A stretch of DNA of 64,000 nt from Fibrobacteria bacterium (GTDB taxonomy: Bacteria; Fibrobacterota; Fibrobacteria; UBA11236): NCBI GenBank assembly GCA_025360005.1, contig JANYDA010000006.1, forward strand, positions 124,001 to 188,000. The letters are read 5' to 3'. The notes under the pieces are model-generated. The model worked only from the letters and a program-made list of their open reading frames with translations. It ran no database searches and was not told the origin of the DNA. Positions 1 to 64,000 of this stretch are shown here, piece after piece. The translations under genes and the position numbers were made by a program. The first letter of the stretch is position 1. Each line of letters opens with the position of its first letter.

Positions 1-642
1 TTCCAGCAGCAAGGCCGTTCCTTTGCGGGCCACCAGCCTGTGCATGCATAACAGGCGGGTTACGGTACCTTGTATGTTACTTCGGAGGGGATCGGGTCCG
101 CTCTCGCCTTCCAATGGATTCCCGTAAGGGATGACTTCCAAACGCTGGCATTTGATCCCCAACTGCGAGACGATTTCCGCGGTATGATGCGAGCCCGCGA
201 CCACGGCATCGGCGCCGGATAGGACGGCCCTCTTAACCATTCCCATCCAGAAACGGCCGGGATCGATCAGCTCGGCTCCGTGGACCAGCACCAGATAACG
301 CGTGCGGCGGTCCAGTCGCTTCAACAGCCAGGAAGGGATGGCCGTGGTCCATTGCATATGCAGGAAGAAGTCCGCCTTGCCCCGCAGCCGGAAAGCCGGG
401 ATGCCGATTAGGCTCCACCAGAACGCGCGCCAACGCGTCCGGCCGCGGCGTGCGGAAAGGCTTGCGCCCCCGGCCGGGGCGGGAAGATCCCGGCGCGCAT
501 GATCGCTGCCGGCCAGCACATGCGCCAGCAATCCCCCGGGAAGATCCCGGGCGATCCGATAGGAATATGTCTGGAGACCGCCCACGTCCGGTGGATAATC
601 CGTGGTGATCAAAAGGACGCGGACGCCGCGCAGGGTTGGCAT
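1..642 (-). CDS. GT4-family glycosyltransferase (3' end outside window)
   Basis: Reading the minus strand from the ATG at 642 gives 214 codons without a stop, running off the left edge, so the C-terminus is missing. The N-terminus reads VLLITTDYPPDVGGLQTYSY, the typical GT4/GT-B opening with a Gly-rich loop. Further on come GADAVVAGSHHTAEIVSQLG and VIPYGNP, then LVARKG, which match the donor-domain entry of GT4 enzymes. The likely role is transfer of a sugar from a nucleotide donor during surface polysaccharide or glycolipid synthesis. Acceptor and donor cannot be told. Other GT4 genes lie near 25.5..28 kb, but this one is not next to them. Confidence 0.8.
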   Translation of the reverse strand, partial: MPTLRGVRVLLITTDYPPDVGGLQTYSYRIARDLPGGLLAHVLAGSDHARRDLPAPAGGASLSARRGRTRWRAFWWSLIGIPAFRLRGKADFFLHMQWTTAIPSWLLKRLDRRTRYLVLVHGAELIDPGRFWMGMVKRAVLSGADAVVAGSHHTAEIVSQLGIKCQRLEVIPYGNPLEGESGPDPLRSNIQGTVTRLLCMHRLVARKGTALLLE

Positions 643-932
643 GGTTTTCTCAAATTATCCAAGTTAAGGCCCTTGAAAGCAACTGCCCGGAAGAAAATCC
701 CGCGCTAAGGTTATTGGAGAAGAAAGGGAAGCTTGTCGTTCGCCTGCCGATGAAGCGGGGAATAAGATCCCCCTAAGCCTCTCTGTCGGCAAAGCTTACA
801 GGTTTCACGGAGCGCAAGAGCAGGGCTTTATCCGGCCTTTTTTGTTTATATTTGATTGCAGTCCGGTCCCACCCCTAGTGGATATTAGGCCGAGAGCCGA
901 ATACTGCCCTGAGCAACCAGCGGGAAGCGTGC
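643..932. other. Intergenic region between divergent genes, no gene seen
   Basis: This 290-base gap separates the minus-strand glycosyltransferase from the plus-strand resolvase-like gene and should hold promoters for both. I see no convincing RNA gene, terminator or long repeat. A pyrimidine-rich, T-rich stretch lies near 838..855. Short reading frames across it lack a ribosome binding site and look like chance. Confidence 0.5.
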
Positions 933-1697
933 ATGGAAAAGCATCCGAAAAATCCCAAAGCCCTTCTTTACTGTTCCGTATGGCCGGACGAGGGGACGGA
1001 CTTTTCCCTGGAATCCCAGTCCGTGGAATTGCAGACCTATTGCCTCATGAACGGCTTGGATGTGATCGACATCATTTCCGATGTCGGGCCGCATGTAAAA
1101 GGGAAGATCCGGGCCGGCATGGAACGACTGCTCGCCAAGGCCATGCAAGAAGGCGTGGGCCACATAGTCATCCAGGACGTGGGCCGCGTGGGGAGGGATT
1201 CCCGCGAGGTCATGACGTTCCTCAGGGAAACCTTCGATGTGAACCGCACCGAGATCCATATCAGCGCCTGGAAAATCAGCACCGCTTCCGCGGAATGCGC
1301 GCGCCTATTGGCCATGGCAGGGGAAATCTTCACGCTCGATCAGCCGCGAGCGGCCCAGGAGCCCGTGGTCCGTTCGGAAAAATACCGCATCAAACCGCTT
1401 TGGGTGAAACTGTTCGGGATGCTCCAGGATGAACGCTATGCGGAGTTGCTCATCAAAGCTTTGTTCCAACTCAAGGATACCGTGAACCTCACCGAGAAGG
1501 AATACCTGGCCGTACATGGAGGTTACGATCACCTCAATATGTTCCGCGCCTTGGGGTTCCGCATCAAGGGTGAGAAGACCGACAATACCAAGCTGGTGGC
1601 CGATGTGCTTATCCGCTATTGGGATAAGCTGAAGCTGCACTTGAGCGCGGACCTGCATCGCATCATAGAAGGTTCCGAAACCGGCGCGGTCCTGTAG
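933..1697 (+). CDS. Serine-recombinase-like protein lacking the catalytic Ser
   Basis: The first ~120 residues follow the resolvase/invertase N-terminal fold: a strand ending in YCSVW, then SLESQSVELQTYCLMNG, then GMERLLAKAMQEGVGHIVIQ and DVGRVGRDSREV, matching the family's YxRvS, sL..Q, R..l..ll and DRlsR blocks. In active enzymes the first block carries the catalytic Ser and a nearby Arg. Here those positions are Trp17 and Ser15, so cleavage chemistry is not expected. The C-terminal half (residues ~125..254) is not a recombinase zinc-ribbon or a DDE-type domain and I do not recognise it; it is rich in Lys and Leu. A DNA-binding or regulatory role derived from a recombinase is an inference. 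No attachment sites or mobile-element genes sit beside it. Confidence 0.6.
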   Translation: MEKHPKNPKALLYCSVWPDEGTDFSLESQSVELQTYCLMNGLDVIDIISDVGPHVKGKIRAGMERLLAKAMQEGVGHIVIQDVGRVGRDSREVMTFLRETFDVNRTEIHISAWKISTASAECARLLAMAGEIFTLDQPRAAQEPVVRSEKYRIKPLWVKLFGMLQDERYAELLIKALFQLKDTVNLTEKEYLAVHGGYDHLNMFRALGFRIKGEKTDNTKLVADVLIRYWDKLKLHLSADLHRIIEGSETGAVL

Positions 1698-1811
1698 GCT
1701 TTCCCCCATTCAAAGTCAGCTTATCGGCTGAACCGCAAGTCTCCCTTTCTACCTCCCGTCCTCACCGCACATCCGCACCTCCGCCCCAAGCGTGGAGCGC
1801 TCAGTCCGGTT

Positions 1812-1840
1812 TTGAACGCTTGGCATTCCTTTCTTATATA
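1812..1840 (+). promoter_or_regulatory. Sigma-70-type promoter for topB
   Basis: TTGAAC at 1812..1817 and TATATA at 1835..1840 are separated by exactly 17 bases, close to the housekeeping consensus. Transcription would begin near 1847, followed by a purine-rich ribosome binding site (AGGAAGGA, 1865..1872) and the TTG start of topB at 1883. Confidence 0.55.
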
Positions 1841-1882
1841 TATTGGAACCGACCTTAATCCGACCAGGAAGGATGGCTGAAT

Positions 1883-4438
1883 TTGGCCGTCGAAGCCACC
1901 AAGACCCTCATCATAGCCGAAAAACCCAGTGTAGCGGGCGATATCGTCAAAGCCCTGCCCGAGAAGTTTGAAAAGCACGACGCCTATTACGAGAGCCCTG
2001 GCTATGTGGTCTCCTTCGCAATCGGCCATCTGGTCAGCATCGCCAATCCCAAGGACATGGACGAGCGCCTCAAGGCCTGGACCTTGGACAATCTGCCCAT
2101 CATCCCGGAAAAATTCGCCATTGCGCCTCTGCCCAAGACCAAGGCGCAGCTCTCCACCTTGGCCAAACTCCTCCGCCGCAAAGACATCAAGGAAATCATC
2201 AATGCTTGCGACGCCGGCCGCGAAGGGGAGTTGATTTTCCGCTATATCCTGCAATACGTTTCCGAAACCAAACCCGTCAAAGCAGGTATCCGGCGCCTTT
2301 GGCTGCAGAGCATGACCAAGACCGCCATCGAAGAAGGCTTCAAGCATCTCCGCAGCGATCAGGATATGCAGCATCTGGCCCAGGCGGCCATGTGCCGATC
2401 GGAAGCCGATTGGCTGGTGGGCATCAACGGTTCCCGGGCTCTTACCGGTTACAAATCCCAATGGGGAGGATTCTTCCTGACTCCCTGCGGCCGCGTGCAA
2501 ACGCCCACCCTCTCCATGATCGTGCGCCGCGAGTGGGACCGCGAGCTCTTTGTACCGCGCGACTATTGGGAAGTGCATGGCGATTTCGCTATAACGGGGA
2601 GCAAGGCGGATGCGCCCGAATACCAAGGCCGCTGGTTCGATCCGGCCTTCAAGAAAACCGAAGAAGCCGACGATGCCAAACCGGAGTACCGCGACTCCGC
2701 CAAGCCGGAGCGCATCTGGGACCAGGCCCGTGCCAAGGCAATCCAGGCCAAATGCCACGGCAAACCTGCGGACGTGACCGATACCCAGAAGCCATCCACG
2801 CAAGGAGCGCCCTCCCTTTACGATCTCACCAGCCTGCAACGCGAGGCCAATGCCCGCTTCGGGTTCTCGGCCAAGAACACCCTGGGACTGGCTCAGGCCC
2901 TGTATGAACGCCATAAGGTGCTGACCTATCCCAGAACGGACAGCCGCTACCTTCCCAATGACTACCTGGCCGTGGCCAAGGAGCTGATGCAGAACCTGAA
3001 AAAATCGGACTACGGCAAGTTCGCCACCGAGGCCCTGGAAAAGGGTTATGTGCGTATGGACAAGCGCATCTTCGACGAGTCCAAGGTCTCCGACCATCAT
3101 GCCATCATCCCCACCAACGTGATGCCGGGCGATTTGTCCGAACCGGAGCGCAAGATCTACCAGGCCGTGGTGCAGCGCTTTCTGGCGGTATTCTTTCCGC
3201 CCGCGCGCTTTCTCAACACTTCCCGCATCACCATCGTGGCGGGCGAGCATTTCCGCACGGAAGGCAAGGTACTGGAAGAGCCAGGATGGAAGGCCATCTA
3301 CGGCATCGATAAGAAGGAAGAGGCGCTGCTGCCCAATCTCAAGGCCGGTTCCAAGTATTTCGCCCAGGACGTGACCTTGCGCCAGGATGCCACCCGGCCG
3401 CCGCCGCGCCTCAACGAATCCACCCTGCTCTCCTTCATGGAAAGCGCGGGCAAGTATGTGGAAGACGAGGATCTGGCCGAGGCCATGAAGGAGCGCGGGT
3501 TGGGCACGCCCGCCACGCGCGCCGCCGTCATCGAAGGCCTGTTGTACGACAAGTACATCGTGCGCGAAGGCAAGGAGCTGGTGCCCACCGCCAAGGGCGC
3601 GGATCTGATGCGACTGCTTTCCGCCATCGGCATCGAGGAGCTGGTTTCGCCGGAATTGACGGGCGGCTGGGAGTTCAAGCTGAACCGCATCGAACGCGGC
3701 CTTTTCACGCGGCCGGAGTTCATGCAGGAGATCCAGGATTTCGCCCGCACCATCGTCAAGAAGATCAAGGGTTTCGACGAAGGCAAGGACAAGAAGCTGG
3801 CGCCTTTCACCAGCCCCATCGATGGCCAGAAGATGTTCGAGACCTTGACGCGTTATGAGTCCGAGGACGGGGCGCTGCTCATCCGCAAGGTTCTGGGCGG
3901 ACGCCAGATGTCCGAACAGGAAGTCATCGATCTGTTGAACAACCGCCAGATAGGCCCGCTGCAGGGCTTCCGCAGCAAGATGGGGAAGCCCTTCACCGCG
4001 GTCCTCAAGATCAACGACAAGAACAAGGTCGAATTCGTCTTCGACGACACCGCCTCCGGTCCGGATGGCCAGCCTCTGGATTTGGCCAAGGAAGAACCGA
4101 TCGGCATTTCACCCGTGGACCAGACCAAGGTCTATGAGACGCTGACGGGTTATATCTCGGAGAGCGCTTTGGCCGGCGACGCGAAGAAGGGTCTCAAGAT
4201 CAATAAAATGATCCTGGGTAAGACCCTGGATCGCGACATTATCAAGCGCCTGCTTTCCCTGGAGCGCACCGATTTGATCAAGGGATTCCAATCCTCCAAG
4301 ACCCGCCGCTTCTTCGACGCCTATCTGAAGCTGTCCAAAGAAGGCAAGATTTCCTTCGAGTTCCCGCCGCGGGAGTTCAAGGGACGGGGGAAGAAGAAGG
4401 TTGTGGAAGCGGAGGGGGCGGCTGCGCCGGAGGCATAG
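1883..4438 (+). CDS. topB: DNA topoisomerase III
   Basis: Type IA topoisomerase of 851 residues that cuts and passes single strands to resolve recombination and replication intermediates. The Toprim domain opens with LIIAEKPSVAGDI and contains ACDAGREGELIF (acidic metal-binding residues). The active-site Tyr349 sits in LTYPRTDSRYLP, and ERGLGTPATRAAVIEGL is the usual later motif. After the core, residues ~640..720 and ~725..835 are two copies of the C-terminal topoisomerase repeat (Toprim_Crpt type), followed by a basic tail. The start is a TTG, chosen because AGGAAGGA lies 10 bases upstream and the nearby ATG at 1873 is out of frame. The 3' end overlaps the convergent next gene by 62 bases. 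Confidence 0.95.
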   Translation: MAVEATKTLIIAEKPSVAGDIVKALPEKFEKHDAYYESPGYVVSFAIGHLVSIANPKDMDERLKAWTLDNLPIIPEKFAIAPLPKTKAQLSTLAKLLRRKDIKEIINACDAGREGELIFRYILQYVSETKPVKAGIRRLWLQSMTKTAIEEGFKHLRSDQDMQHLAQAAMCRSEADWLVGINGSRALTGYKSQWGGFFLTPCGRVQTPTLSMIVRREWDRELFVPRDYWEVHGDFAITGSKADAPEYQGRWFDPAFKKTEEADDAKPEYRDSAKPERIWDQARAKAIQAKCHGKPADVTDTQKPSTQGAPSLYDLTSLQREANARFGFSAKNTLGLAQALYERHKVLTYPRTDSRYLPNDYLAVAKELMQNLKKSDYGKFATEALEKGYVRMDKRIFDESKVSDHHAIIPTNVMPGDLSEPERKIYQAVVQRFLAVFFPPARFLNTSRITIVAGEHFRTEGKVLEEPGWKAIYGIDKKEEALLPNLKAGSKYFAQDVTLRQDATRPPPRLNESTLLSFMESAGKYVEDEDLAEAMKERGLGTPATRAAVIEGLLYDKYIVREGKELVPTAKGADLMRLLSAIGIEELVSPELTGGWEFKLNRIERGLFTRPEFMQEIQDFARTIVKKIKGFDEGKDKKLAPFTSPIDGQKMFETLTRYESEDGALLIRKVLGGRQMSEQEVIDLLNNRQIGPLQGFRSKMGKPFTAVLKINDKNKVEFVFDDTASGPDGQPLDLAKEEPIGISPVDQTKVYETLTGYISESALAGDAKKGLKINKMILGKTLDRDIIKRLLSLERTDLIKGFQSSKTRRFFDAYLKLSKEGKISFEFPPREFKGRGKKKVVEAEGAAAPEA

Positions 4439-5126
4439 TAAACTTCCGAATTGTGGCCTTCGACGTGCCTCGCAGGTATACCGTATCAATCATTGGTCGA
4501 ATTATTTTAACAGCAATAGTGTCTCGAAATGCACCGGAGTTAGTTATCGTGACTTCCCGTTTTCCAGAATTTGCAAGATAACCAGCGACAGAGACAATCA
4601 AGGATGCGCCCGCAACGGCCAACGTTATCCAGCTCTTCAGATTTGATGCCTTGTCCCTTTGATCTTCCCGGAAGAAGGCATATTCCACGGGAGTACGGAA
4701 ACCCATTTCCACGAATTCCTGCAACGTCGCTTTAATGTGAATCCTATGGTGCCGAGCATTTCCAATCGCGGTAAGAAGGGAGTAAGCCGGTATTAAATCC
4801 CTGCTCTCCGGATTAATGCGGAAAAGATTCAATTGAGGCAAAACCTGATCGGATGCCCAGGTGATCAGTTCTTTTTCGACTAGATATGCAACAACTTGGT
4901 TAAAGAAATTGATTTTTGTGACAGGTACTTCTGATCCGCCAGGGAAAAGATAAAAAGGGTCACCCCTTTTAAAAATGTAGTCCCGACCTTCAAAAGCGAA
5001 ATCCAGCGGACCAGGCATCTCCTTCTCTTCCGGTTTCAGAAATAGAGTAATGAAATCATGGTAACCCGTGACGTCACCTTTATTGATTGCTTCGATGATT
5101 TCTTTTTCGTATGTGACTAGCTTCAC
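4377..5126 (-). CDS. Hypothetical single-pass membrane protein, low-GC gene
   Basis: A 249-residue protein that I do not recognise. Residues 1..160 look soluble and mixed alpha/beta; one hydrophobic helix (WITLAVAGASLIVSVAGYLA) lies near 165..185; then ~40 residues of beta-like sequence and a Pro/Ser tail. Base composition is clearly more AT-rich than the flanking genes, which suggests recent acquisition. The Pro-rich tail is encoded by DNA antisense to the Lys/Glu/Ala-rich tail of topB, so it may be read-through sequence gained when an older stop codon was lost. It is transcribed towards topB and has its own upstream gap of ~40 bases. Confidence 0.65.
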   Translation of the reverse strand: MKLVTYEKEIIEAINKGDVTGYHDFITLFLKPEEKEMPGPLDFAFEGRDYIFKRGDPFYLFPGGSEVPVTKINFFNQVVAYLVEKELITWASDQVLPQLNLFRINPESRDLIPAYSLLTAIGNARHHRIHIKATLQEFVEMGFRTPVEYAFFREDQRDKASNLKSWITLAVAGASLIVSVAGYLANSGKREVTITNSGAFRDTIAVKIIRPMIDTVYLRGTSKATIRKFTMPPAQPPPPLPQPSSSPVP

Positions 5127-5164
5127 TCAGAAACCACTCTTTCTACTTCTTCAAGATCCTTTTC

Positions 5165-6076
5165 TCAGATCGCCGTAAACTCCGAAATAAAATACCCCCC
5201 CGTCTTATCACTCGGGTCCTTGGTCTGATGGTACACATCCAGGATCACCTGGGATCGGTAGAATTTGTTGGCCTGGTACCGGTAAAAGACCTGGCTCTTC
5301 AGCTCCTTCACGGGTTCTTCCAGGGCGCCTTCCACGAACAGCGATCGGATCTGGGTGAGATGGCTTAGTTCATCCCGATGCGCGTTGGCGTAGTCCACCT
5401 TGAAACAGGAGCCGCCCCGCTTGTTCAGATGGCGCAGGCTGCGGCTGATCACGCGGTCCGTCATCAGGCCGTCGTACATTTCCTTGGGGTTGCCGACGGC
5501 GACCTCGTCTTCCGGATCCATCTCGCGCAGACGCGCCAGCACGGTGCAAAGCTTCACATCGTCGCGGTTCTTATAGCCGTGCTTGTCGTAATAATCCTGA
5601 TCGGCAGGGGCGGGGGTGAGATTGGGGAAGACAAAGATCACCGCGTCCGCCTTGCCGGCGGGCAGGGAGAAATTGGGCAGGGAGGTTTGCACCAGGCGGA
5701 TGCGCGGGCCTTTGGCGTCGAAGCAATGCTTGGCTTGCACGGGACCGGAGGCATGCCCGGATTTGGCCAGGCGCAGGCCGGCGCGCTCCAGCATCTTGCG
5801 CGAGCCGTCCAGCGCTACGATGCGCGCCTTGGGAAAACGATCGGCCAGCGCTTGCAGGAACAGGCCGCTGCCGCAGGCATAGTCCACCAGCCATTTGGGA
5901 TTCGGCTTGCCGCGGGCCTTGAGTTGCGCTTGCACAAAGGCGGCGATGGCGTCGTAAGCCTTGCGATGGGCGCCATTGGACGCCTGATCGTGCCACCAAT
6001 CGCCCACGGCGGTGTCATAGGATTTGTGGCCCTTGAGAAAAGCCTTTTCAAAATCGATTTTCCGGTGGTCGGCCAT
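5165..6076 (-). CDS. SAM-dependent methyltransferase, class I
   Basis: A 303-residue protein. WLVDYACGSGLFLQALADRF is motif I of the Rossmann-type methyltransferases, ARIVALDGSRKML carries the acidic residue for the SAM ribose, and ADAVIFVFPNLTPAP fits motif IV. The substrate is unknown. The start at 6076 (MADHRK) is preferred over upstream codons because it lies one base after the stop of the rluD-like gene and has a purine-rich ribosome binding site within the end of that gene, so the two are translationally coupled. It is the last gene of the minus-strand group that includes lspA. Confidence 0.8.
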   Translation of the reverse strand: MADHRKIDFEKAFLKGHKSYDTAVGDWWHDQASNGAHRKAYDAIAAFVQAQLKARGKPNPKWLVDYACGSGLFLQALADRFPKARIVALDGSRKMLERAGLRLAKSGHASGPVQAKHCFDAKGPRIRLVQTSLPNFSLPAGKADAVIFVFPNLTPAPADQDYYDKHGYKNRDDVKLCTVLARLREMDPEDEVAVGNPKEMYDGLMTDRVISRSLRHLNKRGGSCFKVDYANAHRDELSHLTQIRSLFVEGALEEPVKELKSQVFYRYQANKFYRSQVILDVYHQTKDPSDKTGGYFISEFTAI

Positions 6077-6077
6077 A

Positions 6078-7064
6078 TCAGCCCTCTTGCTTGAAGCGTT
6101 CCAGGAACGCGAGCGCTTGGATGAACTCGGAGGGCAACGGGCTGGTGAATTCCATTTTCTTTTCCGTAACCGGATGGGTGAAGCTGAGGCGGTGCGCATG
6201 CAGGGCTTGCGAGGAGAAATAGGACAGCAGCTTGGTGGCGAAAGGATGGAAGATGGGTTGGATGCGGTTCAGATATGCCATGCGCCCGCCATACAGAGGA
6301 TCCCCGATGACGGGATGCTGGATATGCGCCAGGTGGACGCGGATCTGGTGGGTGCGGCCGGTCTCCAGCTCCAATTCGAAATAGGTGGCGAATTGGTAGA
6401 ACCCCAACGTGCGGAAATGCGTTACTGCGCGTTTCCCCTCCGGATGCACGCCCATCTTGAGCGGATCGCGGGGATTGCGCGCGATAGCCTGATCGACCAG
6501 GCCCGAGGTCTCGGAGGTTTCCCGCCAGGACAAGGCATGGTAGATGCGCTTGATCTCACGGGCTTCCAATTGATGCGCCAGATGCAGATGAACGGCATTC
6601 GTCTTGGCCACCACCAGCAGGCCGGAGGTATCCTTATCCAGCCGGTGGAGGATACCCGGCCGCAAGGGCCCGTTCACGTCCGAGAGTTGCCGGAACTTGT
6701 AGGCCAGCGCGTTGGCGAGCGTACCGGAATGGATGCCGTTGCCGGGATGGGTTACCATGCCCTTGGGCTTATCCACCACCAGCAGATGCTCATCCTCGTA
6801 CGCGATGGGGAAGGGGATGTCTTCCGCCTTCAGTGTGGAGGACTCGTCCGCGGCCGGGACCGCCGCCACCAATACGGCATCGCCTTCGGCCATAACGTGG
6901 TTCTTTTTGGCCGGGGCGCCGTTGACCAGGAAACAACCGGCTTCGATCCATTTCTGGACGCGGCTGCGGGAAGTGTCGGGCGCGCGCGCGCCGATGAAAA
7001 GATCGAAGCGCAATCCGGCTTCCTCCGGTCCGCATGTCCAACCGGCGCCTGCTTCAAAACTCAT
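6078..7064 (-). CDS. rluD: RluD-family 23S rRNA pseudouridine synthase
   Basis: A 328-residue protein with an N-terminal S4 RNA-binding domain (RVQKWIEAGCFLVNG, ~35..95) and a catalytic domain containing HRLDKDTSGLLVVAK, where the Asp is the nucleophile that isomerises uridine. ETGRTHQIRVHLAHIQHPVIGDPLYGG is split over the C-terminal signature expected for RluA/RluC/RluD enzymes. Overall length matches RluD. It starts 10 bases after lspA, a common bacterial pairing. Assignment to RluD rather than RluC rests on the gene order and the S4 domain and is not certain. Confidence 0.9.
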   Translation of the reverse strand: MSFEAGAGWTCGPEEAGLRFDLFIGARAPDTSRSRVQKWIEAGCFLVNGAPAKKNHVMAEGDAVLVAAVPAADESSTLKAEDIPFPIAYEDEHLLVVDKPKGMVTHPGNGIHSGTLANALAYKFRQLSDVNGPLRPGILHRLDKDTSGLLVVAKTNAVHLHLAHQLEAREIKRIYHALSWRETSETSGLVDQAIARNPRDPLKMGVHPEGKRAVTHFRTLGFYQFATYFELELETGRTHQIRVHLAHIQHPVIGDPLYGGRMAYLNRIQPIFHPFATKLLSYFSSQALHAHRLSFTHPVTEKKMEFTSPLPSEFIQALAFLERFKQEG

Positions 7065-7074
7065 GGTATATGCC

Positions 7075-7656
7075 TCAGGGGTTGGGTGCCGGGAAGGGAA
7101 CGGGCGAAGGATGGGGCGTGCGCGGGATCCAGGAGGAAAGCAGGATCATGGCCACGCCTACGCAGACGCAACTGTCCGCGATATTGAAAGTGGGCCAGCG
7201 GGCGGGGAAGGATGGGATTCCCACGTCGATGAAGTCCGTGACCTTTTGGAAGCGGAGCCGATCGATGAGATTTCCCAGCGCGCCGGAAAGGATCAGCGTG
7301 ATAGCGGCCCTTTGCCAGGCGTCCCCGCGCGGAAGCTTGCGGTAAAGAAACGCCAGGAAGCCGATGGCGATGGCGGAGAACATCACGTAGAAAACGGTGG
7401 GGTTGAGAAAGGGGACGATTTGCTGGGGACGCATCCCGAAGGCGGCGCCGGTATTGTAGATGAGGCGGAACTGGAGCCATTCGCCCAGGATATGCTTGAC
7501 CTTGTAATAATCCGGTTCTCCGCCGGGCAGGCCGAAATGGATGCGCGCCAGGAGCTTGGTGTATTGGTCCAAGGCCAAGGTGGTGAGCAACAGGATAGCC
7601 AGGTAGATTCGCGGACGCCAGGGCGAACCGGGCACGGGCGCGGTGTCCGACGTCAT
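7075..7656 (-). CDS. lspA: Lipoprotein signal peptidase II
   Basis: A 193-residue polytopic membrane aspartyl protease that removes signal peptides from diacylglyceryl-modified prolipoproteins. It has four hydrophobic helices and both catalytic Asp motifs: GALGNLIDRL and FNIADSCV. LDQYTKLL and YNTGAAFG are also family signatures. A Pro-rich C-terminal tail is present. The start overlaps the end of the upstream synthase gene by 4 bases (ATGA). Its substrates would include the lipoproteins encoded elsewhere in this window. Confidence 0.95.
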   Translation of the reverse strand: MTSDTAPVPGSPWRPRIYLAILLLTTLALDQYTKLLARIHFGLPGGEPDYYKVKHILGEWLQFRLIYNTGAAFGMRPQQIVPFLNPTVFYVMFSAIAIGFLAFLYRKLPRGDAWQRAAITLILSGALGNLIDRLRFQKVTDFIDVGIPSFPARWPTFNIADSCVCVGVAMILLSSWIPRTPHPSPVPFPAPNP

Positions 7657-8903
7657 AGCGTGGCTCCGGCCCCGGCGACGGCCTTTCCCAGAGCCTGGAC
7701 GGATTGGGGAACGGACCCGGAATGGGGGCCCGGGCCGGCGGGAGCGCGCGCCAAACCGGCTTCCAGCTTGGCTATGGATCTACGGAACATGGATCGGAGC
7801 CAGAGATTGGACCAACAGGCCAGGCTTGTGCTTCCCACGATGTCCTTTACTTGCTTGCGGGTGATCTTGAGCTTGCCTTCGCCCTGGAACCCGTTCAGGT
7901 TCTCGCCCATCAGGACCAGGTTTTCCACCGCCATGAACAATGGCCACAAGCAGAAAAGCCGCAGCCGCGGTTCCAGGCGGGGAAGCAGGCAGCTGTAGTC
8001 GAGCGCATCTTGCAAATGGGTTTTGGCCTTATGCAGGAGACGGGCCATGATGCGCGCGGCGGCCCCATTATCGCCCGCGCGTTCGGCAGTGGGCGGGGAA
8101 CCTTGCGCCTCCGATGCCAAGAAGGCATCCACGGAAAGGTTCTCTTCCGCAAGCAGCGCGGAAGGGATATAGGAAACGTTGCGTCGCCGGTCTTCCTGAA
8201 CATCCTTCAGGATATTGGTCAATTGCAATCCCAATCCAAAGGAAACCGAAAGCGCGCGCAGGGCCTTGGCCCGCCTGGCTCCGATCAAGGGAGAGTGCAG
8301 GGTGAACAGATCGCAAAGCAGGTTGCCCACCGTGCCGGCCACGTAATAGCAATACCGGTCCAGATCCTCGATGGACCCGATGAGCGCCTGACCGGAGCGC
8401 TTGGCCGCCTGCTTGCGCGTGAAGTCGATCATGCCTTGGCACATCTCGTCGACGCAGCGGGAGATGGCAGCCGCCACCGCCTCCGGAAAATCGGACAATT
8501 GCGGGTAGATCCAATCGCAATGATGCACCAGCAGCCGATCCCAGCGCTCCGAGCCGGCCCACTCCGCCGGCAACGCGGCGCGGAAAGCCTCCAGCCGAGC
8601 CTGCTTATCGCCCCCGGGCGGGAACAATCCGCGGAAGGCTTCCAGCAGCCGGATTTTCGCGGCTTCTTCCAAGTCGCCATCGTCCTCCAACGTATCCGCC
8701 ATGCGGCAAAAGAGGTAGGCCAGCAGCACTTGCCGGCGCAATCCGGCCGGCAGCACCTGGATATTGAGCGCGAAAGTACGCGAGGTCTTGGCCAGCATGA
8801 AGGCGGCGAAAGCCTTGGGATCCTCGATCCGTCCCTCCGCCATGGATTTTCTCCACGCGGCTTCCGTCTTGGGATCGGGAGTCTTCTGCGAGATCAGGAA
8901 CAT
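7653..8903 (-). CDS. Squalene/phytoene synthase-like enzyme
   Basis: Trans-isoprenyl diphosphate synthase of the head-to-head class. The first Asp-rich motif is MADTLEDDGDL and the second is ILKDVQEDRRRN; both bind Mg-diphosphate. DLDRYCYYVAGTVGNLLCDL resembles the squalene-synthase helix between them, so condensation of two farnesyl diphosphates to squalene is the most likely reaction, ahead of phytoene synthesis. A basic/aromatic C-terminal region may be membrane-associated. I start at the ATG at 8903 (MFLISQ). A TTG at 8945 would add 14 residues but lies only 5 bases past the terminator T-run of the upstream gene. No hopanoid cyclase or farnesyl-transferring partner is in the window. Confidence 0.85.
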   Translation of the reverse strand: MFLISQKTPDPKTEAAWRKSMAEGRIEDPKAFAAFMLAKTSRTFALNIQVLPAGLRRQVLLAYLFCRMADTLEDDGDLEEAAKIRLLEAFRGLFPPGGDKQARLEAFRAALPAEWAGSERWDRLLVHHCDWIYPQLSDFPEAVAAAISRCVDEMCQGMIDFTRKQAAKRSGQALIGSIEDLDRYCYYVAGTVGNLLCDLFTLHSPLIGARRAKALRALSVSFGLGLQLTNILKDVQEDRRRNVSYIPSALLAEENLSVDAFLASEAQGSPPTAERAGDNGAAARIMARLLHKAKTHLQDALDYSCLLPRLEPRLRLFCLWPLFMAVENLVLMGENLNGFQGEGKLKITRKQVKDIVGSTSLACWSNLWLRSMFRRSIAKLEAGLARAPAGPGPHSGSVPQSVQALGKAVAGAGATL

Positions 8904-8949
8904 GGGGGTAGGCTTGCCGGGCCCGGGCGGGAACACATGGGGCAAATGA

Positions 8950-8979
8950 TAAAAAAAAACGAAGGGGCGCGACGCCCCG
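8950..8979 (-). terminator. Rho-independent terminator
   Basis: On the minus strand a GGGGCG / CGCCCC stem with a 3-base loop (8964..8978) is followed by a run of nine T residues (A-run at 8951..8959). It lies directly after the membrane-protein gene at 8983..9558 and just upstream of the synthase gene, separating the two transcripts. Confidence 0.85.
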
Positions 8980-8982
8980 CGA

Positions 8983-9558
8983 TCAGGTCTCGACGGTTTC
9001 CCGTGCGCGCACTTCCTTGCGGTATTTACGGGAGATTTTAGCCTGGTTTTTCAAGGTCTTGAGCAGGGTGCCGCCTTCATCGGCCTTGCGCAGCAGGTTT
9101 TGGTGCTGATAGGCGGCCAGGCTCTTGAACGCGGACTCGGCCATGTCCTTGCCTTCGCCCTCCAGCTTGGAGCGCAATTCGTCGTGCAGGAAATAATAGG
9201 CGTCTTCCTGCTGGCGATAACGGAAGTCCAGCCAGAGGGCGTTCAAACGCATCACCAGGAATCCGATGGCGCATGCGAACAGGACAATCCAGGGAGCTTC
9301 CGTCTTTCCGATGTAATGTCCGAACAGGCCCACGCCCAACACTACCATGGCAAGCATCAGCAAACGCGTGAACAGGACGACTTGGATTTTATAGAAGCCT
9401 TTCCAGCGGATGGGGATATAGACCCAAGGCTTGCCCCGTTTCAGCTTGCGCTCGAAGGAAATGGGATAAGCAATGAAATTGCACCAAGCCCAATGCAGGA
9501 TGAGTAGGCCGGCCAGCAATCCCGAGGCGATATACTGGTAGTTGGGTTTTGCGATCAT
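8983..9558 (-). CDS. Hypothetical membrane protein
   Basis: A 191-residue protein with hydrophobic segments near 10..30, 62..82 and 89..107, followed by a charged cytoplasmic C-terminal half (ELRSKLEGEGKDMAESAFKS and a Lys/Arg-rich tail) that probably forms helices. I recognise no family or catalytic motif. It is a single-gene unit: a strong terminator follows it and a 358-base gap with the divergent dnaA gene precedes it. Confidence 0.65.
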   Translation of the reverse strand: MIAKPNYQYIASGLLAGLLILHWAWCNFIAYPISFERKLKRGKPWVYIPIRWKGFYKIQVVLFTRLLMLAMVVLGVGLFGHYIGKTEAPWIVLFACAIGFLVMRLNALWLDFRYRQQEDAYYFLHDELRSKLEGEGKDMAESAFKSLAAYQHQNLLRKADEGGTLLKTLKNQAKISRKYRKEVRARETVET

Positions 9559-9916
9559 GGGAGGAAAGGCATTTCGCTTGGTCTCAATTTTAACTTAGAG
9601 AATCATGCGAAACAAGGGAAGAGCTGCTCAAGGTGATTTCTTACCCGTATTCCATTTTCATTTTTGCCTGATTTCAGGAACCTTTCCAATCCCTGGGGAA
9701 GTCCCGTTGATTATTTGTTGAAAACCTGCCGGGCCCCGTCCCATCGGGCCGCCAAACAACGCGCTCACGCGCTCCATGTTGATTATATTTTCCCCTTTAG
9801 GTCCAAAGGTTCCGAGATAAAACCATGGTAATTATCCACGCCACCTGTCGGTCGCGCCTGCGAAAGCGGGATTTTTGCCGCCGCCTATTCGTTCCGAACC
9901 TTGAAGGGCCGGCCGC
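9559..9916. other. Intergenic region upstream of dnaA
   Basis: This 358-base gap lies between divergent genes and must contain the dnaA promoter. It holds AT-rich stretches (9690..9725, 9779..9800) and one near-match to a DnaA box. I do not see the cluster of boxes expected of a chromosomal origin, so I do not call oriC here. Confidence 0.45.
9832..9840 (+). promoter_or_regulatory. Possible DnaA box (autoregulation)
   Basis: TTATCCACG differs from the TTATCCACA consensus at the last base and lies 77 bases before the dnaA start codon. DnaA commonly represses its own gene through such boxes. A single near-match is weak evidence. Confidence 0.35.
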
Positions 9917-11257
9917 ATGATCAATTCGGTAACGTCTTTGCACCCTTGGACATCCTGCCTGGCGTCCCTGAAGGAAAAGCTCTCCGAGGACGTGTACATC
10001 CAGTGGATCACGCCGCTGAAGGTATTCGACCTGAGCGAGTTCCAGGTCAGCCTGGCCGTGCCGCTTAACATCGACATGGAACAACTGGGAAAAATGTACT
10101 TAGGGCTTATCGAGCATTGTTTCCAGGAAGCCAACGGCCGCGAGGTCCGCATCCAACTTCGCCGCATGCCCACCACGGCCGCCTCGCCGGGATTCGCGCA
10201 TCCCTTCACGGGCATGCCCGTTATCGATCTCAATCCCAACTACACCTTCGAGGAATTCGTGGTGGGCAGCAACTCCCAATTCGCCTACTCCGCCGCGCAG
10301 GCCGTGGCCAAGGATCCGGGCGGCACCAAGTTCAACCCGCTGCTCATCTACGGCGGCGTGGGCCTGGGCAAAACCCATCTCCTGCAGGCCATCGGCAATT
10401 ACGTGCTGGCGGAAAATTCCCGCAAGAAAGTCCGCTACGTCACTTCGGAGGCTTTTTACCGCGAGTTCGTGGAGTCCATCCAGCACAACCGCATCAATGA
10501 GTTGTCGAATTATTACCGCAATGAAGTCGATCTGCTCCTGATGGACGACGTGCAATTCATGAGCGGCAAGGATCGCACCCAGGAAGAATTCTTCCATATC
10601 TTCAACTCCCTGCACCAAAGCCGAAAGCAGATAGTCCTGACCAGCGACGCGCCTCCGGGGGAACTGAAGGGCCTGGAAGACCGCCTGGTGAGCCGCTTCC
10701 AATGGGGCCTGTTCGTGGACATCCAGCCGCCGGACAGGGAAACGCGCGAGGCCATCCTGCGCCGCAAGGCCATCGCTTTGAACCTCGACATCTCCGACGA
10801 CATCATCGGGTTCCTGGCGGAAGCCATCGATTCCAATATCCGCGTGATCGAAGGGGCCATCCGCCAGTTGTTGCTGCAGGCCTCCATCAAGCATTCGGAC
10901 ATCACCATGGAGCTGGCCAAGGAAATCGTGAACCGCACGGGCGTGAACCGCCCCAGCAAGAAGGTGACTCCGGAGGACATCACCACCGTGGTGGCCAATT
11001 ACTTCGTGGTGGAAGTGGACAAGATCATCGAGCAGGGCCGCGGCACCAAGGAAGTGGCCCAGGCCCGCCAGCTGGCCATGTTCCTGATGAAGGAACTGAC
11101 CTCGGCCTCCCTCAAGACCATCGGCCAGCGCTTCGGCGGCCGCGACCACAGCACCGTGGTGCACGCCATCAAGACTATCGAGAAGGCGATGGAGAAGGAC
11201 GACTCTTTCAAGAAGAGCGTCGACGCCATCATGAGCAAGCTAGCCGCCCGGGGCTAG
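9917..11257 (+). CDS. dnaA: Chromosomal replication initiator DnaA
   Basis: A 446-residue protein with the standard layout: an N-terminal interaction domain (1..80), a short linker, AAA+ core with Walker A GGVGLGKTH (146..154), Walker B LLLMDDVQF and sensor/arginine-finger region, and a C-terminal DNA-binding domain with the signature GGRDHSTVVHAI. It binds DnaA boxes and opens the origin with ATP. It is slightly short because the linker domain II is reduced. Unusually, neither dnaN nor recF follows; the next gene is a broken ATPase. Confidence 0.97.
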   Translation: MINSVTSLHPWTSCLASLKEKLSEDVYIQWITPLKVFDLSEFQVSLAVPLNIDMEQLGKMYLGLIEHCFQEANGREVRIQLRRMPTTAASPGFAHPFTGMPVIDLNPNYTFEEFVVGSNSQFAYSAAQAVAKDPGGTKFNPLLIYGGVGLGKTHLLQAIGNYVLAENSRKKVRYVTSEAFYREFVESIQHNRINELSNYYRNEVDLLLMDDVQFMSGKDRTQEEFFHIFNSLHQSRKQIVLTSDAPPGELKGLEDRLVSRFQWGLFVDIQPPDRETREAILRRKAIALNLDISDDIIGFLAEAIDSNIRVIEGAIRQLLLQASIKHSDITMELAKEIVNRTGVNRPSKKVTPEDITTVVANYFVVEVDKIIEQGRGTKEVAQARQLAMFLMKELTSASLKTIGQRFGGRDHSTVVHAIKTIEKAMEKDDSFKKSVDAIMSKLAARG

Positions 11258-11266
11258 CTTATTTCA

Positions 11267-11290
11267 GAAGGCGAACCGCCTTCCTACCTT
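11267..11290 (+). terminator. Probable terminator after dnaA
   Basis: A 7-bp stem GAAGGCG / CGCCTTC with an AAC loop (11267..11283) is followed by a short T-rich stretch (CTACCTTTT). It lies 10 bases after the dnaA stop. The T-tract is weak. Confidence 0.5.
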
Positions 11291-11361
11291 TTGAAGCCCC
11301 TCCGTCCATATGTTCCTTTTATGACATTTTGGACTTTTCTTTAAATTTTATCCTTGTAAAT

Positions 11362-11378
11362 CCGGATAGTATATCCGG
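11362..11378. promoter_or_regulatory. Inverted repeat, possible operator
   Basis: CCGGATA and TATCCGG face each other across a 3-base spacer, 21 bases before the start codon of the broken ATPase gene, within an AT-rich promoter-like stretch. This is the position expected of a repressor site, but no regulator is identified. Confidence 0.3.
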
Positions 11379-11398
11379 TATTTCAAGGAAAGTATTCT

Positions 11399-12569
11399 AT
11401 GCATCCAACGCCGCTTCCCCGCCTAGGCCATTTAAAAGAAGTGACAACTGCTTTGCGCCGCTTCCCTGTCGTGGCGTTAGTCGGCTCAAGGCAATGCGGC
11501 AAGACGACCTTGGCGAGAATGCTGGGGAAAGCCTGGAAGGGGAAAACCCATTGGTTCGATTTGGAAAATCCCGATGGCGCCGCAGCGCTTTCCCAACCGG
11601 GATAGTCGTTGCCCGGCCTCATGGGCTTGGTGGTTATCGATGAAATCCAGCGATCCCCTGAGCTGTTCCCGCTGCTGAGAGTACTGGCGGATCGAAAAAC
11701 GCTTCCGGCCCGCTTCCTGGTTCTGGGCACCGCATCGGGGGATCTGCTGCGGCAAAGTTCCGAATCGTTGGCGGGCCGTATCCGGTTCCACGAGTTGCCT
11801 GGCTTCTCGCTGGAAGAAGTGGGATGGAAAAATTCGGAGCGGCTGTGGAGGAGGGGAGGATTCCCGAAATCGTTTTTGGCGGCGCGCGAATCGGATAGCG
11901 GCGCATGGCGGGATGCGTTCATCGAAACTTTTTTGGAGCGCGACATTCCGAACCTGGGCATTCGCCTGCCCGCTCGGCAACTCCGCCGATTCTGGATAAT
12001 GGCCGCGCATTACCATGGTCAGACCTGGAACTCGGCTGAAATTGGGCGATCCCTTGGCTTAGCGACAAGACCATGCTTCACCATCTGCAGGTGTTGGAGC
12101 AAACCTTCATGGTCCGCCTGCTGCCGCCTTGGCATGTGAATACCGGCAAACGGTTGGTAAAAACACCCAAGTTTACGTTCGCGACTCCGGGCTTTTCCAT
12201 TCGCTCATCGGGGTGAAGGACGAAAAAACATTGCTTCAGCATCCCAAACTCGGTGCATCTTGGGAAGGGTTTGCCTTGGAAGAGGTTATCAAGGCTATCG
12301 GCGCCGGTAGGAACGCTTTTTTCTGGGGTACCCACGGCGGAGCGGAACTGGACTTGTTGATTGTGGATGGCGGTCGAAGCATCGGGTTCGAGTTTAAGTA
12401 TTCCCAATCCCCATCGATGTCAAAATCGATGCATGCGGCAATCGCCGATTTGAAACTGAGCCGGCTGGCCGTCGTATGCCCCGGCAATCGGGGTTACGTC
12501 TTTGGGGGGGGAAAGCGGATGCCGTTCCTTTGGACTCTTTGCGGAAGTGGCTCTAGCTTGGAACCGTAA
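11399..12569 (+). pseudogene. Broken AAA ATPase with DUF4143-type C-terminus
   Basis: The fragments together match the common ATPase family with an N-terminal P-loop (VALVGSRQCGKTTLARML), Walker B (GLVVIDEIQRSPELFPLLR), RFLVLGTASGDLLRQSSESL, and a C-terminal nuclease-like DUF4143 part (KLGASWEGFALEEVIK ... AELDLLIVDGG). Three lesions break it: an in-frame TAG at 11603..11605, a single-base deletion near 12060 (the reading continues one frame over as SDKTMLHHLQVLEQTFMVRL), and another near 12172 (AAG GTT TAC became AAG TTT AC). Each piece otherwise keeps family sequence, so decay is recent, or the assembly contains errors. The family is often mobile and its role is poorly known. Confidence 0.8.
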
Positions 12570-12581
12570 GATTGATTAGAG

Positions 12582-13049
12582 TCAACCCAACAGCGCACCT
12601 TCCGCCATGATTGGCTCGATGCCTTTCCCATCGAAGGCCAGCGCGGTCTTCAGGACTCCGTTCACCACGCCCAACTCCGCGGGCCCTTCCTGCGTGAAGT
12701 CGATGGCGTACTCCGCTTCCACGGCGATGACGCCCTTCTGCGCGCTCGCGAAGGCGAGGCGGGTGCAGTCCACCGGATGATGCGAACCGCCCAGCAGCAG
12801 CGAGCCATCGATATATCCCGCGGCGGGATTGACCGGGAACCAAAAGGTCTTGTCTTCCATGTCCGCGAACTGCTCGATGGCCAGGCGGATGAAGTCCAAT
12901 TGGATCTCCGTCTTTACCGGCTTGCCTTGGAACGTTACGGTAACGGGCATGGTGATGGAGAAGAACATCTGCCTGCGGATGCCCAATTCCACGTTCTCGA
13001 AAATGGATGCGGTGAGGGATCCCGTTCCGGGCTTCAGGGTAAGCGGCAT
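12582..13049 (-). CDS. Hypothetical protein downstream of ptsP
   Basis: A 155-residue, probably cytoplasmic, beta-rich protein that I do not recognise. It opens with MPLTLKPGTGSL and contains regular hydrophobic strands and no Cys clusters, signal peptide or membrane helix. It follows ptsP by 33 bases on the same strand, with GGAAAGG just before the ATG, so it is likely cotranscribed. A role linked to the nitrogen-type phosphotransferase system is only suggested by position. Confidence 0.65.
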   Translation of the reverse strand: MPLTLKPGTGSLTASIFENVELGIRRQMFFSITMPVTVTFQGKPVKTEIQLDFIRLAIEQFADMEDKTFWFPVNPAAGYIDGSLLLGGSHHPVDCTRLAFASAQKGVIAVEAEYAIDFTQEGPAELGVVNGVLKTALAFDGKGIEPIMAEGALLG

Positions 13050-13082
13050 GCGGCCTTTCCGGGAGAGGCTCCCATCCTTTGT

Positions 13083-15362
13083 TTACTGGGCCGGGACGGA
13101 TTCCAGGTATTTGAGGATCTCGTCCTTGACTTGATCGGCTGTATGGAGGTTGGAGATCTTGCCAAGCAGCTTCTTGCAATCCTTCACGCTCAGAATGCGC
13201 AAGGCCGTGCGGATGGCGTCGGCGGAGGCCGGGGCGATGGAAAGATGCGTGATGCCCAGCGCCAGGAAAAGCGGAAGCGCTTGCGGGTCGGAAGCCATTT
13301 CGCCGCAAACCGTAACGGTCTTTCCGGCATCGCGTGCGGCTGCGGTGATCCGCATCAGGGCCTGGATGAGCGCCGGATGGAAGGGCTGGTAGTAGGAGGC
13401 CACGCGTTCATTGCCGCGATCGATGGCGAACAGGTATTGGATCAAATCGTTGGTGCCGATGCTGAGGAAATCGGCTTCGCCCGCGAAATCGCGGATCTGC
13501 ATCATGGCCGCCGGGATCTCGATCATGGCGCCTATGGGGGGCATACGCAAGGGATGGCCGGCTTCCACTTCCAGTTCCGCCAGCACCTGTTGGATCTGCT
13601 CTTTCAAGGCGCGGAATTCCGTGATCATGGAGAGCATGGGGATCACCAGGCGGAACTCCCCGAATTGGGCGGTGCGGAGCAAGGCGCGCAGGTGCGGGCG
13701 CAGGATGTCCGGCCGGGTCAGCAGCATGCGGATGGAACGCCAGCCCAGGCTGGGATTCTCTTCCTTGCCCCAGTCGAAATATTTCAGCGGCTTGTCCCCG
13801 CCCACGTCCAGCAGGCGGAAGGTGGCTCCGTGCGTGCCGCAACGTTCCAGCACGCGGCGGTAGATCTCGAACTGCGTCTCCTCGTCCGGGAAGGAGGAAC
13901 GGATCATGAAGAAGAACTCGGAACGGTAAAGACCCACGCCTTCGACGCCGTATTGTTCCATCAGCTCCAGATCGGAGATCAACGATAGGTTGCCGGAGAG
14001 ATGGATCTGTTCGCCGTCCCTGGTCAGGGATTCGAAGCTGGGGACCGCCAGCATGCGGGTGCCCAGGTCTTCCAGGAGGCGGGAGTATTCACGCTGCACA
14101 TGGGCGTCCGGATTGATGTAGATGAGCCCGGAGTTCCCGTCCATAATGACGTGGGTGTTGTTGCGCAGGTAGCTGGTGAGGCCGGGGATGCCCATAAAGC
14201 AGGGGATGCCCAGCGAACGCGCCAGGATGGCGGCATGGGAAGTGAGCCCTCCGGTCTCGCACAGGATGCCGAGGATCTTGCGGGTGGACAGGTAGATCAA
14301 GTCCGAAGGGAGCAGTTCCACGGCCGCGACGATATTTCCTTCCTCATCCCCCTCCAGGGCGGAGTTGCTTTGCTTGACCTCGCCCAGCGCGTTCAGGATA
14401 CGGAGGCCCACGTCGCGCAGATCGGCCGCGCGGCTGCTCAGCATGGCATTACCCGTATCCATCATGGATTTGGCCAATTCGCGCGTGGCCAGCTTTACGG
14501 CGAAAGGCGCGGCCAGGTTCTCGCGGATATGGCTTTCGATGAGGCCTATGTAATGCTCGTCCTTGAGCATCAGCTCATGGGCCTCGAAGATACGCGCATC
14601 CAATTCCGCGAACAATTCCCCGGCCCGCTTCTTGAGCCATTGGCTTTCCAGGAGGGCCAAATCCAGGGCCCGTTGCAAAAGCTGAATCTCGATGCGGGGA
14701 TCTTCGCACTCGGTGAATATGATGGTGTCCCAGATCTGATGGGTTTTGAGGATGACGGTGCGCCCATTCGCGATGCCGCCCACCGCCACTTGCGCGCGCA
14801 CAAAGGGCGGCGCTTCCTTGGGGGCTTCCGGCTCCGCCTTGCCGGGAGGGGCGGTGACGGATTTCAGGCTGCGGTTCTCCAGCAAGGTTCCCAATTGCGC
14901 GGCCAGCGTGTACGCGAGATCCTCGACCATGGAAGGGAAGGGTTCTCCCTCCGTGGACTGCAATGTCATTACGCCTGCGCCCCATTTGGAGGCGGGCGGG
15001 ATGGGAATGCCAAGGAAATTCTTGAGGCGGTCTTCGCCCAAGGTGGGGAAGTACTTGTTGCGCTTGTCTTCGCTGGGATTGGCTATGTTCACGATCTCGC
15101 CGCGGCTGAATACGTAGCCGGTTAGGCCTTCGCCCGGGGACATGGTCACGTCCGTGTGCCGATCCAGATTCAGGCCTTCGCTGGCGGATAGGCGCAGGCG
15201 GTTGCTATCCGGCTGGTAAAGGTAGATGGAACACACGTCCACGCCCATCTTTTCGGAAATAAGCTTGACCACCGCTTCCAAGGCCGGCCGCGTGGAGACG
15301 GACTCCTGCATGGTCTGGGCCACGGAGCGGATGATTTCCAGGGCTGTGGAAGCGTCGGACAT
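13083..15362 (-). CDS. ptsP: PEP-protein phosphotransferase with GAF domain (EI-Ntr)
   Basis: A 759-residue enzyme I paralogue that takes phosphate from phosphoenolpyruvate and passes it to an HPr-like protein in the regulatory nitrogen PTS. An N-terminal GAF domain (~1..165, GEGLTGYVFSRGEIV) is followed by the PEP-utilising N domain, the phosphorylated His376 in GGLTSHAAILARSLGIP, and the PEP-binding barrel with RSEFFFMIR and DFLSIGTNDLIQYLFAIDRG. Fusion of GAF to EI is diagnostic of PtsP. No HPr or EIIA gene is nearby. A 7-bp-phased repeat tract lies just upstream of the start. Confidence 0.93.
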   Translation of the reverse strand: MSDASTALEIIRSVAQTMQESVSTRPALEAVVKLISEKMGVDVCSIYLYQPDSNRLRLSASEGLNLDRHTDVTMSPGEGLTGYVFSRGEIVNIANPSEDKRNKYFPTLGEDRLKNFLGIPIPPASKWGAGVMTLQSTEGEPFPSMVEDLAYTLAAQLGTLLENRSLKSVTAPPGKAEPEAPKEAPPFVRAQVAVGGIANGRTVILKTHQIWDTIIFTECEDPRIEIQLLQRALDLALLESQWLKKRAGELFAELDARIFEAHELMLKDEHYIGLIESHIRENLAAPFAVKLATRELAKSMMDTGNAMLSSRAADLRDVGLRILNALGEVKQSNSALEGDEEGNIVAAVELLPSDLIYLSTRKILGILCETGGLTSHAAILARSLGIPCFMGIPGLTSYLRNNTHVIMDGNSGLIYINPDAHVQREYSRLLEDLGTRMLAVPSFESLTRDGEQIHLSGNLSLISDLELMEQYGVEGVGLYRSEFFFMIRSSFPDEETQFEIYRRVLERCGTHGATFRLLDVGGDKPLKYFDWGKEENPSLGWRSIRMLLTRPDILRPHLRALLRTAQFGEFRLVIPMLSMITEFRALKEQIQQVLAELEVEAGHPLRMPPIGAMIEIPAAMMQIRDFAGEADFLSIGTNDLIQYLFAIDRGNERVASYYQPFHPALIQALMRITAAARDAGKTVTVCGEMASDPQALPLFLALGITHLSIAPASADAIRTALRILSVKDCKKLLGKISNLHTADQVKDEILKYLESVPAQ

Positions 15363-15389
15363 ACGTAAGATGGTCTTCTTGGGAAAAAG

Positions 15390-15430
15390 TCAAAGTGCAA
15401 AATGCAAAATGAAAAGTGCGAAATGAAAAC
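15390..15430 (-). repeat. Heptad-phased AT-rich intergenic repeat (tract 1)
   Basis: Read on the minus strand, this stretch falls into consecutive 7-base units: CATTTCG, CACTTTT, CATTTTG, CATTTTG, CACTTTG. It lies between the 95-residue protein gene and the ptsP start. It shares AAATGAAAAGTGC(A/G)AAAT with the tract near 34600. Confidence 0.6.
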
Positions 15431-15460
15431 AGGGCGGGTCGATCCGGTTTTCCGCTACGG

Positions 15461-15748
15461 TCAATCCCACATGATCCCCGGTTTCGCATCGGGCAGCTTG
15501 TCTTTGTTCTTCTTCGCCCATTCGAATTTCTTGTTGAGGAGATCCAGGCGGTTGTCTTCCTCTTTCTTGGCGGCGTCGAACTTGGCGGCCAAGTCTTTGG
15601 AGCGTTCTTTGTCCGCTTTCATGAACTGTTCCAGGCTGGGCGCTTCGTCCTTATGCGGAAAGAATTTGATCACGCCGCCGGTGGCGCTATCGAGGATCAA
15701 TTGGGCCTTGCAGCAGGGGCAATCGAGCTTGATTTCCTTCGCTTCCAT
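15461..15748 (-). CDS. Small protein with N-terminal CPCC motif
   Basis: A 95-residue protein. The first 30 residues contain KLDCPCCKAQLILD, half of a zinc-ribbon-like knuckle, followed by GGVIKFFPHKDEAP. Residues ~40..85 are highly charged and probably form one long helix or coiled coil. Only one CxxC-like pair is present, so a metal site would need a second chain. It is upstream of ptsP on the same strand, separated by a repeat tract. Function is unknown. Confidence 0.65.
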   Translation of the reverse strand: MEAKEIKLDCPCCKAQLILDSATGGVIKFFPHKDEAPSLEQFMKADKERSKDLAAKFDAAKKEEDNRLDLLNKKFEWAKKNKDKLPDAKPGIMWD

Positions 15749-15976
15749 TGGCTTTCCGTTCCGGGCCGGACCCGCTAACCGCTCTTCAATCGATTAAAGT
15801 CGGATGCCTTATGAGCGCATACCGGGCGGTCCATCCCGGGTCGGGCGCGCAGCGTCATCCATACATCCCTTAATATAGGACTTTTTAGATCTTTTTGACG
15901 GGAAAGCTGGGTAGGGAGCCGTGCGGAAGGACGCGAGGCAGGGGGCGGCGGGTTTTATCCCGCCCGCATCGGATCC

Positions 15977-17953
15977 TCAAAATTTCTCGATCTTGAAGAT
16001 GTGCATTACTTCCTTTTGGGGAGAAAGCTCTACGTAGTTGTACTGGCCGGACCAGACATAGCTTTCATGCGAGAGCAGGTCATAGAGTCCGTAGATATTC
16101 TCCGAGGCCAATCCCATGGAGGGCAGGTCCAAGGTTACCGTGGCTCCTTGCTTATTGTGCGGATCCAGATTGACCACGAATAGGAGGATGTTCTCATCCC
16201 GAAGCTTGGAATAGACGAGGATGTTGGGGTTGTCGCTGGCATGGAAACGAAGGTTCTTGAGATGATGCAAGGCCCGGTTGTCCCGGCGGATTTCGTTCAA
16301 GGTCTTGATGAAACCCTTGATGTTGCCGGGGCGGTTCCAATCCCACACCTTGTACTGGTACTTTTCAGAATGGATGAACTCTTCCTTGCCCGGGACCGGC
16401 GCGCCTTCGCACAGCTCATAGCTGTTGTAGATGCCGTAGGAGCCTACCAAGGTGGCGGCCAAGGCGAAGCGGATCTTGAACATGGCGGGCGGGGCGTTCT
16501 GCAGATGCCAGGGTAGGATATCCGGCGTGGTGGGGAAGAAGATCGGTTTCATGAAACCGCTTTCCGGCCCTTGCGTCAATTCTTCCAGGTACTCGCGCAA
16601 TTCCGCCGCGGTGGTGCGCCAGGTGAAATAGGTATAGGACATGTCGAAGCCGATCTTGGCCAGCCTCTTCATCACCTTGGGGCGCGTAAAGGCTTCCGAT
16701 AGGAATACCACTTCCGGGTTCTCGGCCTTAATCTCCTTGATCATCCATTCCCAGAAACTGAAGGGCTTGGTGTGCGGGTTGTCGACGCGGAAAATGGTCA
16801 CGCCCATGTCCATCCAGAATTCCACGATGGATTTGATCTCTTTCCAGAGCGCCTTGCGATCGGGGCAGAAGAAATTCAGCGGATAGACATCCTCGTATTT
16901 CTTAGGCGGGTTTTCCGCGCACTTGATGGTACCGTCCTTCTCGCGGTAGTACCAGTCCGGGTGCGCTTTGACGTAAGGATGATCCGGCGAGCAGTTGAGC
17001 GCGAAATCCAGGGCGATGGTAAAGCCCATATCCGTGGCGGTGCGGAAGAAGGCGCGGCATTCTTCCAAAGCCTTTCCCGGCGCGCTGCCCAATTCCGGAT
17101 CGACGGCTTTGTGGCCGCCATGGGAATTGCCGATGGCGTAAGGGCAGCCGGGCTCGCCCGGTTTGGCCACCAGGGAGTTGTCGGCGCCTTTGCGTTTGGT
17201 CACGCCGACGGGATGGATGGGCGGCAGGTACAGCACATCGAAACCCATGTCCTTGATTTCCGGCAGCCGATCGGCCATGTCCTGGAAGGTGGCGCTCTTG
17301 TTGGGATCCTGGCCTTGCGACTTCGCCCACATCTCGTACCAGGCGCTGTATTCGGCCACGCGCGCATCCACGCGCAAGGCGGCCGCGGGTTGGTAGCGGT
17401 AAGGCGTATCGGTAGTAGGTTTCCCGCCGGGATTGGAATGCCCCAAGGTGCGGGCCTCCACGGTGAATTCATAATTGCCCGCTTCATAGGCGGCGAACTT
17501 TCCCAGCCACCCGTCATTGTCGACGAATTCCATGGGCGCGCGCTTCCATTTCTCTTCGCCTTGCTTGCGGAAAAGCAGCGCGGCCTCGCATTTCTCATGG
17601 CCGTCCCGGAAAATGTCCGCAGTGACCTCGATGATTTCCCCGGGCACGGCCTTGACGGGGAAGCGTCCGCCGTCGATCACGGGCTGCAGGTTTTCCACCA
17701 CCGCATGCACGGTCTGGAGATCGGGGACTTTCGACTTCGCGCGCAGCGCTGCCTTGGCGCCGGCGCTCAGGGGCGCGGGCCTGGTGACGGCGGGCGCGCC
17801 GGCAACCGGGGTTGCGGTTTTGCCGGACTTCGCCGACGGGGCTTGGGCCTCTGCGGTCCCGGCCGCCGGGGTTCTGGCGGTTTTGGTCAGGGTCTTTGCC
17901 GCGCTTTTGGCGGCGGTGGAAGGGGTCTTTTTCAATTGCTTAGGCGCGGCCAT
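15977..17953 (-). CDS. glgE: Alpha-1,4-glucan:maltose-1-phosphate maltosyltransferase
   Basis: A GH13 enzyme of 658 residues that adds maltose units from maltose-1-phosphate to alpha-1,4-glucan. The family-specific start of the catalytic region reads QPVIDGGRFPVKAVPGE and ADIFRDGH, typical of GlgE rather than amylases. The nucleophile is Asp391 in FRVDNPHTKPFSFWEWM and the acid/base is Glu420 in FLSEAFTRPKVMKRL. The first ~75 residues are an Ala/Lys/Thr/Pro-rich disordered extension not needed for the fold. The ATG overlaps the end of glgM by 14 bases, so the enzyme making maltose-1-phosphate and the one using it are translated from one message. Confidence 0.92.
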   Translation of the reverse strand: MAAPKQLKKTPSTAAKSAAKTLTKTARTPAAGTAEAQAPSAKSGKTATPVAGAPAVTRPAPLSAGAKAALRAKSKVPDLQTVHAVVENLQPVIDGGRFPVKAVPGEIIEVTADIFRDGHEKCEAALLFRKQGEEKWKRAPMEFVDNDGWLGKFAAYEAGNYEFTVEARTLGHSNPGGKPTTDTPYRYQPAAALRVDARVAEYSAWYEMWAKSQGQDPNKSATFQDMADRLPEIKDMGFDVLYLPPIHPVGVTKRKGADNSLVAKPGEPGCPYAIGNSHGGHKAVDPELGSAPGKALEECRAFFRTATDMGFTIALDFALNCSPDHPYVKAHPDWYYREKDGTIKCAENPPKKYEDVYPLNFFCPDRKALWKEIKSIVEFWMDMGVTIFRVDNPHTKPFSFWEWMIKEIKAENPEVVFLSEAFTRPKVMKRLAKIGFDMSYTYFTWRTTAAELREYLEELTQGPESGFMKPIFFPTTPDILPWHLQNAPPAMFKIRFALAATLVGSYGIYNSYELCEGAPVPGKEEFIHSEKYQYKVWDWNRPGNIKGFIKTLNEIRRDNRALHHLKNLRFHASDNPNILVYSKLRDENILLFVVNLDPHNKQGATVTLDLPSMGLASENIYGLYDLLSHESYVWSGQYNYVELSPQKEVMHIFKIEKF

Positions 17954-19172
17954 GATGCTGGATCAGCTCCTGGTAGAAGTGATGGGTGCGCCTGGCAACC
18001 TGGGTCCAGGCGAAATGATCTTCGACCCGCTTGCGGGCTTTCTTGGACATGGAACGGCGCAACTCCGCGTCGTCCAGCAGGGTATTGGCCCCGGCGGCCA
18101 GATCGCGCGAGAACTTCTCGGCATCCTTGGGCTCGAAGTCCTCCGGGCCCCTGGCGTCGAAGCTTACCAGCAATCCCGTCTCGCCCGGTACCACCACTTC
18201 CGGGATGCCGCCCACGCGGGAGGCCACCACCGGCGTCTCGCAGGCCATGGCTTCCAGGTTGATGATGCCGAAAGGCTCGTACACGGAAGGGCAGATGAAC
18301 ACGGACGCGTGCGTATACAGCGAGATGATCTCCCGCTTGGGCAGCATTTGCGGTATCCAGATGATGGGATGGGAGGAGTCCTTGCGGGCGGATTCCACTT
18401 TTTTTTTCATCTCCTCGCCGATTTCCGGGGTATCCGGCGCGCCCGCGCACAGGACCACTTGCGTGCCGGGGCGGAGATGGCGGACGGCGTTGAGGAGATG
18501 CAGCACGCCCTTTTGCCGCGTGATACGCCCTACGAAAAGCACGTAAGGCAAAGCGGGATCGATTCCGTAGGCGCCCAGCAGGGCCGCATCGGGAGTGGGG
18601 CAGTATTCTTCCGGATCGATGCCGTTGGGGATCACGCGGATGCGATTGTCGGCCACTCCGTAAAGCTCGCGCACGTCCCGGCGCATGGATTCCGATACGG
18701 CGATCACGCCGTCCGCATTCTGGTAGGCGGTGCGTTCCAGCCAGGTGGACACATGATAGGCGGTTCCCAACTGCTCCACCTTCCAGGGACGATGCGGTTC
18801 CAGCGAATGGGTGGTGAGGACCAGGGGCGCCTTGAAAAGCTTTTGCAGAACGCAGCCGCCGAAATGCGTGTACCAGGTGTGGCAATGCACGATGTCCGTG
18901 GCGGAGGCGGAACCGGACATCATCACGTTGCGGGCCAGGGTATCCATCAGCTTGGCGAACTGCGGATTCTGCGCGGGCAATGCGAAGTTGGGCTTGACGC
19001 CCGTGGCGTTAAGGGAGCCTTGGGACACGTTTTGATCGCCGAAGCAAAGGATGTCGACGGCATTGCCCGCTTCCGGCATGGTTGCCAAGGCTTTGGAAAG
19101 GTATTCCACATGGACGCCGGCGCCACCGTACACGTAGGGCGGAAACTCGTTGGTGAGCAAGGTGATCTTCAT
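17940..19172 (-). CDS. glgM: Actinobacterial-type glycogen synthase / maltose-1-phosphate synthase
   Basis: A GT4 enzyme of 410 residues. TNEFPPYVYGGAGVHVEYL is the N-terminal loop, TTHSLEPHRPWKVEQLG and NADGVIAVSESMRRDV match the corynebacterial-type GlgA (TIGR02149-like) group, and YEPFGIINLEAMACETPVVA is the donor-site motif. In mycobacteria this group joins ADP-glucose to glucose-1-phosphate to make maltose-1-phosphate for GlgE, and the direct linkage to glgE here supports that reading. A plain glycogen synthase role is the alternative. The start at 19172 is the first Met that fits the family; the open frame extends further upstream but is antisense to the sensor kinase gene. Confidence 0.9.
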   Translation of the reverse strand: MKITLLTNEFPPYVYGGAGVHVEYLSKALATMPEAGNAVDILCFGDQNVSQGSLNATGVKPNFALPAQNPQFAKLMDTLARNVMMSGSASATDIVHCHTWYTHFGGCVLQKLFKAPLVLTTHSLEPHRPWKVEQLGTAYHVSTWLERTAYQNADGVIAVSESMRRDVRELYGVADNRIRVIPNGIDPEEYCPTPDAALLGAYGIDPALPYVLFVGRITRQKGVLHLLNAVRHLRPGTQVVLCAGAPDTPEIGEEMKKKVESARKDSSHPIIWIPQMLPKREIISLYTHASVFICPSVYEPFGIINLEAMACETPVVASRVGGIPEVVVPGETGLLVSFDARGPEDFEPKDAEKFSRDLAAGANTLLDDAELRRSMSKKARKRVEDHFAWTQVARRTHHFYQELIQHHGRA

Positions 19173-19361
19173 TGGTGCGGTCGCGATTCCTCCATCATGG
19201 CGCTCGATGCCGGACATGGCCATGGCCTTGTCGCGATCGCATTCCGCCAAGAACCCAAAAATTAAGAATTTTGGCTGGTGGCGGATGGGAAATCGGTAAA
19301 GAAAGGGTAGCCCGTTGTAGTAGCGTTGGGCTTTTATAAGTTTTATCCGGGGAAACACCGC

Positions 19362-21596
19362 ATGGCAAGCCAATTGGAAGAAGACATCGAGTCCCGCTGC
19401 CGCGAACTGCAAGCGCAGAACCAGCGCCTGGGCAAACAACTCTCCACGCTGATGGACGTCTTCTCCAAGCTGGAAATCACGGATCTGGAGCACTCGCTCT
19501 ACTTCTCCAACCAGAAGCGCCTGATGGACTTCGTACAGCGTATCACCATGCGCCTGGACGATGACGATCTGATGGACGTGATCGTCGAAGAGCTGCTGAT
19601 CGAATTGAAAGCCGACCGCGTTTCCTACATCCTGGTCGGGGACGGCCCCAAGGCCACCTGGGCCGTGTCGCAAGAGGCGGTGGATCGCGGCATCAAGCGC
19701 CTGCCCCTGCCTTACTTCGTCGACAATTCCCCGCCCGCCGCTTTCGTCAAGTTCCTGCAGAAGGCGGTCAAGCATCCCGGCGGCCCCACCAATTGCGAAT
19801 GGCCGGAACCCATCTCCATCGTGCCGGACGCCCAGTTCGGTACCCTGGAAGAGGAGTTCCGCGCCGCCCTGGAGGATGAATTCGATCTGGCCAGCCGCGT
19901 GGACTGCCGCGCAGCCATGGCCTTTCCCATCGAAACCACCTTGAGCGGCAAGTCCCTGTTCTGCGTGCAACGCATCAACAGCGATCAAGGCTGGACGCGC
20001 CAGCAGCGCGACCTGTTCCAGAACATGTGCCGCTACGCCAGTTCCCTGTTGGACCAGACCCAGCTTTCCGAACATATCCGGGATCTCAAGGATCAACTGG
20101 GGTCCTTGATCGAGTCCATGCCTTCCGCCATCATCGGCATGGATCTGCTGGGAACCGTGACCACCTGGAACGGCAAGGCGCAGGAGTTCTTCGGCTTGTC
20201 CGAAGAGGAGGCGCTCGGCAGCGTCTTTTGGGAAAAAGTGCCGGAATACCTGTTCATATCCCATGCGCTCAAGAACGTGCTGCAGGTGGAAGCGGGTACC
20301 GGCATGGACTTCGAGCCCCAGCCCTATAAGCGCAAGGACGGCAGCGTGGTCTATTACCGCTCCAACCTTTTCACCATGTTCAGCCGCAACCGCGGCGAGG
20401 TGGCCTTGCGCATCGACGATGTAACGCGGACGGTTGAGTTGAACCACCAATTGTTCCATTCCCAGCGGATGGAAACCGTGGGAACCCTAGCGGGCGGCCT
20501 GGCGCATGAATTCAACAATGTGTTGGGCGGCATGGTGGGCACCTCTTCGCTGATGAAGCAGCGCTTGCAAAAAGGGCAGGCCGAACCCAAGGAGCTGCTG
20601 GAGGATTTGGACGTTATCGAGGCCTGCGCTTCGCGCGCCTCTTCCATGGTCAAACGCCTTTTGGCCTTGTCCCGCCGCGCCGATATCTCCGTGGAGCCCA
20701 TGGATCTCAACTCCGTGGTCAAGAGCCTGGTGGCCCTGTGCGGGCACTCCTTTGAAAGCCGCATCCAGGTGGTGGCCAAGGTCCCCAAGGAGGAGACCTG
20801 GATCATGGCCGATCGCTCGCAACTGGAACAGGCCATCCTCAACATCTGCGTCAATGCGCGGGACGCCATGAAGTCCGGCGGCAAGCTGACGCTTTCCGTC
20901 CGGCGTTTCCCCGTGGACGAGGCGTTCCGCCACCGGCATTCCTCCTGCCTGGTCCCGGAAATGGTGATGCTGTCCATTCAGGATACCGGCGAAGGCATTC
21001 CCCTGGGGCAATTGGATCAGATCTTCGAGCCCTTCTTCACCACCAAACGCGAGAACGGATCCGGTCTTGGCCTCACCATCGTCGATTCCATCATGAAGCA
21101 GCACAAGGGTTACGTGGAAGTGGACAGCGACAAAAGTTCGGGCACCAACTTCCGCTTGTATTTCCAGCCCGCAGCCCAATCCGCGGGGCCGGAACCGCTG
21201 GCCCCGGCGGAAGCGCCGGAAGGCAAAGGCGAAGTCCTTTTCGTCGACGATGACGAGGTCATCCGCCGCACGGCGGGCCGCATCATGGGGGAGTTGGGCT
21301 ATGCCGCCGCTACCGCCGCCGACGGCGCCTCCGCCATCCGCTTCATCGAAAGCGGCCTCCATTTCGATCTGGTGGTGATGGACGTGGACATGCCGGTGAT
21401 GAACGGGCTGGACACCGCCGAAGTGCTCTGGCGCTTGCGGCCCGATCTGCGCATTCTTTTCTGCACCGGCCGCCAGCATCAGTACGAGATGGCTTCCGTC
21501 CTGTCCCGGCCCAATACGGGATTGCTCGTGAAGCCTTTCGACATGGCCGCCTTGGCCAACAAGGTGCGCGAATCGCTCTCCGGCAAATCCGGCTGA
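19362..21596 (+). CDS. Hybrid sensor histidine kinase (GAF-PAS-HK-receiver)
   Basis: A 744-residue soluble hybrid kinase. An N-terminal coiled coil (~1..50) leads into a GAF-like domain (~60..230), a PAS domain (~245..350, IIGMDLLGTVTTWNGKAQEF), the phosphoacceptor His382 in GGLAHEFNNVLGGMVG, an ATP-binding domain with NICVNARDAM, DTGEGIP and GSGLGLTIV, and a receiver with phosphoacceptor Asp674 (LVVMDVDMPVMNG). No membrane segment is present, so the signal is probably cytoplasmic. I use the ATG at 19362, preceded by GGGGAAA, rather than the earlier non-ATG codon. It stands alone; its output partner is not next to it. Confidence 0.9.
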   Translation: MASQLEEDIESRCRELQAQNQRLGKQLSTLMDVFSKLEITDLEHSLYFSNQKRLMDFVQRITMRLDDDDLMDVIVEELLIELKADRVSYILVGDGPKATWAVSQEAVDRGIKRLPLPYFVDNSPPAAFVKFLQKAVKHPGGPTNCEWPEPISIVPDAQFGTLEEEFRAALEDEFDLASRVDCRAAMAFPIETTLSGKSLFCVQRINSDQGWTRQQRDLFQNMCRYASSLLDQTQLSEHIRDLKDQLGSLIESMPSAIIGMDLLGTVTTWNGKAQEFFGLSEEEALGSVFWEKVPEYLFISHALKNVLQVEAGTGMDFEPQPYKRKDGSVVYYRSNLFTMFSRNRGEVALRIDDVTRTVELNHQLFHSQRMETVGTLAGGLAHEFNNVLGGMVGTSSLMKQRLQKGQAEPKELLEDLDVIEACASRASSMVKRLLALSRRADISVEPMDLNSVVKSLVALCGHSFESRIQVVAKVPKEETWIMADRSQLEQAILNICVNARDAMKSGGKLTLSVRRFPVDEAFRHRHSSCLVPEMVMLSIQDTGEGIPLGQLDQIFEPFFTTKRENGSGLGLTIVDSIMKQHKGYVEVDSDKSSGTNFRLYFQPAAQSAGPEPLAPAEAPEGKGEVLFVDDDEVIRRTAGRIMGELGYAAATAADGASAIRFIESGLHFDLVVMDVDMPVMNGLDTAEVLWRLRPDLRILFCTGRQHQYEMASVLSRPNTGLLVKPFDMAALANKVRESLSGKSG

Positions 21597-21716
21597 TCGT
21601 CCGCTCCCCCCCGTTCCATCCGATCCCACGCGTTTTTTTTAAATTAAGGACGGATTAAAAGTTCCCGCGTTCGCGGGCCGTGCGGCTTTCCGGGAACCGG
21701 AATACATGAGGACATA

Positions 21717-22052
21717 ATGGGATTATCCGAAGAAGAAAAGGACCTGGTCGCCCAGTCCTTGCAATTGTACCTGCAACAGGCCAGCATGCAATTGCCGCAG
21801 GCGTCGGTGAACCAATTGGTCACCCTCGCCAAAGGCATCATCGTTAAGCTCGATCAAATGGAAATGGGCGGAGGAGCCAAGGGAAAAGCCAGCCAGGCCC
21901 CTATCGGCATATCCGAGGAATGGTTCGGCAAGGTATGCCAGACCTGCGCGTTTCTCAGCGCTACCGGTTGCACGGACAAGATCACCGTTAAGTTCCCGGG
22001 AAAATGCGATCCTATCCTGAAGTACGAACGGAGCAAGGCCGGAGTCCGGTGA
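21717..22052 (+). CDS. Small conserved-looking protein with four-Cys cluster
   Basis: A 111-residue protein. The first ~50 residues look like a helical bundle (EEEKDLVAQSLQLYLQQASM, then VNQLVTLAKGIIVKLDQME). After a Gly-rich linker, the C-terminus has four Cys residues: CQTC, then Cys at +9 and +12 further positions (ATGC and GKCDP), enough for one metal site or an iron-sulfur cluster. I recognise no family. The stop codon at 22050..22052 is in the same frame as the following rnr gene, 54 bases before its first usable start. Confidence 0.65.
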   Translation: MGLSEEEKDLVAQSLQLYLQQASMQLPQASVNQLVTLAKGIIVKLDQMEMGGGAKGKASQAPIGISEEWFGKVCQTCAFLSATGCTDKITVKFPGKCDPILKYERSKAGVR

Positions 22053-22106
22053 TTCCAGGCCCCGGTCCGCGCGGACTTTTTCAACACCCTGTTAAGCCCG
22101 CCCTAC

Positions 22107-24407
22107 TTGGAAAAATGGCTCTCGGTGCCCCGCAAGGGGTCCCGGAATTTCCAGGGCATTTTGAAAACCCTCGAGGAGGACGGAATGGTACGCAAGGTCA
22201 AAGGCCGTAAATTCGTTGCCGAAGATGCGAACGGCCCCGCCGCGCGTAAACGCGAGAAGGGCGCGAAGCGCGAAAAAGGCGGCCCGGCGGCCAATGCCGG
22301 AAAACCGGCAAAGGGTGGGAAGCCCGAAAAGCGCGCCAAGCCGTCGCCCCTCGATCTCGATACCGTCGGGTTTGATATTCCCGTGGATGAGGGCGCCGCC
22401 GTCTTGTTCGACTCCGATACCTTGCTGGGGGATAAGCCGCGTCCCTCCGGCGCTTCTCCCGGGGCAGGTAACCGGCCCGTTACCCGACCTGGAAAAGGCG
22501 GCAGCAAATTCATCCCGCGCGGCGGCAAAGGCAAGGGCGGATTCCGCGATGGCGGCCGCGATGGTGGCCGCGATCGGCATGGCGGCTCCTCCCCGCGCGA
22601 CGATCGGCGCGGCCGCAAATACGACCGCGCCGGAAAACCCTTCCAGGACGAGGGCGGACCCCCCTTAGCCGGAGGACAGGACGACAAGGGCCTTGTCAAA
22701 GGCAAGTTGATCCGCCAAGGCGGATTCCATTTCGTGATCCCGGCGCAGCAAGGCCGCGGAAAACCCTTCCCGGACAGCATGGTGCTGATCCCGCGCCGGA
22801 ACCTTGGCCATTCGCGTCCCGGCGATATCGTCAGCGCGCGCATTGTCGAAGACGATCATGGCGAGAAGGTCGGCAAAATCGTCGCGACCTTGCGGGAGGA
22901 CATTCCTTTCGTCGAGGTTTCCAAGCATTTCTTCAAGGAATACGCCCTGCCTTACGGCTATCCCAAACGCGCCTTGCAGGAGGCCGGGGATTTCCCCGAA
23001 CCCGTCTTCGAGGCTTTTCCCGATCGCAGGGATTTCCGCGCGACGCATATCATCACCATCGATCCCTCCACCGCGAAGGACCATGACGACGCCATCTCCC
23101 TGCAACGCAAGAAGGACGGGAGTTGGCTGCTGGGCGTGCACATCGCGGACGTGGCCGAATACGTTGCTTCGGATACTTCCCTGGACAATGAGGCCTTGCA
23201 GCGCGCCTTCACCCAATACCTGCCTTGGACCGCCGCGCCCATGCTTCCGCAACGCCTTTCCTCCGATCTGTGCAGCCTTTTGGAAGGCCGCGAGCGCCTG
23301 GCCTTCAGCTGCATGATGGAAGTGAGCCGGGAAGGGGAATTGAAGAGTTTCGATTTCGTGGAATCCTTCATCCGCGTAGAGCATTTCTATTCCTATGAGC
23401 AGGCGCAAACGGCGCGCGAGGAAGGCGACCCCTTCCTGGCGGAACTGGATGAATTCACCCAGGTTCTGCTGGCCAGGCGCCGCAAGGACGGCTTCATCGA
23501 TTTCTCCTTCCCGGAACCGAAAGTGGAGGTGGAGAACGGGGTTCCCATCCGCATCTATCCGGGCAAGCGCCTCGCCTCCCATTCCTGGATCGAAGAGTGC
23601 ATGCTGCTGGCCAACCAGGCCACGGCCAAATACCTGACCAAGCACAAGCTGCCGGGCCTTTTCCGCGTGCATGAGCAACCGGATCTGGACGTGGTCTCGG
23701 AATTATGGGCCAGCCAGGGCCTGGTCAACCGCGACAAAGGGATGGCGGAAGCCTTCAAGGATCTGGATCAATCCCGGGGCAACCTCAACCCCGCCATCCA
23801 GCAATTCTTCATCCGCCTGCTGGGAAAGGAAGGCGGAGTGCTTCCCCCGGCCGTGCAGCGCAAGATCCTGCAGAGCATGAAAAAGGCCCAGTACTCCACC
23901 GAGCCTTCCGGCCACTTTGCCCTGGGCTGGCTGTACTATGCCCATTTCACATCTCCCATCCGCCGTTATGCCGATTTATGGACCCATCGCGTCATCAAGG
24001 CGCACGTGCGCGGCCAGAAGGCGGCCAAGAACATGAAGGTCATCGCCACAGACGTGGCCGAGCGCATTTCCGAGCGGGAGATAGCGGTTATGAAGGTGGA
24101 GCGCAAGGGCCTCAAGACCGCCACCGCCTGGGTGCTGCGCGATCACATCGGCGAAGAGTTCATCGGCGAGGTGAGCGGACTGGAGAATTTCGGCATCTTC
24201 ATCTCTATATCCGATCCGATGGGAGAAGGCCTCATTCCCATCCGCAGCATGCGTGACGATTATTACGAAAAGGACGAGGCCACGGGGCATTTGGTGGGCA
24301 AGCGTACGCGCCAGCGCTTCGAGTTGGGCGACAAGCTGAAAGTGCGCCTGGATCGTTCCGATCCCTTCACCTCGCAAGTCGATTTCGATTTTCTCGGCCG
24401 TCCCTGA
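22107..24407 (+). CDS. rnr: Ribonuclease R, RNB family
   Basis: A 3'-5' exoribonuclease of 766 residues. Cold-shock-like domains (~195..300) precede the RNB domain with IDPSTAKDHDDAISL (metal-binding Asp residues) and HFTSPIRRYADL, and an S1 domain ends the protein (EVSGLENFGIFISI). The N-terminus is odd: only the second half of the usual winged helix is left (LEKWLSVPRKGSRNF), and an in-frame stop from the previous gene lies just upstream, so no full-length version can start earlier. A basic Gly/Arg/Lys-rich linker of ~150 residues (including GGRDGGRDRHGG) follows. The TTG at 22107 is the first plausible start. The stop overlaps the next start as TGATG. Confidence 0.9.
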   Translation: MEKWLSVPRKGSRNFQGILKTLEEDGMVRKVKGRKFVAEDANGPAARKREKGAKREKGGPAANAGKPAKGGKPEKRAKPSPLDLDTVGFDIPVDEGAAVLFDSDTLLGDKPRPSGASPGAGNRPVTRPGKGGSKFIPRGGKGKGGFRDGGRDGGRDRHGGSSPRDDRRGRKYDRAGKPFQDEGGPPLAGGQDDKGLVKGKLIRQGGFHFVIPAQQGRGKPFPDSMVLIPRRNLGHSRPGDIVSARIVEDDHGEKVGKIVATLREDIPFVEVSKHFFKEYALPYGYPKRALQEAGDFPEPVFEAFPDRRDFRATHIITIDPSTAKDHDDAISLQRKKDGSWLLGVHIADVAEYVASDTSLDNEALQRAFTQYLPWTAAPMLPQRLSSDLCSLLEGRERLAFSCMMEVSREGELKSFDFVESFIRVEHFYSYEQAQTAREEGDPFLAELDEFTQVLLARRRKDGFIDFSFPEPKVEVENGVPIRIYPGKRLASHSWIEECMLLANQATAKYLTKHKLPGLFRVHEQPDLDVVSELWASQGLVNRDKGMAEAFKDLDQSRGNLNPAIQQFFIRLLGKEGGVLPPAVQRKILQSMKKAQYSTEPSGHFALGWLYYAHFTSPIRRYADLWTHRVIKAHVRGQKAAKNMKVIATDVAERISEREIAVMKVERKGLKTATAWVLRDHIGEEFIGEVSGLENFGIFISISDPMGEGLIPIRSMRDDYYEKDEATGHLVGKRTRQRFELGDKLKVRLDRSDPFTSQVDFDFLGRP

Positions 24408-25120
24408 TGAGTTTGAGCAACGCCCTCAGCTACCTGACGGTATTGCCGATACCGTTCAAGAAGCATATCCCCCTGAACCGGTCCGTGCACTTTTTCCCCT
24501 TGGTGGGCGCGGGCATGGGAAGCCTGCTGGTATTGGCTTTCCTGGCCTTCAATACCATGCTGCCGGGCTACCTGGCCTGCATCGCCACCGTGACGGTGCT
24601 GGAAGGGATGACGGGCGGCATCCATTTGCGCGCCTTTGCGGAACTGATCGACGGACGGCGCACTTTTCCGGGTTCGGGATTCGCGCCCAAGCCGGAATAC
24701 AAATGGAAAGGCCTGGCGGCGGTGGCCTTCCTGTTCTTCCTCAAGGTCAACGGCCTGGCGCATACCCGTCCGGAATGGCAGCCTTTCGCGGTGCTGCTGA
24801 CGCCCATCCTGGGCCGCAGTTCCCAGGCCTTAGGGATCATCTTCAGCCGCCACCGTCTGGAAAGCGCTAAGGCGCCGCCGGATCCCGCCGTAAAGCGCAG
24901 GCAGAAACGCGCGCTGTTCTTCACCGCCGTGCTCCTGTGTTCCATACTGCTCTTCCCCTGGCGCACGGCCGCCATCCTCGCGGCGCAATATTTCGCCCTC
25001 ATGGTCGCTTCCTACAGGTTGTTGAACCAGCGCATGGAGGGGCTGACGGTACAGACCCTGGGAACGGTTGCGGAGCTGGCCGAAGCAGGGTTCCTGGCCA
25101 TGACTTCGGCGCTCTCTTAA
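24407..25120 (+). CDS. CobS-like membrane protein with altered active-site signature
   Basis: A 237-residue integral membrane protein that follows the adenosylcobinamide-GDP ribazoletransferase plan: LSYLTVLPIPF and VHFFPLVGAGMG at the N-terminus, then TGGIHLRAFAELIDG, and a C-terminal VAELAEAGFL. In true CobS the central block is TGGxHLDGLADxxDG, with Asp residues needed for metal and substrate; here two of them are Arg and Glu, and the later TGD is absent. Catalysis is therefore doubtful. No other cobalamin gene is nearby. Its ATG overlaps the rnr stop by one base, so it is translated with RNase R. It may have a structural or repurposed role. Confidence 0.65.
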   Translation: MSLSNALSYLTVLPIPFKKHIPLNRSVHFFPLVGAGMGSLLVLAFLAFNTMLPGYLACIATVTVLEGMTGGIHLRAFAELIDGRRTFPGSGFAPKPEYKWKGLAAVAFLFFLKVNGLAHTRPEWQPFAVLLTPILGRSSQALGIIFSRHRLESAKAPPDPAVKRRQKRALFFTAVLLCSILLFPWRTAAILAAQYFALMVASYRLLNQRMEGLTVQTLGTVAELAEAGFLAMTSALS

Positions 25121-25173
25121 GTTTGGAAACCTGGCCCGCGCGGCTCCGGCTTCGATGATCATGTCCGCGACTC

Positions 25174-25194
25174 CGCACCGGCCGTGCCGGTGCG
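25174..25194. terminator. Hairpin between convergent genes
   Basis: A perfect 9-bp stem CGCACCGGC / GCCGGTGCG with loop CGT lies between the convergent CobS-like and Dabb genes. It has no T-run, so it may end transcription weakly in both directions or protect mRNA ends. Confidence 0.45.
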
Positions 25195-25199
25195 TGGCC

Positions 25200-25496
25200 T
25201 CAGAGGGAATCGTAAATCTTGACCTGGGACCAGAAACCGCCGCAGGTTTCGCGGAAGGTGTCGTGGATGGCGTGCGCTTGGTAAACATCGTGCGCGGCCA
25301 TGTCCTTGAAGACCACGATCAAAGCGTAGGAATAACTGCGATCGATGACGGGGCGATCGGTGGACGCGGGTTTGCCGACCCAGAGATGCTCGACTCCGGG
25401 AATTTTGGCCATGGCGTTAGCCAGGGTTTCAAAGCTGCGGACCTGTTCCGGCGCCAGACCGGGTTTGAGCCAGAAATAGACGGTGTGCACGAACAT
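25200..25496 (-). CDS. Dabb-domain (stress-responsive A/B barrel) protein
   Basis: A 98-residue protein beginning MFVHTVYFWLKPGL, the typical start of the dimeric alpha/beta-barrel Dabb family, with PGVEHLWVGKPAS in the middle and YSYALIVVFKDMAAHDVYQ near the end. Members are small cytoplasmic dimers of varied function, some enzymatic and some stress-related; no catalytic role can be given. It lies 11 bases downstream of the GT4 gene on the same strand and is probably cotranscribed. Confidence 0.85.
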   Translation of the reverse strand: MFVHTVYFWLKPGLAPEQVRSFETLANAMAKIPGVEHLWVGKPASTDRPVIDRSYSYALIVVFKDMAAHDVYQAHAIHDTFRETCGGFWSQVKIYDSL

Positions 25497-25507
25497 GGAA
25501 TTTCCCC

Positions 25508-26890
25508 TTAGAGTTGGTTGTTGTGAAAACGGCGGTAGAAGTCCCAGAAGGCCCGGGCGGATCGATCATAAGTGAACAGCATGGCCCGCTCCCGGGCCTT
25601 GGACTTGAAGGCGCGCAGCTTTTCGGGGTTCCCGGCCAAGGCCAGGATCTTGCTTTCCAGATCGCCTTTGATCTTATGATCGAATACCAGGCCGGACTCC
25701 CCGTCCACGATGATCTCGCGCGGCCCGCCCTGGTCGGAGGTAACACAGGGGATACCTGATGCCAGCGCTTCCACCACGCTGTTGCCGAAGGTATCCGTCA
25801 AACTGGGGAACACCAGAATATCCGCGCCCGCGAATATCCCGGAAAGGCTTTCGCCGTGCGCTACGCCGGTGAACTTCACGTCGCCCCGGCCGGCGAAGCG
25901 GGCTTCCAAGCCCGTGCGATAGGGGCCATCCCCGACGATGGTGAGGCTGAGCCCGCGGATCTCCGCGGCCAGGGAAGGGAAAGCGTCCGCCAGCGGATCC
26001 AGGTTTTTTTCCTTGGAGATGCGCCCCACGTACAAGAGCTTGACGCCGCCTTGGGGCAGGCCCAGCGCGCTCCAGGTGCCGTTGCCGGCCTTGTCCGGAT
26101 GGAAATTACGGAAGTCCACCCCGCGGGGCAGCTTGTAGATGCGGGAGAGCGGCACCCCCATGGCGCCCACTTTTTCCCGGTACGCCTCCGAAGGCACCAC
26201 CACCGGGCCCATCCAACGCGTCATAAGGATGGTCCAGGTGTTGATGATCCATACTCCCAACCGGTTCTTCACCAACAGGCGGGAATAGGTGAGGATATCG
26301 GTACGGTAATGGCTCAGGGTCTTTATGCCGACGATTTTGGCGACCACCAGGCATTGCGCCGAGACCGGTCCAGGCGTCTGGAATTCGATCAAGTCGACGG
26401 GATGGCGGCGGATGAACTTGATGAAGGAGTCCAGCTTGAGCATGGCCACTTCGCTGGCGGCATAACCGGCCTGCTCCATGGAGAACCTGCCCGGAGCCAT
26501 GATCACCCTGCCGTCCGGATCCTCCGTGCGGGGGGGGTTGGCATGGAAGGCGGTGCCGAAGAGGAACACCTGTTTCCCGTCTTCCCGCAGTTTACGCAGC
26601 ATGATGCGCGAAGTCAAGGCGATGCCGTTCACTTCGTCCAGGTTCTCGCCCACGCAGGCGACCATGGGTTCATCGGAGCGGACGGCCTTGGCCTTGCGGT
26701 ACCACGCGCGTAACGCCAGCAGGCCGGGCAGGTTAATGGCGAATTCCAAGGCGTACAAGAATAGGAAACGGAGGATTCCCGACAGCGTCATGGGCTCATG
26801 GGGCCGGTGCCAGACGGGTTCCAGCGATCCGGAGGCTTCGGTTTGCAAAGGGACTCCGCCCGTTTCCGCTGCGATGCTGCTGGGGTTCAT
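25508..26890 (-). CDS. GT4-family glycosyltransferase
   Basis: A 460-residue protein. Residues ~35..65 are hydrophobic (RFLFLYALEFAINLPGLLAL) and may anchor it to the membrane. NEVNGIALTS-like GENLDEVNGIALTSRIML is the acceptor-side loop, PSEAYREKV and LPRGVDFRNF mark the inter-domain region, LLYVGRISKEKNL opens the donor domain and FPSLTDTFGNSVVEALASG is the GT4 E-x7-E region. It resembles lipid-glycosylating GT4 enzymes of the GtfA/PimB type. It is divergent from the next GT4 gene across 38 bases, suggesting shared control of a surface-glycan locus. Confidence 0.88.
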   Translation of the reverse strand: MNPSSIAAETGGVPLQTEASGSLEPVWHRPHEPMTLSGILRFLFLYALEFAINLPGLLALRAWYRKAKAVRSDEPMVACVGENLDEVNGIALTSRIMLRKLREDGKQVFLFGTAFHANPPRTEDPDGRVIMAPGRFSMEQAGYAASEVAMLKLDSFIKFIRRHPVDLIEFQTPGPVSAQCLVVAKIVGIKTLSHYRTDILTYSRLLVKNRLGVWIINTWTILMTRWMGPVVVPSEAYREKVGAMGVPLSRIYKLPRGVDFRNFHPDKAGNGTWSALGLPQGGVKLLYVGRISKEKNLDPLADAFPSLAAEIRGLSLTIVGDGPYRTGLEARFAGRGDVKFTGVAHGESLSGIFAGADILVFPSLTDTFGNSVVEALASGIPCVTSDQGGPREIIVDGESGLVFDHKIKGDLESKILALAGNPEKLRAFKSKARERAMLFTYDRSARAFWDFYRRFHNNQL

Positions 26891-26928
26891 GGAGATGTAA
26901 ACATAAAAATATTGCTAAATATGGGGCG
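26891..26928. promoter_or_regulatory. Compact AT-rich divergent promoter
   Basis: Only 38 bases separate two divergent glycosyltransferase genes. The stretch is strongly AT-rich (TAAACATAAAAATATTGCTA) in a GC-rich region. Promoter elements for at least one side must overlap the coding sequence of the other. Confidence 0.4.
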
Positions 26929-28092
26929 GTGATCTTCCTGGACATCAACACCTTCTTCTCGCCCAAGGCCGGAGGCATCCGTACCTACCACAACGCGAAG
27001 ATGGAGTGGTTCCGCAGCCATCCCGAGCACGATTATTTCCTGGTCTATCCCGGTGCCGTCCGCAAGGAACGCAAGGAAGGCAAAAACATAACGCTGGTCG
27101 AAGGCGTAGGCCCGGCCTTGACCAAGGACCCTGCGGGTTACCGCTTGCTGACGGATCTGATCCTGGTTTTCAAACTCATCCGGCGCGTGCAACCGGACGT
27201 AGTGGAAGCGGGGGATCCCTGGCTGACGGGGCTTTTCTGCCTTATCCTAAAGAAGACCGGCCTCTTCAGGGGCTTGCTGGTTTCTTTTTACCATAGCGAT
27301 CCGGTCCCCAGTTATTTCGAGCCCTGGGCCGCGCGGGGTCCCTTGCAAGGTCTCCGCCGCGCCGTAGTGGCTTTGGCCGCTCCCGGCTTCTATTGGTTCC
27401 AACGCGGCTACGATCTGACCGCGGTCTCCTCCAAGACCATGGAGGCCAGGCTCAAATCCAAAGGAGTGCGGGCCGTGGCCCATCTTCCTTTCGGAACGCC
27501 GGCCTTCTTTCTGCAGGCGGAGCTGGGTCCGGGGAGCAAGCCCGGGCCCGGCAACGGAGATGTCCGGATCCTCTACGCGGGGAGGTTGGACAGGGAGAAG
27601 GGCATCGACTTGGTCCTGGAAACACTGCCCAAGCTTCTCAGTCAGGCGAACATACGCGTCACCATCGTCGGTCGGGGCCGCATGGCTCCGCGATTCGCGG
27701 CTTACAAACATCCCCGTTTCCAATTCCTGGGATTCATCGACAACCCGGCCCAAATCCGGGAACTCTACGACAGCCATCATATGTTGATCGCGCCAGGTCC
27801 TTTCGAGACTTTCGGCCTGGGCGTGCTGGAGGCCATGGCCCGGGGCATGGTTGTGGTGGGACCCGATCAAGGCGGCACGGCCGAATTGTTACGCCAAGCG
27901 GAATCGCCTTTCCTCTTCGAGGCGGGAGACGGCAATGATTTCCTGCGTGTGATCGACTTGGCGGTGGCATGCGTTTGGCAACGGGAATCCACCCGATCCC
28001 GCGCCCTGGCGCTCCGCTACGGGACTTGGGATGAAGCCATCGGCAGGATGGTTAACCGCTATTCGGCGAGGCTGGGAGCGCGCCGGTTATGA
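26929..28092 (+). CDS. GT4-family glycosyltransferase
   Basis: A 387-residue protein starting at a GTG (MIFLDINTFFSPKAGGIRTY), with the Gly-rich N-terminal loop of GT4 enzymes. ILYAGRLDREKGIDLVLE opens the donor domain and APGPFETFGLGVLEAMARG holds the nucleotide-sugar-binding Glu pair. The ATG at 26921 is out of frame with a TGA, which decides for GTG. It overlaps the DUF2334 deacetylase gene by 4 bases, so the sugar transferred by this enzyme may be the later deacetylated one; this is inference. Confidence 0.88.
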   Translation: MIFLDINTFFSPKAGGIRTYHNAKMEWFRSHPEHDYFLVYPGAVRKERKEGKNITLVEGVGPALTKDPAGYRLLTDLILVFKLIRRVQPDVVEAGDPWLTGLFCLILKKTGLFRGLLVSFYHSDPVPSYFEPWAARGPLQGLRRAVVALAAPGFYWFQRGYDLTAVSSKTMEARLKSKGVRAVAHLPFGTPAFFLQAELGPGSKPGPGNGDVRILYAGRLDREKGIDLVLETLPKLLSQANIRVTIVGRGRMAPRFAAYKHPRFQFLGFIDNPAQIRELYDSHHMLIAPGPFETFGLGVLEAMARGMVVVGPDQGGTAELLRQAESPFLFEAGDGNDFLRVIDLAVACVWQRESTRSRALALRYGTWDEAIGRMVNRYSARLGARRL

Positions 28093-28889
28093 CCGCGGGG
28101 GGTTCCGCCACGGTGGCCTCGACCGCGGGATTCCCGGTTCGCAAACTGATCGTTTCCCTGCACGATGCCACTCCGTTCCACTTGGATCGCATACGTAAAG
28201 CGGAAGCGCTTTTCCTCGAACTTGGGCTCGCCAAAATCACCTACCTTTACGTCCCGGAGTATCATGGCGGTTACCCCGGCGCGGGGGACGCCGGTTTTTC
28301 CGCCTTCTGCCGGAAGCCCCGGCCTTTTGCCGTCGATTGGCACCTGCACGGCTTCCATCACCTGGAAACGCCGACGGACATGGCCGGAGGGGGATCCGGA
28401 AGCGCCTTCGACGGTTGGAAACGGAAATTCATGACTGCGGGCGAAGGCGAATTCCTGGCTTTGGATGCCGTCGCGCAACGCCGCAAGCTTTCCGCGGGGC
28501 GCGACTCCTTTCGCGCCTGCCTGGGGACCGATCCCATCGGTTTCGTGGCCCCGGCCTGGTTGTTCAATGCGGAACTGCCGCCCGTGCTCAAGGAAATGGG
28601 CTTCCGTTTCACCGAGGACCATCGCCGCCTGTACCGGCTGGATACCGGCGCGAGCCTGGCCAGCCCCGTCATCACCTGGGCCACGCGCACTCGGGCCCGG
28701 AAATACGGATCCCTGATCATCTGCCCCGCCCTGGCGCGCTTATGGTCCCATGCGCCGGTTTTGCGGGTGGCCATGCATCCCTTCGATTTCGATCATCCCG
28801 TCACCGTTGCCAATATCAAATCGGTATTGCGGCGCGTTATGGCGGGCAGGGAGCAGACGTTCTGTTCGGAGCTGGATTTCCCCGCTTAA
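28089..28889 (+). CDS. DUF2334-type polysaccharide deacetylase
   Basis: A 266-residue protein of the NodB-like deacetylase superfamily. VSLHDATPFHLDRI is motif 1 with the catalytic Asp region, DWHLHGFHH gives the zinc-binding His pair, IGFVAPAWLFN is motif 3 and RVAMHPFDFDHP motif 5. Enzymes of this kind remove acetyl groups from amino-sugar polymers or lipids. There is no signal peptide, so it probably acts in the cytoplasm on a lipid-linked or nucleotide-linked sugar together with the preceding GT4 enzyme, with which it overlaps by ATGA. Confidence 0.85.
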   Translation: MTAGGSATVASTAGFPVRKLIVSLHDATPFHLDRIRKAEALFLELGLAKITYLYVPEYHGGYPGAGDAGFSAFCRKPRPFAVDWHLHGFHHLETPTDMAGGGSGSAFDGWKRKFMTAGEGEFLALDAVAQRRKLSAGRDSFRACLGTDPIGFVAPAWLFNAELPPVLKEMGFRFTEDHRRLYRLDTGASLASPVITWATRTRARKYGSLIICPALARLWSHAPVLRVAMHPFDFDHPVTVANIKSVLRRVMAGREQTFCSELDFPA

Positions 28890-28896
28890 CGGATCC

Positions 28897-29847
28897 TTAA
28901 ATCCCTTTACGGATCACTTCCAAGGCAAGCTTGTGGAACAGGGTGGGATTGGCCGCAGGCTTCCCCAGGTTTTCCAAGGTGAGCCCCGCGGCCAATCGCT
29001 TGTGGTTGCTGGAGCACCAATGCATGGAGAAGCACCCGGGCGGCAGCATGGGGGCGGGCCCGTAGAAGAAACGATAGGTTTGGCTGGGCGGGATGAAATA
29101 GAAATGATCCGGATCCAGCCGCCGCATTTGCGCGGCGGCTTCCGTAGCCCAGGCGCGGTTCATCAGGATGGGACCCAAGGCGTACTTGATCTTGGGATCG
29201 GTTTCCGGCACCATGGCGATGGCCCGCGCGAAAAAAGCGCTGCCGGCTTCGCAGCCCAGCACGGCGTTGTTGAGCTTGCGATCGCTCCATAGTCTCATCA
29301 AGGCGCGATTCAATCCGTTGATGGCCGCCGAGTCGCCCAGGTATTTGCAATTCCAAAACGACAGGTAATAGGAGAGGCCGAAGAAAATCCCGTGCGGGAT
29401 GATGCCGGGTTTGAAATTCCCCGCGACGCGATCATCGTCGTAACGGAAAACGGCTTCTTCCCCGATGAAGGCCGGATGCGAAAGCAAGGGACGGTAATCG
29501 CGCACCGTGAGGGTGTCGAAATCGATATAGATCCCGCCTTCGCGATACAGGATCAGGTAGCGCAGGATATTGCTGCGCCCGGCGGGATACCCGGTGGAAA
29601 TGCCTTCCAAAATGGGCGCCACTTTGGCCATGGAAGCGGGCAGGGAGGCCAGCAAAGCCGGCAAATCGATGGCCCGGAACTCCACCTTTGCCTGCAAGGC
29701 CCGCCAGTCCGCGTTGGACGGCGGATTCTCATAATGGATGGTGACGCGGGCGTCCGGGTTGGTTTGCAGGATGGATTCCACCGCCAGGCGGTTCACGAAA
29801 GGGAAATTCCGGCCGATCCAGATGAGATGGAAGTGGTGTGGGATCAA
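28897..29847 (-). CDS. GT32-like glycosyltransferase (DXD family)
   Basis: A 316-residue protein opening MIPHHFHLIWIGRNFPF, the usual start of the mannosyltransferase OCH1/GT32-type family, with the metal-binding DXD in GGIYIDFDTLTV preceded by RSNILRYLILYREGG. It probably adds a single sugar to a capsule or glycolipid precursor. It is convergent with the deacetylase gene with 7 bases between, completing a small surface-glycan cluster. The C-terminus keeps HWCSSNHKR, also common in the family. Confidence 0.85.
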   Translation of the reverse strand: MIPHHFHLIWIGRNFPFVNRLAVESILQTNPDARVTIHYENPPSNADWRALQAKVEFRAIDLPALLASLPASMAKVAPILEGISTGYPAGRSNILRYLILYREGGIYIDFDTLTVRDYRPLLSHPAFIGEEAVFRYDDDRVAGNFKPGIIPHGIFFGLSYYLSFWNCKYLGDSAAINGLNRALMRLWSDRKLNNAVLGCEAGSAFFARAIAMVPETDPKIKYALGPILMNRAWATEAAAQMRRLDPDHFYFIPPSQTYRFFYGPAPMLPPGCFSMHWCSSNHKRLAAGLTLENLGKPAANPTLFHKLALEVIRKGI

Positions 29848-30071
29848 AGCCGCCTCCCGGAACCGTCCGTAGCCCGGTCTGGTCCTGCCTCGCTATCCCC
29901 GGAAAGCGGGGATGCGGAGCAGAGTATTGTAGAAAAAAATTTTGTGTTTTATTCCCAGGCCCCGGGCCGCTTAAAGTGGCTGGATTCCCCGGCATCGGAT
30001 ATAATGGAGGGGGAGTCCCGCGGATTGAAGATCCGCGGGCAAGGGACTCGCGGGCCAAGGACCCGGTCGAC

Positions 30072-32264
30072 ATGCGCTGGCAAAGGATTTCCACCGTCGT
30101 TTTGTGCGCCGCTTCCCTAGCCCCGGCCTGGGACGAACGTACGCCCCATCCTTCCGATTCCTTGCCCGCCGTTTCGGATTCCTCCTCCCAAACCGGTTCG
30201 GCGAAAGCGGTCCCGGATACCTTTTCCAATCAGGCGGAAGCCAACCTGCCCGTGGTCCTGGAAATATGGAAGCATCGGGTGGATATCAATCACGGCGTGC
30301 ATCCATGGAACCGCGAGCATGACGGCATGCGCGTTTGGCAGGAATGGATCGCCTTGCTGACCTTGGCGCGCCCGGCACCGCCGGAGGTCCGCAGGCGCAC
30401 CGGGCTGGCCCTGCAGCGGTACGTGGTGGGCGCGGATATCCGACCGTTGGGGTTCATCGGCACCAGCCTCCCCATGCCGGGATACGATGAAGGTGATTTC
30501 GACATGTCCCTGCTTAGTTGTTCCTCGTTGCTGGCCCTGTTCCAGGACGATAGGCTGCTTTTGACGGATGCGACCTTGCTCTACCTGGTGAAAAACGTGG
30601 TGCGTACCTGGGGGCAGACTCCCAAGGCCTATTTCGATGTGATATTCGTCAGCGTTCCCGAAACCGAGAACCACCTGTTCATGACGGAATCCACCCGCTA
30701 CCTCCTCAACCAATTGATCTGGGAAAACGGCCGGGCCTTGCCCCAAGTGGCCGCATTGCGGGATTCCCTGGTGCGCGCCGGGGTCGCGGTCGATAACGGC
30801 ACGGGCACGCTGAAGCGCCTGCTCCTTAAGGTCATGCAACAGGCCATGCGCAAGGGATTCTTCGAATTCAACGCGCAAATCTACCAGCGCTTCACCGTCC
30901 ATGCCCTCGACAACCTGTATTCCTTCGCCCACGACGGCGCCATCACGGACGGGGCCGGCTGCCTGCTCGACTACCTGTCCACCGTGTTCGCGTTCCAGAG
31001 CTTTGCCGGGGTCCGCTACGGCCCTTTCCGCCGCTCCTCGGAGGTATACGAGGACAGCAGCTTGATCGATAATGACGCGGCATGCAGTTTTTTCGCCTTG
31101 CAATCGGGAGCCTATCCCTGGAAGGGGCGGACGCGCGGGAGTTTCTGGCACCATCAAACCGCGCACTCCTCCATGGCTTTGTTCTCCGGAGTTCTCAAAT
31201 ACCGCGTTCCCGATCCCATTCTCCGTTTCATGCAGGAGCGGCCGGGCGAGTACCGGGCGGAAATCCGATCCGGCTACGCTGGCAACGGCTCCCGCGCCAA
31301 GCCCACGGAAGTGTACCAAGGGGGCGGGAATTACCTGCTCACCGGCGGCGGCCGGTACGAATCCTATTCCGGGCTTAACTTCCCGATGTACCAGTCCTGG
31401 TTGACCGATGCGCCGTGGGTGTACGATGTCATCACGCGCTCCGGTTCCCTGATCCTCGATCCCCGTAAGGACCGCCCTGCCGGATTGAAGGACATCCTGC
31501 ATTTCCGCGGCTCGCAATGGCGCGCCAACAATCTGGCCATCCGCGGCGGCTTCCTCTATGGCTACTCCGCGACGGAGGTTTTCAATAGTCCCGAATGGCC
31601 CCAGGAGGCGCCCCCGGGTTGGCGCTGGGACGGGAAGACCTACCCAACGCGGGATTTCGATTTCCGTTTCCTGGATCGATCCGATGCCGGGGTCTATATC
31701 GTGCTCAGCAGGTTGCGGCCTTTGCATACCTATCTCAATTGGAGCTACCAGAAATTCCTGCGCGGCGGTATCGAGGTGGTGGACACGGGAAAGGTGGCTT
31801 CCCTGGAAAACCTGCGCGATTCTACCCTGGCGCATAACTCGCCCAAAGCCCGTTGGCCATTGGGACCGCACCGTTATACCTACGTGGACATCGCGGGTAC
31901 GGCCTTTCAATTGGATCCCCGTTACGACGGGGAAAGGGAAGGGATAATCAGAACGGTGCCGGCGTCGCCCAAGCCTGGCTCGGAGGTGCCGGCCATCCGA
32001 TTGCCGTTTACCCGCGCCTGGATCGATGCGTCCGCGCAGGCCGGAGGCGGTCCGGCCTTGGCGGGTTTCCTGGGGGCAAGCCGGGCGGACCCGCCGCTGT
32101 TCACCGCCGAACTTTTTTCGCCCTGGAAGGGGAAGGCGGCGCTTTCCGACGGGCAGGGTAACATGTACGTATTCAATCCCGCCACGGGAGGCTATTGCCT
32201 TGCGGATTTCCGGGAGTGGTGGAATCCGATCCGGAAAATCCAAGCGCGCGCTCCGGCCCCGTAA
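30072..32264 (+). CDS. Large secreted protein of unknown function
   Basis: A 730-residue protein starting at the ATG at 30072, whose first ~18 residues (MRWQRISTVVLCAASLAPA) form a weak signal peptide. Residues ~60..420 are helix-rich with repeated hydrophobic stretches (SFAHDGAITDGAGCLLDYLS, SFWHHQTAHSSMALFSGVLK), and the C-terminal third looks beta-rich. This helical-toroid-then-beta layout recalls polysaccharide lyases, but I see no convincing lyase signature and do not assign one. It is 16 bases upstream of the propeller gene and likely in an operon with it. Confidence 0.7.
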   Translation: MRWQRISTVVLCAASLAPAWDERTPHPSDSLPAVSDSSSQTGSAKAVPDTFSNQAEANLPVVLEIWKHRVDINHGVHPWNREHDGMRVWQEWIALLTLARPAPPEVRRRTGLALQRYVVGADIRPLGFIGTSLPMPGYDEGDFDMSLLSCSSLLALFQDDRLLLTDATLLYLVKNVVRTWGQTPKAYFDVIFVSVPETENHLFMTESTRYLLNQLIWENGRALPQVAALRDSLVRAGVAVDNGTGTLKRLLLKVMQQAMRKGFFEFNAQIYQRFTVHALDNLYSFAHDGAITDGAGCLLDYLSTVFAFQSFAGVRYGPFRRSSEVYEDSSLIDNDAACSFFALQSGAYPWKGRTRGSFWHHQTAHSSMALFSGVLKYRVPDPILRFMQERPGEYRAEIRSGYAGNGSRAKPTEVYQGGGNYLLTGGGRYESYSGLNFPMYQSWLTDAPWVYDVITRSGSLILDPRKDRPAGLKDILHFRGSQWRANNLAIRGGFLYGYSATEVFNSPEWPQEAPPGWRWDGKTYPTRDFDFRFLDRSDAGVYIVLSRLRPLHTYLNWSYQKFLRGGIEVVDTGKVASLENLRDSTLAHNSPKARWPLGPHRYTYVDIAGTAFQLDPRYDGEREGIIRTVPASPKPGSEVPAIRLPFTRAWIDASAQAGGGPALAGFLGASRADPPLFTAELFSPWKGKAALSDGQGNMYVFNPATGGYCLADFREWWNPIRKIQARAPAP

Positions 32265-32280
32265 GCTACATTAAAGGCAC

Positions 32281-33321
32281 ATGGCTATCTCCCGTCGGCA
32301 ATCCCTTCTCCTGGCTTTCCCCGTATTTCCGCCCGCCCTGGCATTCCTGGCCCTGGTCCTGTCGGCTACTCCGCTCCGCGCCGAAAAGGAAAAGCAGGTC
32401 CGCTGGGTCCTGCAGGATTTGAGCCGGCTTCCCGACCCGGAAGTGACGGCCATGGCCATCGACGATCAGGGCAACAAATGGTTCGCCACCAAGAAGGGCC
32501 TGGCGCGTCTGTCATTCCTGGACGATTGGCAGACTTTCACCGTGGAGAACACTTCCCATGGCCTGCCCTCCAACGCCGTGACCGCGCTGGCCATCGGCGA
32601 GAACCGGGAGCTTTGGGCCGCTACGGAAGGTGGCGTGGCTTGGTACGCGAACGGATCGTGGAAGGGTTTCACCAGCGAAAATACGTCGCAAGGCTTGCCG
32701 GACAACTACGTGACTTCGCTGGCCATCGGCAAGGATGAAAGATGGTTCGGGACCAAAAGCGGTTTCGCCATGCTGCGCGGTACATTGTGGACCACCTACG
32801 GCGTCGATAGGATCTCCGGGCGCCTGCCGAATAAAATGGTCACCGCCATCGCCGTCGATTCTTCCGGCAACAAATGGATCGGCACCATCGGCGGTCTGGT
32901 CAAGTTCTCGGGATCGAGCTGGAACCAGGTGACGCGCGAAAACACCAACGGAGGCCTCCCGCATAACAGTATCACCTGCCTCCGGGTGGCGGGCAATGGA
33001 ACGCTCTGGGTGGGCACGCAGATGGGCATCGCCAAATGGAGCGGCGGAGCGTGGACCTCCTATAAAGGGGTGCTCGGCATGGGCGAATTGGCCAACGAAA
33101 AAGTGTACGGGCTCTTCGTGGAACCGTCCGGATATTTGTGGGTTACCGGTAACGGGGGCGTGGCGGGGTTCGACGGCACCGCCTGGCGGCTCTACAACAA
33201 GAACAACACCACTTCCATCCAGACCCGCATCGTCTATAGCGCCATGATCGGGAAGGACGGCGACGCCTGGTTCGGTTCCCAGCGCGGCATCGCGGAAATG
33301 GTCCCCGTCAACGAAGAGTGA
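32281..33321 (+). CDS. Exported beta-propeller protein (two-component regulator propeller repeats)
   Basis: A 346-residue protein with a signal peptide (~1..34, hydrophobic core LAFLALVLSATPLRA). The rest is six to seven repeats of ~45 residues, each with a core like VTAMAIDDQGNKWFATKKGL or VTAIAVDSSGNKWIGTIGGL, the Reg_prop blade found in periplasmic sensor domains. Here the propeller is free, without a kinase or membrane anchor, so it may bind a ligand or a protein partner, perhaps the product of the gene just upstream. It contains no catalytic motif that I recognise. Confidence 0.8.
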   Translation: MAISRRQSLLLAFPVFPPALAFLALVLSATPLRAEKEKQVRWVLQDLSRLPDPEVTAMAIDDQGNKWFATKKGLARLSFLDDWQTFTVENTSHGLPSNAVTALAIGENRELWAATEGGVAWYANGSWKGFTSENTSQGLPDNYVTSLAIGKDERWFGTKSGFAMLRGTLWTTYGVDRISGRLPNKMVTAIAVDSSGNKWIGTIGGLVKFSGSSWNQVTRENTNGGLPHNSITCLRVAGNGTLWVGTQMGIAKWSGGAWTSYKGVLGMGELANEKVYGLFVEPSGYLWVTGNGGVAGFDGTAWRLYNKNNTTSIQTRIVYSAMIGKDGDAWFGSQRGIAEMVPVNEE

Positions 33322-33357
33322 GCCTCCCCAGGCCATTCGGCGCCGAACCGGCTTTAG

Positions 33358-33378
33358 GGCCGGAACCGGGTTCCGGCC
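33358..33378. terminator. Hairpin between convergent genes
   Basis: A near-perfect inverted repeat GGCCGGAACC / GGTTCCGGCC lies between two convergent stop codons (33321 and 33395). It could act as a two-way terminator, though no T-run follows on either side. Confidence 0.45.
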
Positions 33379-33394
33379 GCGCGCCGGGAAAATA

Positions 33395-34450
33395 TCACTC
33401 CACCGAGAAATAGTTGTAGGCCATGGACTGGGAGCCATTCAACGTGCCCAGGCCCTTATAGGTCAGGATTTCCCCGCCCATAAAACTCTTGATGGCCATT
33501 TTGGCGAAACCGCTGAACTCATGCAGGGTGGATTGTTGCAAGCGATCTTCGCTCCTTTGCAGCATGGCCTTGATCCCGTCCTGGTATTGGATTTCCAGCT
33601 GGGTGGGAATGCTCGCGCCCATGGCCTTGGCGCTGCTGACCACTTTGAGGCCCATGGGTTTGAGCAAGGTGAAGCCGCCGCCCGCGTAGCGCAATCCGTA
33701 CCCGATCGGGCGCGGATCGAACCGCCCCACGGGAGCCATTACGTAGCCGACCTCCACGGGCCCGGCTTGGGTCACATAGCGGAATCCCGCGCCCACCAGA
33801 TCCGGCGCCAAATCGGTTTGATAAGTATGATCCATATACGCGCGGCCCTTGATTTCCAGGGTGTCCTGGTTGATGGCCAGCTTGCCGCTCACTTTGGCGC
33901 CGGGGATATGGATGAAGATCCCCACCGCGTCCGTATTCCCGAACTTGAACATGCCGTCGCCCCAGACCTTGCCGGGCAGGATCTCGCTGAAATCCAGATC
34001 GAGGTAATATCCCATGTCCCTCTTGTTGGTGGCGAAATGGACGCGGTGGGCCTCCGGAAGCTTTCCCGAGAACCAGATTTTCTCATGCACGCGCAAAGAT
34101 TGGTTTGAGTCGGCGAATTCGAAATTTTTCTTGTCATACTCGCGGGCCACGGAATAATTCTTCCCCTTGAATCCCATGATGGTCAAATCCGCGCCGCAGA
34201 CGGGCGCCTTGAAGGAACCCAGATTGACGCGGGAGAAATTGAGCACCGCCTGGATGTTTCCATCCAGGAAGAAGTGGTAGGTCCAGAATTCATTGTAGGT
34301 CTTGCTGGAACTGGGATGGGGCTTCAGATCCGTAAGCACGGCCGAGCGGAGATCGCCGGTGGGCATTTGGATATGATCGGCGGCAGGGACGGAGAAGGCC
34401 GCAGCCAAGGCCAGGGCGGAAAGGGAGAAAAAATGGACTGGGTTGCGCAT
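33395..34450 (-). CDS. Exported lipocalin/CrtC-AttH-like protein
   Basis: A 351-residue protein from the ATG at 34450; the first ~23 residues (VHFFSLSALALAAAFSVPAA) are a signal peptide. The mature part is beta-rich, with YNEFWTYHFFLDGNIQAVLN early and GRAYMDHTYQTDLA in the middle; the second block resembles the conserved Asp-His patch of CrtC/AttH-like double-lipocalin proteins. If so, it may bind or modify a lipophilic molecule such as a carotenoid or fatty acid. The similarity is weak and other beta-barrel families are possible. An earlier start at 34507 would add 19 residues that do not look like a leader. Confidence 0.55.
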   Translation of the reverse strand: MRNPVHFFSLSALALAAAFSVPAADHIQMPTGDLRSAVLTDLKPHPSSSKTYNEFWTYHFFLDGNIQAVLNFSRVNLGSFKAPVCGADLTIMGFKGKNYSVAREYDKKNFEFADSNQSLRVHEKIWFSGKLPEAHRVHFATNKRDMGYYLDLDFSEILPGKVWGDGMFKFGNTDAVGIFIHIPGAKVSGKLAINQDTLEIKGRAYMDHTYQTDLAPDLVGAGFRYVTQAGPVEVGYVMAPVGRFDPRPIGYGLRYAGGGFTLLKPMGLKVVSSAKAMGASIPTQLEIQYQDGIKAMLQRSEDRLQQSTLHEFSGFAKMAIKSFMGGEILTYKGLGTLNGSQSMAYNYFSVE

Positions 34451-34584
34451 CGTGATAGGTGGCCTCGCTGGATTGTAATGATACAAGGGTGCCGGCATCG
34501 TTTCCATCGATTCGATGTTTCTTGTCCCCTAAAAAGATAAATAAATGTCGATTGGCCGGATTGGGCCATGTTCGCCGGATAAAA

Positions 34585-34618
34585 ATCCAAATGAAAAGTG
34601 CAAAATTCGAAATTCAAA
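34585..34618 (-). repeat. Heptad-phased AT-rich intergenic repeat (tract 2)
   Basis: On the minus strand the sequence splits into 7-base units AATTTCG, AATTTTG, CACTTTT, CATTTGG. It shares an 18-base block with one mismatch with tract 1 near 15410. A shorter facing set of units (GCTTTTG, CATTTCG, GCTTTTA) lies on the plus strand at 34706..34726. Confidence 0.5.
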
Positions 34619-34723
34619 CCGACCCTGATTCAATGCGGGGGTGAAGCTGGATCTCCAGACAGGATCTGCCCTGTTCTCCTCTTCAACGCTTCCCTTCGAT
34701 TCCGCGCTTTTGCATTTCGGCTT

Positions 34724-36908
<2,185 letters not shown>

Positions 36909-36926
36909 TTAAATCCGGAGGGTTCC

Positions 36927-37427
36927 TTGGCTGGCTATTCACCGCGCAGCCTGGCCGATAAGCTGGGGATCAAGGAGGGTCATAAAGCCCTATTGGTCCT
37001 GGTCCCTCCGCATTATGAAAAGACCCTGGGACCATTGCCCGGGGTCTTTCCCGTTTATGTTGTCAGCCTGGCGCAGGCCAGGGCCAAATCCCTCGGCAAG
37101 CGGGCTCCCTTCAATTTCATCCAGTGTTTTTGCGGTTCGGAATCGGAATTGGAAATGCTTTTCCCCGTGCTGAAAGGCTTGCTGGCCGCCGATGGCATGC
37201 TGTGGGTTTGCTGGCGCAAGAAAACCAAAGGGCCTTTGCGGGCAAATGCGGTAAAAGGCGCGGGCGCGAAAACCGCGGGGGAACCGGCCGGAACCTTTTC
37301 CCTGGGGGAAAACCAGGTCCGCGAATTGGGTTTGTCCAGCGGCCTCGTGGACGTGAAAGTATGCGCCGTGGACGATACCTGGTCCGGCCTGAAATTCATG
37401 TTCCGCCGCAGGGACCGCCCCAAATAA
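36927..37427 (+). CDS. DUF3052-like protein
   Basis: A 166-residue protein beginning YSPRSLADKLGIKEGHKALL, the typical DUF3052 start, followed by FNFIQCFCGSESELEMLFPV and LAADGMLWVCWRKKT. Family members are small cytoplasmic proteins of unknown function. The C-terminal ~50 residues contain a Lys/Gly/Ala-rich insert and VKVCAVDDTWSGLKFMFRRRD. The start is a TTG with GGAGGG five bases upstream. The O-methyltransferase gene follows after 29 bases. Confidence 0.8.
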   Translation: MAGYSPRSLADKLGIKEGHKALLVLVPPHYEKTLGPLPGVFPVYVVSLAQARAKSLGKRAPFNFIQCFCGSESELEMLFPVLKGLLAADGMLWVCWRKKTKGPLRANAVKGAGAKTAGEPAGTFSLGENQVRELGLSSGLVDVKVCAVDDTWSGLKFMFRRRDRPK

Positions 37428-37456
37428 CCAACGACAGCAAGCGCAGGGAGTGAAAC

Positions 37457-38089
37457 ATGAATTTCATCGACCAGGATGTGGAGCGATACGCGTTCGATCA
37501 TACTTCGCCGGAGCCGGAGCTTCTGCAACGCCTTTTCCGGGAAACCCAGGAGAAGATGCAGATGCCGCAAATGCTTACGGGCCGGCTCGAAGGGCGCGCC
37601 CTCAAGATGCTGGCCCAGATTATCGGCGCCAAGCGCGTGCTGGAAATAGGTACCTTCACGGGCTACTCCGCGCTCTCGATGGCGGAAGGGATGACCGAGG
37701 ACGGTAAGGTGATCACCTGCGAAATCGAAAAGTCCCACGCTGCCATGGCCCAGCGCTATTTCGATGCCAGTCCGCACGGAAGAAAGATCGAAATCCGCCT
37801 GGGACCGGCCCTGGCCACCTTGGCCGGCTTGACGGAATTCTTCGATCTGGCCTTCATCGATGCGGACAAGGAGAATTATCCGGCCTACTACGAACGGAGC
37901 GTGGAGCTGGTCCGGCCCGGAGGTTTGATCCTGGTGGACAACACTTTGTGGTCGGGACTGGTATTGAAACCGCATGACCGTGAAACGGTGGCCATCGATG
38001 CGGTTAACAAACGCATAATCTGCGATGAACGGGTCGAGAACGTATTGCTTACCGTGCGGGACGGATTGCAGATGGTACGCAAAAAATAA
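37457..38089 (+). CDS. O-methyltransferase (caffeoyl-CoA OMT-like, family 3)
   Basis: A 210-residue SAM-dependent methyltransferase. RVLEIGTFTGYSALSMAEGM is motif I, GKVITCEIEKSHAAMAQRYF gives the ribose-binding acidic residue, and FDLAFIDADKENYPAYYE and GGLILVDNTLWSG are characteristic of the Mg-dependent catechol/caffeoyl-CoA-type enzymes. The acceptor in this organism is unknown. It is probably cotranscribed with the DUF3052 gene. Confidence 0.92.
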   Translation: MNFIDQDVERYAFDHTSPEPELLQRLFRETQEKMQMPQMLTGRLEGRALKMLAQIIGAKRVLEIGTFTGYSALSMAEGMTEDGKVITCEIEKSHAAMAQRYFDASPHGRKIEIRLGPALATLAGLTEFFDLAFIDADKENYPAYYERSVELVRPGGLILVDNTLWSGLVLKPHDRETVAIDAVNKRIICDERVENVLLTVRDGLQMVRKK

Positions 38090-38124
38090 GCGGTGAGCGG
38101 ACGCGCAGCCATGCGCGCGCCGGC

Positions 38125-38958
38125 CTATTCGTGCTTATCGTGGATGCTCCCCGAGGCCTTTACGGCTTCCTTGATCGAGCTCTCCAGCCCAAGGCATGCA
38201 TTGTCCTGGTCCATGGCCAGGTTCCCGAGCGTGTCCAGCAAGATGCTTCCGTCATCCAGGCATTTGGTGATGTCCGCTTGGCCCAGCCATTGATCCACGT
38301 TCAGCAGGACTATCAGCTTGTTCAGGCCCTGCGCGGATACGCCCACGCCTGCCGTGGATTCGAAGCGGGCATCTTCATTGAAGTCCAGCGCCAGGCTGAA
38401 GGTCCGGCCGCTTTTTCCGGCATAGGCGAATTCGCCTTTGATGATCATGCTGTGCCCGGCCAATCCCGGATAGGACGGCTGCGAGTCGTTTTCCGGCGCT
38501 TCCAGCCGCACCTGGATGCTTTTGTAATCGCCGACGGGAATCCGGAATACTCCCGGATCGGGTTGCCATGCGCCCGACATAAGATCCGCAACGAATGGCC
38601 CCGTGATTTCCACCTCATCGGCCTGGCAGGCGGTTTCATCCGCGCTGGAACAGCCGAGACCATCGGGAAGCTTCAGTTTAACTTTCCCGATATTCGCGTA
38701 GCCGGAGCGGATGGTGAATACGGTTCCGCCCGCGTCCGTAACGGAGAAACTTCCATCGGGATTCCGGGGCTGGGTGGCGCCCCGTTTCGCCAGGGCTTCT
38801 GTTCCGGACGCGGCCTGCATGGAGACGGTTACCGAGCCCTTGGTGGGATTGCCTACGCCGGTCCCGCCCGCGACTCTTTCCCCAATGCAAGCGGAAAGCC
38901 AGAGGGAGGCGAAGACGCCGAGCAGGGAAAGGGTTGGAATCATGCGCCGCTCACTCAT
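38125..38958 (-). CDS. Lipoprotein A of the DUF4423 cassette (DUF4382-like)
   Basis: A 277-residue protein with a lipoprotein signal peptide ending LWLSAC, so it should be anchored by its lipidated Cys. After a low-complexity stretch come beta-strand-rich blocks: VFTIRSGYANIGKVKLKL, VEITGPFVADLMSG, VFRIPVGDYKSIQVRLE and LNKLIVLLNVDQWLG. These align with the lipoprotein at 39847..40746, so the two are paralogues. The fold looks like DUF4382-type carbohydrate-binding or adhesin-like beta sandwiches; this is inference. The chosen ATG overlaps the end of the regulator gene by 8 bases and has AAGGA upstream. Confidence 0.75.
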   Translation of the reverse strand: MSERRMIPTLSLLGVFASLWLSACIGERVAGGTGVGNPTKGSVTVSMQAASGTEALAKRGATQPRNPDGSFSVTDAGGTVFTIRSGYANIGKVKLKLPDGLGCSSADETACQADEVEITGPFVADLMSGAWQPDPGVFRIPVGDYKSIQVRLEAPENDSQPSYPGLAGHSMIIKGEFAYAGKSGRTFSLALDFNEDARFESTAGVGVSAQGLNKLIVLLNVDQWLGQADITKCLDDGSILLDTLGNLAMDQDNACLGLESSIKEAVKASGSIHDKHE

Positions 38959-39796
38959 CTTTTCCATCCTTCATTTCGGCCAGCGGAAATACCTGCATGT
39001 TAACCTGGTAGATCTCCTCGACAGCGCCGTCGGTTTCCGACAGCGCCAGGATCTCGCGCCACAATCCCTCGATCTTGGCTTTTATTTCCCGGTACCTTGA
39101 ACTGGGGACGCCCAGCGTCACGGATCGCAAATCGCGGGCGTGGGAAGGGAATCCCTCGATTGAGTCGGCCGCCAGCTTCAATACGGTCCGATGGTAATTG
39201 GCCACCGCCAGCGATTCGATTTCCGCCGGGGTGCTGATCTGGATTTCGGTTTGGGTCCATTTTCCCGTCGCCGGATCCGATTTGATCATCCCCAGCTTGC
39301 CCAGTAGTTGGATGGATTTCTCCACTTGCGATACGGTGACCTTGGGCCGCAGCCTTAAGGCTATCCAGGCGGGGTCGCCCTTGTAATCCTTGTGCACCAG
39401 CATTTCCCTGACCGCGGGATGATACCATTGATCCAGGTATTCAAATTGGCCCCTCTCGATGGGCCGGGCTTCCGCGAACTTGCGCGATCGCAGCATCCGC
39501 TGGTAATGGAAATTCTTTTCTTCGAATCCTACCGCCTGATCGAACGCGACCATGTTGGCGAAGAATTCGGATTCCTGTTTATTCAGTCCCAGGGCGCGGA
39601 TTGTGCCCGGCAGGCTGGCGGGGGAAAGGTTGCGCTTTCCGGAGATCACCAGTTGCAGGAAGTTGGGAGAGCTGTAGCCCGCCTCTTTGGCGAAGGCGCG
39701 GAAAGAGGCTTTCCTATCCTTCGCTTGCATCGCTTCCCGGGCGTCGCGCAGGTATTTGCGGTAATCCAGGTATGCGAACAGGTCGGGCGATGTCAT
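38951..39796 (-). CDS. TIGR02147/DUF4423-family protein, putative regulator
   Basis: A 281-residue protein. The start MTSPDLFAYLDYRKYLRD and the helix-turn-helix-like block FRAFAKEAGYSSPNFLQLVI, then SGKRNLSPASLPGTIRALGL, are hallmarks of the TIGR02147 family. The rest (residues ~110..275) is the DUF4423-like region, with winged-helix features (VTVSQVEKSIQLLGKLGMIK). From memory the family is numerous in Fibrobacter and its function is not established. It lies between two paralogous lipoprotein genes on one strand, so regulation of, or sensing through, those lipoproteins is the simplest idea. Confidence 0.8.
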   Translation of the reverse strand: MTSPDLFAYLDYRKYLRDAREAMQAKDRKASFRAFAKEAGYSSPNFLQLVISGKRNLSPASLPGTIRALGLNKQESEFFANMVAFDQAVGFEEKNFHYQRMLRSRKFAEARPIERGQFEYLDQWYHPAVREMLVHKDYKGDPAWIALRLRPKVTVSQVEKSIQLLGKLGMIKSDPATGKWTQTEIQISTPAEIESLAVANYHRTVLKLAADSIEGFPSHARDLRSVTLGVPSSRYREIKAKIEGLWREILALSETDGAVEEIYQVNMQVFPLAEMKDGKDE

Positions 39797-39846
39797 ATAC
39801 TTTCGCTTTGAAAATAACCGGTTGGAGTCCCGCCGTCATGGGCGCG

Positions 39847-40746
39847 CTATTTGCCTTTTCCGGAATCGGCCTCTGGGGCGCCTTTGCCGCCGTCGGTTTC
39901 CGGTTCGTCCTTTTCGTCCGCTTGGCAGGATTTCTTGAAGCTATCCTTGAGGATGTGTTCCGCGTCCAGGCATTTGCCCATCGCGGAGCTTTCGGAAACG
40001 ACGATTTCCCGTCCCGCCGCCGTGGTATCCGAGGCCAGGCATCCCGAAACGTCCAGCTTGGCAAGCCAATCCCCGGCGTTGATGGCCACTAGAATGGTGT
40101 GGATGCCTGAGCCATCCAGCGTTATCCCGGCCTTGCTCTTGATCTTGAGATCCTCATGCAAGCGCAGGTCCAGGGAAAAGGGCCGGCTGGTTCCGTCGGG
40201 TCGGGTGAGCGTCCCTTTGGCGATCAAGGTGCTTCCGTTGAGGGCCGACGTATCGCCAAGGTTACCATGGTCCAGGCGCAGTTTGATTTCGGAATAGGAT
40301 CCGGCGGGAACGGTCATGGGAGCGATTTCCGGCGAAGAGGTACCGTTGATCAGATCTACGATGAATGGTCCCTTAAGGTTCAGATCTTGCCCCTCGTCGC
40401 ACTCCGGAGCTTCGATCTCGGTGGAATCGCCTTCCTTAGCCAGCATTACCTTATTACCGGATGAGTCGCAACCCGTTTGGATGTCATCCGACCCTTCCTC
40501 CGATTCCAGTTTGATGCTCTTTACATAAAGGTGCGCCTCGGTCACCGTAAATGTGCTTCCGGATGCGTCGGAAAGCTGCAAGCCTCCCGCGGCTGCGGAC
40601 TTGGCCAATGTCGAGGCGGCGGCAGTGGCTTGGAATTGGAATTTGGCGGTTGCGTTGGCCTGCGAATCCGGGCTTTGGAACAAGCAGGCGGAAAAAAGTG
40701 TGGCTGCCCCGGCGGCGGTCAGGATCAATACGTTTCGGTTTTTCAT
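39847..40746 (-). CDS. Lipoprotein B of the DUF4423 cassette (DUF4382-like)
   Basis: A 299-residue protein from the ATG at 40746, preceded by GGGAGGA. The signal peptide ends TLFSAC, a lipobox. The body has STFTVTEAHLYVKSIKLE, LKGPFIVDLINGT, MTVPAGSYSEIKLRLD and GIHTILVAINAGDWLAKLDV, which align block by block with lipoprotein A, including the spacing around GPF-V-DL. Six Cys residues in the mature part may form disulfides. The C-terminal tail is Gly/Lys/Asp-rich. A very AT-rich promoter region precedes it. Confidence 0.78.
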   Translation of the reverse strand: MKNRNVLILTAAGAATLFSACLFQSPDSQANATAKFQFQATAAASTLAKSAAAGGLQLSDASGSTFTVTEAHLYVKSIKLESEEGSDDIQTGCDSSGNKVMLAKEGDSTEIEAPECDEGQDLNLKGPFIVDLINGTSSPEIAPMTVPAGSYSEIKLRLDHGNLGDTSALNGSTLIAKGTLTRPDGTSRPFSLDLRLHEDLKIKSKAGITLDGSGIHTILVAINAGDWLAKLDVSGCLASDTTAAGREIVVSESSAMGKCLDAEHILKDSFKKSCQADEKDEPETDGGKGAPEADSGKGK

Positions 40747-40749
40747 GGT

Positions 40750-40905
40750 ATCCTCCCGGCGGAAATGTTGGATCCGCCCGATGATCCGAAGATACCCCAT
40801 TCTGAATTTAAAATACAGATAAAAATAAAAATATTTTTGAATAAAATTCATTTATTCGGATTGTATTTTACATAATCAATTGATTTTAAAGGAGTTACAA
40901 AGTGC
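40750..40905 (-). promoter_or_regulatory. AT-rich promoter region of the lipoprotein cassette
   Basis: About 155 bases of exceptionally AT-rich DNA (especially 40800..40890) separate lipoprotein B from the parC terminator. The stretch includes short palindromes such as CAATTGATTT-type sites near 40877. No single -35/-10 pair stands out, so I mark the region rather than a site. Confidence 0.4.
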
Positions 40906-40950
40906 AAAAAAATCAAAATAAAAAAGGTGAACTATTTTTAAGTTCACCTT
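40906..40950 (-). terminator. Rho-independent terminator after parC
   Basis: Read on the minus strand, a perfect 10-bp stem AAGGTGAACT / AGTTCACCTT (40924..40950) with a 7-base loop is followed by a long T-rich run (A-rich on the plus strand, 40906..40923). It lies 27 bases after the parC stop codon and insulates the lipoprotein cassette. Confidence 0.85.
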
Positions 40951-40977
40951 CTTGAAATTAAAAGAAAGATAAGAAGC

Positions 40978-42966
40978 CTATTTCTTGCCCTTTTCGTCCT
41001 CCGGCCCCTTGATCTTGGTTTTCCGCTCCACTTTTTTGACGGCATGGGATGTTACTATCACGCCGTTGGTTCCGCGCGCCCGCACTTCAAAGTCCTCGAA
41101 GTTCACGGGGATTTCCGTCTTGATACGCGGCTGCGGCACCAAGTGGATGAGGATTTTGTCCGAGAGCCCTTCCGGCTGTACTTCCAGATAGAACACCTTC
41201 GATTGCGGGCTCCCCTTGGTCAGATCATATTGCTTGTCGCGGGTGATGCCGCCGATTTGGAAGCGCTTGGCCAGGATATTCCCGCCGCGTCCGTCCCGGT
41301 ACAGCATGTTGTACACGGTTTTTTCGTCCGAGCGGTCGAACTTGAAGGCGAGCCGGATATTGTTGCCCACGAAGTTCTTATCGCCCACCTTGGTCACGGC
41401 GAAGGTGCCATCCTCCTTGAATGCGATGATTTCATCCATGGTCGAAAAGTTGTCGCCGATGATCTCCCCGTCCCTCACCGAGGTGCCCACGAATCCGTTC
41501 TCGCGATCCATGTAAACCTTGAGATTGGACAGGATCACTTCCGAGGCGTCGATTTCGTCAAAGCGGGAAATCTTGGTCTTGCGCTCGCGGCCCTTGCCGA
41601 ACTTGGCGATCAGGTTCTCGTAATAGCCGATGGCGTACCGGGTGAGGCCTTTGAGGTTCTTCTCCACCTCGCCGATGTCCTTTTGCAAGGCGATCATCTC
41701 CTCATCCGCTTTAAAGCCGTCGAAGCGGGAAATTCGCTTGATGCGGATCTCGGTGAGGCGCGTGATGTCTTCCGCCGTGACGTCGCGTACGAATTGCTTT
41801 CTGAACGGCCGCAGGCCCTTGTCGATGATATCGATGATGGCTTCCCAGGTCTCGCACTTCTCGATGGACCGGTAAATGCGCTCTTCGATGAAGATCTTCT
41901 CCAGGGATTTGAAATGCCACTTCTCGGAAAGATCCTGCCTGCGGATCTCCAATTCCAGTTTGAGCAGCTTGACGGTATTCTGCACGCTCAACTCGAGGAG
42001 CTCGGTCACGCCCAGGAATACCGGCTTGTTCTCGAAGATCACGCAGCAATTGGGCGAAATGGAAGTCTCGCAATCCGTGAAGGCGTACAACGCATCCACC
42101 GCCTTGTCCGGATCCGCGCCCGGAGGCAGATGGATGACGATATCCACGTTCTTGGCGGTCTTGTCTTCAATGCGCTTGATCTTGATCTTGCCCTTGTCGT
42201 TGGCGGTCACGATGGAATCGATGAGAGTACCGGTAGTGGTTCCGTAAGGGATTTGCGTGATGGCCAAGGTGCGGGGATCCACCTGCACGATGCGGGCGCG
42301 CACCTTGAGCTTTCCGCCGGATTGCCCATCGTTGTAATTGGAAACGTCGACCTGACCCCCGGTGGGGAAGTCCGGCCTCAGCTTGTATTTCTCCTTCTTG
42401 AGCACGGCGATGCAGCATTCCAGCAGCTCGATGAAATTGTGCGGCACGATCTTGGTGGCCAGGCCCACCGCGATGCCTTCCGCGCCTTGCGCAAGCACCA
42501 GCGGGAACTTCATGGGCAGGATGATCGGCTCCAGGTTGCGGCCGTCATAGGATCGCTGCCAGCTGGTGGTGGCGGGATTGAAGGCCACCTCCAAAGCGAA
42601 CTTGCTCAGCTTGGTTTCGATATAACGGGGCGCGGCCGCGCTGTCGCCCGTGGTGGGGTCTCCCCAGTTCCCCTGCGTGTCGATCAAAAGGTTCTTCTGC
42701 CCCAGGTTCACCAATGCGTCGCCGATAGCCGCATCGCCGTGGGGATGATACTTCATGGTCTGCCCGATGATATTGGCGACCTTGTGGAACCGCCCATCCT
42801 CTTCTTCGCGCAGGGAATGCAGGATCCGGCGCTGCACCGGCTTGAGTCCGTCCGCCAGATGCGGCACGGCGCGGTCCGTGATCACGTAGGACGCGTAGTC
42901 CAGGAAGTACTCCTTGTACATGTCCTGGATGTGGGGGATGTGGTCTTTAAGAGTGTTGCCGGCCAT
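40978..42966 (-). CDS. parC: Type IIA topoisomerase subunit A (topoisomerase IV-like)
   Basis: A 662-residue subunit that cuts and rejoins DNA. GLKPVQRRILHSL and YHPHGDAAIGDALV are the quinolone-region signatures, and the catalytic Tyr115 lies in AAPRYIETKLS. The C-terminal part is shorter than a full gyrase A beta-pinwheel and lacks a GyrA box that I can see, which favours a ParC or ParC-like role in decatenation. The ATG at 42966 (MAGNTLKDH) has AAAGGA upstream. It follows parE across a 190-base gap containing a long inverted heptad repeat. Confidence 0.9.
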   Translation of the reverse strand: MAGNTLKDHIPHIQDMYKEYFLDYASYVITDRAVPHLADGLKPVQRRILHSLREEEDGRFHKVANIIGQTMKYHPHGDAAIGDALVNLGQKNLLIDTQGNWGDPTTGDSAAAPRYIETKLSKFALEVAFNPATTSWQRSYDGRNLEPIILPMKFPLVLAQGAEGIAVGLATKIVPHNFIELLECCIAVLKKEKYKLRPDFPTGGQVDVSNYNDGQSGGKLKVRARIVQVDPRTLAITQIPYGTTTGTLIDSIVTANDKGKIKIKRIEDKTAKNVDIVIHLPPGADPDKAVDALYAFTDCETSISPNCCVIFENKPVFLGVTELLELSVQNTVKLLKLELEIRRQDLSEKWHFKSLEKIFIEERIYRSIEKCETWEAIIDIIDKGLRPFRKQFVRDVTAEDITRLTEIRIKRISRFDGFKADEEMIALQKDIGEVEKNLKGLTRYAIGYYENLIAKFGKGRERKTKISRFDEIDASEVILSNLKVYMDRENGFVGTSVRDGEIIGDNFSTMDEIIAFKEDGTFAVTKVGDKNFVGNNIRLAFKFDRSDEKTVYNMLYRDGRGGNILAKRFQIGGITRDKQYDLTKGSPQSKVFYLEVQPEGLSDKILIHLVPQPRIKTEIPVNFEDFEVRARGTNGVIVTSHAVKKVERKTKIKGPEDEKGKK

Positions 42967-43000
42967 GAAATCCTTTGGTGGGTCCAACCCCTGATGATAA

Positions 43001-43154
43001 GATTTTGCAAATTGAAAATTGCAAATTGAAAATCGCAAATTGGGAATGCGAAAGCATTCTACCGGGCCCCTTGAACGGAGCCCGCAATTTGTCCGTGCAG
43101 TTTTTTTCTTCCATTTTTCAATTTGCAGTTTTCAATTTGCAATTTGCAAAAATT
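43001..43154. repeat. Inverted pair of heptad-phased repeat arms between parE and parC
   Basis: The left arm (43001..43042), read on the minus strand, is CAATTTG, CGATTTT, CAATTTG, CAATTTT, CAATTTG. The right arm (43112..43154) reads on the plus strand CATTTTT, CAATTTG, CAGTTTT, CAATTTG, CAATTTG. The arms can pair over ~27 bases (43007..43033 with 43114..43140) with about two mismatches, enclosing ~80 bases of GC-rich DNA. It resembles a small non-coding element with inverted ends. Confidence 0.75.
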
Positions 43155-43156
43155 CT

Positions 43157-45106
43157 TCATTCTTCTGCAGCACCGGAATCCAGTTCCCGTGCCGCTACCA
43201 ACGCCTTCGCATCTTCCACCACGTCTTCTTCGATCTTCAGGTTGTCGATGATGAAGTCACGCCGGGCGGGGGTGTTCTTGCCCATAAAATATTCCAGGAT
43301 CTCGTTCACCTTGGATTCGCCTTGCAGGATCACCGGTTCCAGGCGGATATCCTTGCCGATAAAGCCTTCAAATTCGTCCGGGGAGATTTCCCCCAGGCCC
43401 TTGAAGCGGGTGATTTCCGAATTGCGCCCGAGCTTGTTCAGGGCCGCCTCCTTCTCCGCTTCGCTATAGCAATACAGGGTTTCCTTCTTGGTGCGCACGC
43501 GGAAGAGCGGCGTTTGCAGCACATAGACATGGCCGCGCGCGATCAATTCTGGGAAGAATTGCAGCAGGAAGGTCAGCAGCAGCAGGCGGATATGCGCCCC
43601 GTCCACATCCGCATCGGTGGCGATGATGATGCGGTTGTAACGCAATTCTTCCAGGCCTTCCTCGATGTTGAGGGCGTGCTGAAGGAGATTGAATTCCTCG
43701 TTTTCGTACACGACCTTCTTGCTCATGCCGTAGCAGTTGAGCGGCTTGCCTTTCAGGGAGAACACGGCCTGGAGATTGACGTCCCGGGCCTTGGTGATGG
43801 ATCCGGAAGCCGAATCTCCCTCGGTGATGAAAATGCTGGAATCCTCGCGGCGCTTATGGGTGGAGTTCCAATGCACGTTGCAGTCGCGCAGTTTCTTGTT
43901 GTGCAGGCTGGCCTTCTTGGCGCGTTCATTGGCCAGGCGGCGGATGCCGGCCATGTCCTTGCGTTCGCGTTCGCTTTGCTGGATCTTGGCCAGCATCTCC
44001 TTGGCCGTATCGGGATTCTTATGGAGGTATTGCTCCAGGTGCTTGCGCACGAACTCGACGATCCACGTCCGCAGGGGATTGCCCTTCTCATCGTACGTCG
44101 TCGAACCCAATTTGGTCTTGGTCTGGGACTCGAACACCGGCTCGTGCATGCGGATGGAGATGGCGCCCACGATGGAGGCGCGCACGTCCGCGGCGTCGAA
44201 CTCCTTCTTATAGAAATCCTTGCAGGCCCGGATGATGCCTTCCCGGAACGCAGCCAGGTGGGTGCCGCCTTCGGTGGTGAACTGCCCGTTCACGAAAGAG
44301 TAATAGCGTTCGCCATAGGAGTTGTCATGCGTCAGGGACGCTTCCAGATCGGTATCCTTGAAATGGATGATGGGATAGCGCTTGGTATCGTCGGTATGGC
44401 GCGTAAGCAGATCCAACAGGCCGTTCTTGGAGAGGTACTTCTGGGAATTGAAGTTGATGGTGAGGCCGGCGTTCAGGTAGACGTAGTACCAGATCCGCTC
44501 TTCCAGGAATTCCGCCACCCATTTGAACTTGGGAAACAGTTCTCCATCCGGATGGAAACTTATCAAGGTGCCGTTGGCTTCTTGGGTGGGCTTTTCCCTT
44601 TCTTCCGTGACCAGCATCCCCTGCGCGAAGCCGGCGCTCTTGGTGCGCCCGTCGCGGAAGGACTGGACTTTGAAATGCGAGGAGAGGGCGTTGACCGCCT
44701 TGGAGCCTACGCCGTTCAGGCCCACCGATTTCTTGAAGGCCTCGCCGTCGTATTTGCCGCCGGTGTTGATCTTGGAAACGCAATCCACAACCTTGCCCAA
44801 TGGGATGCCGCGTCCGAAATCGCGGATCGTGCAGATCCCTTCCTCGGAAAAAGCGATGTCCACTTGTTTGCCGGCCCCCATAACGAATTCATCGATGCAA
44901 TTGTCGACGATTTCCTTGAATAGGACGTAGATGCCGTCATCCGGCGAAGAACCGTTACCCAGCTTACCGATGTACATGCCCGGCCGCAGGCGGATATGCT
45001 CGATCCAATCCAGGGACTTGATGCTGCTTTCATCGTACCGGCCGGCCTTGTCGCCGCTTTTTTCGGAGGGTTCTTTTTTCTGGATTTTTTCGGCCGGCTT
45101 AGCCAT
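43157..45106 (-). CDS. parE: Type IIA topoisomerase subunit B (topoisomerase IV-like)
   Basis: A 649-residue ATPase subunit. The GHKL ATP site includes [26 protein letters not shown] and [14 protein letters not shown]; the Toprim domain has [10 protein letters not shown] and [16 protein letters not shown] charged N-terminal extension of ~25 residues precedes the fold. It lies directly upstream of parC, and together they form a heterotetramer that separates linked chromosomes. Gene order parE-parC with no gyrase partner nearby supports topoisomerase IV over gyrase. Confidence 0.92.
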
Positions 45107-45278
45107 CTTCTATTGTTTCCTCGGTTCGATTCGGAGTCCCGGTGCCCGCCCCATGACGGGCTCCACGGATATTGTAGTCGGCTGTGGACCGTTCCATTAC
45201 TGCCCAAATAATCAGTAACAGCGGCCACGGAAAATACCATTCCGGTCCTTCGCTGTCAATTTTGCCAATTAAACGGGA

Positions 45279-46058
45279 TCAACGGCCAGCGGAAAAGACT
45301 TGGTATTGGAAATCGAGACCGCCCCGCTCGTTTCCATGCGAGGCGAGCAGGTCCAGGATGCGAGATGTGTTGAGCTCCGGAAGCGGGGCGTCGTCGTAAA
45401 AGACCACGATTTGGCTGGGTGGAATCGAAGCGGGGCCGGATGCGAAAGCCGCACCTTGTCCCAGGGCCGGGGCGCCGTCTGGCTGCGCGCCTTTGGGACC
45501 TTGGGGACGGTAAGCGGGGAGGAAAACCGGTTTGGCGGACTTTTGATCGTAAAGACGATCCGGGGAATCCGGCCAGGCCATGAACACTTCCGCGTCCGGG
45601 CCATTGCCGTATACCGCGGCTACCGCTACATGGAAGGCGCCCGGGATGCGCACCGAAAAGGTGAGGCTGTCCGAGCCTTTGTAATCCGCGTCCAGGTAAC
45701 GCCATCCGCTTTTGGAGTTGTACAGCAATTCCACGCCCGCGCCGTTTCCGCCGCTCATGGTGAAAGTGGAATTCTCCCCCGGCCGCGCGAACCAGTGCTG
45801 CGCGACCATCAGCACCACCACCAGCATCAATAAAGCGGGGAGCAAGGTGGTATAGCGCGTGCGGCTGCCGCGGCGGGAGCTGCGTTCCAGATGGATGCGC
45901 TGCCAGGCGGGCTTGCCTAGCACTTCGCTCTGGTTCTTGAGCGATTCCAGCTTCGCCCGCATCTCCGGATTCTTTTCCAGGATCGCTTCCAGTTCCTTCG
46001 ACTCCTTGTCGGAGAGCATTCCCTGGAGGTATTTCTGGAGGTGAAGGTCGGTGAGCAT
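45279..46058 (-). CDS. Anti-sigma-factor-like single-pass membrane protein
   Basis: A 259-residue protein. The N-terminal ~70 residues are helical and charged (LQKYLQGMLSDKESKELEAI, LEKNPEMRAKLESL), like the cytoplasmic part of zinc-less anti-sigma proteins. One membrane helix follows (LLPALLMLVVVLMVAQHWF, ~77..96), then a beta-rich periplasmic domain. No sigma factor gene is adjacent, so the call rests on layout only. The ATG at 46058 gives the sensible N-terminus. A heptad repeat tract lies 30 bases upstream. Confidence 0.6.
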   Translation of the reverse strand: MLTDLHLQKYLQGMLSDKESKELEAILEKNPEMRAKLESLKNQSEVLGKPAWQRIHLERSSRRGSRTRYTTLLPALLMLVVVLMVAQHWFARPGENSTFTMSGGNGAGVELLYNSKSGWRYLDADYKGSDSLTFSVRIPGAFHVAVAAVYGNGPDAEVFMAWPDSPDRLYDQKSAKPVFLPAYRPQGPKGAQPDGAPALGQGAAFASGPASIPPSQIVVFYDDAPLPELNTSRILDLLASHGNERGGLDFQYQVFSAGR

Positions 46059-46090
46059 GGGATTAAGCGTGTCTCGGGGCGGGAAAAATC

Positions 46091-46150
46091 TTTGCAAATT
46101 GAGCGCATTTCAATTTGCAGATTTCAATTTGCAATTTACAATTTGCAAAA
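46091..46150 (+). repeat. Heptad-phased AT-rich intergenic repeat (tract 4)
   Basis: From 46110 the plus strand reads CAATTTG, CAGATTT, CAATTTG, CAATTTA, CAATTTG, then CAAAATT. One facing unit (GCAAATTG, 46094..46101) lies on the other side of a short spacer. It fills the gap between hemB and the anti-sigma-like gene. Confidence 0.65.
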
Positions 46151-46163
46151 TTCGGTTTTGTCT

Positions 46164-47249
46164 TCATCCGTTCAACCGCTCAGCCGTTTCCATCGCCGCG
46201 TAGGTCAGGATAGCGTCAGCGCCCGCGCGCCGGATGGCCAGCAAGGACTCCAGCATGGCGGCATTGGGGTCCAGCCAGCCCAATTGCCCGGCGGCTTTGA
46301 CCATGGCATATTCGCCGCTCACATGGTAGGCGGCCACGGGCACGTTCACGGCCGCCTTGACCGCCATGATCACGTCCAGGTAGGCCAGCGCGGGCTTGAC
46401 CATGATCATGTCGGCGCCTTCCTTTACGTCCAGTTCCGCTTCCAAGAGGGCTTCGCGGCGGTTGGCCGGATCCATCTGATAGGTTTTCTTATCGCCATGC
46501 TTGGGCGCGGAGTCCAGGGCTTCGCGGAAAGGCCCGTAAAATGAGGATGCGTATTTGGCGGTATAGGCGAGAATGCCGACGTCGGTGAAGCCCTGCGCGT
46601 CCAAAGCGCGGCGCAGGTAGCCTACGCGACCGTCCATCATGTCCGAAGGCGCGACTATATCGGCGCCGGCGCGGGCCTGCGCCAGGGCCATGGCCGCCAG
46701 GAGGGGCAGGGATTCATCGTTCAGGATCTTTCCCCCGTTGACCAATCCGTCATGGCCGTCGCTGGAATAGGGATCCATGGCCACGTCCGTGATGACGGTG
46801 ATTCCCGGGACGGCGGCCTTAAGATCGCGGATAGTCCGTTGCAAAAGACCGTCGTCCAGGGCGGAGGCGGAAGCGATGGTATCCTTCAGCGCCTCCGCGA
46901 TGACGGGGAACAAGGCCACGGAGCCAATCCCCAGGCCCAGCGCGCGCTTGGCCTCCTTGATGATGAGATCGCGGCTCAGGCGATCGATGCCGGGCATGGA
47001 GCGGATGGGACTGCGCTGGTTCTTGCCTTCCGTGACGAAGAGCGGCAGGATCAAATGGGCGGGCGTCAATTCCGTTTCGCGCAACATGGCGCGCAAGGAG
47101 GCCGTGCGCCGATTGCGGCGCGGACGGCGCAGCATGTCGGAGCAGAGGGCGTCCACCGGCATCGGCTGCGGTTCCCCGGCATTGCCGGGGGAAACCTGGG
47201 AGTTACCTGGCTTGGGAACGGCCGGTTTGGCGGCCCGGGATTTTTTCAC
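46164..47249 (-). CDS. hemB: Delta-aminolevulinic acid dehydratase (porphobilinogen synthase)
   Basis: A 361-residue enzyme that condenses two 5-aminolevulinate molecules to porphobilinogen in haem synthesis. The Schiff-base Lys residues lie in YTAKYASSFYGPF and MIMVKPALAYLD. The metal loop reads DVAMDPYSSDGHDGL, with Asp in place of the three Cys of zinc enzymes, so a Mg-type enzyme is expected. Residues 1..35 are an extra disordered leader. The HIT-protein gene overlaps its start by 4 bases. Confidence 0.96.
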   Translation of the reverse strand: MKKSRAAKPAVPKPGNSQVSPGNAGEPQPMPVDALCSDMLRRPRRNRRTASLRAMLRETELTPAHLILPLFVTEGKNQRSPIRSMPGIDRLSRDLIIKEAKRALGLGIGSVALFPVIAEALKDTIASASALDDGLLQRTIRDLKAAVPGITVITDVAMDPYSSDGHDGLVNGGKILNDESLPLLAAMALAQARAGADIVAPSDMMDGRVGYLRRALDAQGFTDVGILAYTAKYASSFYGPFREALDSAPKHGDKKTYQMDPANRREALLEAELDVKEGADMIMVKPALAYLDVIMAVKAAVNVPVAAYHVSGEYAMVKAAGQLGWLDPNAAMLESLLAIRRAGADAILTYAAMETAERLNG

Positions 47250-47635
47250 AAGTGTTCCCGGATGGTTTTGGCCAGCGTGGCCAGGTCCTGGGGCTGGGCC
47301 GCGCGCGCGCGGTTGAAGCTCAGTTCGCCTTCGGACGAAATCGGCACCAGGTGCATATGCGCGTGGGGGACTTCAAAGCCCGCCACCAGCATGCCTACGC
47401 GGCGGCAGGGCACGCTTTGCTTCAAGGCAAGGGCTATCCGCTTGGCGAAGGGCATGGCGCCGGAAAGAACCTCATCGGCCACTTCAAAAAGCTCGTCTAC
47501 TTCGACCTTGGGGACCACCAAAGTGTGGCCGGGATTGATGGGACGGATATCCAGGAAGGCGAACCAGCGCGCGTCCTCGAGGATCTTTTCGCAGGGGATT
47601 TCCCCTTTGATGATACGGGTGAAGATGGAAGGCAT
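47246..47635 (-). CDS. HIT-family hydrolase
   Basis: A 129-residue protein that starts MPSIFTRIIKGEIPCEKILE, like HinT-type proteins, and ends its active site with VPHAHMHLVP, the His-triad that hydrolyses nucleoside phosphoramidates and related dinucleotides. The start at 47635 is chosen because the family begins here; longer upstream versions read into non-homologous sequence. It overlaps hemB as ATGA and is translated with it. Confidence 0.92.
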   Translation of the reverse strand: MPSIFTRIIKGEIPCEKILEDARWFAFLDIRPINPGHTLVVPKVEVDELFEVADEVLSGAMPFAKRIALALKQSVPCRRVGMLVAGFEVPHAHMHLVPISSEGELSFNRARAAQPQDLATLAKTIREHL

Positions 47636-47706
47636 TTTCGTCCCCGAGTGCGAAGCGCGCCTTGCGCAAAGGGGCCGGGCCCCGCTGCCTAAGACGCTGT
47701 CCGAGG

Positions 47707-47889
47707 TTATTTCACTTCGCGGTGGAGCGTATGCTTCCGCATGAAGGGATTGTACTTTTTCTTCTCGATACGACCCGATTGCTTGCTCTTGTTCTTGGTG
47801 GTCATATAACGGGAAGGGGGCAGGCCGAGGGGACGCGCCTCGGTGCATTCCAGGGTGACGACTACCCGTTTACCTTTAATCTGCGGCAT
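47707..47889 (-). CDS. rpmG: 50S ribosomal protein L33, zinc-free type
   Basis: A 60-residue protein: [11 protein letters not shown], then [20 protein letters not shown] and [11 protein letters not shown], all L33 features. The usual two CxxC pairs are absent; only one Cys is left, so it cannot bind zinc, and a Pro/Gly/Leu insert (RPLGLPPSR) replaces the normal turn. Zinc-free L33 versions are common in bacteria, but this insert is unusual. A strong AAGGAG precedes the ATG. It lies upstream of the HIT and hemB genes on the same strand. Confidence 0.9.
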
Positions 47890-48101
47890 GATAGAACTCC
47901 TTAAAGCCCGGAAGCCATTACCCTTAGGGAACCCCTCGGGAAAATACCGGGTATTATCTTGGGCGTAAATTTTACTAAAGAAGCTAGGTTTTTCCCAGGC
48001 CTGGGTCCCGGGCGGATTAACCGGGGTGCGGCTTCCGGTGAGGAATAGGATGGAATTGGGCGGCTATCCGGAAATGCTTGCGGGTTTTGGGGCTTGAGGC
48101 G

Positions 48102-49022
48102 ATGTCCAGCTACGCGATAATCGGCACCGGCGCCGTGGGCGGTTACTACGGCGCCCTCCTGCAAAGGTCCGGCAGGCAGGTCAGCTTTCTGGTCCGATCG
48201 GACTATGCCCATATCCTGGCCAAGGGCTTGCGGGTGGATTCCCCTCAGGGAGACTTTCTGCTTCCGGACGTGAACGCCTACGCGGATGCGAAAGCGATGC
48301 CCCGTTGCGACGTGGCGGTCGTCGCATGGAAGACCACGGAGAATATCCACCTGAAAGATGTCCTGCCCCATGTGTTGAAGCCCGGGGGGACAGTGTTGGT
48401 GCTCCAGAATGGATTGGACCCGGAGCGACAGGCAGCTCAAGCGGCGCCCGGGGCGCATGTCCTGAGCGGGCTGTGCTTCCTCTGCTCGCGCAAGGCGGGG
48501 CCGGGATGGATCCGCCATCTGGACTATGGCGCCGTTACCCTGGCCGCCTATTCGCCGGAGGGTCCGCAGGGGGTAACTTCCGCGATGCGGGAGGCGGGGG
48601 AGGATCTCCGTGCGGCAGGAGTGGAAATCCGCATGCAGGAGGATTGGCGCGCCGCGCGTTGGCGCAAGCTGGTTTGGAACATCCCCTTTAACGGGGTCTG
48701 CGCCTATTCCGGGAAGGACACTTTGCAAGCGCTGCGCGATCCCATGCTACGCGCGCAAATAACGGGATTGATGGATGAGGTGATCGAGGGCGGGAAGCTT
48801 TGCGGTTGCGCCCTCCCGGACCGGTTCCGGGACCGGATGCTGGAGGATACGGATAAGATGGCGCCCTATGAACCCAGCATGAAGCTGGATAGGGATGCGG
48901 GGAGGCCCATGGAACTGGAAGCCATATACGAAAGGCCCTTGCAGGCGATTGCGGCGGCCGGTGGATCCGCTTCCGCCATCGCGGGGCTTTACGCCAGGTT
49001 GCAAGCGTTGGAAAAAGGATAA
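48102..49022 (+). CDS. panE: 2-dehydropantoate 2-reductase (ketopantoate reductase)
   Basis: A 306-residue NADPH-dependent enzyme of pantothenate synthesis. YAIIGTGAVGGYYGALLQRS is the nucleotide-binding loop, AVVAWKTTENI and VLVLQNGLD follow, and the C-terminal domain has WRKLVWNIPFNGVCAY (with the catalytic Lys region) and DRDAGRPMELEAIY. A start at 48102 is preferred because the family begins at this Met. Members of the family can act on other 2-keto acids, so specificity is not proven. Confidence 0.9.
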   Translation: MSSYAIIGTGAVGGYYGALLQRSGRQVSFLVRSDYAHILAKGLRVDSPQGDFLLPDVNAYADAKAMPRCDVAVVAWKTTENIHLKDVLPHVLKPGGTVLVLQNGLDPERQAAQAAPGAHVLSGLCFLCSRKAGPGWIRHLDYGAVTLAAYSPEGPQGVTSAMREAGEDLRAAGVEIRMQEDWRAARWRKLVWNIPFNGVCAYSGKDTLQALRDPMLRAQITGLMDEVIEGGKLCGCALPDRFRDRMLEDTDKMAPYEPSMKLDRDAGRPMELEAIYERPLQAIAAAGGSASAIAGLYARLQALEKG

Positions 49023-49033
49023 CCGGGCGCTTA

Positions 49034-49237
49034 TTACAGCGGGCCTTCCAGGGACTGGGCCTTCTTCCCGTAACTTTCCGTCATCAGATCCATCATGGGA
49101 TCGTATTCGGCCAGGAAGGTCCCTTTCAGATCCCAATAGGTTTTTACGGGGCGCAGGGGTTCGTTATCGGCGCTGCCGCCGCGGATATGTTCCACTTCAA
49201 TCACCTGGATCACTTTGGCTTTGACATCGTTCCGCAT
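49034..49237 (-). CDS. Small hypothetical protein
   Basis: A 67-residue protein (MRNDVKAKVIQVIEVEHIRG onward) with alternating hydrophobic residues near the start, suggesting a small beta sheet, and an acidic, Met-rich helix near the end (YDPMMDLMTESYGKKAQ). An earlier start at 49300 would add 21 residues. I recognise no family. It lies 64 bases downstream of pilT on the same strand. Confidence 0.55.
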   Translation of the reverse strand: MRNDVKAKVIQVIEVEHIRGGSADNEPLRPVKTYWDLKGTFLAEYDPMMDLMTESYGKKAQSLEGPL

Positions 49238-49301
49238 GCTGGTATCCTTGCTCGGGACGCGGCGGTGTCCGATGCCGCTCCCGACGAAAAGGTAATTCAA
49301 A

Positions 49302-50348
49302 TCAGGCGCGGAAGCGCGATTTGTCCAGCGCCTTCATGAAGGCTGCGTCCAGGGTGATCTTGCCGGCCTTGATCATTTCCAGAAGGCAATCGTCCAGGGT
49401 CACCATGCCTATCTGGCGGTTGGTCTGCATCACCGAGTTCAGCTTGATGGTTTCGCCCGCGCGGATGATGCCGGGCAGGGCGGAGCAATTCAGGAGGATC
49501 TCATGCGCGGCCCAGCGGCGCTTGCCATCCGCGCTTTTCACCAATTGCTGCGCCACCACGCCCTTGAGGCTGTTGGCCAACAGGGAACGGATTTGGTTTT
49601 TCTTTTTGGCCGGGAAGGCGTCGATGATGCGATCGATGGTCTTGGCGGCGGAGTTGGTATGCAGGGTCCCGAACACCAGGATGCCCATTTCGGCCGCAGT
49701 GAGCGCCAGCTCGATGGTTTCGCGATCGCGCATTTCGCCCACCAGCACTATGTTCACGTCGCTCTTGAGCGCCCCCTTAAGCCCATCCATGAAGGACGAT
49801 GTATCCTCCCCCACTTCGCGGTGGGAGATGATGGATTGCTTGCAGCGATGCACGAATTCCACCGGTTCTTCGATGGTGATTATCTTGCGGCAAAGGCTGG
49901 AGTTGATATGATCGATGATGGCGGCCAAGGTGGTGGACTTGCCGCTGCCGGTGGGACCGGTTACCACCACCAGACCGGAGGTCATGTCCGCGAAGCTCTT
50001 GAACACCTCCGGCGCACCCAGGTCTTCCAGCGACAAGACCTTGCTGGGGATGATGCGGAACACGGCCCCGAACCCGGAAAACTGCTTCAGATAATTGGCG
50101 CGGAAGCGCGCTTCGTCCCCCATGGCGTAGGCGAAATCCAGATCGCCGATCTTCTCGAACTTGCCCCAGCGCTCCTGCCCGGCGATTTCCCCCAGCAACT
50201 CCCGCAGTTGCCCTTCCGTCAGGCTGGGCGAATCCAAATCCACCAGGTCACCGTTCACGCGGGCTTTGGGCTTGCGTCCCTGCTCGAGATGCAGGTCCGA
50301 TCCGCCCAAGGCGGCCATTTCCCGGAACAAGGCATCTATCTGGGCCAT
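49302..50348 (-). CDS. pilT: PilT-type twitching motility ATPase
   Basis: A 348-residue hexameric ATPase that drives pilus retraction. GSDLHLEQGRKPKARVNGDL is the N-terminal domain, GPTGSGKSTTLAAIIDHINS the Walker A region, HREVGEDTSSF the Asp-box area, and MRDRETIELALTAAEMGILV with GTLHTNSAAKTIDRI are PilT signatures. The C-terminal AIRA-like motif is replaced by degenerate sequence. GGAGGG precedes the ATG at 50348. It follows the longer ATPase gene by 13 bases. No pilin or pilus platform gene is in the window. Confidence 0.92.
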   Translation of the reverse strand: MAQIDALFREMAALGGSDLHLEQGRKPKARVNGDLVDLDSPSLTEGQLRELLGEIAGQERWGKFEKIGDLDFAYAMGDEARFRANYLKQFSGFGAVFRIIPSKVLSLEDLGAPEVFKSFADMTSGLVVVTGPTGSGKSTTLAAIIDHINSSLCRKIITIEEPVEFVHRCKQSIISHREVGEDTSSFMDGLKGALKSDVNIVLVGEMRDRETIELALTAAEMGILVFGTLHTNSAAKTIDRIIDAFPAKKKNQIRSLLANSLKGVVAQQLVKSADGKRRWAAHEILLNCSALPGIIRAGETIKLNSVMQTNRQIGMVTLDDCLLEMIKAGKITLDAAFMKALDKSRFRA

Positions 50349-50361
50349 GCGCCCTCCCGTC

Positions 50362-51990
50362 TCATCTCCGGCCGCCGTATTTCTCGAAGTCCTTGGGTGC
50401 GGTGGCCCGCAGCATCGCTTCGGACGGATCGACGATTCCCTTTTCCACCAAGGCGCGCAGCGAATCATCCAGCAGGACCATGCCGGAGGATTTGCCCGTG
50501 AGCATGGCCGTATGCAGTTGATGGGCTTCGTCCTTGCGGATCATGTTGGCCACGGCGGTATTGACCAGCAGCACTTCAAAGGCCGGTTGCATGCCGGATC
50601 CGTCCTTGCGCGGGACCAGTTGCTGGGAGATGACGCCGCGCAGGGATTCGGAAATCATGTTGCGGATGATGCCCTGTTCTTCCGGAGGGAAGGAGTCCAC
50701 CAGGCGGTACAAGGTGCGCGCGGCGTTGGTGGTGTTCATGGTTCCGAAAACCAGATGGCCCGTCTCAGCCGCGGACACCGCCAGGCGGATGGTATCCAGA
50801 TCGCGCAGTTCGGATATCACGATGATGTCCGGATCCTCGCGCAGCGCGGCGCGCAAGGCGGCATCGCGCGAAAGCGTGTGCGGTCCTATCTGCCTCTGCG
50901 TGATGCGGCAATGCGCGGGTTCGTAGAGGATTTCGATGGGCTCTTCGATGGTGATGATGTGGTCATGGCGCTCCTGGTTCACCATTTCCACCAGCGTCGA
51001 AAGCGTGCTGGTCTTACCGCATCCCACCGGACCCGTTACCAGCACCAGGCCCTGGGCCCACTTGGTCAATTCCCGGCAGTGCTCCGGCAGGCCCGCCGCC
51101 TCGAAGGAGCGGATGCGGTTGGGGATGATGCGCGCCGTTACGTCCCATCCGCGGCGCTGCTTGAGCACGGTTACCCGGTAGCGTCCCCAGCCCGGCAGGG
51201 TATATATGAACTCCAGATCGCCCTTCTCTTCGAAGTCCTGCATCTGTTCATGCGTCAGGGCGCGTTCTACCCATCCCCGCAAGGAAGATTGTTCCATGGA
51301 CGTGGAGGTGGCCGCCTGCAAGGTTCCGTACCGTCGCAGCAGGATGGGGTTCCCCGCCGAGAGATGCAAATCGGCGGCGTCGTGATGCCGGGAATAAGCC
51401 AGCAACTCCTGCCAACTGGCCTCCGATCCAAGCTTCTCCGGTACCACGATGGGGCCGCCGTTGGTTGCCGGTTCCTGCGGACCGGACGCATAGGCGTGGG
51501 CGGCGAAGCCCGCCCCGGCGGGGGCAGGCGAAGGGGTCGCGGCGGAGGCCGTGTCCGCGCCATGGGCCGGCTCATTTTGCGGCAGGGCGACCGAAGCGGA
51601 GGCTTTCTTGACAGCATGATCGGCGCGGCTGGATTTTTTGTGGGCCGGTTCCTCTTCATCCGGGGCGGCGGCGGACCAGTTGGCATCGTTGAGGTCGATG
51701 AAGGTCTCTTCGTTTCCTTCCCCCGGGGGCGGTTCGCCCAGGCCGGACACGGGAGCTTGCGATCCCGGCGCGGCCGGATAGGAATCGGGAGCGGCTTGGA
51801 CCGGGGTGGCCTGGGTTTGCAGGTAGGCCGCCATCTCCTGGTAGGTTTGCCGGGAAATGATCCCCTGCTCCGTCAGAAGCATGCCCACATCTTTTCCGTC
51901 CGTGATGTATGGCCAACAGGCCATGATCTGCTCTTGGGTGGCGAGCTGGTGGTTGAAGAGGAGTTGGGCTACTTGTTGGCTGTCTAACAT
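50362..51990 (-). CDS. PilT/PilU-like ATPase with N-terminal extension
   Basis: A 542-residue protein. Residues 1..60 (LLFNHQLATQEQIMACWPYI, then LLTEQGIISRQTYQEMAAYL) look like the small helical domain found at the N-terminus of GspE/PilB proteins. A Pro/Ala/Glu-rich linker (~65..190) follows, then a full PilT-type core with GPVGCGKTSTLSTLV, SELRDLDTIRLAVSAAETGH and GTMNTTNAARTLYRLV. This mix of a PilB-like head and a PilT-like motor is unusual. Together with the next gene it may work as a PilT-PilU pair. Confidence 0.85.
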   Translation of the reverse strand: MLDSQQVAQLLFNHQLATQEQIMACWPYITDGKDVGMLLTEQGIISRQTYQEMAAYLQTQATPVQAAPDSYPAAPGSQAPVSGLGEPPPGEGNEETFIDLNDANWSAAAPDEEEPAHKKSSRADHAVKKASASVALPQNEPAHGADTASAATPSPAPAGAGFAAHAYASGPQEPATNGGPIVVPEKLGSEASWQELLAYSRHHDAADLHLSAGNPILLRRYGTLQAATSTSMEQSSLRGWVERALTHEQMQDFEEKGDLEFIYTLPGWGRYRVTVLKQRRGWDVTARIIPNRIRSFEAAGLPEHCRELTKWAQGLVLVTGPVGCGKTSTLSTLVEMVNQERHDHIITIEEPIEILYEPAHCRITQRQIGPHTLSRDAALRAALREDPDIIVISELRDLDTIRLAVSAAETGHLVFGTMNTTNAARTLYRLVDSFPPEEQGIIRNMISESLRGVISQQLVPRKDGSGMQPAFEVLLVNTAVANMIRKDEAHQLHTAMLTGKSSGMVLLDDSLRALVEKGIVDPSEAMLRATAPKDFEKYGGRR

Positions 51991-52101
51991 TCCGCTCCAT
52001 TATCCGGGGTGGTTGGTTTTTGAGGCCAGGACTCAAATCATCGGAATGTATTTGATCCGGGCCATACCCGATTGGACCGGGATAGGGCGCCCCGAAAGTT
52101 G

Positions 52102-52117
52102 TGGCCCCGGATTTGCT
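52102..52117 (+). promoter_or_regulatory. Sigma-54-like promoter before the sensor kinase
   Basis: TGGCCC, 5 bases, TTGCT matches the -24/-12 consensus (TGGCAC-N5-TTGCA) at all but the A in the first block and the last base. It lies 29 bases before the kinase start codon, leaving a short leader. It would place the two-component operon under sigma-54 control, possibly by its own NtrC-type product. Confidence 0.55.
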
Positions 52118-52145
52118 AATTTCCGTGGCATCACCACGGGGATCC

Positions 52146-53564
52146 ATGCGTTTCCAGACCAAACTGATGCTGGTTTTCATCCTGCTACTGCTTACCGTGG
52201 TGGGCCTGATGGCCTACTTCAACTACCAGAATGCGAAAAAGCTGCTGGGTGAGGTGGAAGCGGATTTGCAGGACATCGTCAATACGGTGCATTTCTCCAC
52301 CCGGAAACTCTCTTCGGAAAAAGGCCCGGACCGGGAGTTCCTGGAGAAGTTCATCGAAGAATTCAAGGCCAAGAAAGGCGTGAAGGAAGTTTCCATCGTC
52401 AGCAACCGCCACGAGGTGATCGCCTCCAGCAATCCCAAGCGGATCGGCCGCCAGGAGAAGGCCTTGAGCGGCAAAGAGATAGTGGTACAGGAGCAGTTCG
52501 GCGTGCAGGATTCCGGCAACTCCGGTAAGCGGATCCGCTACGAAGTGCGTATGCCTCTGATCAGGGATGACCGCGTGATCGGCCTGGTGCAGACCTCCAT
52601 TTCGCTGACGGATTTCCGCCACCTGCTGCGGGAAGCCTATGTGAAGAACATGTTCATCGCCATGACGGCTTTGCTGTTCGCGTGCGGCGCCTCTTTTTTC
52701 ATCCTGCACCGGCTGAACAAGCCTATCCGCATCCTCAGCTCGGCCGCGGAGAGGGTAGCCTTCGGGGATCTCACCGTGCGTACCAACGGGCTGGGCAAGG
52801 ATGAAATGGGACGCCTGGCTTTCTCCTTCAACGGCATGATCCTGAAGCTGGCGGAGCAGAAGGAATTGGAGGAGCGTTTGCGCCAGATGGAACGCCAGGC
52901 CATCCTGGCCGAGCTTGCCTCCAGCCTGGCGCACGAGATCCGCAACCCCCTCAACCTGATTAACCTTACCGCGGACCATCTCGGCGATCAGTTCCGTCCC
53001 GAGGATGCCGCGCGCCGCGGGGACTACCTGGACCTGGTTTCTTCGCTCAAGTCCGAGGTCAAGCACTTGAACACCGTGGTAGGGGATTTCATCGCCCTGG
53101 GGCGCCCGCATAAATTGCAAAAAGTGCGTTTTCGCCTGGCGGAATTGATCGATCAGGTGGAGGTAATGGTCAAACAGCAATTGGCTACCAAAGGCGTGGG
53201 ATTCAAGTCCAGTACCGCATTCGATCTGCTGCTGGTAGCCGATCAGGAACAACTGCGCCTGGTATTGCTGAACCTCCTGTTGAACGCCATCGAGGCTGTG
53301 GGCCGGGGCGGGAACATTTCAATCCGCTCGCGTATCGACGAAGAGGGGATGCTCAAAATGCAGGTTTCCGATGACGGCAAAGGCGTGGATCCGGGAAATC
53401 TGGAACTTATTTTTGAACCGTATTTCACCAAGCGGGACGGCGGCACCGGGCTGGGGCTGGCCTTGGTCCGGCGCATCATGGAAGAACATGGCGGGCGCAT
53501 CGTCGCCCGTAACAATCCGGAGGGCGGGTTGACCATGGAACTCACCCTTCCGGCGGAGGTTTGA
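52146..53564 (+). CDS. Membrane sensor histidine kinase (NtrB/ZraS type)
   Basis: A 472-residue kinase. Two membrane helices (MLVFILLLLTVVGLMAYF near 8..25 and MFIAMTALLFACGASFFIL near 168..187) flank a periplasmic sensing domain of ~140 residues. A HAMP domain follows (RLNKPIRILSSAAERVAFG), then the phosphoacceptor His263 in LAHEIRNPLNLINL and an ATP-binding domain with LLLNAIEAVG, SDDGKGVDP and GTGLGLALV. The start at 52146 puts the first helix at the N-terminus. Four bases separate it from the regulator gene, so the two form one operon. Confidence 0.93.
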   Translation: MRFQTKLMLVFILLLLTVVGLMAYFNYQNAKKLLGEVEADLQDIVNTVHFSTRKLSSEKGPDREFLEKFIEEFKAKKGVKEVSIVSNRHEVIASSNPKRIGRQEKALSGKEIVVQEQFGVQDSGNSGKRIRYEVRMPLIRDDRVIGLVQTSISLTDFRHLLREAYVKNMFIAMTALLFACGASFFILHRLNKPIRILSSAAERVAFGDLTVRTNGLGKDEMGRLAFSFNGMILKLAEQKELEERLRQMERQAILAELASSLAHEIRNPLNLINLTADHLGDQFRPEDAARRGDYLDLVSSLKSEVKHLNTVVGDFIALGRPHKLQKVRFRLAELIDQVEVMVKQQLATKGVGFKSSTAFDLLLVADQEQLRLVLLNLLLNAIEAVGRGGNISIRSRIDEEGMLKMQVSDDGKGVDPGNLELIFEPYFTKRDGGTGLGLALVRRIMEEHGGRIVARNNPEGGLTMELTLPAEV

Positions 53565-53568
53565 TCCA

Positions 53569-54933
53569 ATGGCGAAAATCCTGATCGTGGACGACGAAGC
53601 CGCGCAACGGCGGATCATGTCCGATATCCTGAAGGCCGCGGGCCATCGCATCGCCGTGGCCGAGAACGTGGACCAGGCGGAGGAGAGCGTGGGCGATTTC
53701 CAGCCGGACGTGGTGCTCACGGATCTGAAGATGCCGGGACGCGGTGGATTGGCCTTGGTGGAAGCCATGTCCAAACTGGATCTGCCCCCGGAGGTGGTGG
53801 TGATCACCGCCTTCGGCACTGTGGATACGGCCGTAAAGGCCATGCGCCTGGGCGCGTACGACTACCTGACCAAGCCTTTGGAAAAAGAGGAGCTGTTGTT
53901 GGTTGCGGAGCGCGCGGCGGAGAAATATTCCCTGCGCATGGAGAGCAAGCGCTTGCGCCAGGAACTGCACGGAAAGCTGGGGGAAGGCCTGATAGCGGAG
54001 TCCGGCGCCATGAAAAACATCCTGGAGATGGTGACCATGGTGGCGCAGAGCGACGCCACCGTGCTGATCCGGGGCGAAAGCGGGACCGGCAAGGAACGCA
54101 TCGCGCGCCTGGTCCATCTGCAAGGGGCGCGGGGATCGCGTCCTATGCTGGGCATCAATTGCGCGGCTTTCCCGGAGACGTTGCTGGAGACGGAATTGTT
54201 CGGGTATGAGAAAGGCTCCTTCACGGGCGCGGCCGCCCGCAAGATTGGCCTGATAGAATCGGCCCATGGCGGAACTCTGTTCCTGGACGAAGTGGGGGAC
54301 ATGTCCCTGAGCACGCAGGCCAAGCTGTTGCGCGTGCTCCAGGAGCGGGAAATCCGCCGCGTGGGCGGTACCATGACCATTCCAATCGATATCCGGGTCA
54401 TCGCCGCCACTCACAAGGATCTGGCCGAAGCCATCCGCCAAGGGGCCTTCCGCGAGGATTTGTTCTACCGCATCAACGTCATTCCCATCGTCATTCCTCC
54501 CTTGCGGGATCGCAAGGAGGACGTGCCCGCCCTGGTACGGCATTTCCTGTCCAAATCCGCGCGCGCGAAAACGATCCAGGCGGAAGCCCTGCGGATGTTG
54601 ATCGCCTACGATTGGCCCGGGAACGTGCGGGAGTTGCAGGCCGTAATGGAACGCATCACCGTGCTCACCAAGGCCGCGGAGATAACCCCGGCGGATCTCC
54701 CATTTGAATTGCGGGAGGAAAACCGCCGCAGCGCAAGCGGTCCCGGCGGCAACGATTCCTCCGGTTTTGAAATTCCCGTCAGCGGCTTGGTCTTCGAGGA
54801 TTGGGAGAGGAATCTCCTGGCCCAGGCATTGACCCGCTCCCAGGGAAACATGGCCGATGCGGCGAAATTATTGGGAATGACTTATCGCACCTTCCAGTAC
54901 CGCGCTATGAAGTTCGGTCTTAAGGGAAGTTGA
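53569..54933 (+). CDS. NtrC-family sigma-54-dependent response regulator
   Basis: A 454-residue activator: receiver domain with phosphoacceptor Asp52 (VVLTDLKMPGRGG), AAA+ domain with Walker A GESGTGKERIAR, the sigma-54-contact loop YEKGSFTGAAARK (GSFTGA instead of GAFTGA), and ATHKDLAEAI, and a Fis-type helix-turn-helix at the end (NMADAAKLLGMTYRTFQYRA). It uses ATP to open sigma-54 promoters. A perfect palindrome and a consensus -24/-12 element lie just downstream, which makes the next gene its likely target. Confidence 0.95.
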   Translation: MAKILIVDDEAAQRRIMSDILKAAGHRIAVAENVDQAEESVGDFQPDVVLTDLKMPGRGGLALVEAMSKLDLPPEVVVITAFGTVDTAVKAMRLGAYDYLTKPLEKEELLLVAERAAEKYSLRMESKRLRQELHGKLGEGLIAESGAMKNILEMVTMVAQSDATVLIRGESGTGKERIARLVHLQGARGSRPMLGINCAAFPETLLETELFGYEKGSFTGAAARKIGLIESAHGGTLFLDEVGDMSLSTQAKLLRVLQEREIRRVGGTMTIPIDIRVIAATHKDLAEAIRQGAFREDLFYRINVIPIVIPPLRDRKEDVPALVRHFLSKSARAKTIQAEALRMLIAYDWPGNVRELQAVMERITVLTKAAEITPADLPFELREENRRSASGPGGNDSSGFEIPVSGLVFEDWERNLLAQALTRSQGNMADAAKLLGMTYRTFQYRAMKFGLKGS

Positions 54934-54949
54934 CGATATGGTGCACGCT

Positions 54950-54969
54950 GGTAACCCATATGGGTTACC
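54950..54969. promoter_or_regulatory. Perfect 20-bp palindrome, likely enhancer for the NtrC-type activator
   Basis: The half-site GGTAACCCAT is followed immediately by its exact reverse complement. It lies 17 bases after the activator gene and 76 bases upstream of the -24 element, a spacing suited to sigma-54 enhancer action by a looped activator dimer. No second copy of the full palindrome was noticed in the window. Confidence 0.7.
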
Positions 54970-55045
54970 GATTTTCGATTCTTTGGTTATCCACTCCCCT
55001 GCCTTTAAATTAAGCGTTCTTGCCGGTGCGAAACCGGGTCCGGGA

Positions 55046-55061
55046 TGGCACCGACTTTGCA
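55046..55061 (+). promoter_or_regulatory. Consensus sigma-54 (-24/-12) promoter
   Basis: TGGCAC, 5 bases (CGACT), TTGCA is an exact match to the consensus. Transcription should begin near 55072, giving a ~70-base leader with an AAGGAG ribosome binding site before the exported protein gene. Confidence 0.85.
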
Positions 55062-55139
55062 ATGGTAAGGATCTGTGAATCGACCGCGTTCCAATCCGGA
55101 TCGAGGCGTGTTCCAATCATCACTCTCAAGGAGAACCAA

Positions 55140-55577
55140 ATGCAGTTCAAGACCCTTTCCAAACTCGCCGTGGTCGCAGCCCTTTCTTTCGGCGCTTCCG
55201 CTTTCGCCGCTGACGCAGCCGCTCCGGCCGCCGAAGCCAAAGCCGCTCCTGCGGCGGCTACCGCTCCCGCAACAGTCCCCGCCAAGGCAGCCCCCGCCGC
55301 CAAGGCCAAGACGTTCACCGGTACGGTCGTTTCCAGCGACGCGATCGCGAACACCCTGGTAGTCAAAGGCAGCAAAGGCGAAGAGACCTTCACCATCGCT
55401 CCCACCGCCAAGATTGCCCAGGGCAAGAAGGAAGTGAAGATTGCCGACGTGGTCAAGGATCAGAAGGTTTCCGTCAAGTATACGGAAGAGAATGGCGCCA
55501 AGACCGCTTCCATGGTCCGCGTCAGCGCCGCCGCTGGCAAGAAGGAAGCCAAGACCTCGACCGCCGCCGCTCAGTAA
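55140..55577 (+). CDS. Small exported Ala/Lys-rich protein, sigma-54 target
   Basis: A 145-residue protein with a clear signal peptide (KLAVVAALSFGASAFAADAA, cleavage after AFA). An Ala/Pro-rich linker follows, then a ~70-residue beta domain (FTGTVVSSDAIANTLVVKGS, FTIAPTAKIAQGKKEVKIAD, QKVSVKYTEENGAK) of DUF5666/OB-fold-like appearance, and a basic tail. It may be periplasmic or surface-exposed and bind metal or polyanions; the function is unknown. It has its own consensus sigma-54 promoter and a strong terminator, and follows the two-component operon, so it is probably the main output of that system. Confidence 0.85.
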   Translation: MQFKTLSKLAVVAALSFGASAFAADAAAPAAEAKAAPAAATAPATVPAKAAPAAKAKTFTGTVVSSDAIANTLVVKGSKGEETFTIAPTAKIAQGKKEVKIADVVKDQKVSVKYTEENGAKTASMVRVSAAAGKKEAKTSTAAAQ

Positions 55578-55602
55578 CTTAAACGTTACCCAACGGTAAA
55601 GA

Positions 55603-55633
55603 CCGCCGTTCCCTTGGGAGCGGCGGTTTTTTT
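55603..55633 (+). terminator. Rho-independent terminator
   Basis: An 11-bp GC-rich stem (CCGCCGTTCCC paired with GGGAGCGGCGG, one G-T pair) with a tiny loop is followed by seven T residues. It closes the single-gene transcript of the exported protein, 25 bases after its stop. Confidence 0.9.
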
Positions 55634-55645
55634 ATGCGCGTCTTT

Positions 55646-55930
55646 TTACTTGGGCTTGTTGGGAGGGCGGATGTCCGGGCAATCGAGCACCGAGTCCATG
55701 GCGGCAGCGCTCCATTCGCGGGTGCAACCCGCCGGCACGGATGGACCGGATGCGGATTGATCCCGCAATGCGTTGGGGCCAACGGAGGCCTCGGATGCCG
55801 ACGGAGACGCGGCGGATTGGCCGGGGGCATCCGTTATGCAGCCCGCCAGGACAGAGAGGCATAAGGCCAGGGCGCCGCAGAGGATCAAGTGACGGAAGAA
55901 GGCGTTGCGATTGGTTGGTACTGCGGACAT
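55646..55930 (-). CDS. Small lipoprotein
   Basis: A 94-residue protein from the ATG at 55930. After a basic N-region (PTNRNAFFRH) comes a hydrophobic core and lipobox (ALALCLSVLAGC). The mature part is Ser/Ala/Pro-rich with a short C-terminal segment containing two Cys (GCTREWSA, LDCPDIRP) that may form a disulfide. It is convergent with the sigma-54 target gene. No known family. Confidence 0.65.
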   Translation of the reverse strand: MSAVPTNRNAFFRHLILCGALALCLSVLAGCITDAPGQSAASPSASEASVGPNALRDQSASGPSVPAGCTREWSAAAMDSVLDCPDIRPPNKPK

Positions 55931-56151
55931 GGAGCGAGTATACCACGCGGCGCAAAAGTCGTCCATTCATAGGAGCCGATTCCGCTTCCAGCCAGTAAGC
56001 ACGGTTTCCAGGCCGGTTAACTTTACCCTCAGCAGACCGGTTGTGGAATTTGGGCTGATTTCTTTGCCATATCCGTCACGATTGTATTCAAAAAATCTAC
56101 TCTGCCTCTCCATGGAAGATACATTACCGGTAAGCCAGAAGGAGGTGATGG

Positions 56152-56316
56152 ATGGAACCGTCCCTATACATCGTAATCGCGTTGTCCATTGTTACCCTGC
56201 TCATTCTGCTCGGCGTCGAGACCGTAAGGGAGTTCATCCTGATGGATAGGGATCCGAAGGGATTCTCCGAATTGGGCTCGCTCTCGGAGCGGTTAATGGG
56301 AGGAGGGAAAGCGTAA
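56152..56316 (+). CDS. 54-residue membrane microprotein
   Basis: An open frame of 54 codons starting MEPSLYIVIALSIVTLLILL, then GVETVREFILMDRDPKGFSE and an amphipathic end (LGSLSERLMGGGKA). Residues 5..22 form one membrane helix, followed by a charged tail. A near-ideal Shine-Dalgarno (AAGGAGGTGAT, 56139..56149) lies at the right distance from the ATG at 56152, which argues strongly for translation. A competing ATG at 56148 is too close to that site and gives a Pro/Arg-rich nonsense-like frame. It stands alone between two minus-strand genes. Regulation of a membrane complex is a typical role for such proteins, but nothing specific can be said. Confidence 0.65.
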   Translation: MEPSLYIVIALSIVTLLILLGVETVREFILMDRDPKGFSELGSLSERLMGGGKA

Positions 56317-56341
56317 GGCTCCTGGCAAATCAGCGGCTATT

Positions 56342-57301
56342 TCACCAAAGCGCCCGGAAGCCCCTAACGTCCACATGGACGAATGGCCCATGGGACTGAT
56401 TCCTATCGTACCTGCCTATGCCTCCCAAATACGGGATAAAGGTCTCGTTCCGCGATAGCGCATCCACCAGATTGATGAGCAGGTCGGAATCGGCGGCATC
56501 GATCTTCCCATCCCCGTTCAGATCATCCATTTCCCCGTCCTCCGGATCGGCATCGATGAAAATATCCGCCGCGCCCCCGAATTGGTGGGCGCTGAGTTTC
56601 ACGTTGCCTAGCAAGCGGTTGTAGAAGGGCGTGCGGTATCCGCTCATGATGTGGAACGTGTCGCATGCGAAGCCGGCATCGTTGGCGGTCTCCAGCAGGA
56701 TTTCCAACTTCAAGAGCAGGCGCTCCTTGAGGACAAGGTAGGCCGGAAGATCCGCCGACTGCTTGCAGGCGAATTGGCCCAGCCGGAAATGCGGGGATAC
56801 CATCGCCTGCGCGCTTACCGCATCCAACTTCACGAAGCCCGGGGGAGGCCGGTAGAACCCGGTTTTTCCGGCCGGGAGCGGAGGGTATTCCCCGATACGG
56901 TAACCTCGGAGGTACTCCCCTTTCATTTCGGCGGCGGGTACCATGGTGAAGGCGTTGAACCCTACGGTGTCGCCGCCCGGCTCCCGGATAAGCCTGAGTT
57001 GGGAAAAGCCGGTGGTATCGGGCGCTTTCCATTTCCAGGAGCGCGGACCGGAACGCATGAGCCGGCCCGTGGTATCGATTCCGCCCCGCCCGGCGTCGAA
57101 CTCGAATTGGAATCGGCCCGAATCCGCCTCCGGAATATCCAGCCGGAGGACTTCCCCCGGCATAAGGAAAACGGCGTTGATACGGTAAGGGGAGATTTCC
57201 TCTTTGTAACGGACCTGGAAGTCCGCCTTGCCCGGATCGAAAGCCCGCGCGAGGATGGCGCATGCCAGCGCCAGGCCCAGGCCTCGCGGGAAAGCCCTCA
57301 A
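56342..57301 (-). CDS. M15-type peptidase with dockerin-like calcium loop
   Basis: A 319-residue exported protein. The first ~22 residues are a signal peptide. The C-terminal half has HIMSGYRTPFYNRLLGN, SAHQFGGAADIFID and HGPFVHVDVRG, the zinc-binding and substrate motifs of the M15/YcbK (DUF882) D,D- or L,D-carboxypeptidase-like fold. Between them lies DLNGDGKIDAADSDLLINL, which fits a dockerin-type calcium-binding repeat inserted in the catalytic domain. The TTG at 57301 is chosen because it overlaps the upstream stop as TTGA and starts the signal peptide. It is likely to trim peptidoglycan together with its operon partner. Confidence 0.75.
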   Translation of the reverse strand: MRAFPRGLGLALACAILARAFDPGKADFQVRYKEEISPYRINAVFLMPGEVLRLDIPEADSGRFQFEFDAGRGGIDTTGRLMRSGPRSWKWKAPDTTGFSQLRLIREPGGDTVGFNAFTMVPAAEMKGEYLRGYRIGEYPPLPAGKTGFYRPPPGFVKLDAVSAQAMVSPHFRLGQFACKQSADLPAYLVLKERLLLKLEILLETANDAGFACDTFHIMSGYRTPFYNRLLGNVKLSAHQFGGAADIFIDADPEDGEMDDLNGDGKIDAADSDLLINLVDALSRNETFIPYLGGIGRYDRNQSHGPFVHVDVRGFRALW

Positions 57302-58983
57302 AACGACTTCGCTTTCCGGACCAGGGCGGCCTCCATCTTGCGGTTCCAATTATAGAGGTCGGGACGGAATTGCAGGCCGCCTTGGTTGTCCACGAAGCAC
57401 GTCCAATACAGGATGTGTACGGGCACGCCCTTTCCCGGCACCGGGACAAAGCTTTCCTCGCCCTTGGCGATCGCGGAATCCAGGCGCGCGGGGGTCCATC
57501 CCGAGTCCGTCCCCAGCATCCACAAGGCCAGCTTAGGCGGATCGGCCACCCGCACGCAACCATGACTGAGGGCCCGTTTGTCGTGATCGAAATATTGCTT
57601 GGCGGGCGTATCGTGCAGATAGATGTTGTACGGGTTGGTGAGGACGAACTTGATCCGTCCCAGCGCGCTGGCGTCCCCGTTCTTCTGGCGGATGCGGAAT
57701 TTGAAATCCTGATCGGAAACCTGCGACCAGTCCACGGAATCGGTGCGGATCACGGGCGCGCTTTCGGACCAATCACCAAGCAATTCCATATCGTGCTTGG
57801 CCAGGTAGTCCGGATCCTTCCTGAGTTCCGGGAGCATTTCCGTCCCGGCGATGTTGGCCGGCACGTTCCAGGATGGATTGAGCTGCACGGCCACGGCCCG
57901 ATCGCTGAAAACCGGCGTGCTGTCCTCCTTGCGGCCGACCACCACCTTCATGGAAAAAGCCTCGTAGCCGTTTTCAAAGGCTCCCAAGCGGAAGTCCACG
58001 ATGTTGACGCGCACGTGGCGATCCCCCAGATCCTGCGGGAGCCAGCGCCAGCATTCCAGGTTGAGTTCGATTTGATCGATGCGATCTTCCACGGGCACGT
58101 TGAGGGCGCGCAAAGTCGGGGCATCTGCCACCCCGCTGGCGGCGAGTCCGTGGCTGCCTTGGAACCGTTTTACCGCCTCGCCGAGCCCGCCGGAAAAGGA
58201 TTCGCCGCAACCGCCCCAGCCCATTTCCCCGGTTACCTTGAGGCGGCGGCACAACGCGGCCACGCGTGGTCCGGAGCTGTTGGGGCCGATGGCGGGACCC
58301 TCCGGGATGGCCGTCCAACCGCCCTGTTCCGCCAGCTTGCGGTATTCGCGCAACCAATATTTCATCTGCCCGTACTCCCGTTGCGGCGGCGTCAGCGATT
58401 GCAGGCAATCGCGCAGATCGCGCCTTTCCGCCAGGCATTGATCGAGTAACGCCGGCAGTTCGATTTTCTCCTGGCCAACATGCCAGATGTCCTGCGGGAT
58501 TTTCGGCCGCACCCGTCCCGTGAGAAGATGTCGGCCCAATTTCAAAAACGCGTCCGAGAGCAGGATGTCGAGATCCGCCACGGTTGCCGGATCGCTCCTT
58601 TGCCGCCAGAAAATCTTGCGGTTGAAACCGCGTAGCAAGGAGTCAAGGCCCCCGGAATGATAGTCCCCGGGTTCCAGGCCTTCCAGGCCGCATTGGCGCA
58701 CCGCATCGAGCAATTGCCATGCGCCCCGCACGGGTCGGCCGTGGGAAAACCAGGCGGGCTTCTGTTCCCGTTTCAGGTAGAAGGCGGAAAGATCCTTGGA
58801 CTTGAGTATGGTCCCGCGCGGCCGGACCAGCTTGCCCGAGGAATCCAGCGCAGCCAGCTTGAGGCGTAACAGGGTTTGGACGGATTCTCCCTTGGGATGG
58901 GAGAAAAAGGCGAATCCGGCCGCGTCCGCAGGGACCAGGGGCAGGATGGAAACCGATACGAATATCCATATGCTTCTGCGCAT
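57298..58983 (-). CDS. L,D-transpeptidase (YcbB/LdtD type)
   Basis: A 561-residue exported enzyme that makes 3-3 cross-links in peptidoglycan or attaches proteins to it. A signal peptide (SIWIFVSVSILPLVPADA) comes first; a YcbB-type scaffold domain fills the N-terminal half; a peptidoglycan-binding domain (VKRFQGSHGLAASGVADAPT) precedes the YkuD catalytic domain with NPYNIYLHDTP and the catalytic Cys476 in LSHGCVRVADP. I start at the ATG at 58983, which has GGAG upstream; an ATG at 59007 is possible. It is coupled to the M15 gene. Confidence 0.92.
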   Translation of the reverse strand: MRRSIWIFVSVSILPLVPADAAGFAFFSHPKGESVQTLLRLKLAALDSSGKLVRPRGTILKSKDLSAFYLKREQKPAWFSHGRPVRGAWQLLDAVRQCGLEGLEPGDYHSGGLDSLLRGFNRKIFWRQRSDPATVADLDILLSDAFLKLGRHLLTGRVRPKIPQDIWHVGQEKIELPALLDQCLAERRDLRDCLQSLTPPQREYGQMKYWLREYRKLAEQGGWTAIPEGPAIGPNSSGPRVAALCRRLKVTGEMGWGGCGESFSGGLGEAVKRFQGSHGLAASGVADAPTLRALNVPVEDRIDQIELNLECWRWLPQDLGDRHVRVNIVDFRLGAFENGYEAFSMKVVVGRKEDSTPVFSDRAVAVQLNPSWNVPANIAGTEMLPELRKDPDYLAKHDMELLGDWSESAPVIRTDSVDWSQVSDQDFKFRIRQKNGDASALGRIKFVLTNPYNIYLHDTPAKQYFDHDKRALSHGCVRVADPPKLALWMLGTDSGWTPARLDSAIAKGEESFVPVPGKGVPVHILYWTCFVDNQGGLQFRPDLYNWNRKMEAALVRKAKSF

Positions 58984-59064
58984 GCTGCTCCGATGAAGGT
59001 TCGACATCAATTCCAATAAACAAAAGGCGTTGGGGACCGCCAAAGAAAACCTAGATTCACGGAT

Positions 59065-59265
59065 ATGGACGGTTTACGCGATTTCGCCTCCCGCTGCCCC
59101 TATTGCGGCGAGCGCCAGAGCCTGGAAATAGACACCAGCGGGAACCTCCCCCAGGAATTCATCAGCGATTGCACGGTTTGCTGCCGTCCCATACAGGTTA
59201 CGGTAACCTCTGGGTCACGGGGGGATCCCGTCGTGCGGCTGCGGTCCGAGGATGATACCGCCTGA
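59065..59265 (+). CDS. CPXCG-motif cysteine-rich protein
   Basis: A 66-residue protein with SRCPYCGERQSLEID and ISDCTVCCRPIQVTV: two Cys pairs that form one zinc knuckle, as in the Cys_rich_CPXG family. Family members are small cytoplasmic proteins of unknown function. The ATG at 59065 gives the family N-terminus. It is divergent from the L,D-transpeptidase gene. Confidence 0.85.
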   Translation: MDGLRDFASRCPYCGERQSLEIDTSGNLPQEFISDCTVCCRPIQVTVTSGSRGDPVVRLRSEDDTA

Positions 59266-59310
59266 TGGCCGTTTTCCGGGTCCCCGCCCGGGTTCCCGGT
59301 TCCCGGCGGT

Positions 59311-60360
59311 TCACTGTTCCCCGCTGCCCGCGCCTTCCGATTTGAAAACTGAAAATAGGAAGAAGAGGGACGGCAGCACCAGCGCCGAGCCTGCCAAAAG
59401 GGCTATGCCCAACTGATCCAGGGTGGCCTCGGGGGCATGGGCGTTGAAAAAGGTGAGGTCATGGCCGTCCGCCATTTTGACCAAAGTGGGGAATTGCACC
59501 GCGAACCAAGCCGCCAGAATCAACGTCACCTGGGCGCCGGCCAGCACGCGCGAGGCCCAGCCCCATTCGCGGGCCAGACCCAGCCAAATGAGCGGCATGA
59601 TCAGGGTCGCCCCGGCTACGCAGGCCAGCGAGGCGGGGGAACCCATAAAACGGGCAGCCAAGTCCACCCCATCCTTTTGCGCGGCCCAGAAAACCAACCC
59701 TCCGGAAACCATGGCCGCGGCGCTGGAGAGATAGGCCCTCCGCGCGAATCGCTCGCGGATGATCTTTTCCCGGCTTTCCCCGATCAGGTAGACGGCCGCC
59801 AGGAAGGCGAACAGGGAAACGGTGAACGCGCCCAGGGCCAGCGGGAACGGCCGCAGCCAGGGCCATACGTAACCTTCCAGATACCCTGCGCGGGACAGGC
59901 CCACTCCCCCGGGCACCAGTGCTCCCGTCACCACCCCCAGCCAAAAGGGCGTCCACACGCTCGAGTAGATGAAGAAAAGCGTATAGAGCCGCTGGGAGCG
60001 CCCCTTGACGGCATCGTAGTGGCGGAAGGTGAAAGAACAGCCCCGCGCGATGATGCCCATAAGCATGGCGGTGAGCGGCAGATGGAGATAGGTGGAGACC
60101 TTGCTGTAAACCAGGGGGAAGCCCATGAAGAGGATGACGACCATCAGGATCAGCCACATATGGTTGGCCTCCCAAACGGGTCCCAAGGCCCGGTCGATGA
60201 TTTCCCGTTGCGTCCTGCGGTGGTCCCGCCCCATGAAGATCTCCAGGATCCCCGCACCGAAATCGGCGCCCGCCAGCAGGCAATACAGCAACAGGGAAAG
60301 GCCCAGGAACAGGATGACCACCCAAAGCATGGCGGATCCGCCCGCCGGGATCTCAGGCAT
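59311..60360 (-). CDS. cydB: Cytochrome bd ubiquinol oxidase subunit II
   Basis: A 349-residue membrane protein with eight or nine helices. LYCLLAGADFGAGILEIFMG, GPVWEANHMWLILMVVILFM and FPLALGAFTVSLFAFLAAVY match CydB. It is the structural partner of CydA in a quinol oxidase that reduces oxygen to water with high affinity and little proton pumping. It overlaps cydA by 8 bases. Confidence 0.95.
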   Translation of the reverse strand: MPEIPAGGSAMLWVVILFLGLSLLLYCLLAGADFGAGILEIFMGRDHRRTQREIIDRALGPVWEANHMWLILMVVILFMGFPLVYSKVSTYLHLPLTAMLMGIIARGCSFTFRHYDAVKGRSQRLYTLFFIYSSVWTPFWLGVVTGALVPGGVGLSRAGYLEGYVWPWLRPFPLALGAFTVSLFAFLAAVYLIGESREKIIRERFARRAYLSSAAAMVSGGLVFWAAQKDGVDLAARFMGSPASLACVAGATLIMPLIWLGLAREWGWASRVLAGAQVTLILAAWFAVQFPTLVKMADGHDLTFFNAHAPEATLDQLGIALLAGSALVLPSLFFLFSVFKSEGAGSGEQ

Positions 60361-61702
60361 GCAAACCTCCGGGCCGGTCGGGGGCGGAGGCGGAAGCGGA
60401 AGGGAACTCCTTGTCCGCGGCCCGGATATGCCTGACCATGAGCCAAGCGACCACGGCCGCCAGGAAAACGTATACGGTGGTGAAGACCAGGAAGGGATAT
60501 ACCAGCCCCGGCATGGGGGTCAAGGCATCGCGCGTGCGCATGATCCCGTAGATGATCCAGGGCTGCCGGCCCACTTCGGTGACGGTCCAGCCCGCTTCCA
60601 AGGCCACGAACCCCAGGGGCGTGGCCAGCGCGGCCGCGATGAGGAAGCGGCGATGCAGGAGCAGGCGCGGCATCCGCGCGCTGAAGAAGAGGAAGGCCAA
60701 GGCAAGCGCGGCCAGGGCGGAACCGGCGCCTACCATGACTTGGAAGGCCGCGTGTACGACCAATACCGGGGGCCAATCGCTTTCCGGGAACTCTTCCATG
60801 CCTTTGACCTCGGCGTGGAGATCCCCGCGCGCCAGGAAGCTGAGGGCGTAGGGGATCCTGATCCCGTAACGTACGCGTTTCCCGGCTACGTCCGGGATCC
60901 CGCCGATGAGCAGGGAGGCGCCGCGCTCGGTATGGAAATGGGCTTCCATGGCGGCCAGCTTTACCGGTTGACGGATGGCCGTGCCCTTGGCCAGCCTGTC
61001 CCCGCTCAGGGGTTGTAGCAGGGCGGCGAGCGAACCGATCAGCAAGGCGATTTTGAAAGCTTCCCGATGCAAGGCGGAACCGGGACGGCGCAAGAGCAGC
61101 AAGGCGTGGATGCCGCCCACGGCGAAGCCGGTAGCCTCGAAGGCCGCCAGGGTCATGTGCAAGGTCTGGGTTTTCCAGCCCGGATTGAACATGGCGCGCA
61201 CCGGATCGATGTGCAAGGCATTCCCGTCGAACCACTCAAAGCCCGCCGGGTTGTTCATCCAACTGTTGGCGCATACCACGAAGATCCCCGATAACACCCC
61301 GGTTACCCCCACCGCCAGTCCCACGCTCCAGTGCACCCAGGGGGAAAGGCGTTTCCAGCCGTACAGGAACAGCCCGATGGCGATGGCTTCCAGGAAAAAG
61401 GCCGTGCCTTCCCAGGAGAAGGGCATGCCGATGATGGGACCGGCGTGCTCCATGAACCTGGGCCATAGCAGGCCCAGTTCAAAGGACAAAGCGGTGCCGG
61501 AAACGGCGCCGGTGGCGAAGAAGATGGCGACGCCGCGGGACCAGGCCTTGGTCAAATCAAGGTAGACGGTTTTGCCGGTGCGGATCCAGCGGTAGTGGGA
61601 GAGGGCCATGAGAAAAGGCATGGCCATGCCGATGGACGCGAATATGATATGAAAGCCGAGGGAGACCGCCATTTGCGATCGGGCGGCGAGAAGGTCTTCC
61701 AT
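60353..61702 (-). CDS. cydA: Cytochrome bd ubiquinol oxidase subunit I
   Basis: A 449-residue haem-binding subunit. ARSQMAVSLGFHIIFASIGM carries the N-terminal haem ligand region, TLHMTLAAFEATGFAVGG and GRQPWIIYG are CydA signatures, and the quinol loop is of the short form. The start MEDLLAARSQM at 61702 matches the family; upstream codons read into unrelated sequence. With cydB it gives the cell a high-affinity oxygen or oxygen-detoxifying respiratory end, consistent with a microaerobic or fluctuating lifestyle. No cydX or cydCD is visible. Confidence 0.95.
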   Translation of the reverse strand: MEDLLAARSQMAVSLGFHIIFASIGMAMPFLMALSHYRWIRTGKTVYLDLTKAWSRGVAIFFATGAVSGTALSFELGLLWPRFMEHAGPIIGMPFSWEGTAFFLEAIAIGLFLYGWKRLSPWVHWSVGLAVGVTGVLSGIFVVCANSWMNNPAGFEWFDGNALHIDPVRAMFNPGWKTQTLHMTLAAFEATGFAVGGIHALLLLRRPGSALHREAFKIALLIGSLAALLQPLSGDRLAKGTAIRQPVKLAAMEAHFHTERGASLLIGGIPDVAGKRVRYGIRIPYALSFLARGDLHAEVKGMEEFPESDWPPVLVVHAAFQVMVGAGSALAALALAFLFFSARMPRLLLHRRFLIAAALATPLGFVALEAGWTVTEVGRQPWIIYGIMRTRDALTPMPGLVYPFLVFTTVYVFLAAVVAWLMVRHIRAADKEFPSASASAPDRPGGLHA

Positions 61703-61776
61703 AGAGGCAAAGATAGCAAGCGACCGGATGTTGCGGCGCCGCTGGGACTTGCCGCAGAGGATGCCGGTGTATCGGG

Positions 61777-62589
61777 TTACCCGGGGGACTGCTTGGAAAA
61801 GATCTCGCGGAAGAAATCCACCGTTGCTTGCCAGGAGCGTTTGTCGGCTTTGGCATTGTAGGCCATGCCCTTGGAATTGTCGGAGCCGGCATTGGGATTG
61901 GTGAAACCGTGCACAGCGCCGCCGTATTGAACCAGGCGCCAATCCACTCCCGCGGCGCGCATCTCGGATTCGAAACCCTTCACCTGATCCGCGTTCACGA
62001 AAGGATCATCGGCGCCGTGGTTCACAAGCACCATGCCCTTGATGTTCCTGGCCTGCTCGGGATGTGGGGTATCCAGATTGCCGTGGAAGGTGACCACGCC
62101 GTTCAGACTGGCTCCGCTACGCGCCAGTTCCAACACCACGCCGCCGCCAAAGCAATAGCCCACGGCCGCCAGACGGCTGGTATCCACGCGCGCGGAAGCG
62201 CGCAGTTGATCGTACGCGGCGCGCGCCCGGGCCTGCATCAGATTGCGATCGTTCTTGTAAATCGCCGATTGGGAGGAGGCTTCCTTCATATCCTTGGGGC
62301 GGATATTCTTTCCGTAGATGTCCGCCACCAGCACGACGTATCCGAGCTTGGCCACCTTTTCCGCGTATTGCCCGGCCAGATCGCTGACTCCCATCCAATC
62401 CGGCCCCAGGACGATGCCGGGCTGCTTGCCTTTCGCGGCCGCATCGTAGACAAGGAGGCCTTCCAAGGATGCGGTATCCTGTTTATAGGCTACCGGTTCC
62501 GATTTGATGGCGGCGGAAGCGGTTCCGGCGGTCGCGGCGATCATCGCCATCAGGGCGAAGGCGGCATGAAGCAGACGTTGCGTTGCCAT
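61777..62589 (-). CDS. Exported dienelactone hydrolase-family protein
   Basis: A 270-residue alpha/beta hydrolase with a signal peptide (AFALMAMIAATAGTASA). The nucleophile is Cys in AAVGYCFGGGVVLELARS, and VNHGADDPFVNADQV and AVHGFTNPNAG supply the Asp and His of the triad, as in dienelactone hydrolases. Many such exported proteins act on unknown esters or lactones rather than dienelactone. The ATG at 62589 begins the signal peptide. It lies 74 bases upstream of nothing related; cydA ends the neighbouring operon. Confidence 0.87.
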   Translation of the reverse strand: MATQRLLHAAFALMAMIAATAGTASAAIKSEPVAYKQDTASLEGLLVYDAAAKGKQPGIVLGPDWMGVSDLAGQYAEKVAKLGYVVLVADIYGKNIRPKDMKEASSQSAIYKNDRNLMQARARAAYDQLRASARVDTSRLAAVGYCFGGGVVLELARSGASLNGVVTFHGNLDTPHPEQARNIKGMVLVNHGADDPFVNADQVKGFESEMRAAGVDWRLVQYGGAVHGFTNPNAGSDNSKGMAYNAKADKRSWQATVDFFREIFSKQSPG

Positions 62590-62736
62590 CCGGTAACTCC
62601 TTAGTTTTGCACCCACAGGATCTAAACGTTTTCCCTGCCGGCTGCAAACGATTTTTCGCCCGGTAGGCGCCGCGCCGGCGGAGGGGATTTATTACAACGG
62701 GTGTTTATTTTAATAGCACAGCCATCCCGACCCTGT

Positions 62737-64000
62737 TCAGTCCGTTTCCAATTCCTGCAAAACAGCCAGCGAGTAGGGATGGGTCCAATACCGATCGAGG
62801 ACGGTGTCGGCCCCGGCGGCGGTCCAGAAATTCCCCTGCGCCTCGGCCCAGGAGGCGGTGTCGATGATGCGGCGCCAACTTTTGCCCGGGGAGGCGGCCG
62901 GGAGGGTGAATTCCGCGCCTTGCGGATCCAGGTTGACGCAAAGCAGGAAATTACTGTCGCCCACGCCGCTGCCGTCGATGCACCAACGGATGCGGCTGTC
63001 GCCGTCCCGCACGTTCCCGATCCCGGACGCGTCGCGGAAGTCGAAGGTGACATCGTTGCCGGATCCCATCACCAGATCCGCGAACTTGTCCTGACGCAGG
63101 CAGGGATGCCGTTTGCGCAGGCCTATCACGTAGCGGACGAACAGGAAAAGGCCGTTCTTGCCGGTGGATCCGCCGTCCCGGCCGTAATTGTCGTGGTAAG
63201 ATCCGGAGCCGCCCGTGGGTACCGCGTCCGGCGCGGGCGTGGCGATCATGCCGTAGTTCAGCCACATGCCGATGCTGTCGAGCTTGTAGGGATTGTTGTT
63301 CCCATTCTGGGTGCGGGCGAATTCGTCGCCGCCGCAGGTCATGGGGACGCCCCGCGAGAAGAATTGGATGGCGAAAAAGTTGCGCAGGCGCCGGCGCCGC
63401 AAATCCGGATCGCCTCCCGAATCCCAGGAGAGGTTGTCGTCCGTGCCGCCGTCGGTGGGGCCGAAGGGCCAAGGCTGCCCGTTGTCCTTGTTGCCGTAGC
63501 TGACCAGGTCCATCAAAGTGAAGCCGTCATGGGCGGTGAGGAAGTTCACCGACTTGTGCGGGCCCCCCTGATCGCTGAAATGGGCGTAGTCGCCGTTGAC
63601 GGCCTGGATGAAAGCCTGTGAATTGCCGTCTCCCTTAAGGAAGCGCCGCAATGCGTCGCGATAGATCCCGTTCCATTCGGCCCAGCCTTTTGGGAAATCG
63701 CCCACATGGTAGCCGGCAAGGTCCCACGCTTCCGCGATGACTTCGATCTTCTCCGCTTCCGCCAGCGCGGCGATGTCCGTCAGCAATTTGGATCCGGATT
63801 GGAAATCGAAATTCTCGCCGCTCCTGCCCAGCACCGTCGCCAGGTCGAAGCGGAACCCATCCACGCCCATTTCCAGCGACCAATGCCTGAGGGAATCCAT
63901 GATCAGATCCCGGACCGGATCCTTGGCCGCGTTGAGATTGTTGCCGCATCCGGTGCTGTCCCAGTAGAAACGGTTGCCGCCCGTGAGCGCATAGTACTCG
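62737..64000 (-). CDS. glgX: Glycogen debranching enzyme (5' end outside window)
   Basis: The frame runs from a stop at 62737 to the right edge, giving ~421 codons of a GH13 isoamylase-type enzyme; the N-terminal part lies beyond the window. Near the edge NRFYWDSTGCGNNLN, then the nucleophile in GVDGFRFDLATVLGR, the acid/base Glu in IEVIAEAWDLAGYH, and NFLTAHDGFTLMDLV are GlgX/TreX signatures. It removes alpha-1,6 branches from glycogen. It completes, with glgM and glgE in the same window, a set of genes for alpha-glucan turnover, though ~43 kb apart. Confidence 0.92.
   Translation of the reverse strand, partial: EYYALTGGNRFYWDSTGCGNNLNAAKDPVRDLIMDSLRHWSLEMGVDGFRFDLATVLGRSGENFDFQSGSKLLTDIAALAEAEKIEVIAEAWDLAGYHVGDFPKGWAEWNGIYRDALRRFLKGDGNSQAFIQAVNGDYAHFSDQGGPHKSVNFLTAHDGFTLMDLVSYGNKDNGQPWPFGPTDGGTDDNLSWDSGGDPDLRRRRLRNFFAIQFFSRGVPMTCGGDEFARTQNGNNNPYKLDSIGMWLNYGMIATPAPDAVPTGGSGSYHDNYGRDGGSTGKNGLFLFVRYVIGLRKRHPCLRQDKFADLVMGSGNDVTFDFRDASGIGNVRDGDSRIRWCIDGSGVGDSNFLLCVNLDPQGAEFTLPAASPGKSWRRIIDTASWAEAQGNFWTAAGADTVLDRYWTHPYSLAVLQELETD

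Follow-up and report, generated by a model that had tools for sequence, protein, structure and literature searches.

We estimate a probability of roughly 60 % that the locus described here is one instance of a module of two genes, in which a TIGR02147/DUF4423 regulator is paired with a tagged secreted partner, many such pairs forming an autoregulated repertoire whose partners are linked by their tag to a common component. Comparison at the level of sequence demonstrates the pairing itself, the overlap of the two genes, the tag and its exclusivity in the scanned genomes, the swappable nature of the ectodomains, and a partner fold class that tracks the regulator subfamily. The copy lies in a window of 64,000 nucleotides (the whole stretch of DNA that was analysed) within contig C11 of a 4.98 Mb Fibrobacterota genome with a fragmented assembly, where LipoA, regulator, and LipoB follow one another in this order on the minus strand (Table 1).

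Table 1. Features of the LipoA-regulator-LipoB cassette, in positions of the window.
Feature	Position	Strand	Description
TGAACT-N7-AGTTCA inverted repeat	40928..40946	-	inside terminator-like hairpin 40921-40953; candidate regulator half-sites
AT-rich leader/promoter region of the LipoA-regulator-LipoB transcript	40747..40905	-	
Degenerate pair TGAATTT ... AAATTCA	40803..40850	-	where the orthologs have their second TGAACTT ... AGTTCA; candidate operator/promoter
LipoA	39847..40746	-	upstream DUF4382 lipoprotein paralog
TIGR02147/DUF4423 regulator	38951..39796	-	profile matches, AF2 model
LipoB	38125..38958	-	downstream lipoprotein partner of the regulator, DUF4382/MbnP-like beta-sandwich
LipoB lipid-anchor cysteine	38887..38889	-	residue 24, lipobox LSAC, from sequence
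LipoB N-terminal tag	38845..38865	-	residues 32-38, GTGVGNP

The sequence-only reading had proposed that two paralogous lipoproteins flank a TIGR02147/DUF4423 protein on a single strand with an 8-base overlap, and this layout was confirmed: LipoA and LipoB are homologous (BLASTP E 2e-26, 27 % identity across most of LipoB), and the end of the regulator gene shares 8 bases with the start of LipoB. LipoA, whose lipobox reads SAC, starts at an ATG at 40746 with the ribosome site GGGAGGA, a site good enough to make the longer reading frame from 40851 dispensable; in the 50-nt gap between LipoA and the regulator, no terminator-like site was found on the cassette strand. The GPF-V-DL block noted earlier does occur in both lipoproteins, yet it is not specific to this pair, as it runs through the whole DUF4382-like partner class including that of Myxococcota. 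A topoisomerase-IV-like gene lies 5' of the cassette, and a methyltransferase gene is convergent with it. The strong terminator that had been postulated is present downstream of the topoisomerase-like gene as a 13-pair stem (40953-40921) with a T run, and the AT-rich leader comes next.

The regulator is a clear member of TIGR02147 (264.7 bits, cut-off 50; residues 5-274 on model positions 3-271 of 272) and of the Pfam family DUF4423 (137.6 bits, gathering cut-off 30). Its AF2 model (pLDDT 88, pTM 0.65) comprises a predicted N-terminal XRE-like HTH (residues ~12-87), a winged-helix-like domain (~125-182), and a C-terminal helix and strand; the Foldseek matches, with XRE (C.AhdI) and ArsR/MarR-type wHTH proteins, were all local, and no full-length PDB relative had an E below 0.08. 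LipoA exceeds the Pfam cut-off for DUF4382 (29.6 bits, gathering cut-off 25), and LipoB matches no Pfam or NCBIfam model, DUF4382 included, its tie to LipoA running through BLASTP alone. LipoB is modelled as a beta-sandwich (pLDDT 87, pTM 0.79), with MbnP (7L6G) as the sole significant PDB match (Foldseek E 8e-5, probability 1.0), yet at a TM of 0.32-0.42; given their homology, LipoA is expected to share this fold. By sequence, LipoA scores below the MbnP Pfam cut-off (15.3 bits against 27) and LipoB does not match this profile. A copper site as in MbnP is not indicated, as no histidine is conserved in the alignment.

Counting the source genome, the cassette is kept in five of the six genomes of the genus, as a triple on a single contig in G002, G003, and G005 and divided between two contigs in G004. 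Where the flanks are visible, the topoisomerase-like and methyltransferase genes border it in G002, G003, and G004 as they do in the window, and G005 has different flanks. Relative to G002, dN/dS (NG86; rough values, with dS above 1) amounts to 0.10 for LipoA, 0.12 for the regulator, and 0.19 for LipoB, so that all three genes look functional and under purifying selection. Since LipoB and its orthologs carry the tag described below (GTG[VI]GNP in all orthologs), which was sought in LipoA and the LipoA orthologs and found absent, the three-gene layout is a genus-level elaboration of a core that consists of the regulator and the downstream tagged LipoB, with LipoA as an added paralog. Two further arrangements were seen in G000. 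At L079 (contig C63, 91800-104500), a tandem of two regulator-partner pairs of the same DUF4382-like class (4244-8143) has a short lipoprotein gene (136-155 aa) in front of it, a second route to an added upstream lipoprotein; such a short gene also lies 5' of the regulator in G002 (L103), G004 (L104), and G005 (L101). At L065 (contig C17, 20900-33500), two divergent pairs surround a gene of ~150-170 aa (EMSFM or similar), a composite kept in three other Fibrobacterota genomes (L166, L167, L170).

The pairing extends far beyond this cassette. The source genome holds 34 TIGR02147 matches, corresponding to about 33 genes, and for each match 5 kb on either side were taken and genes called. As partner we counted a lipobox ORF whose start falls between -60 and +160 relative to the regulator stop; this lipobox rule was applied alike to partners and controls (a stricter earlier one caught 15/33 partners), signal peptides being assigned by rules rather than by a trained predictor. 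A lipoprotein gene lies directly 3' of 31 of the 32 testable regulators (30 by the rule, one by eye), and ordinary genes of the same genome showed one in 48/524 cases (9 %). Sampled loci of Fibrobacter and of diverse other Fibrobacterota had a downstream lipoprotein in 30/30 cases each, and named contigs of GTDB genomes in 22/25 by the rule. Set against the control, the 31/32 and the combined 60/60 of other Fibrobacterota substantiate the earlier suggestion of a lipoprotein coupled to a dedicated regulator; the finding that would have spoken against it, TIGR02147 genes without any preference for lipoprotein neighbours, is contradicted by a wide margin. The notion that this is typical of Fibrobacter relatives also holds but is too narrow, as about 43 of 48 TIGR02147 copies in 14 genomes from outside the phylum (Myxococcota, other former Deltaproteobacteria, and 'Proteobacteria' MAGs) are followed by a lipoprotein or another secreted protein. 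A first set of these contributed 26/29 testable copies, 22 being lipoproteins by the rule and four assigned by eye (one lipoprotein and three tagged non-lipid secreted proteins), and a second set a secreted partner in 17/19 further testable copies. Regulator and partner are most often spaced by the ATGA overlap (-4), in 67/112 pairs; as many pairs share ancestry through orthology or paralogy, these counts do not represent independent events. One or two regulators of the source genome lack a clear partner, namely a full-length one (L086, 3222-4166) and a truncated one of 159 aa (L091, 4948-5424), and elsewhere regulators without a clear partner occur at, e.g., L274, L279, L282, L293, and L295.

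The partners have no common fold. Their biggest class begins with a CarboxypepD_reg domain, a DUF4382-like class contains LipoA and LipoB, other partners match no family, and the recognizable domains also include a weak CBM35 and the MbnP-like fold. DUF4382-like neighbours, on which the sequence-only reading had focused, thus do occur, but as a special case among many kinds of tagged secreted protein. What the partners have in common is the tag, G-T-[DE]-[TV]-G-N, often continued by P or G, which is located shortly past the signal peptide or lipid cysteine. LipoB, directly 3' of its TIGR02147 gene, carries it near the mature N-terminus in the form G-x-x-[TV]-G-N (CIGERVAGGTGVGNP). With a seven-column PWM trained on partners from other genomes only, 17 of 28 partners of the source genome outscored every one of 84 background lipoproteins (from 40 stretches of 20 kb of the same genome; Mann-Whitney p 5e-13). 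Furthermore, a DNA-pattern scan of eight whole genomes for GT[DE][ATVI]GN gave 30 matches, of which 14 fell at a lipoprotein N-terminus, all 14 directly behind TIGR02147, and the other 16 outside lipoproteins. Tag variants are weak in some clades (DFPN, SEAE, and the G072 proteins). A separate partner class with the divergent tag [DE]FPN (L087, 5906-7372; L088; L141; L149) is associated with a deep regulator clade of its own.

Could the tag simply be an envelope sorting or surface-export signal, with TIGR02147 controlling nothing beyond the expression of its cargo? It sits where sorting signals act, a few to about 20 residues past the lipid cysteine, and Fibrobacterota are related to Bacteroidota, whose lipoprotein export signal is likewise short and close to the lipid cysteine. 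The tag, however, differs from that signal in sequence, stands at a variable distance from the cysteine, and is confined to TIGR02147 partners, being missing from the rest of the lipoproteins sampled in the source genome. It also outlasts the cysteine: the partners of G068 possess ordinary signal peptides without a lipid cysteine and retain the tag at the mature N-terminus (e.g. YA|TGPEVGNGG, LA|GGTEVGSGG, WA|GHEVGNGG), which argues that it is a feature of the mature N-terminus and of this module rather than of lipoproteins generally. We regard the sorting or export reading as rather unlikely. In this 2.0 Mb genome, with 14 copies (L283-L292), the non-lipidated partners begin with VGNGG or a GGG variant, so that the type of signal peptide has been switched.

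Partner class follows regulator subfamily. On a regulator tree of 77 pairs, partner class requires 12 changes against a mean of 34.7 after shuffling (as low in 0/200 shuffles), and the split between CarboxypepD-type and DUF4382-type partners needs only 2 changes. A profile of DUF4382-like partners, built from Fibrobacterota only, retrieved five Myxococcota or deltaproteobacterial partners (E 1e-11 to 2e-5) as the next-best matches among 1398 proteins, all five adjacent to TIGR02147. Judged from these alignments and trees, a given kind of regulator goes with a given partner fold and the tag is common to all, the clustering being partly plain inheritance. Many of the counted pairs are indeed mutually orthologous or paralogous, as would be expected if the regulator stood beside a lipoprotein by chance and the neighbourhood was vertically inherited within Fibrobacterota. 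Such an ordinary neighbourhood is nevertheless very improbable, as it is contradicted by the recurrence of the layout in genomes of Myxococcota and further non-Fibrobacterota, by a control of 9 %, and by the identical tag on partners of different folds. For Fibrobacter succinogenes S85, several lipoproteins with a carboxypeptidase-regulatory-like domain, the type that characterizes the biggest partner class, have been reported in the envelope proteome, at lower levels on cellulose than on glucose (PMC6851124); these are likely TIGR02147 partners.

The upstream regions offer candidate operators. In five orthologous upstream regions, TGAACT/AGTTCA occurs 17 times (shuffles: mean 0.55, max 4), the promoters being orthologous and non-independent and one copy overlapping the terminator hairpin; in the equally non-independent regions of a sister clade, TGAATCA occurs 7 times (shuffles: mean 0.37, max 3). 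Each half-site is absent from the other clade. Within the hairpin, the core TGAACT/AGTTCA is kept in 4/5 orthologs and the outer stem varies with compensation, and from this pattern the element may double as terminator and regulator site. A single sigma-70-like match (40889-40860) is weak and no better than in shuffles. In general, palindromes 5' of TIGR02147 genes were not significantly in excess over control promoters, and no operator motif common to all 33 TIGR02147 promoters was found. The idea that the cassette is phase-regulated found no support, although a phase-variable envelope locus would fit the presence of paralogous envelope genes in one cassette: no invertible or short tandem (slippage) repeats flank it, the sole inverted pair nearby is a chance-like one of 14 nt with its arms 1 kb apart, and the same gene order is kept in five species. 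Phase variation is accordingly hardly credible here.

In the module that we favour, the TIGR02147 protein, with its XRE-like HTH and winged helix, would act in the cytoplasm as a one-component DNA-binding protein. Its translation would be coupled to that of a secreted partner, usually lipid-anchored, which bears the module-specific tag at its mature N-terminus. The regulator would bind the promoter of its own operon, presumably through TGAACT half-sites in the window clade and TGAATCA in the sister clade, and so set the dose of its partner. The ~30 parallel copies may then supply the envelope with a set of binding or sensing proteins with one controller each. The tag would link partners whose folds are unrelated to a single component that all have in common, be it the regulator, prior to export, or an envelope machine that they share. 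Within the window, LipoB would be the core partner and LipoA a duplicated, tag-less copy under the same promoter.

A more far-reaching variant has the partner sense an extracellular ligand and report its state (free, bound, processed, or export-stalled) through the tagged N-terminus to the cognate regulator, making each module a private surface-sensing circuit. One regulator per partner, a partner fold that follows the regulator clade, and unrelated ectodomains with only the tag in common would all suit such circuits. So would the carbohydrate-related domains (CarboxypepD_reg, weak CBM35); these and the MbnP-like fold agree with binding or sensing, and the earlier idea of surface sensing stays conjectural. 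No path by which a signal could reach the cytoplasmic regulator is visible, however: neither the cassette nor the surroundings of the regulator-partner pairs include a membrane-spanning, signalling, or transducer gene, which leaves the route from partner to regulator unexplained, the regulator has no membrane segment, and contact between tag and regulator is purely hypothetical. As no transducer was found, we rank this sensory scheme as a rival, possible though rather doubtful, and not as our main claim, which is the autoregulated module with its tag. More tentatively, and at somewhat less than even odds, TIGR02147 and the tag might define a distinct signalling or secretion-linked system, at least in Fibrobacterota and Myxococcota, with the tag as recognition element and the ectodomains swapped around a constant core. 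Were the recognition-tag reading true, up to about 30-50 private circuits of one regulator and one envelope protein would exist per genome.

The widespread pair of regulator and tagged secreted protein is apparently undescribed so far. The NCBIfam entry of TIGR02147 (Fsuc_second) speaks of a paralogous family only, and neither its description nor that of DUF4423 includes the near-obligate tagged partner seen here. In the open-access papers searched (subscription papers being outside the scope), TIGR02147 was not named and the string TEVGNP was not found, DUF4423 appears only with Bd3700, listed in a Bdellovibrio proteome table (PMC12546842), and DUF4382 is named in a single paper. Our observations thus provide a partner and a testable role for a large regulator family, often with 15-50 copies per Fibrobacterota genome, and the short tag lets partner proteins be recognised despite having no common fold. 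Altogether, the pattern of sequences suggests that envelope proteins with a controller apiece make up a large family.

Among known systems, HigA-type antitoxins share a weak likeness in the HTH (E 0.02), but a toxin-antitoxin reading was rejected as there is no toxin-like partner, and a defence reading likewise, as PADLOC models match none of the three cassette proteins. RRNPP-type regulators (PrgX/cCF10) use lipoprotein-derived peptides as signals and contain TPR repeats. Like them, TIGR02147 proteins are cytoplasmic HTH proteins, about 280-310 residues long, with a lipoprotein attached to them as a potential signal source; unlike in them, the C-terminal half of the regulator modelled here is predicted as a winged helix followed by a helix and strand instead of TPR repeats, which speaks against a peptide-sensing TPR regulator, and the conserved element resides in the mature protein and not in the signal peptide. 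While co-transcription of a regulator with its target is familiar from other systems, the near-obligate link to a tag at the mature N-terminus is, as far as could be tested, new. If the partners were sensors, the modules would represent, in the cellulose-degrading Fibrobacterota, a one-component counterpart to the sigma/anti-sigma and SusCD repertoires of Bacteroidota.
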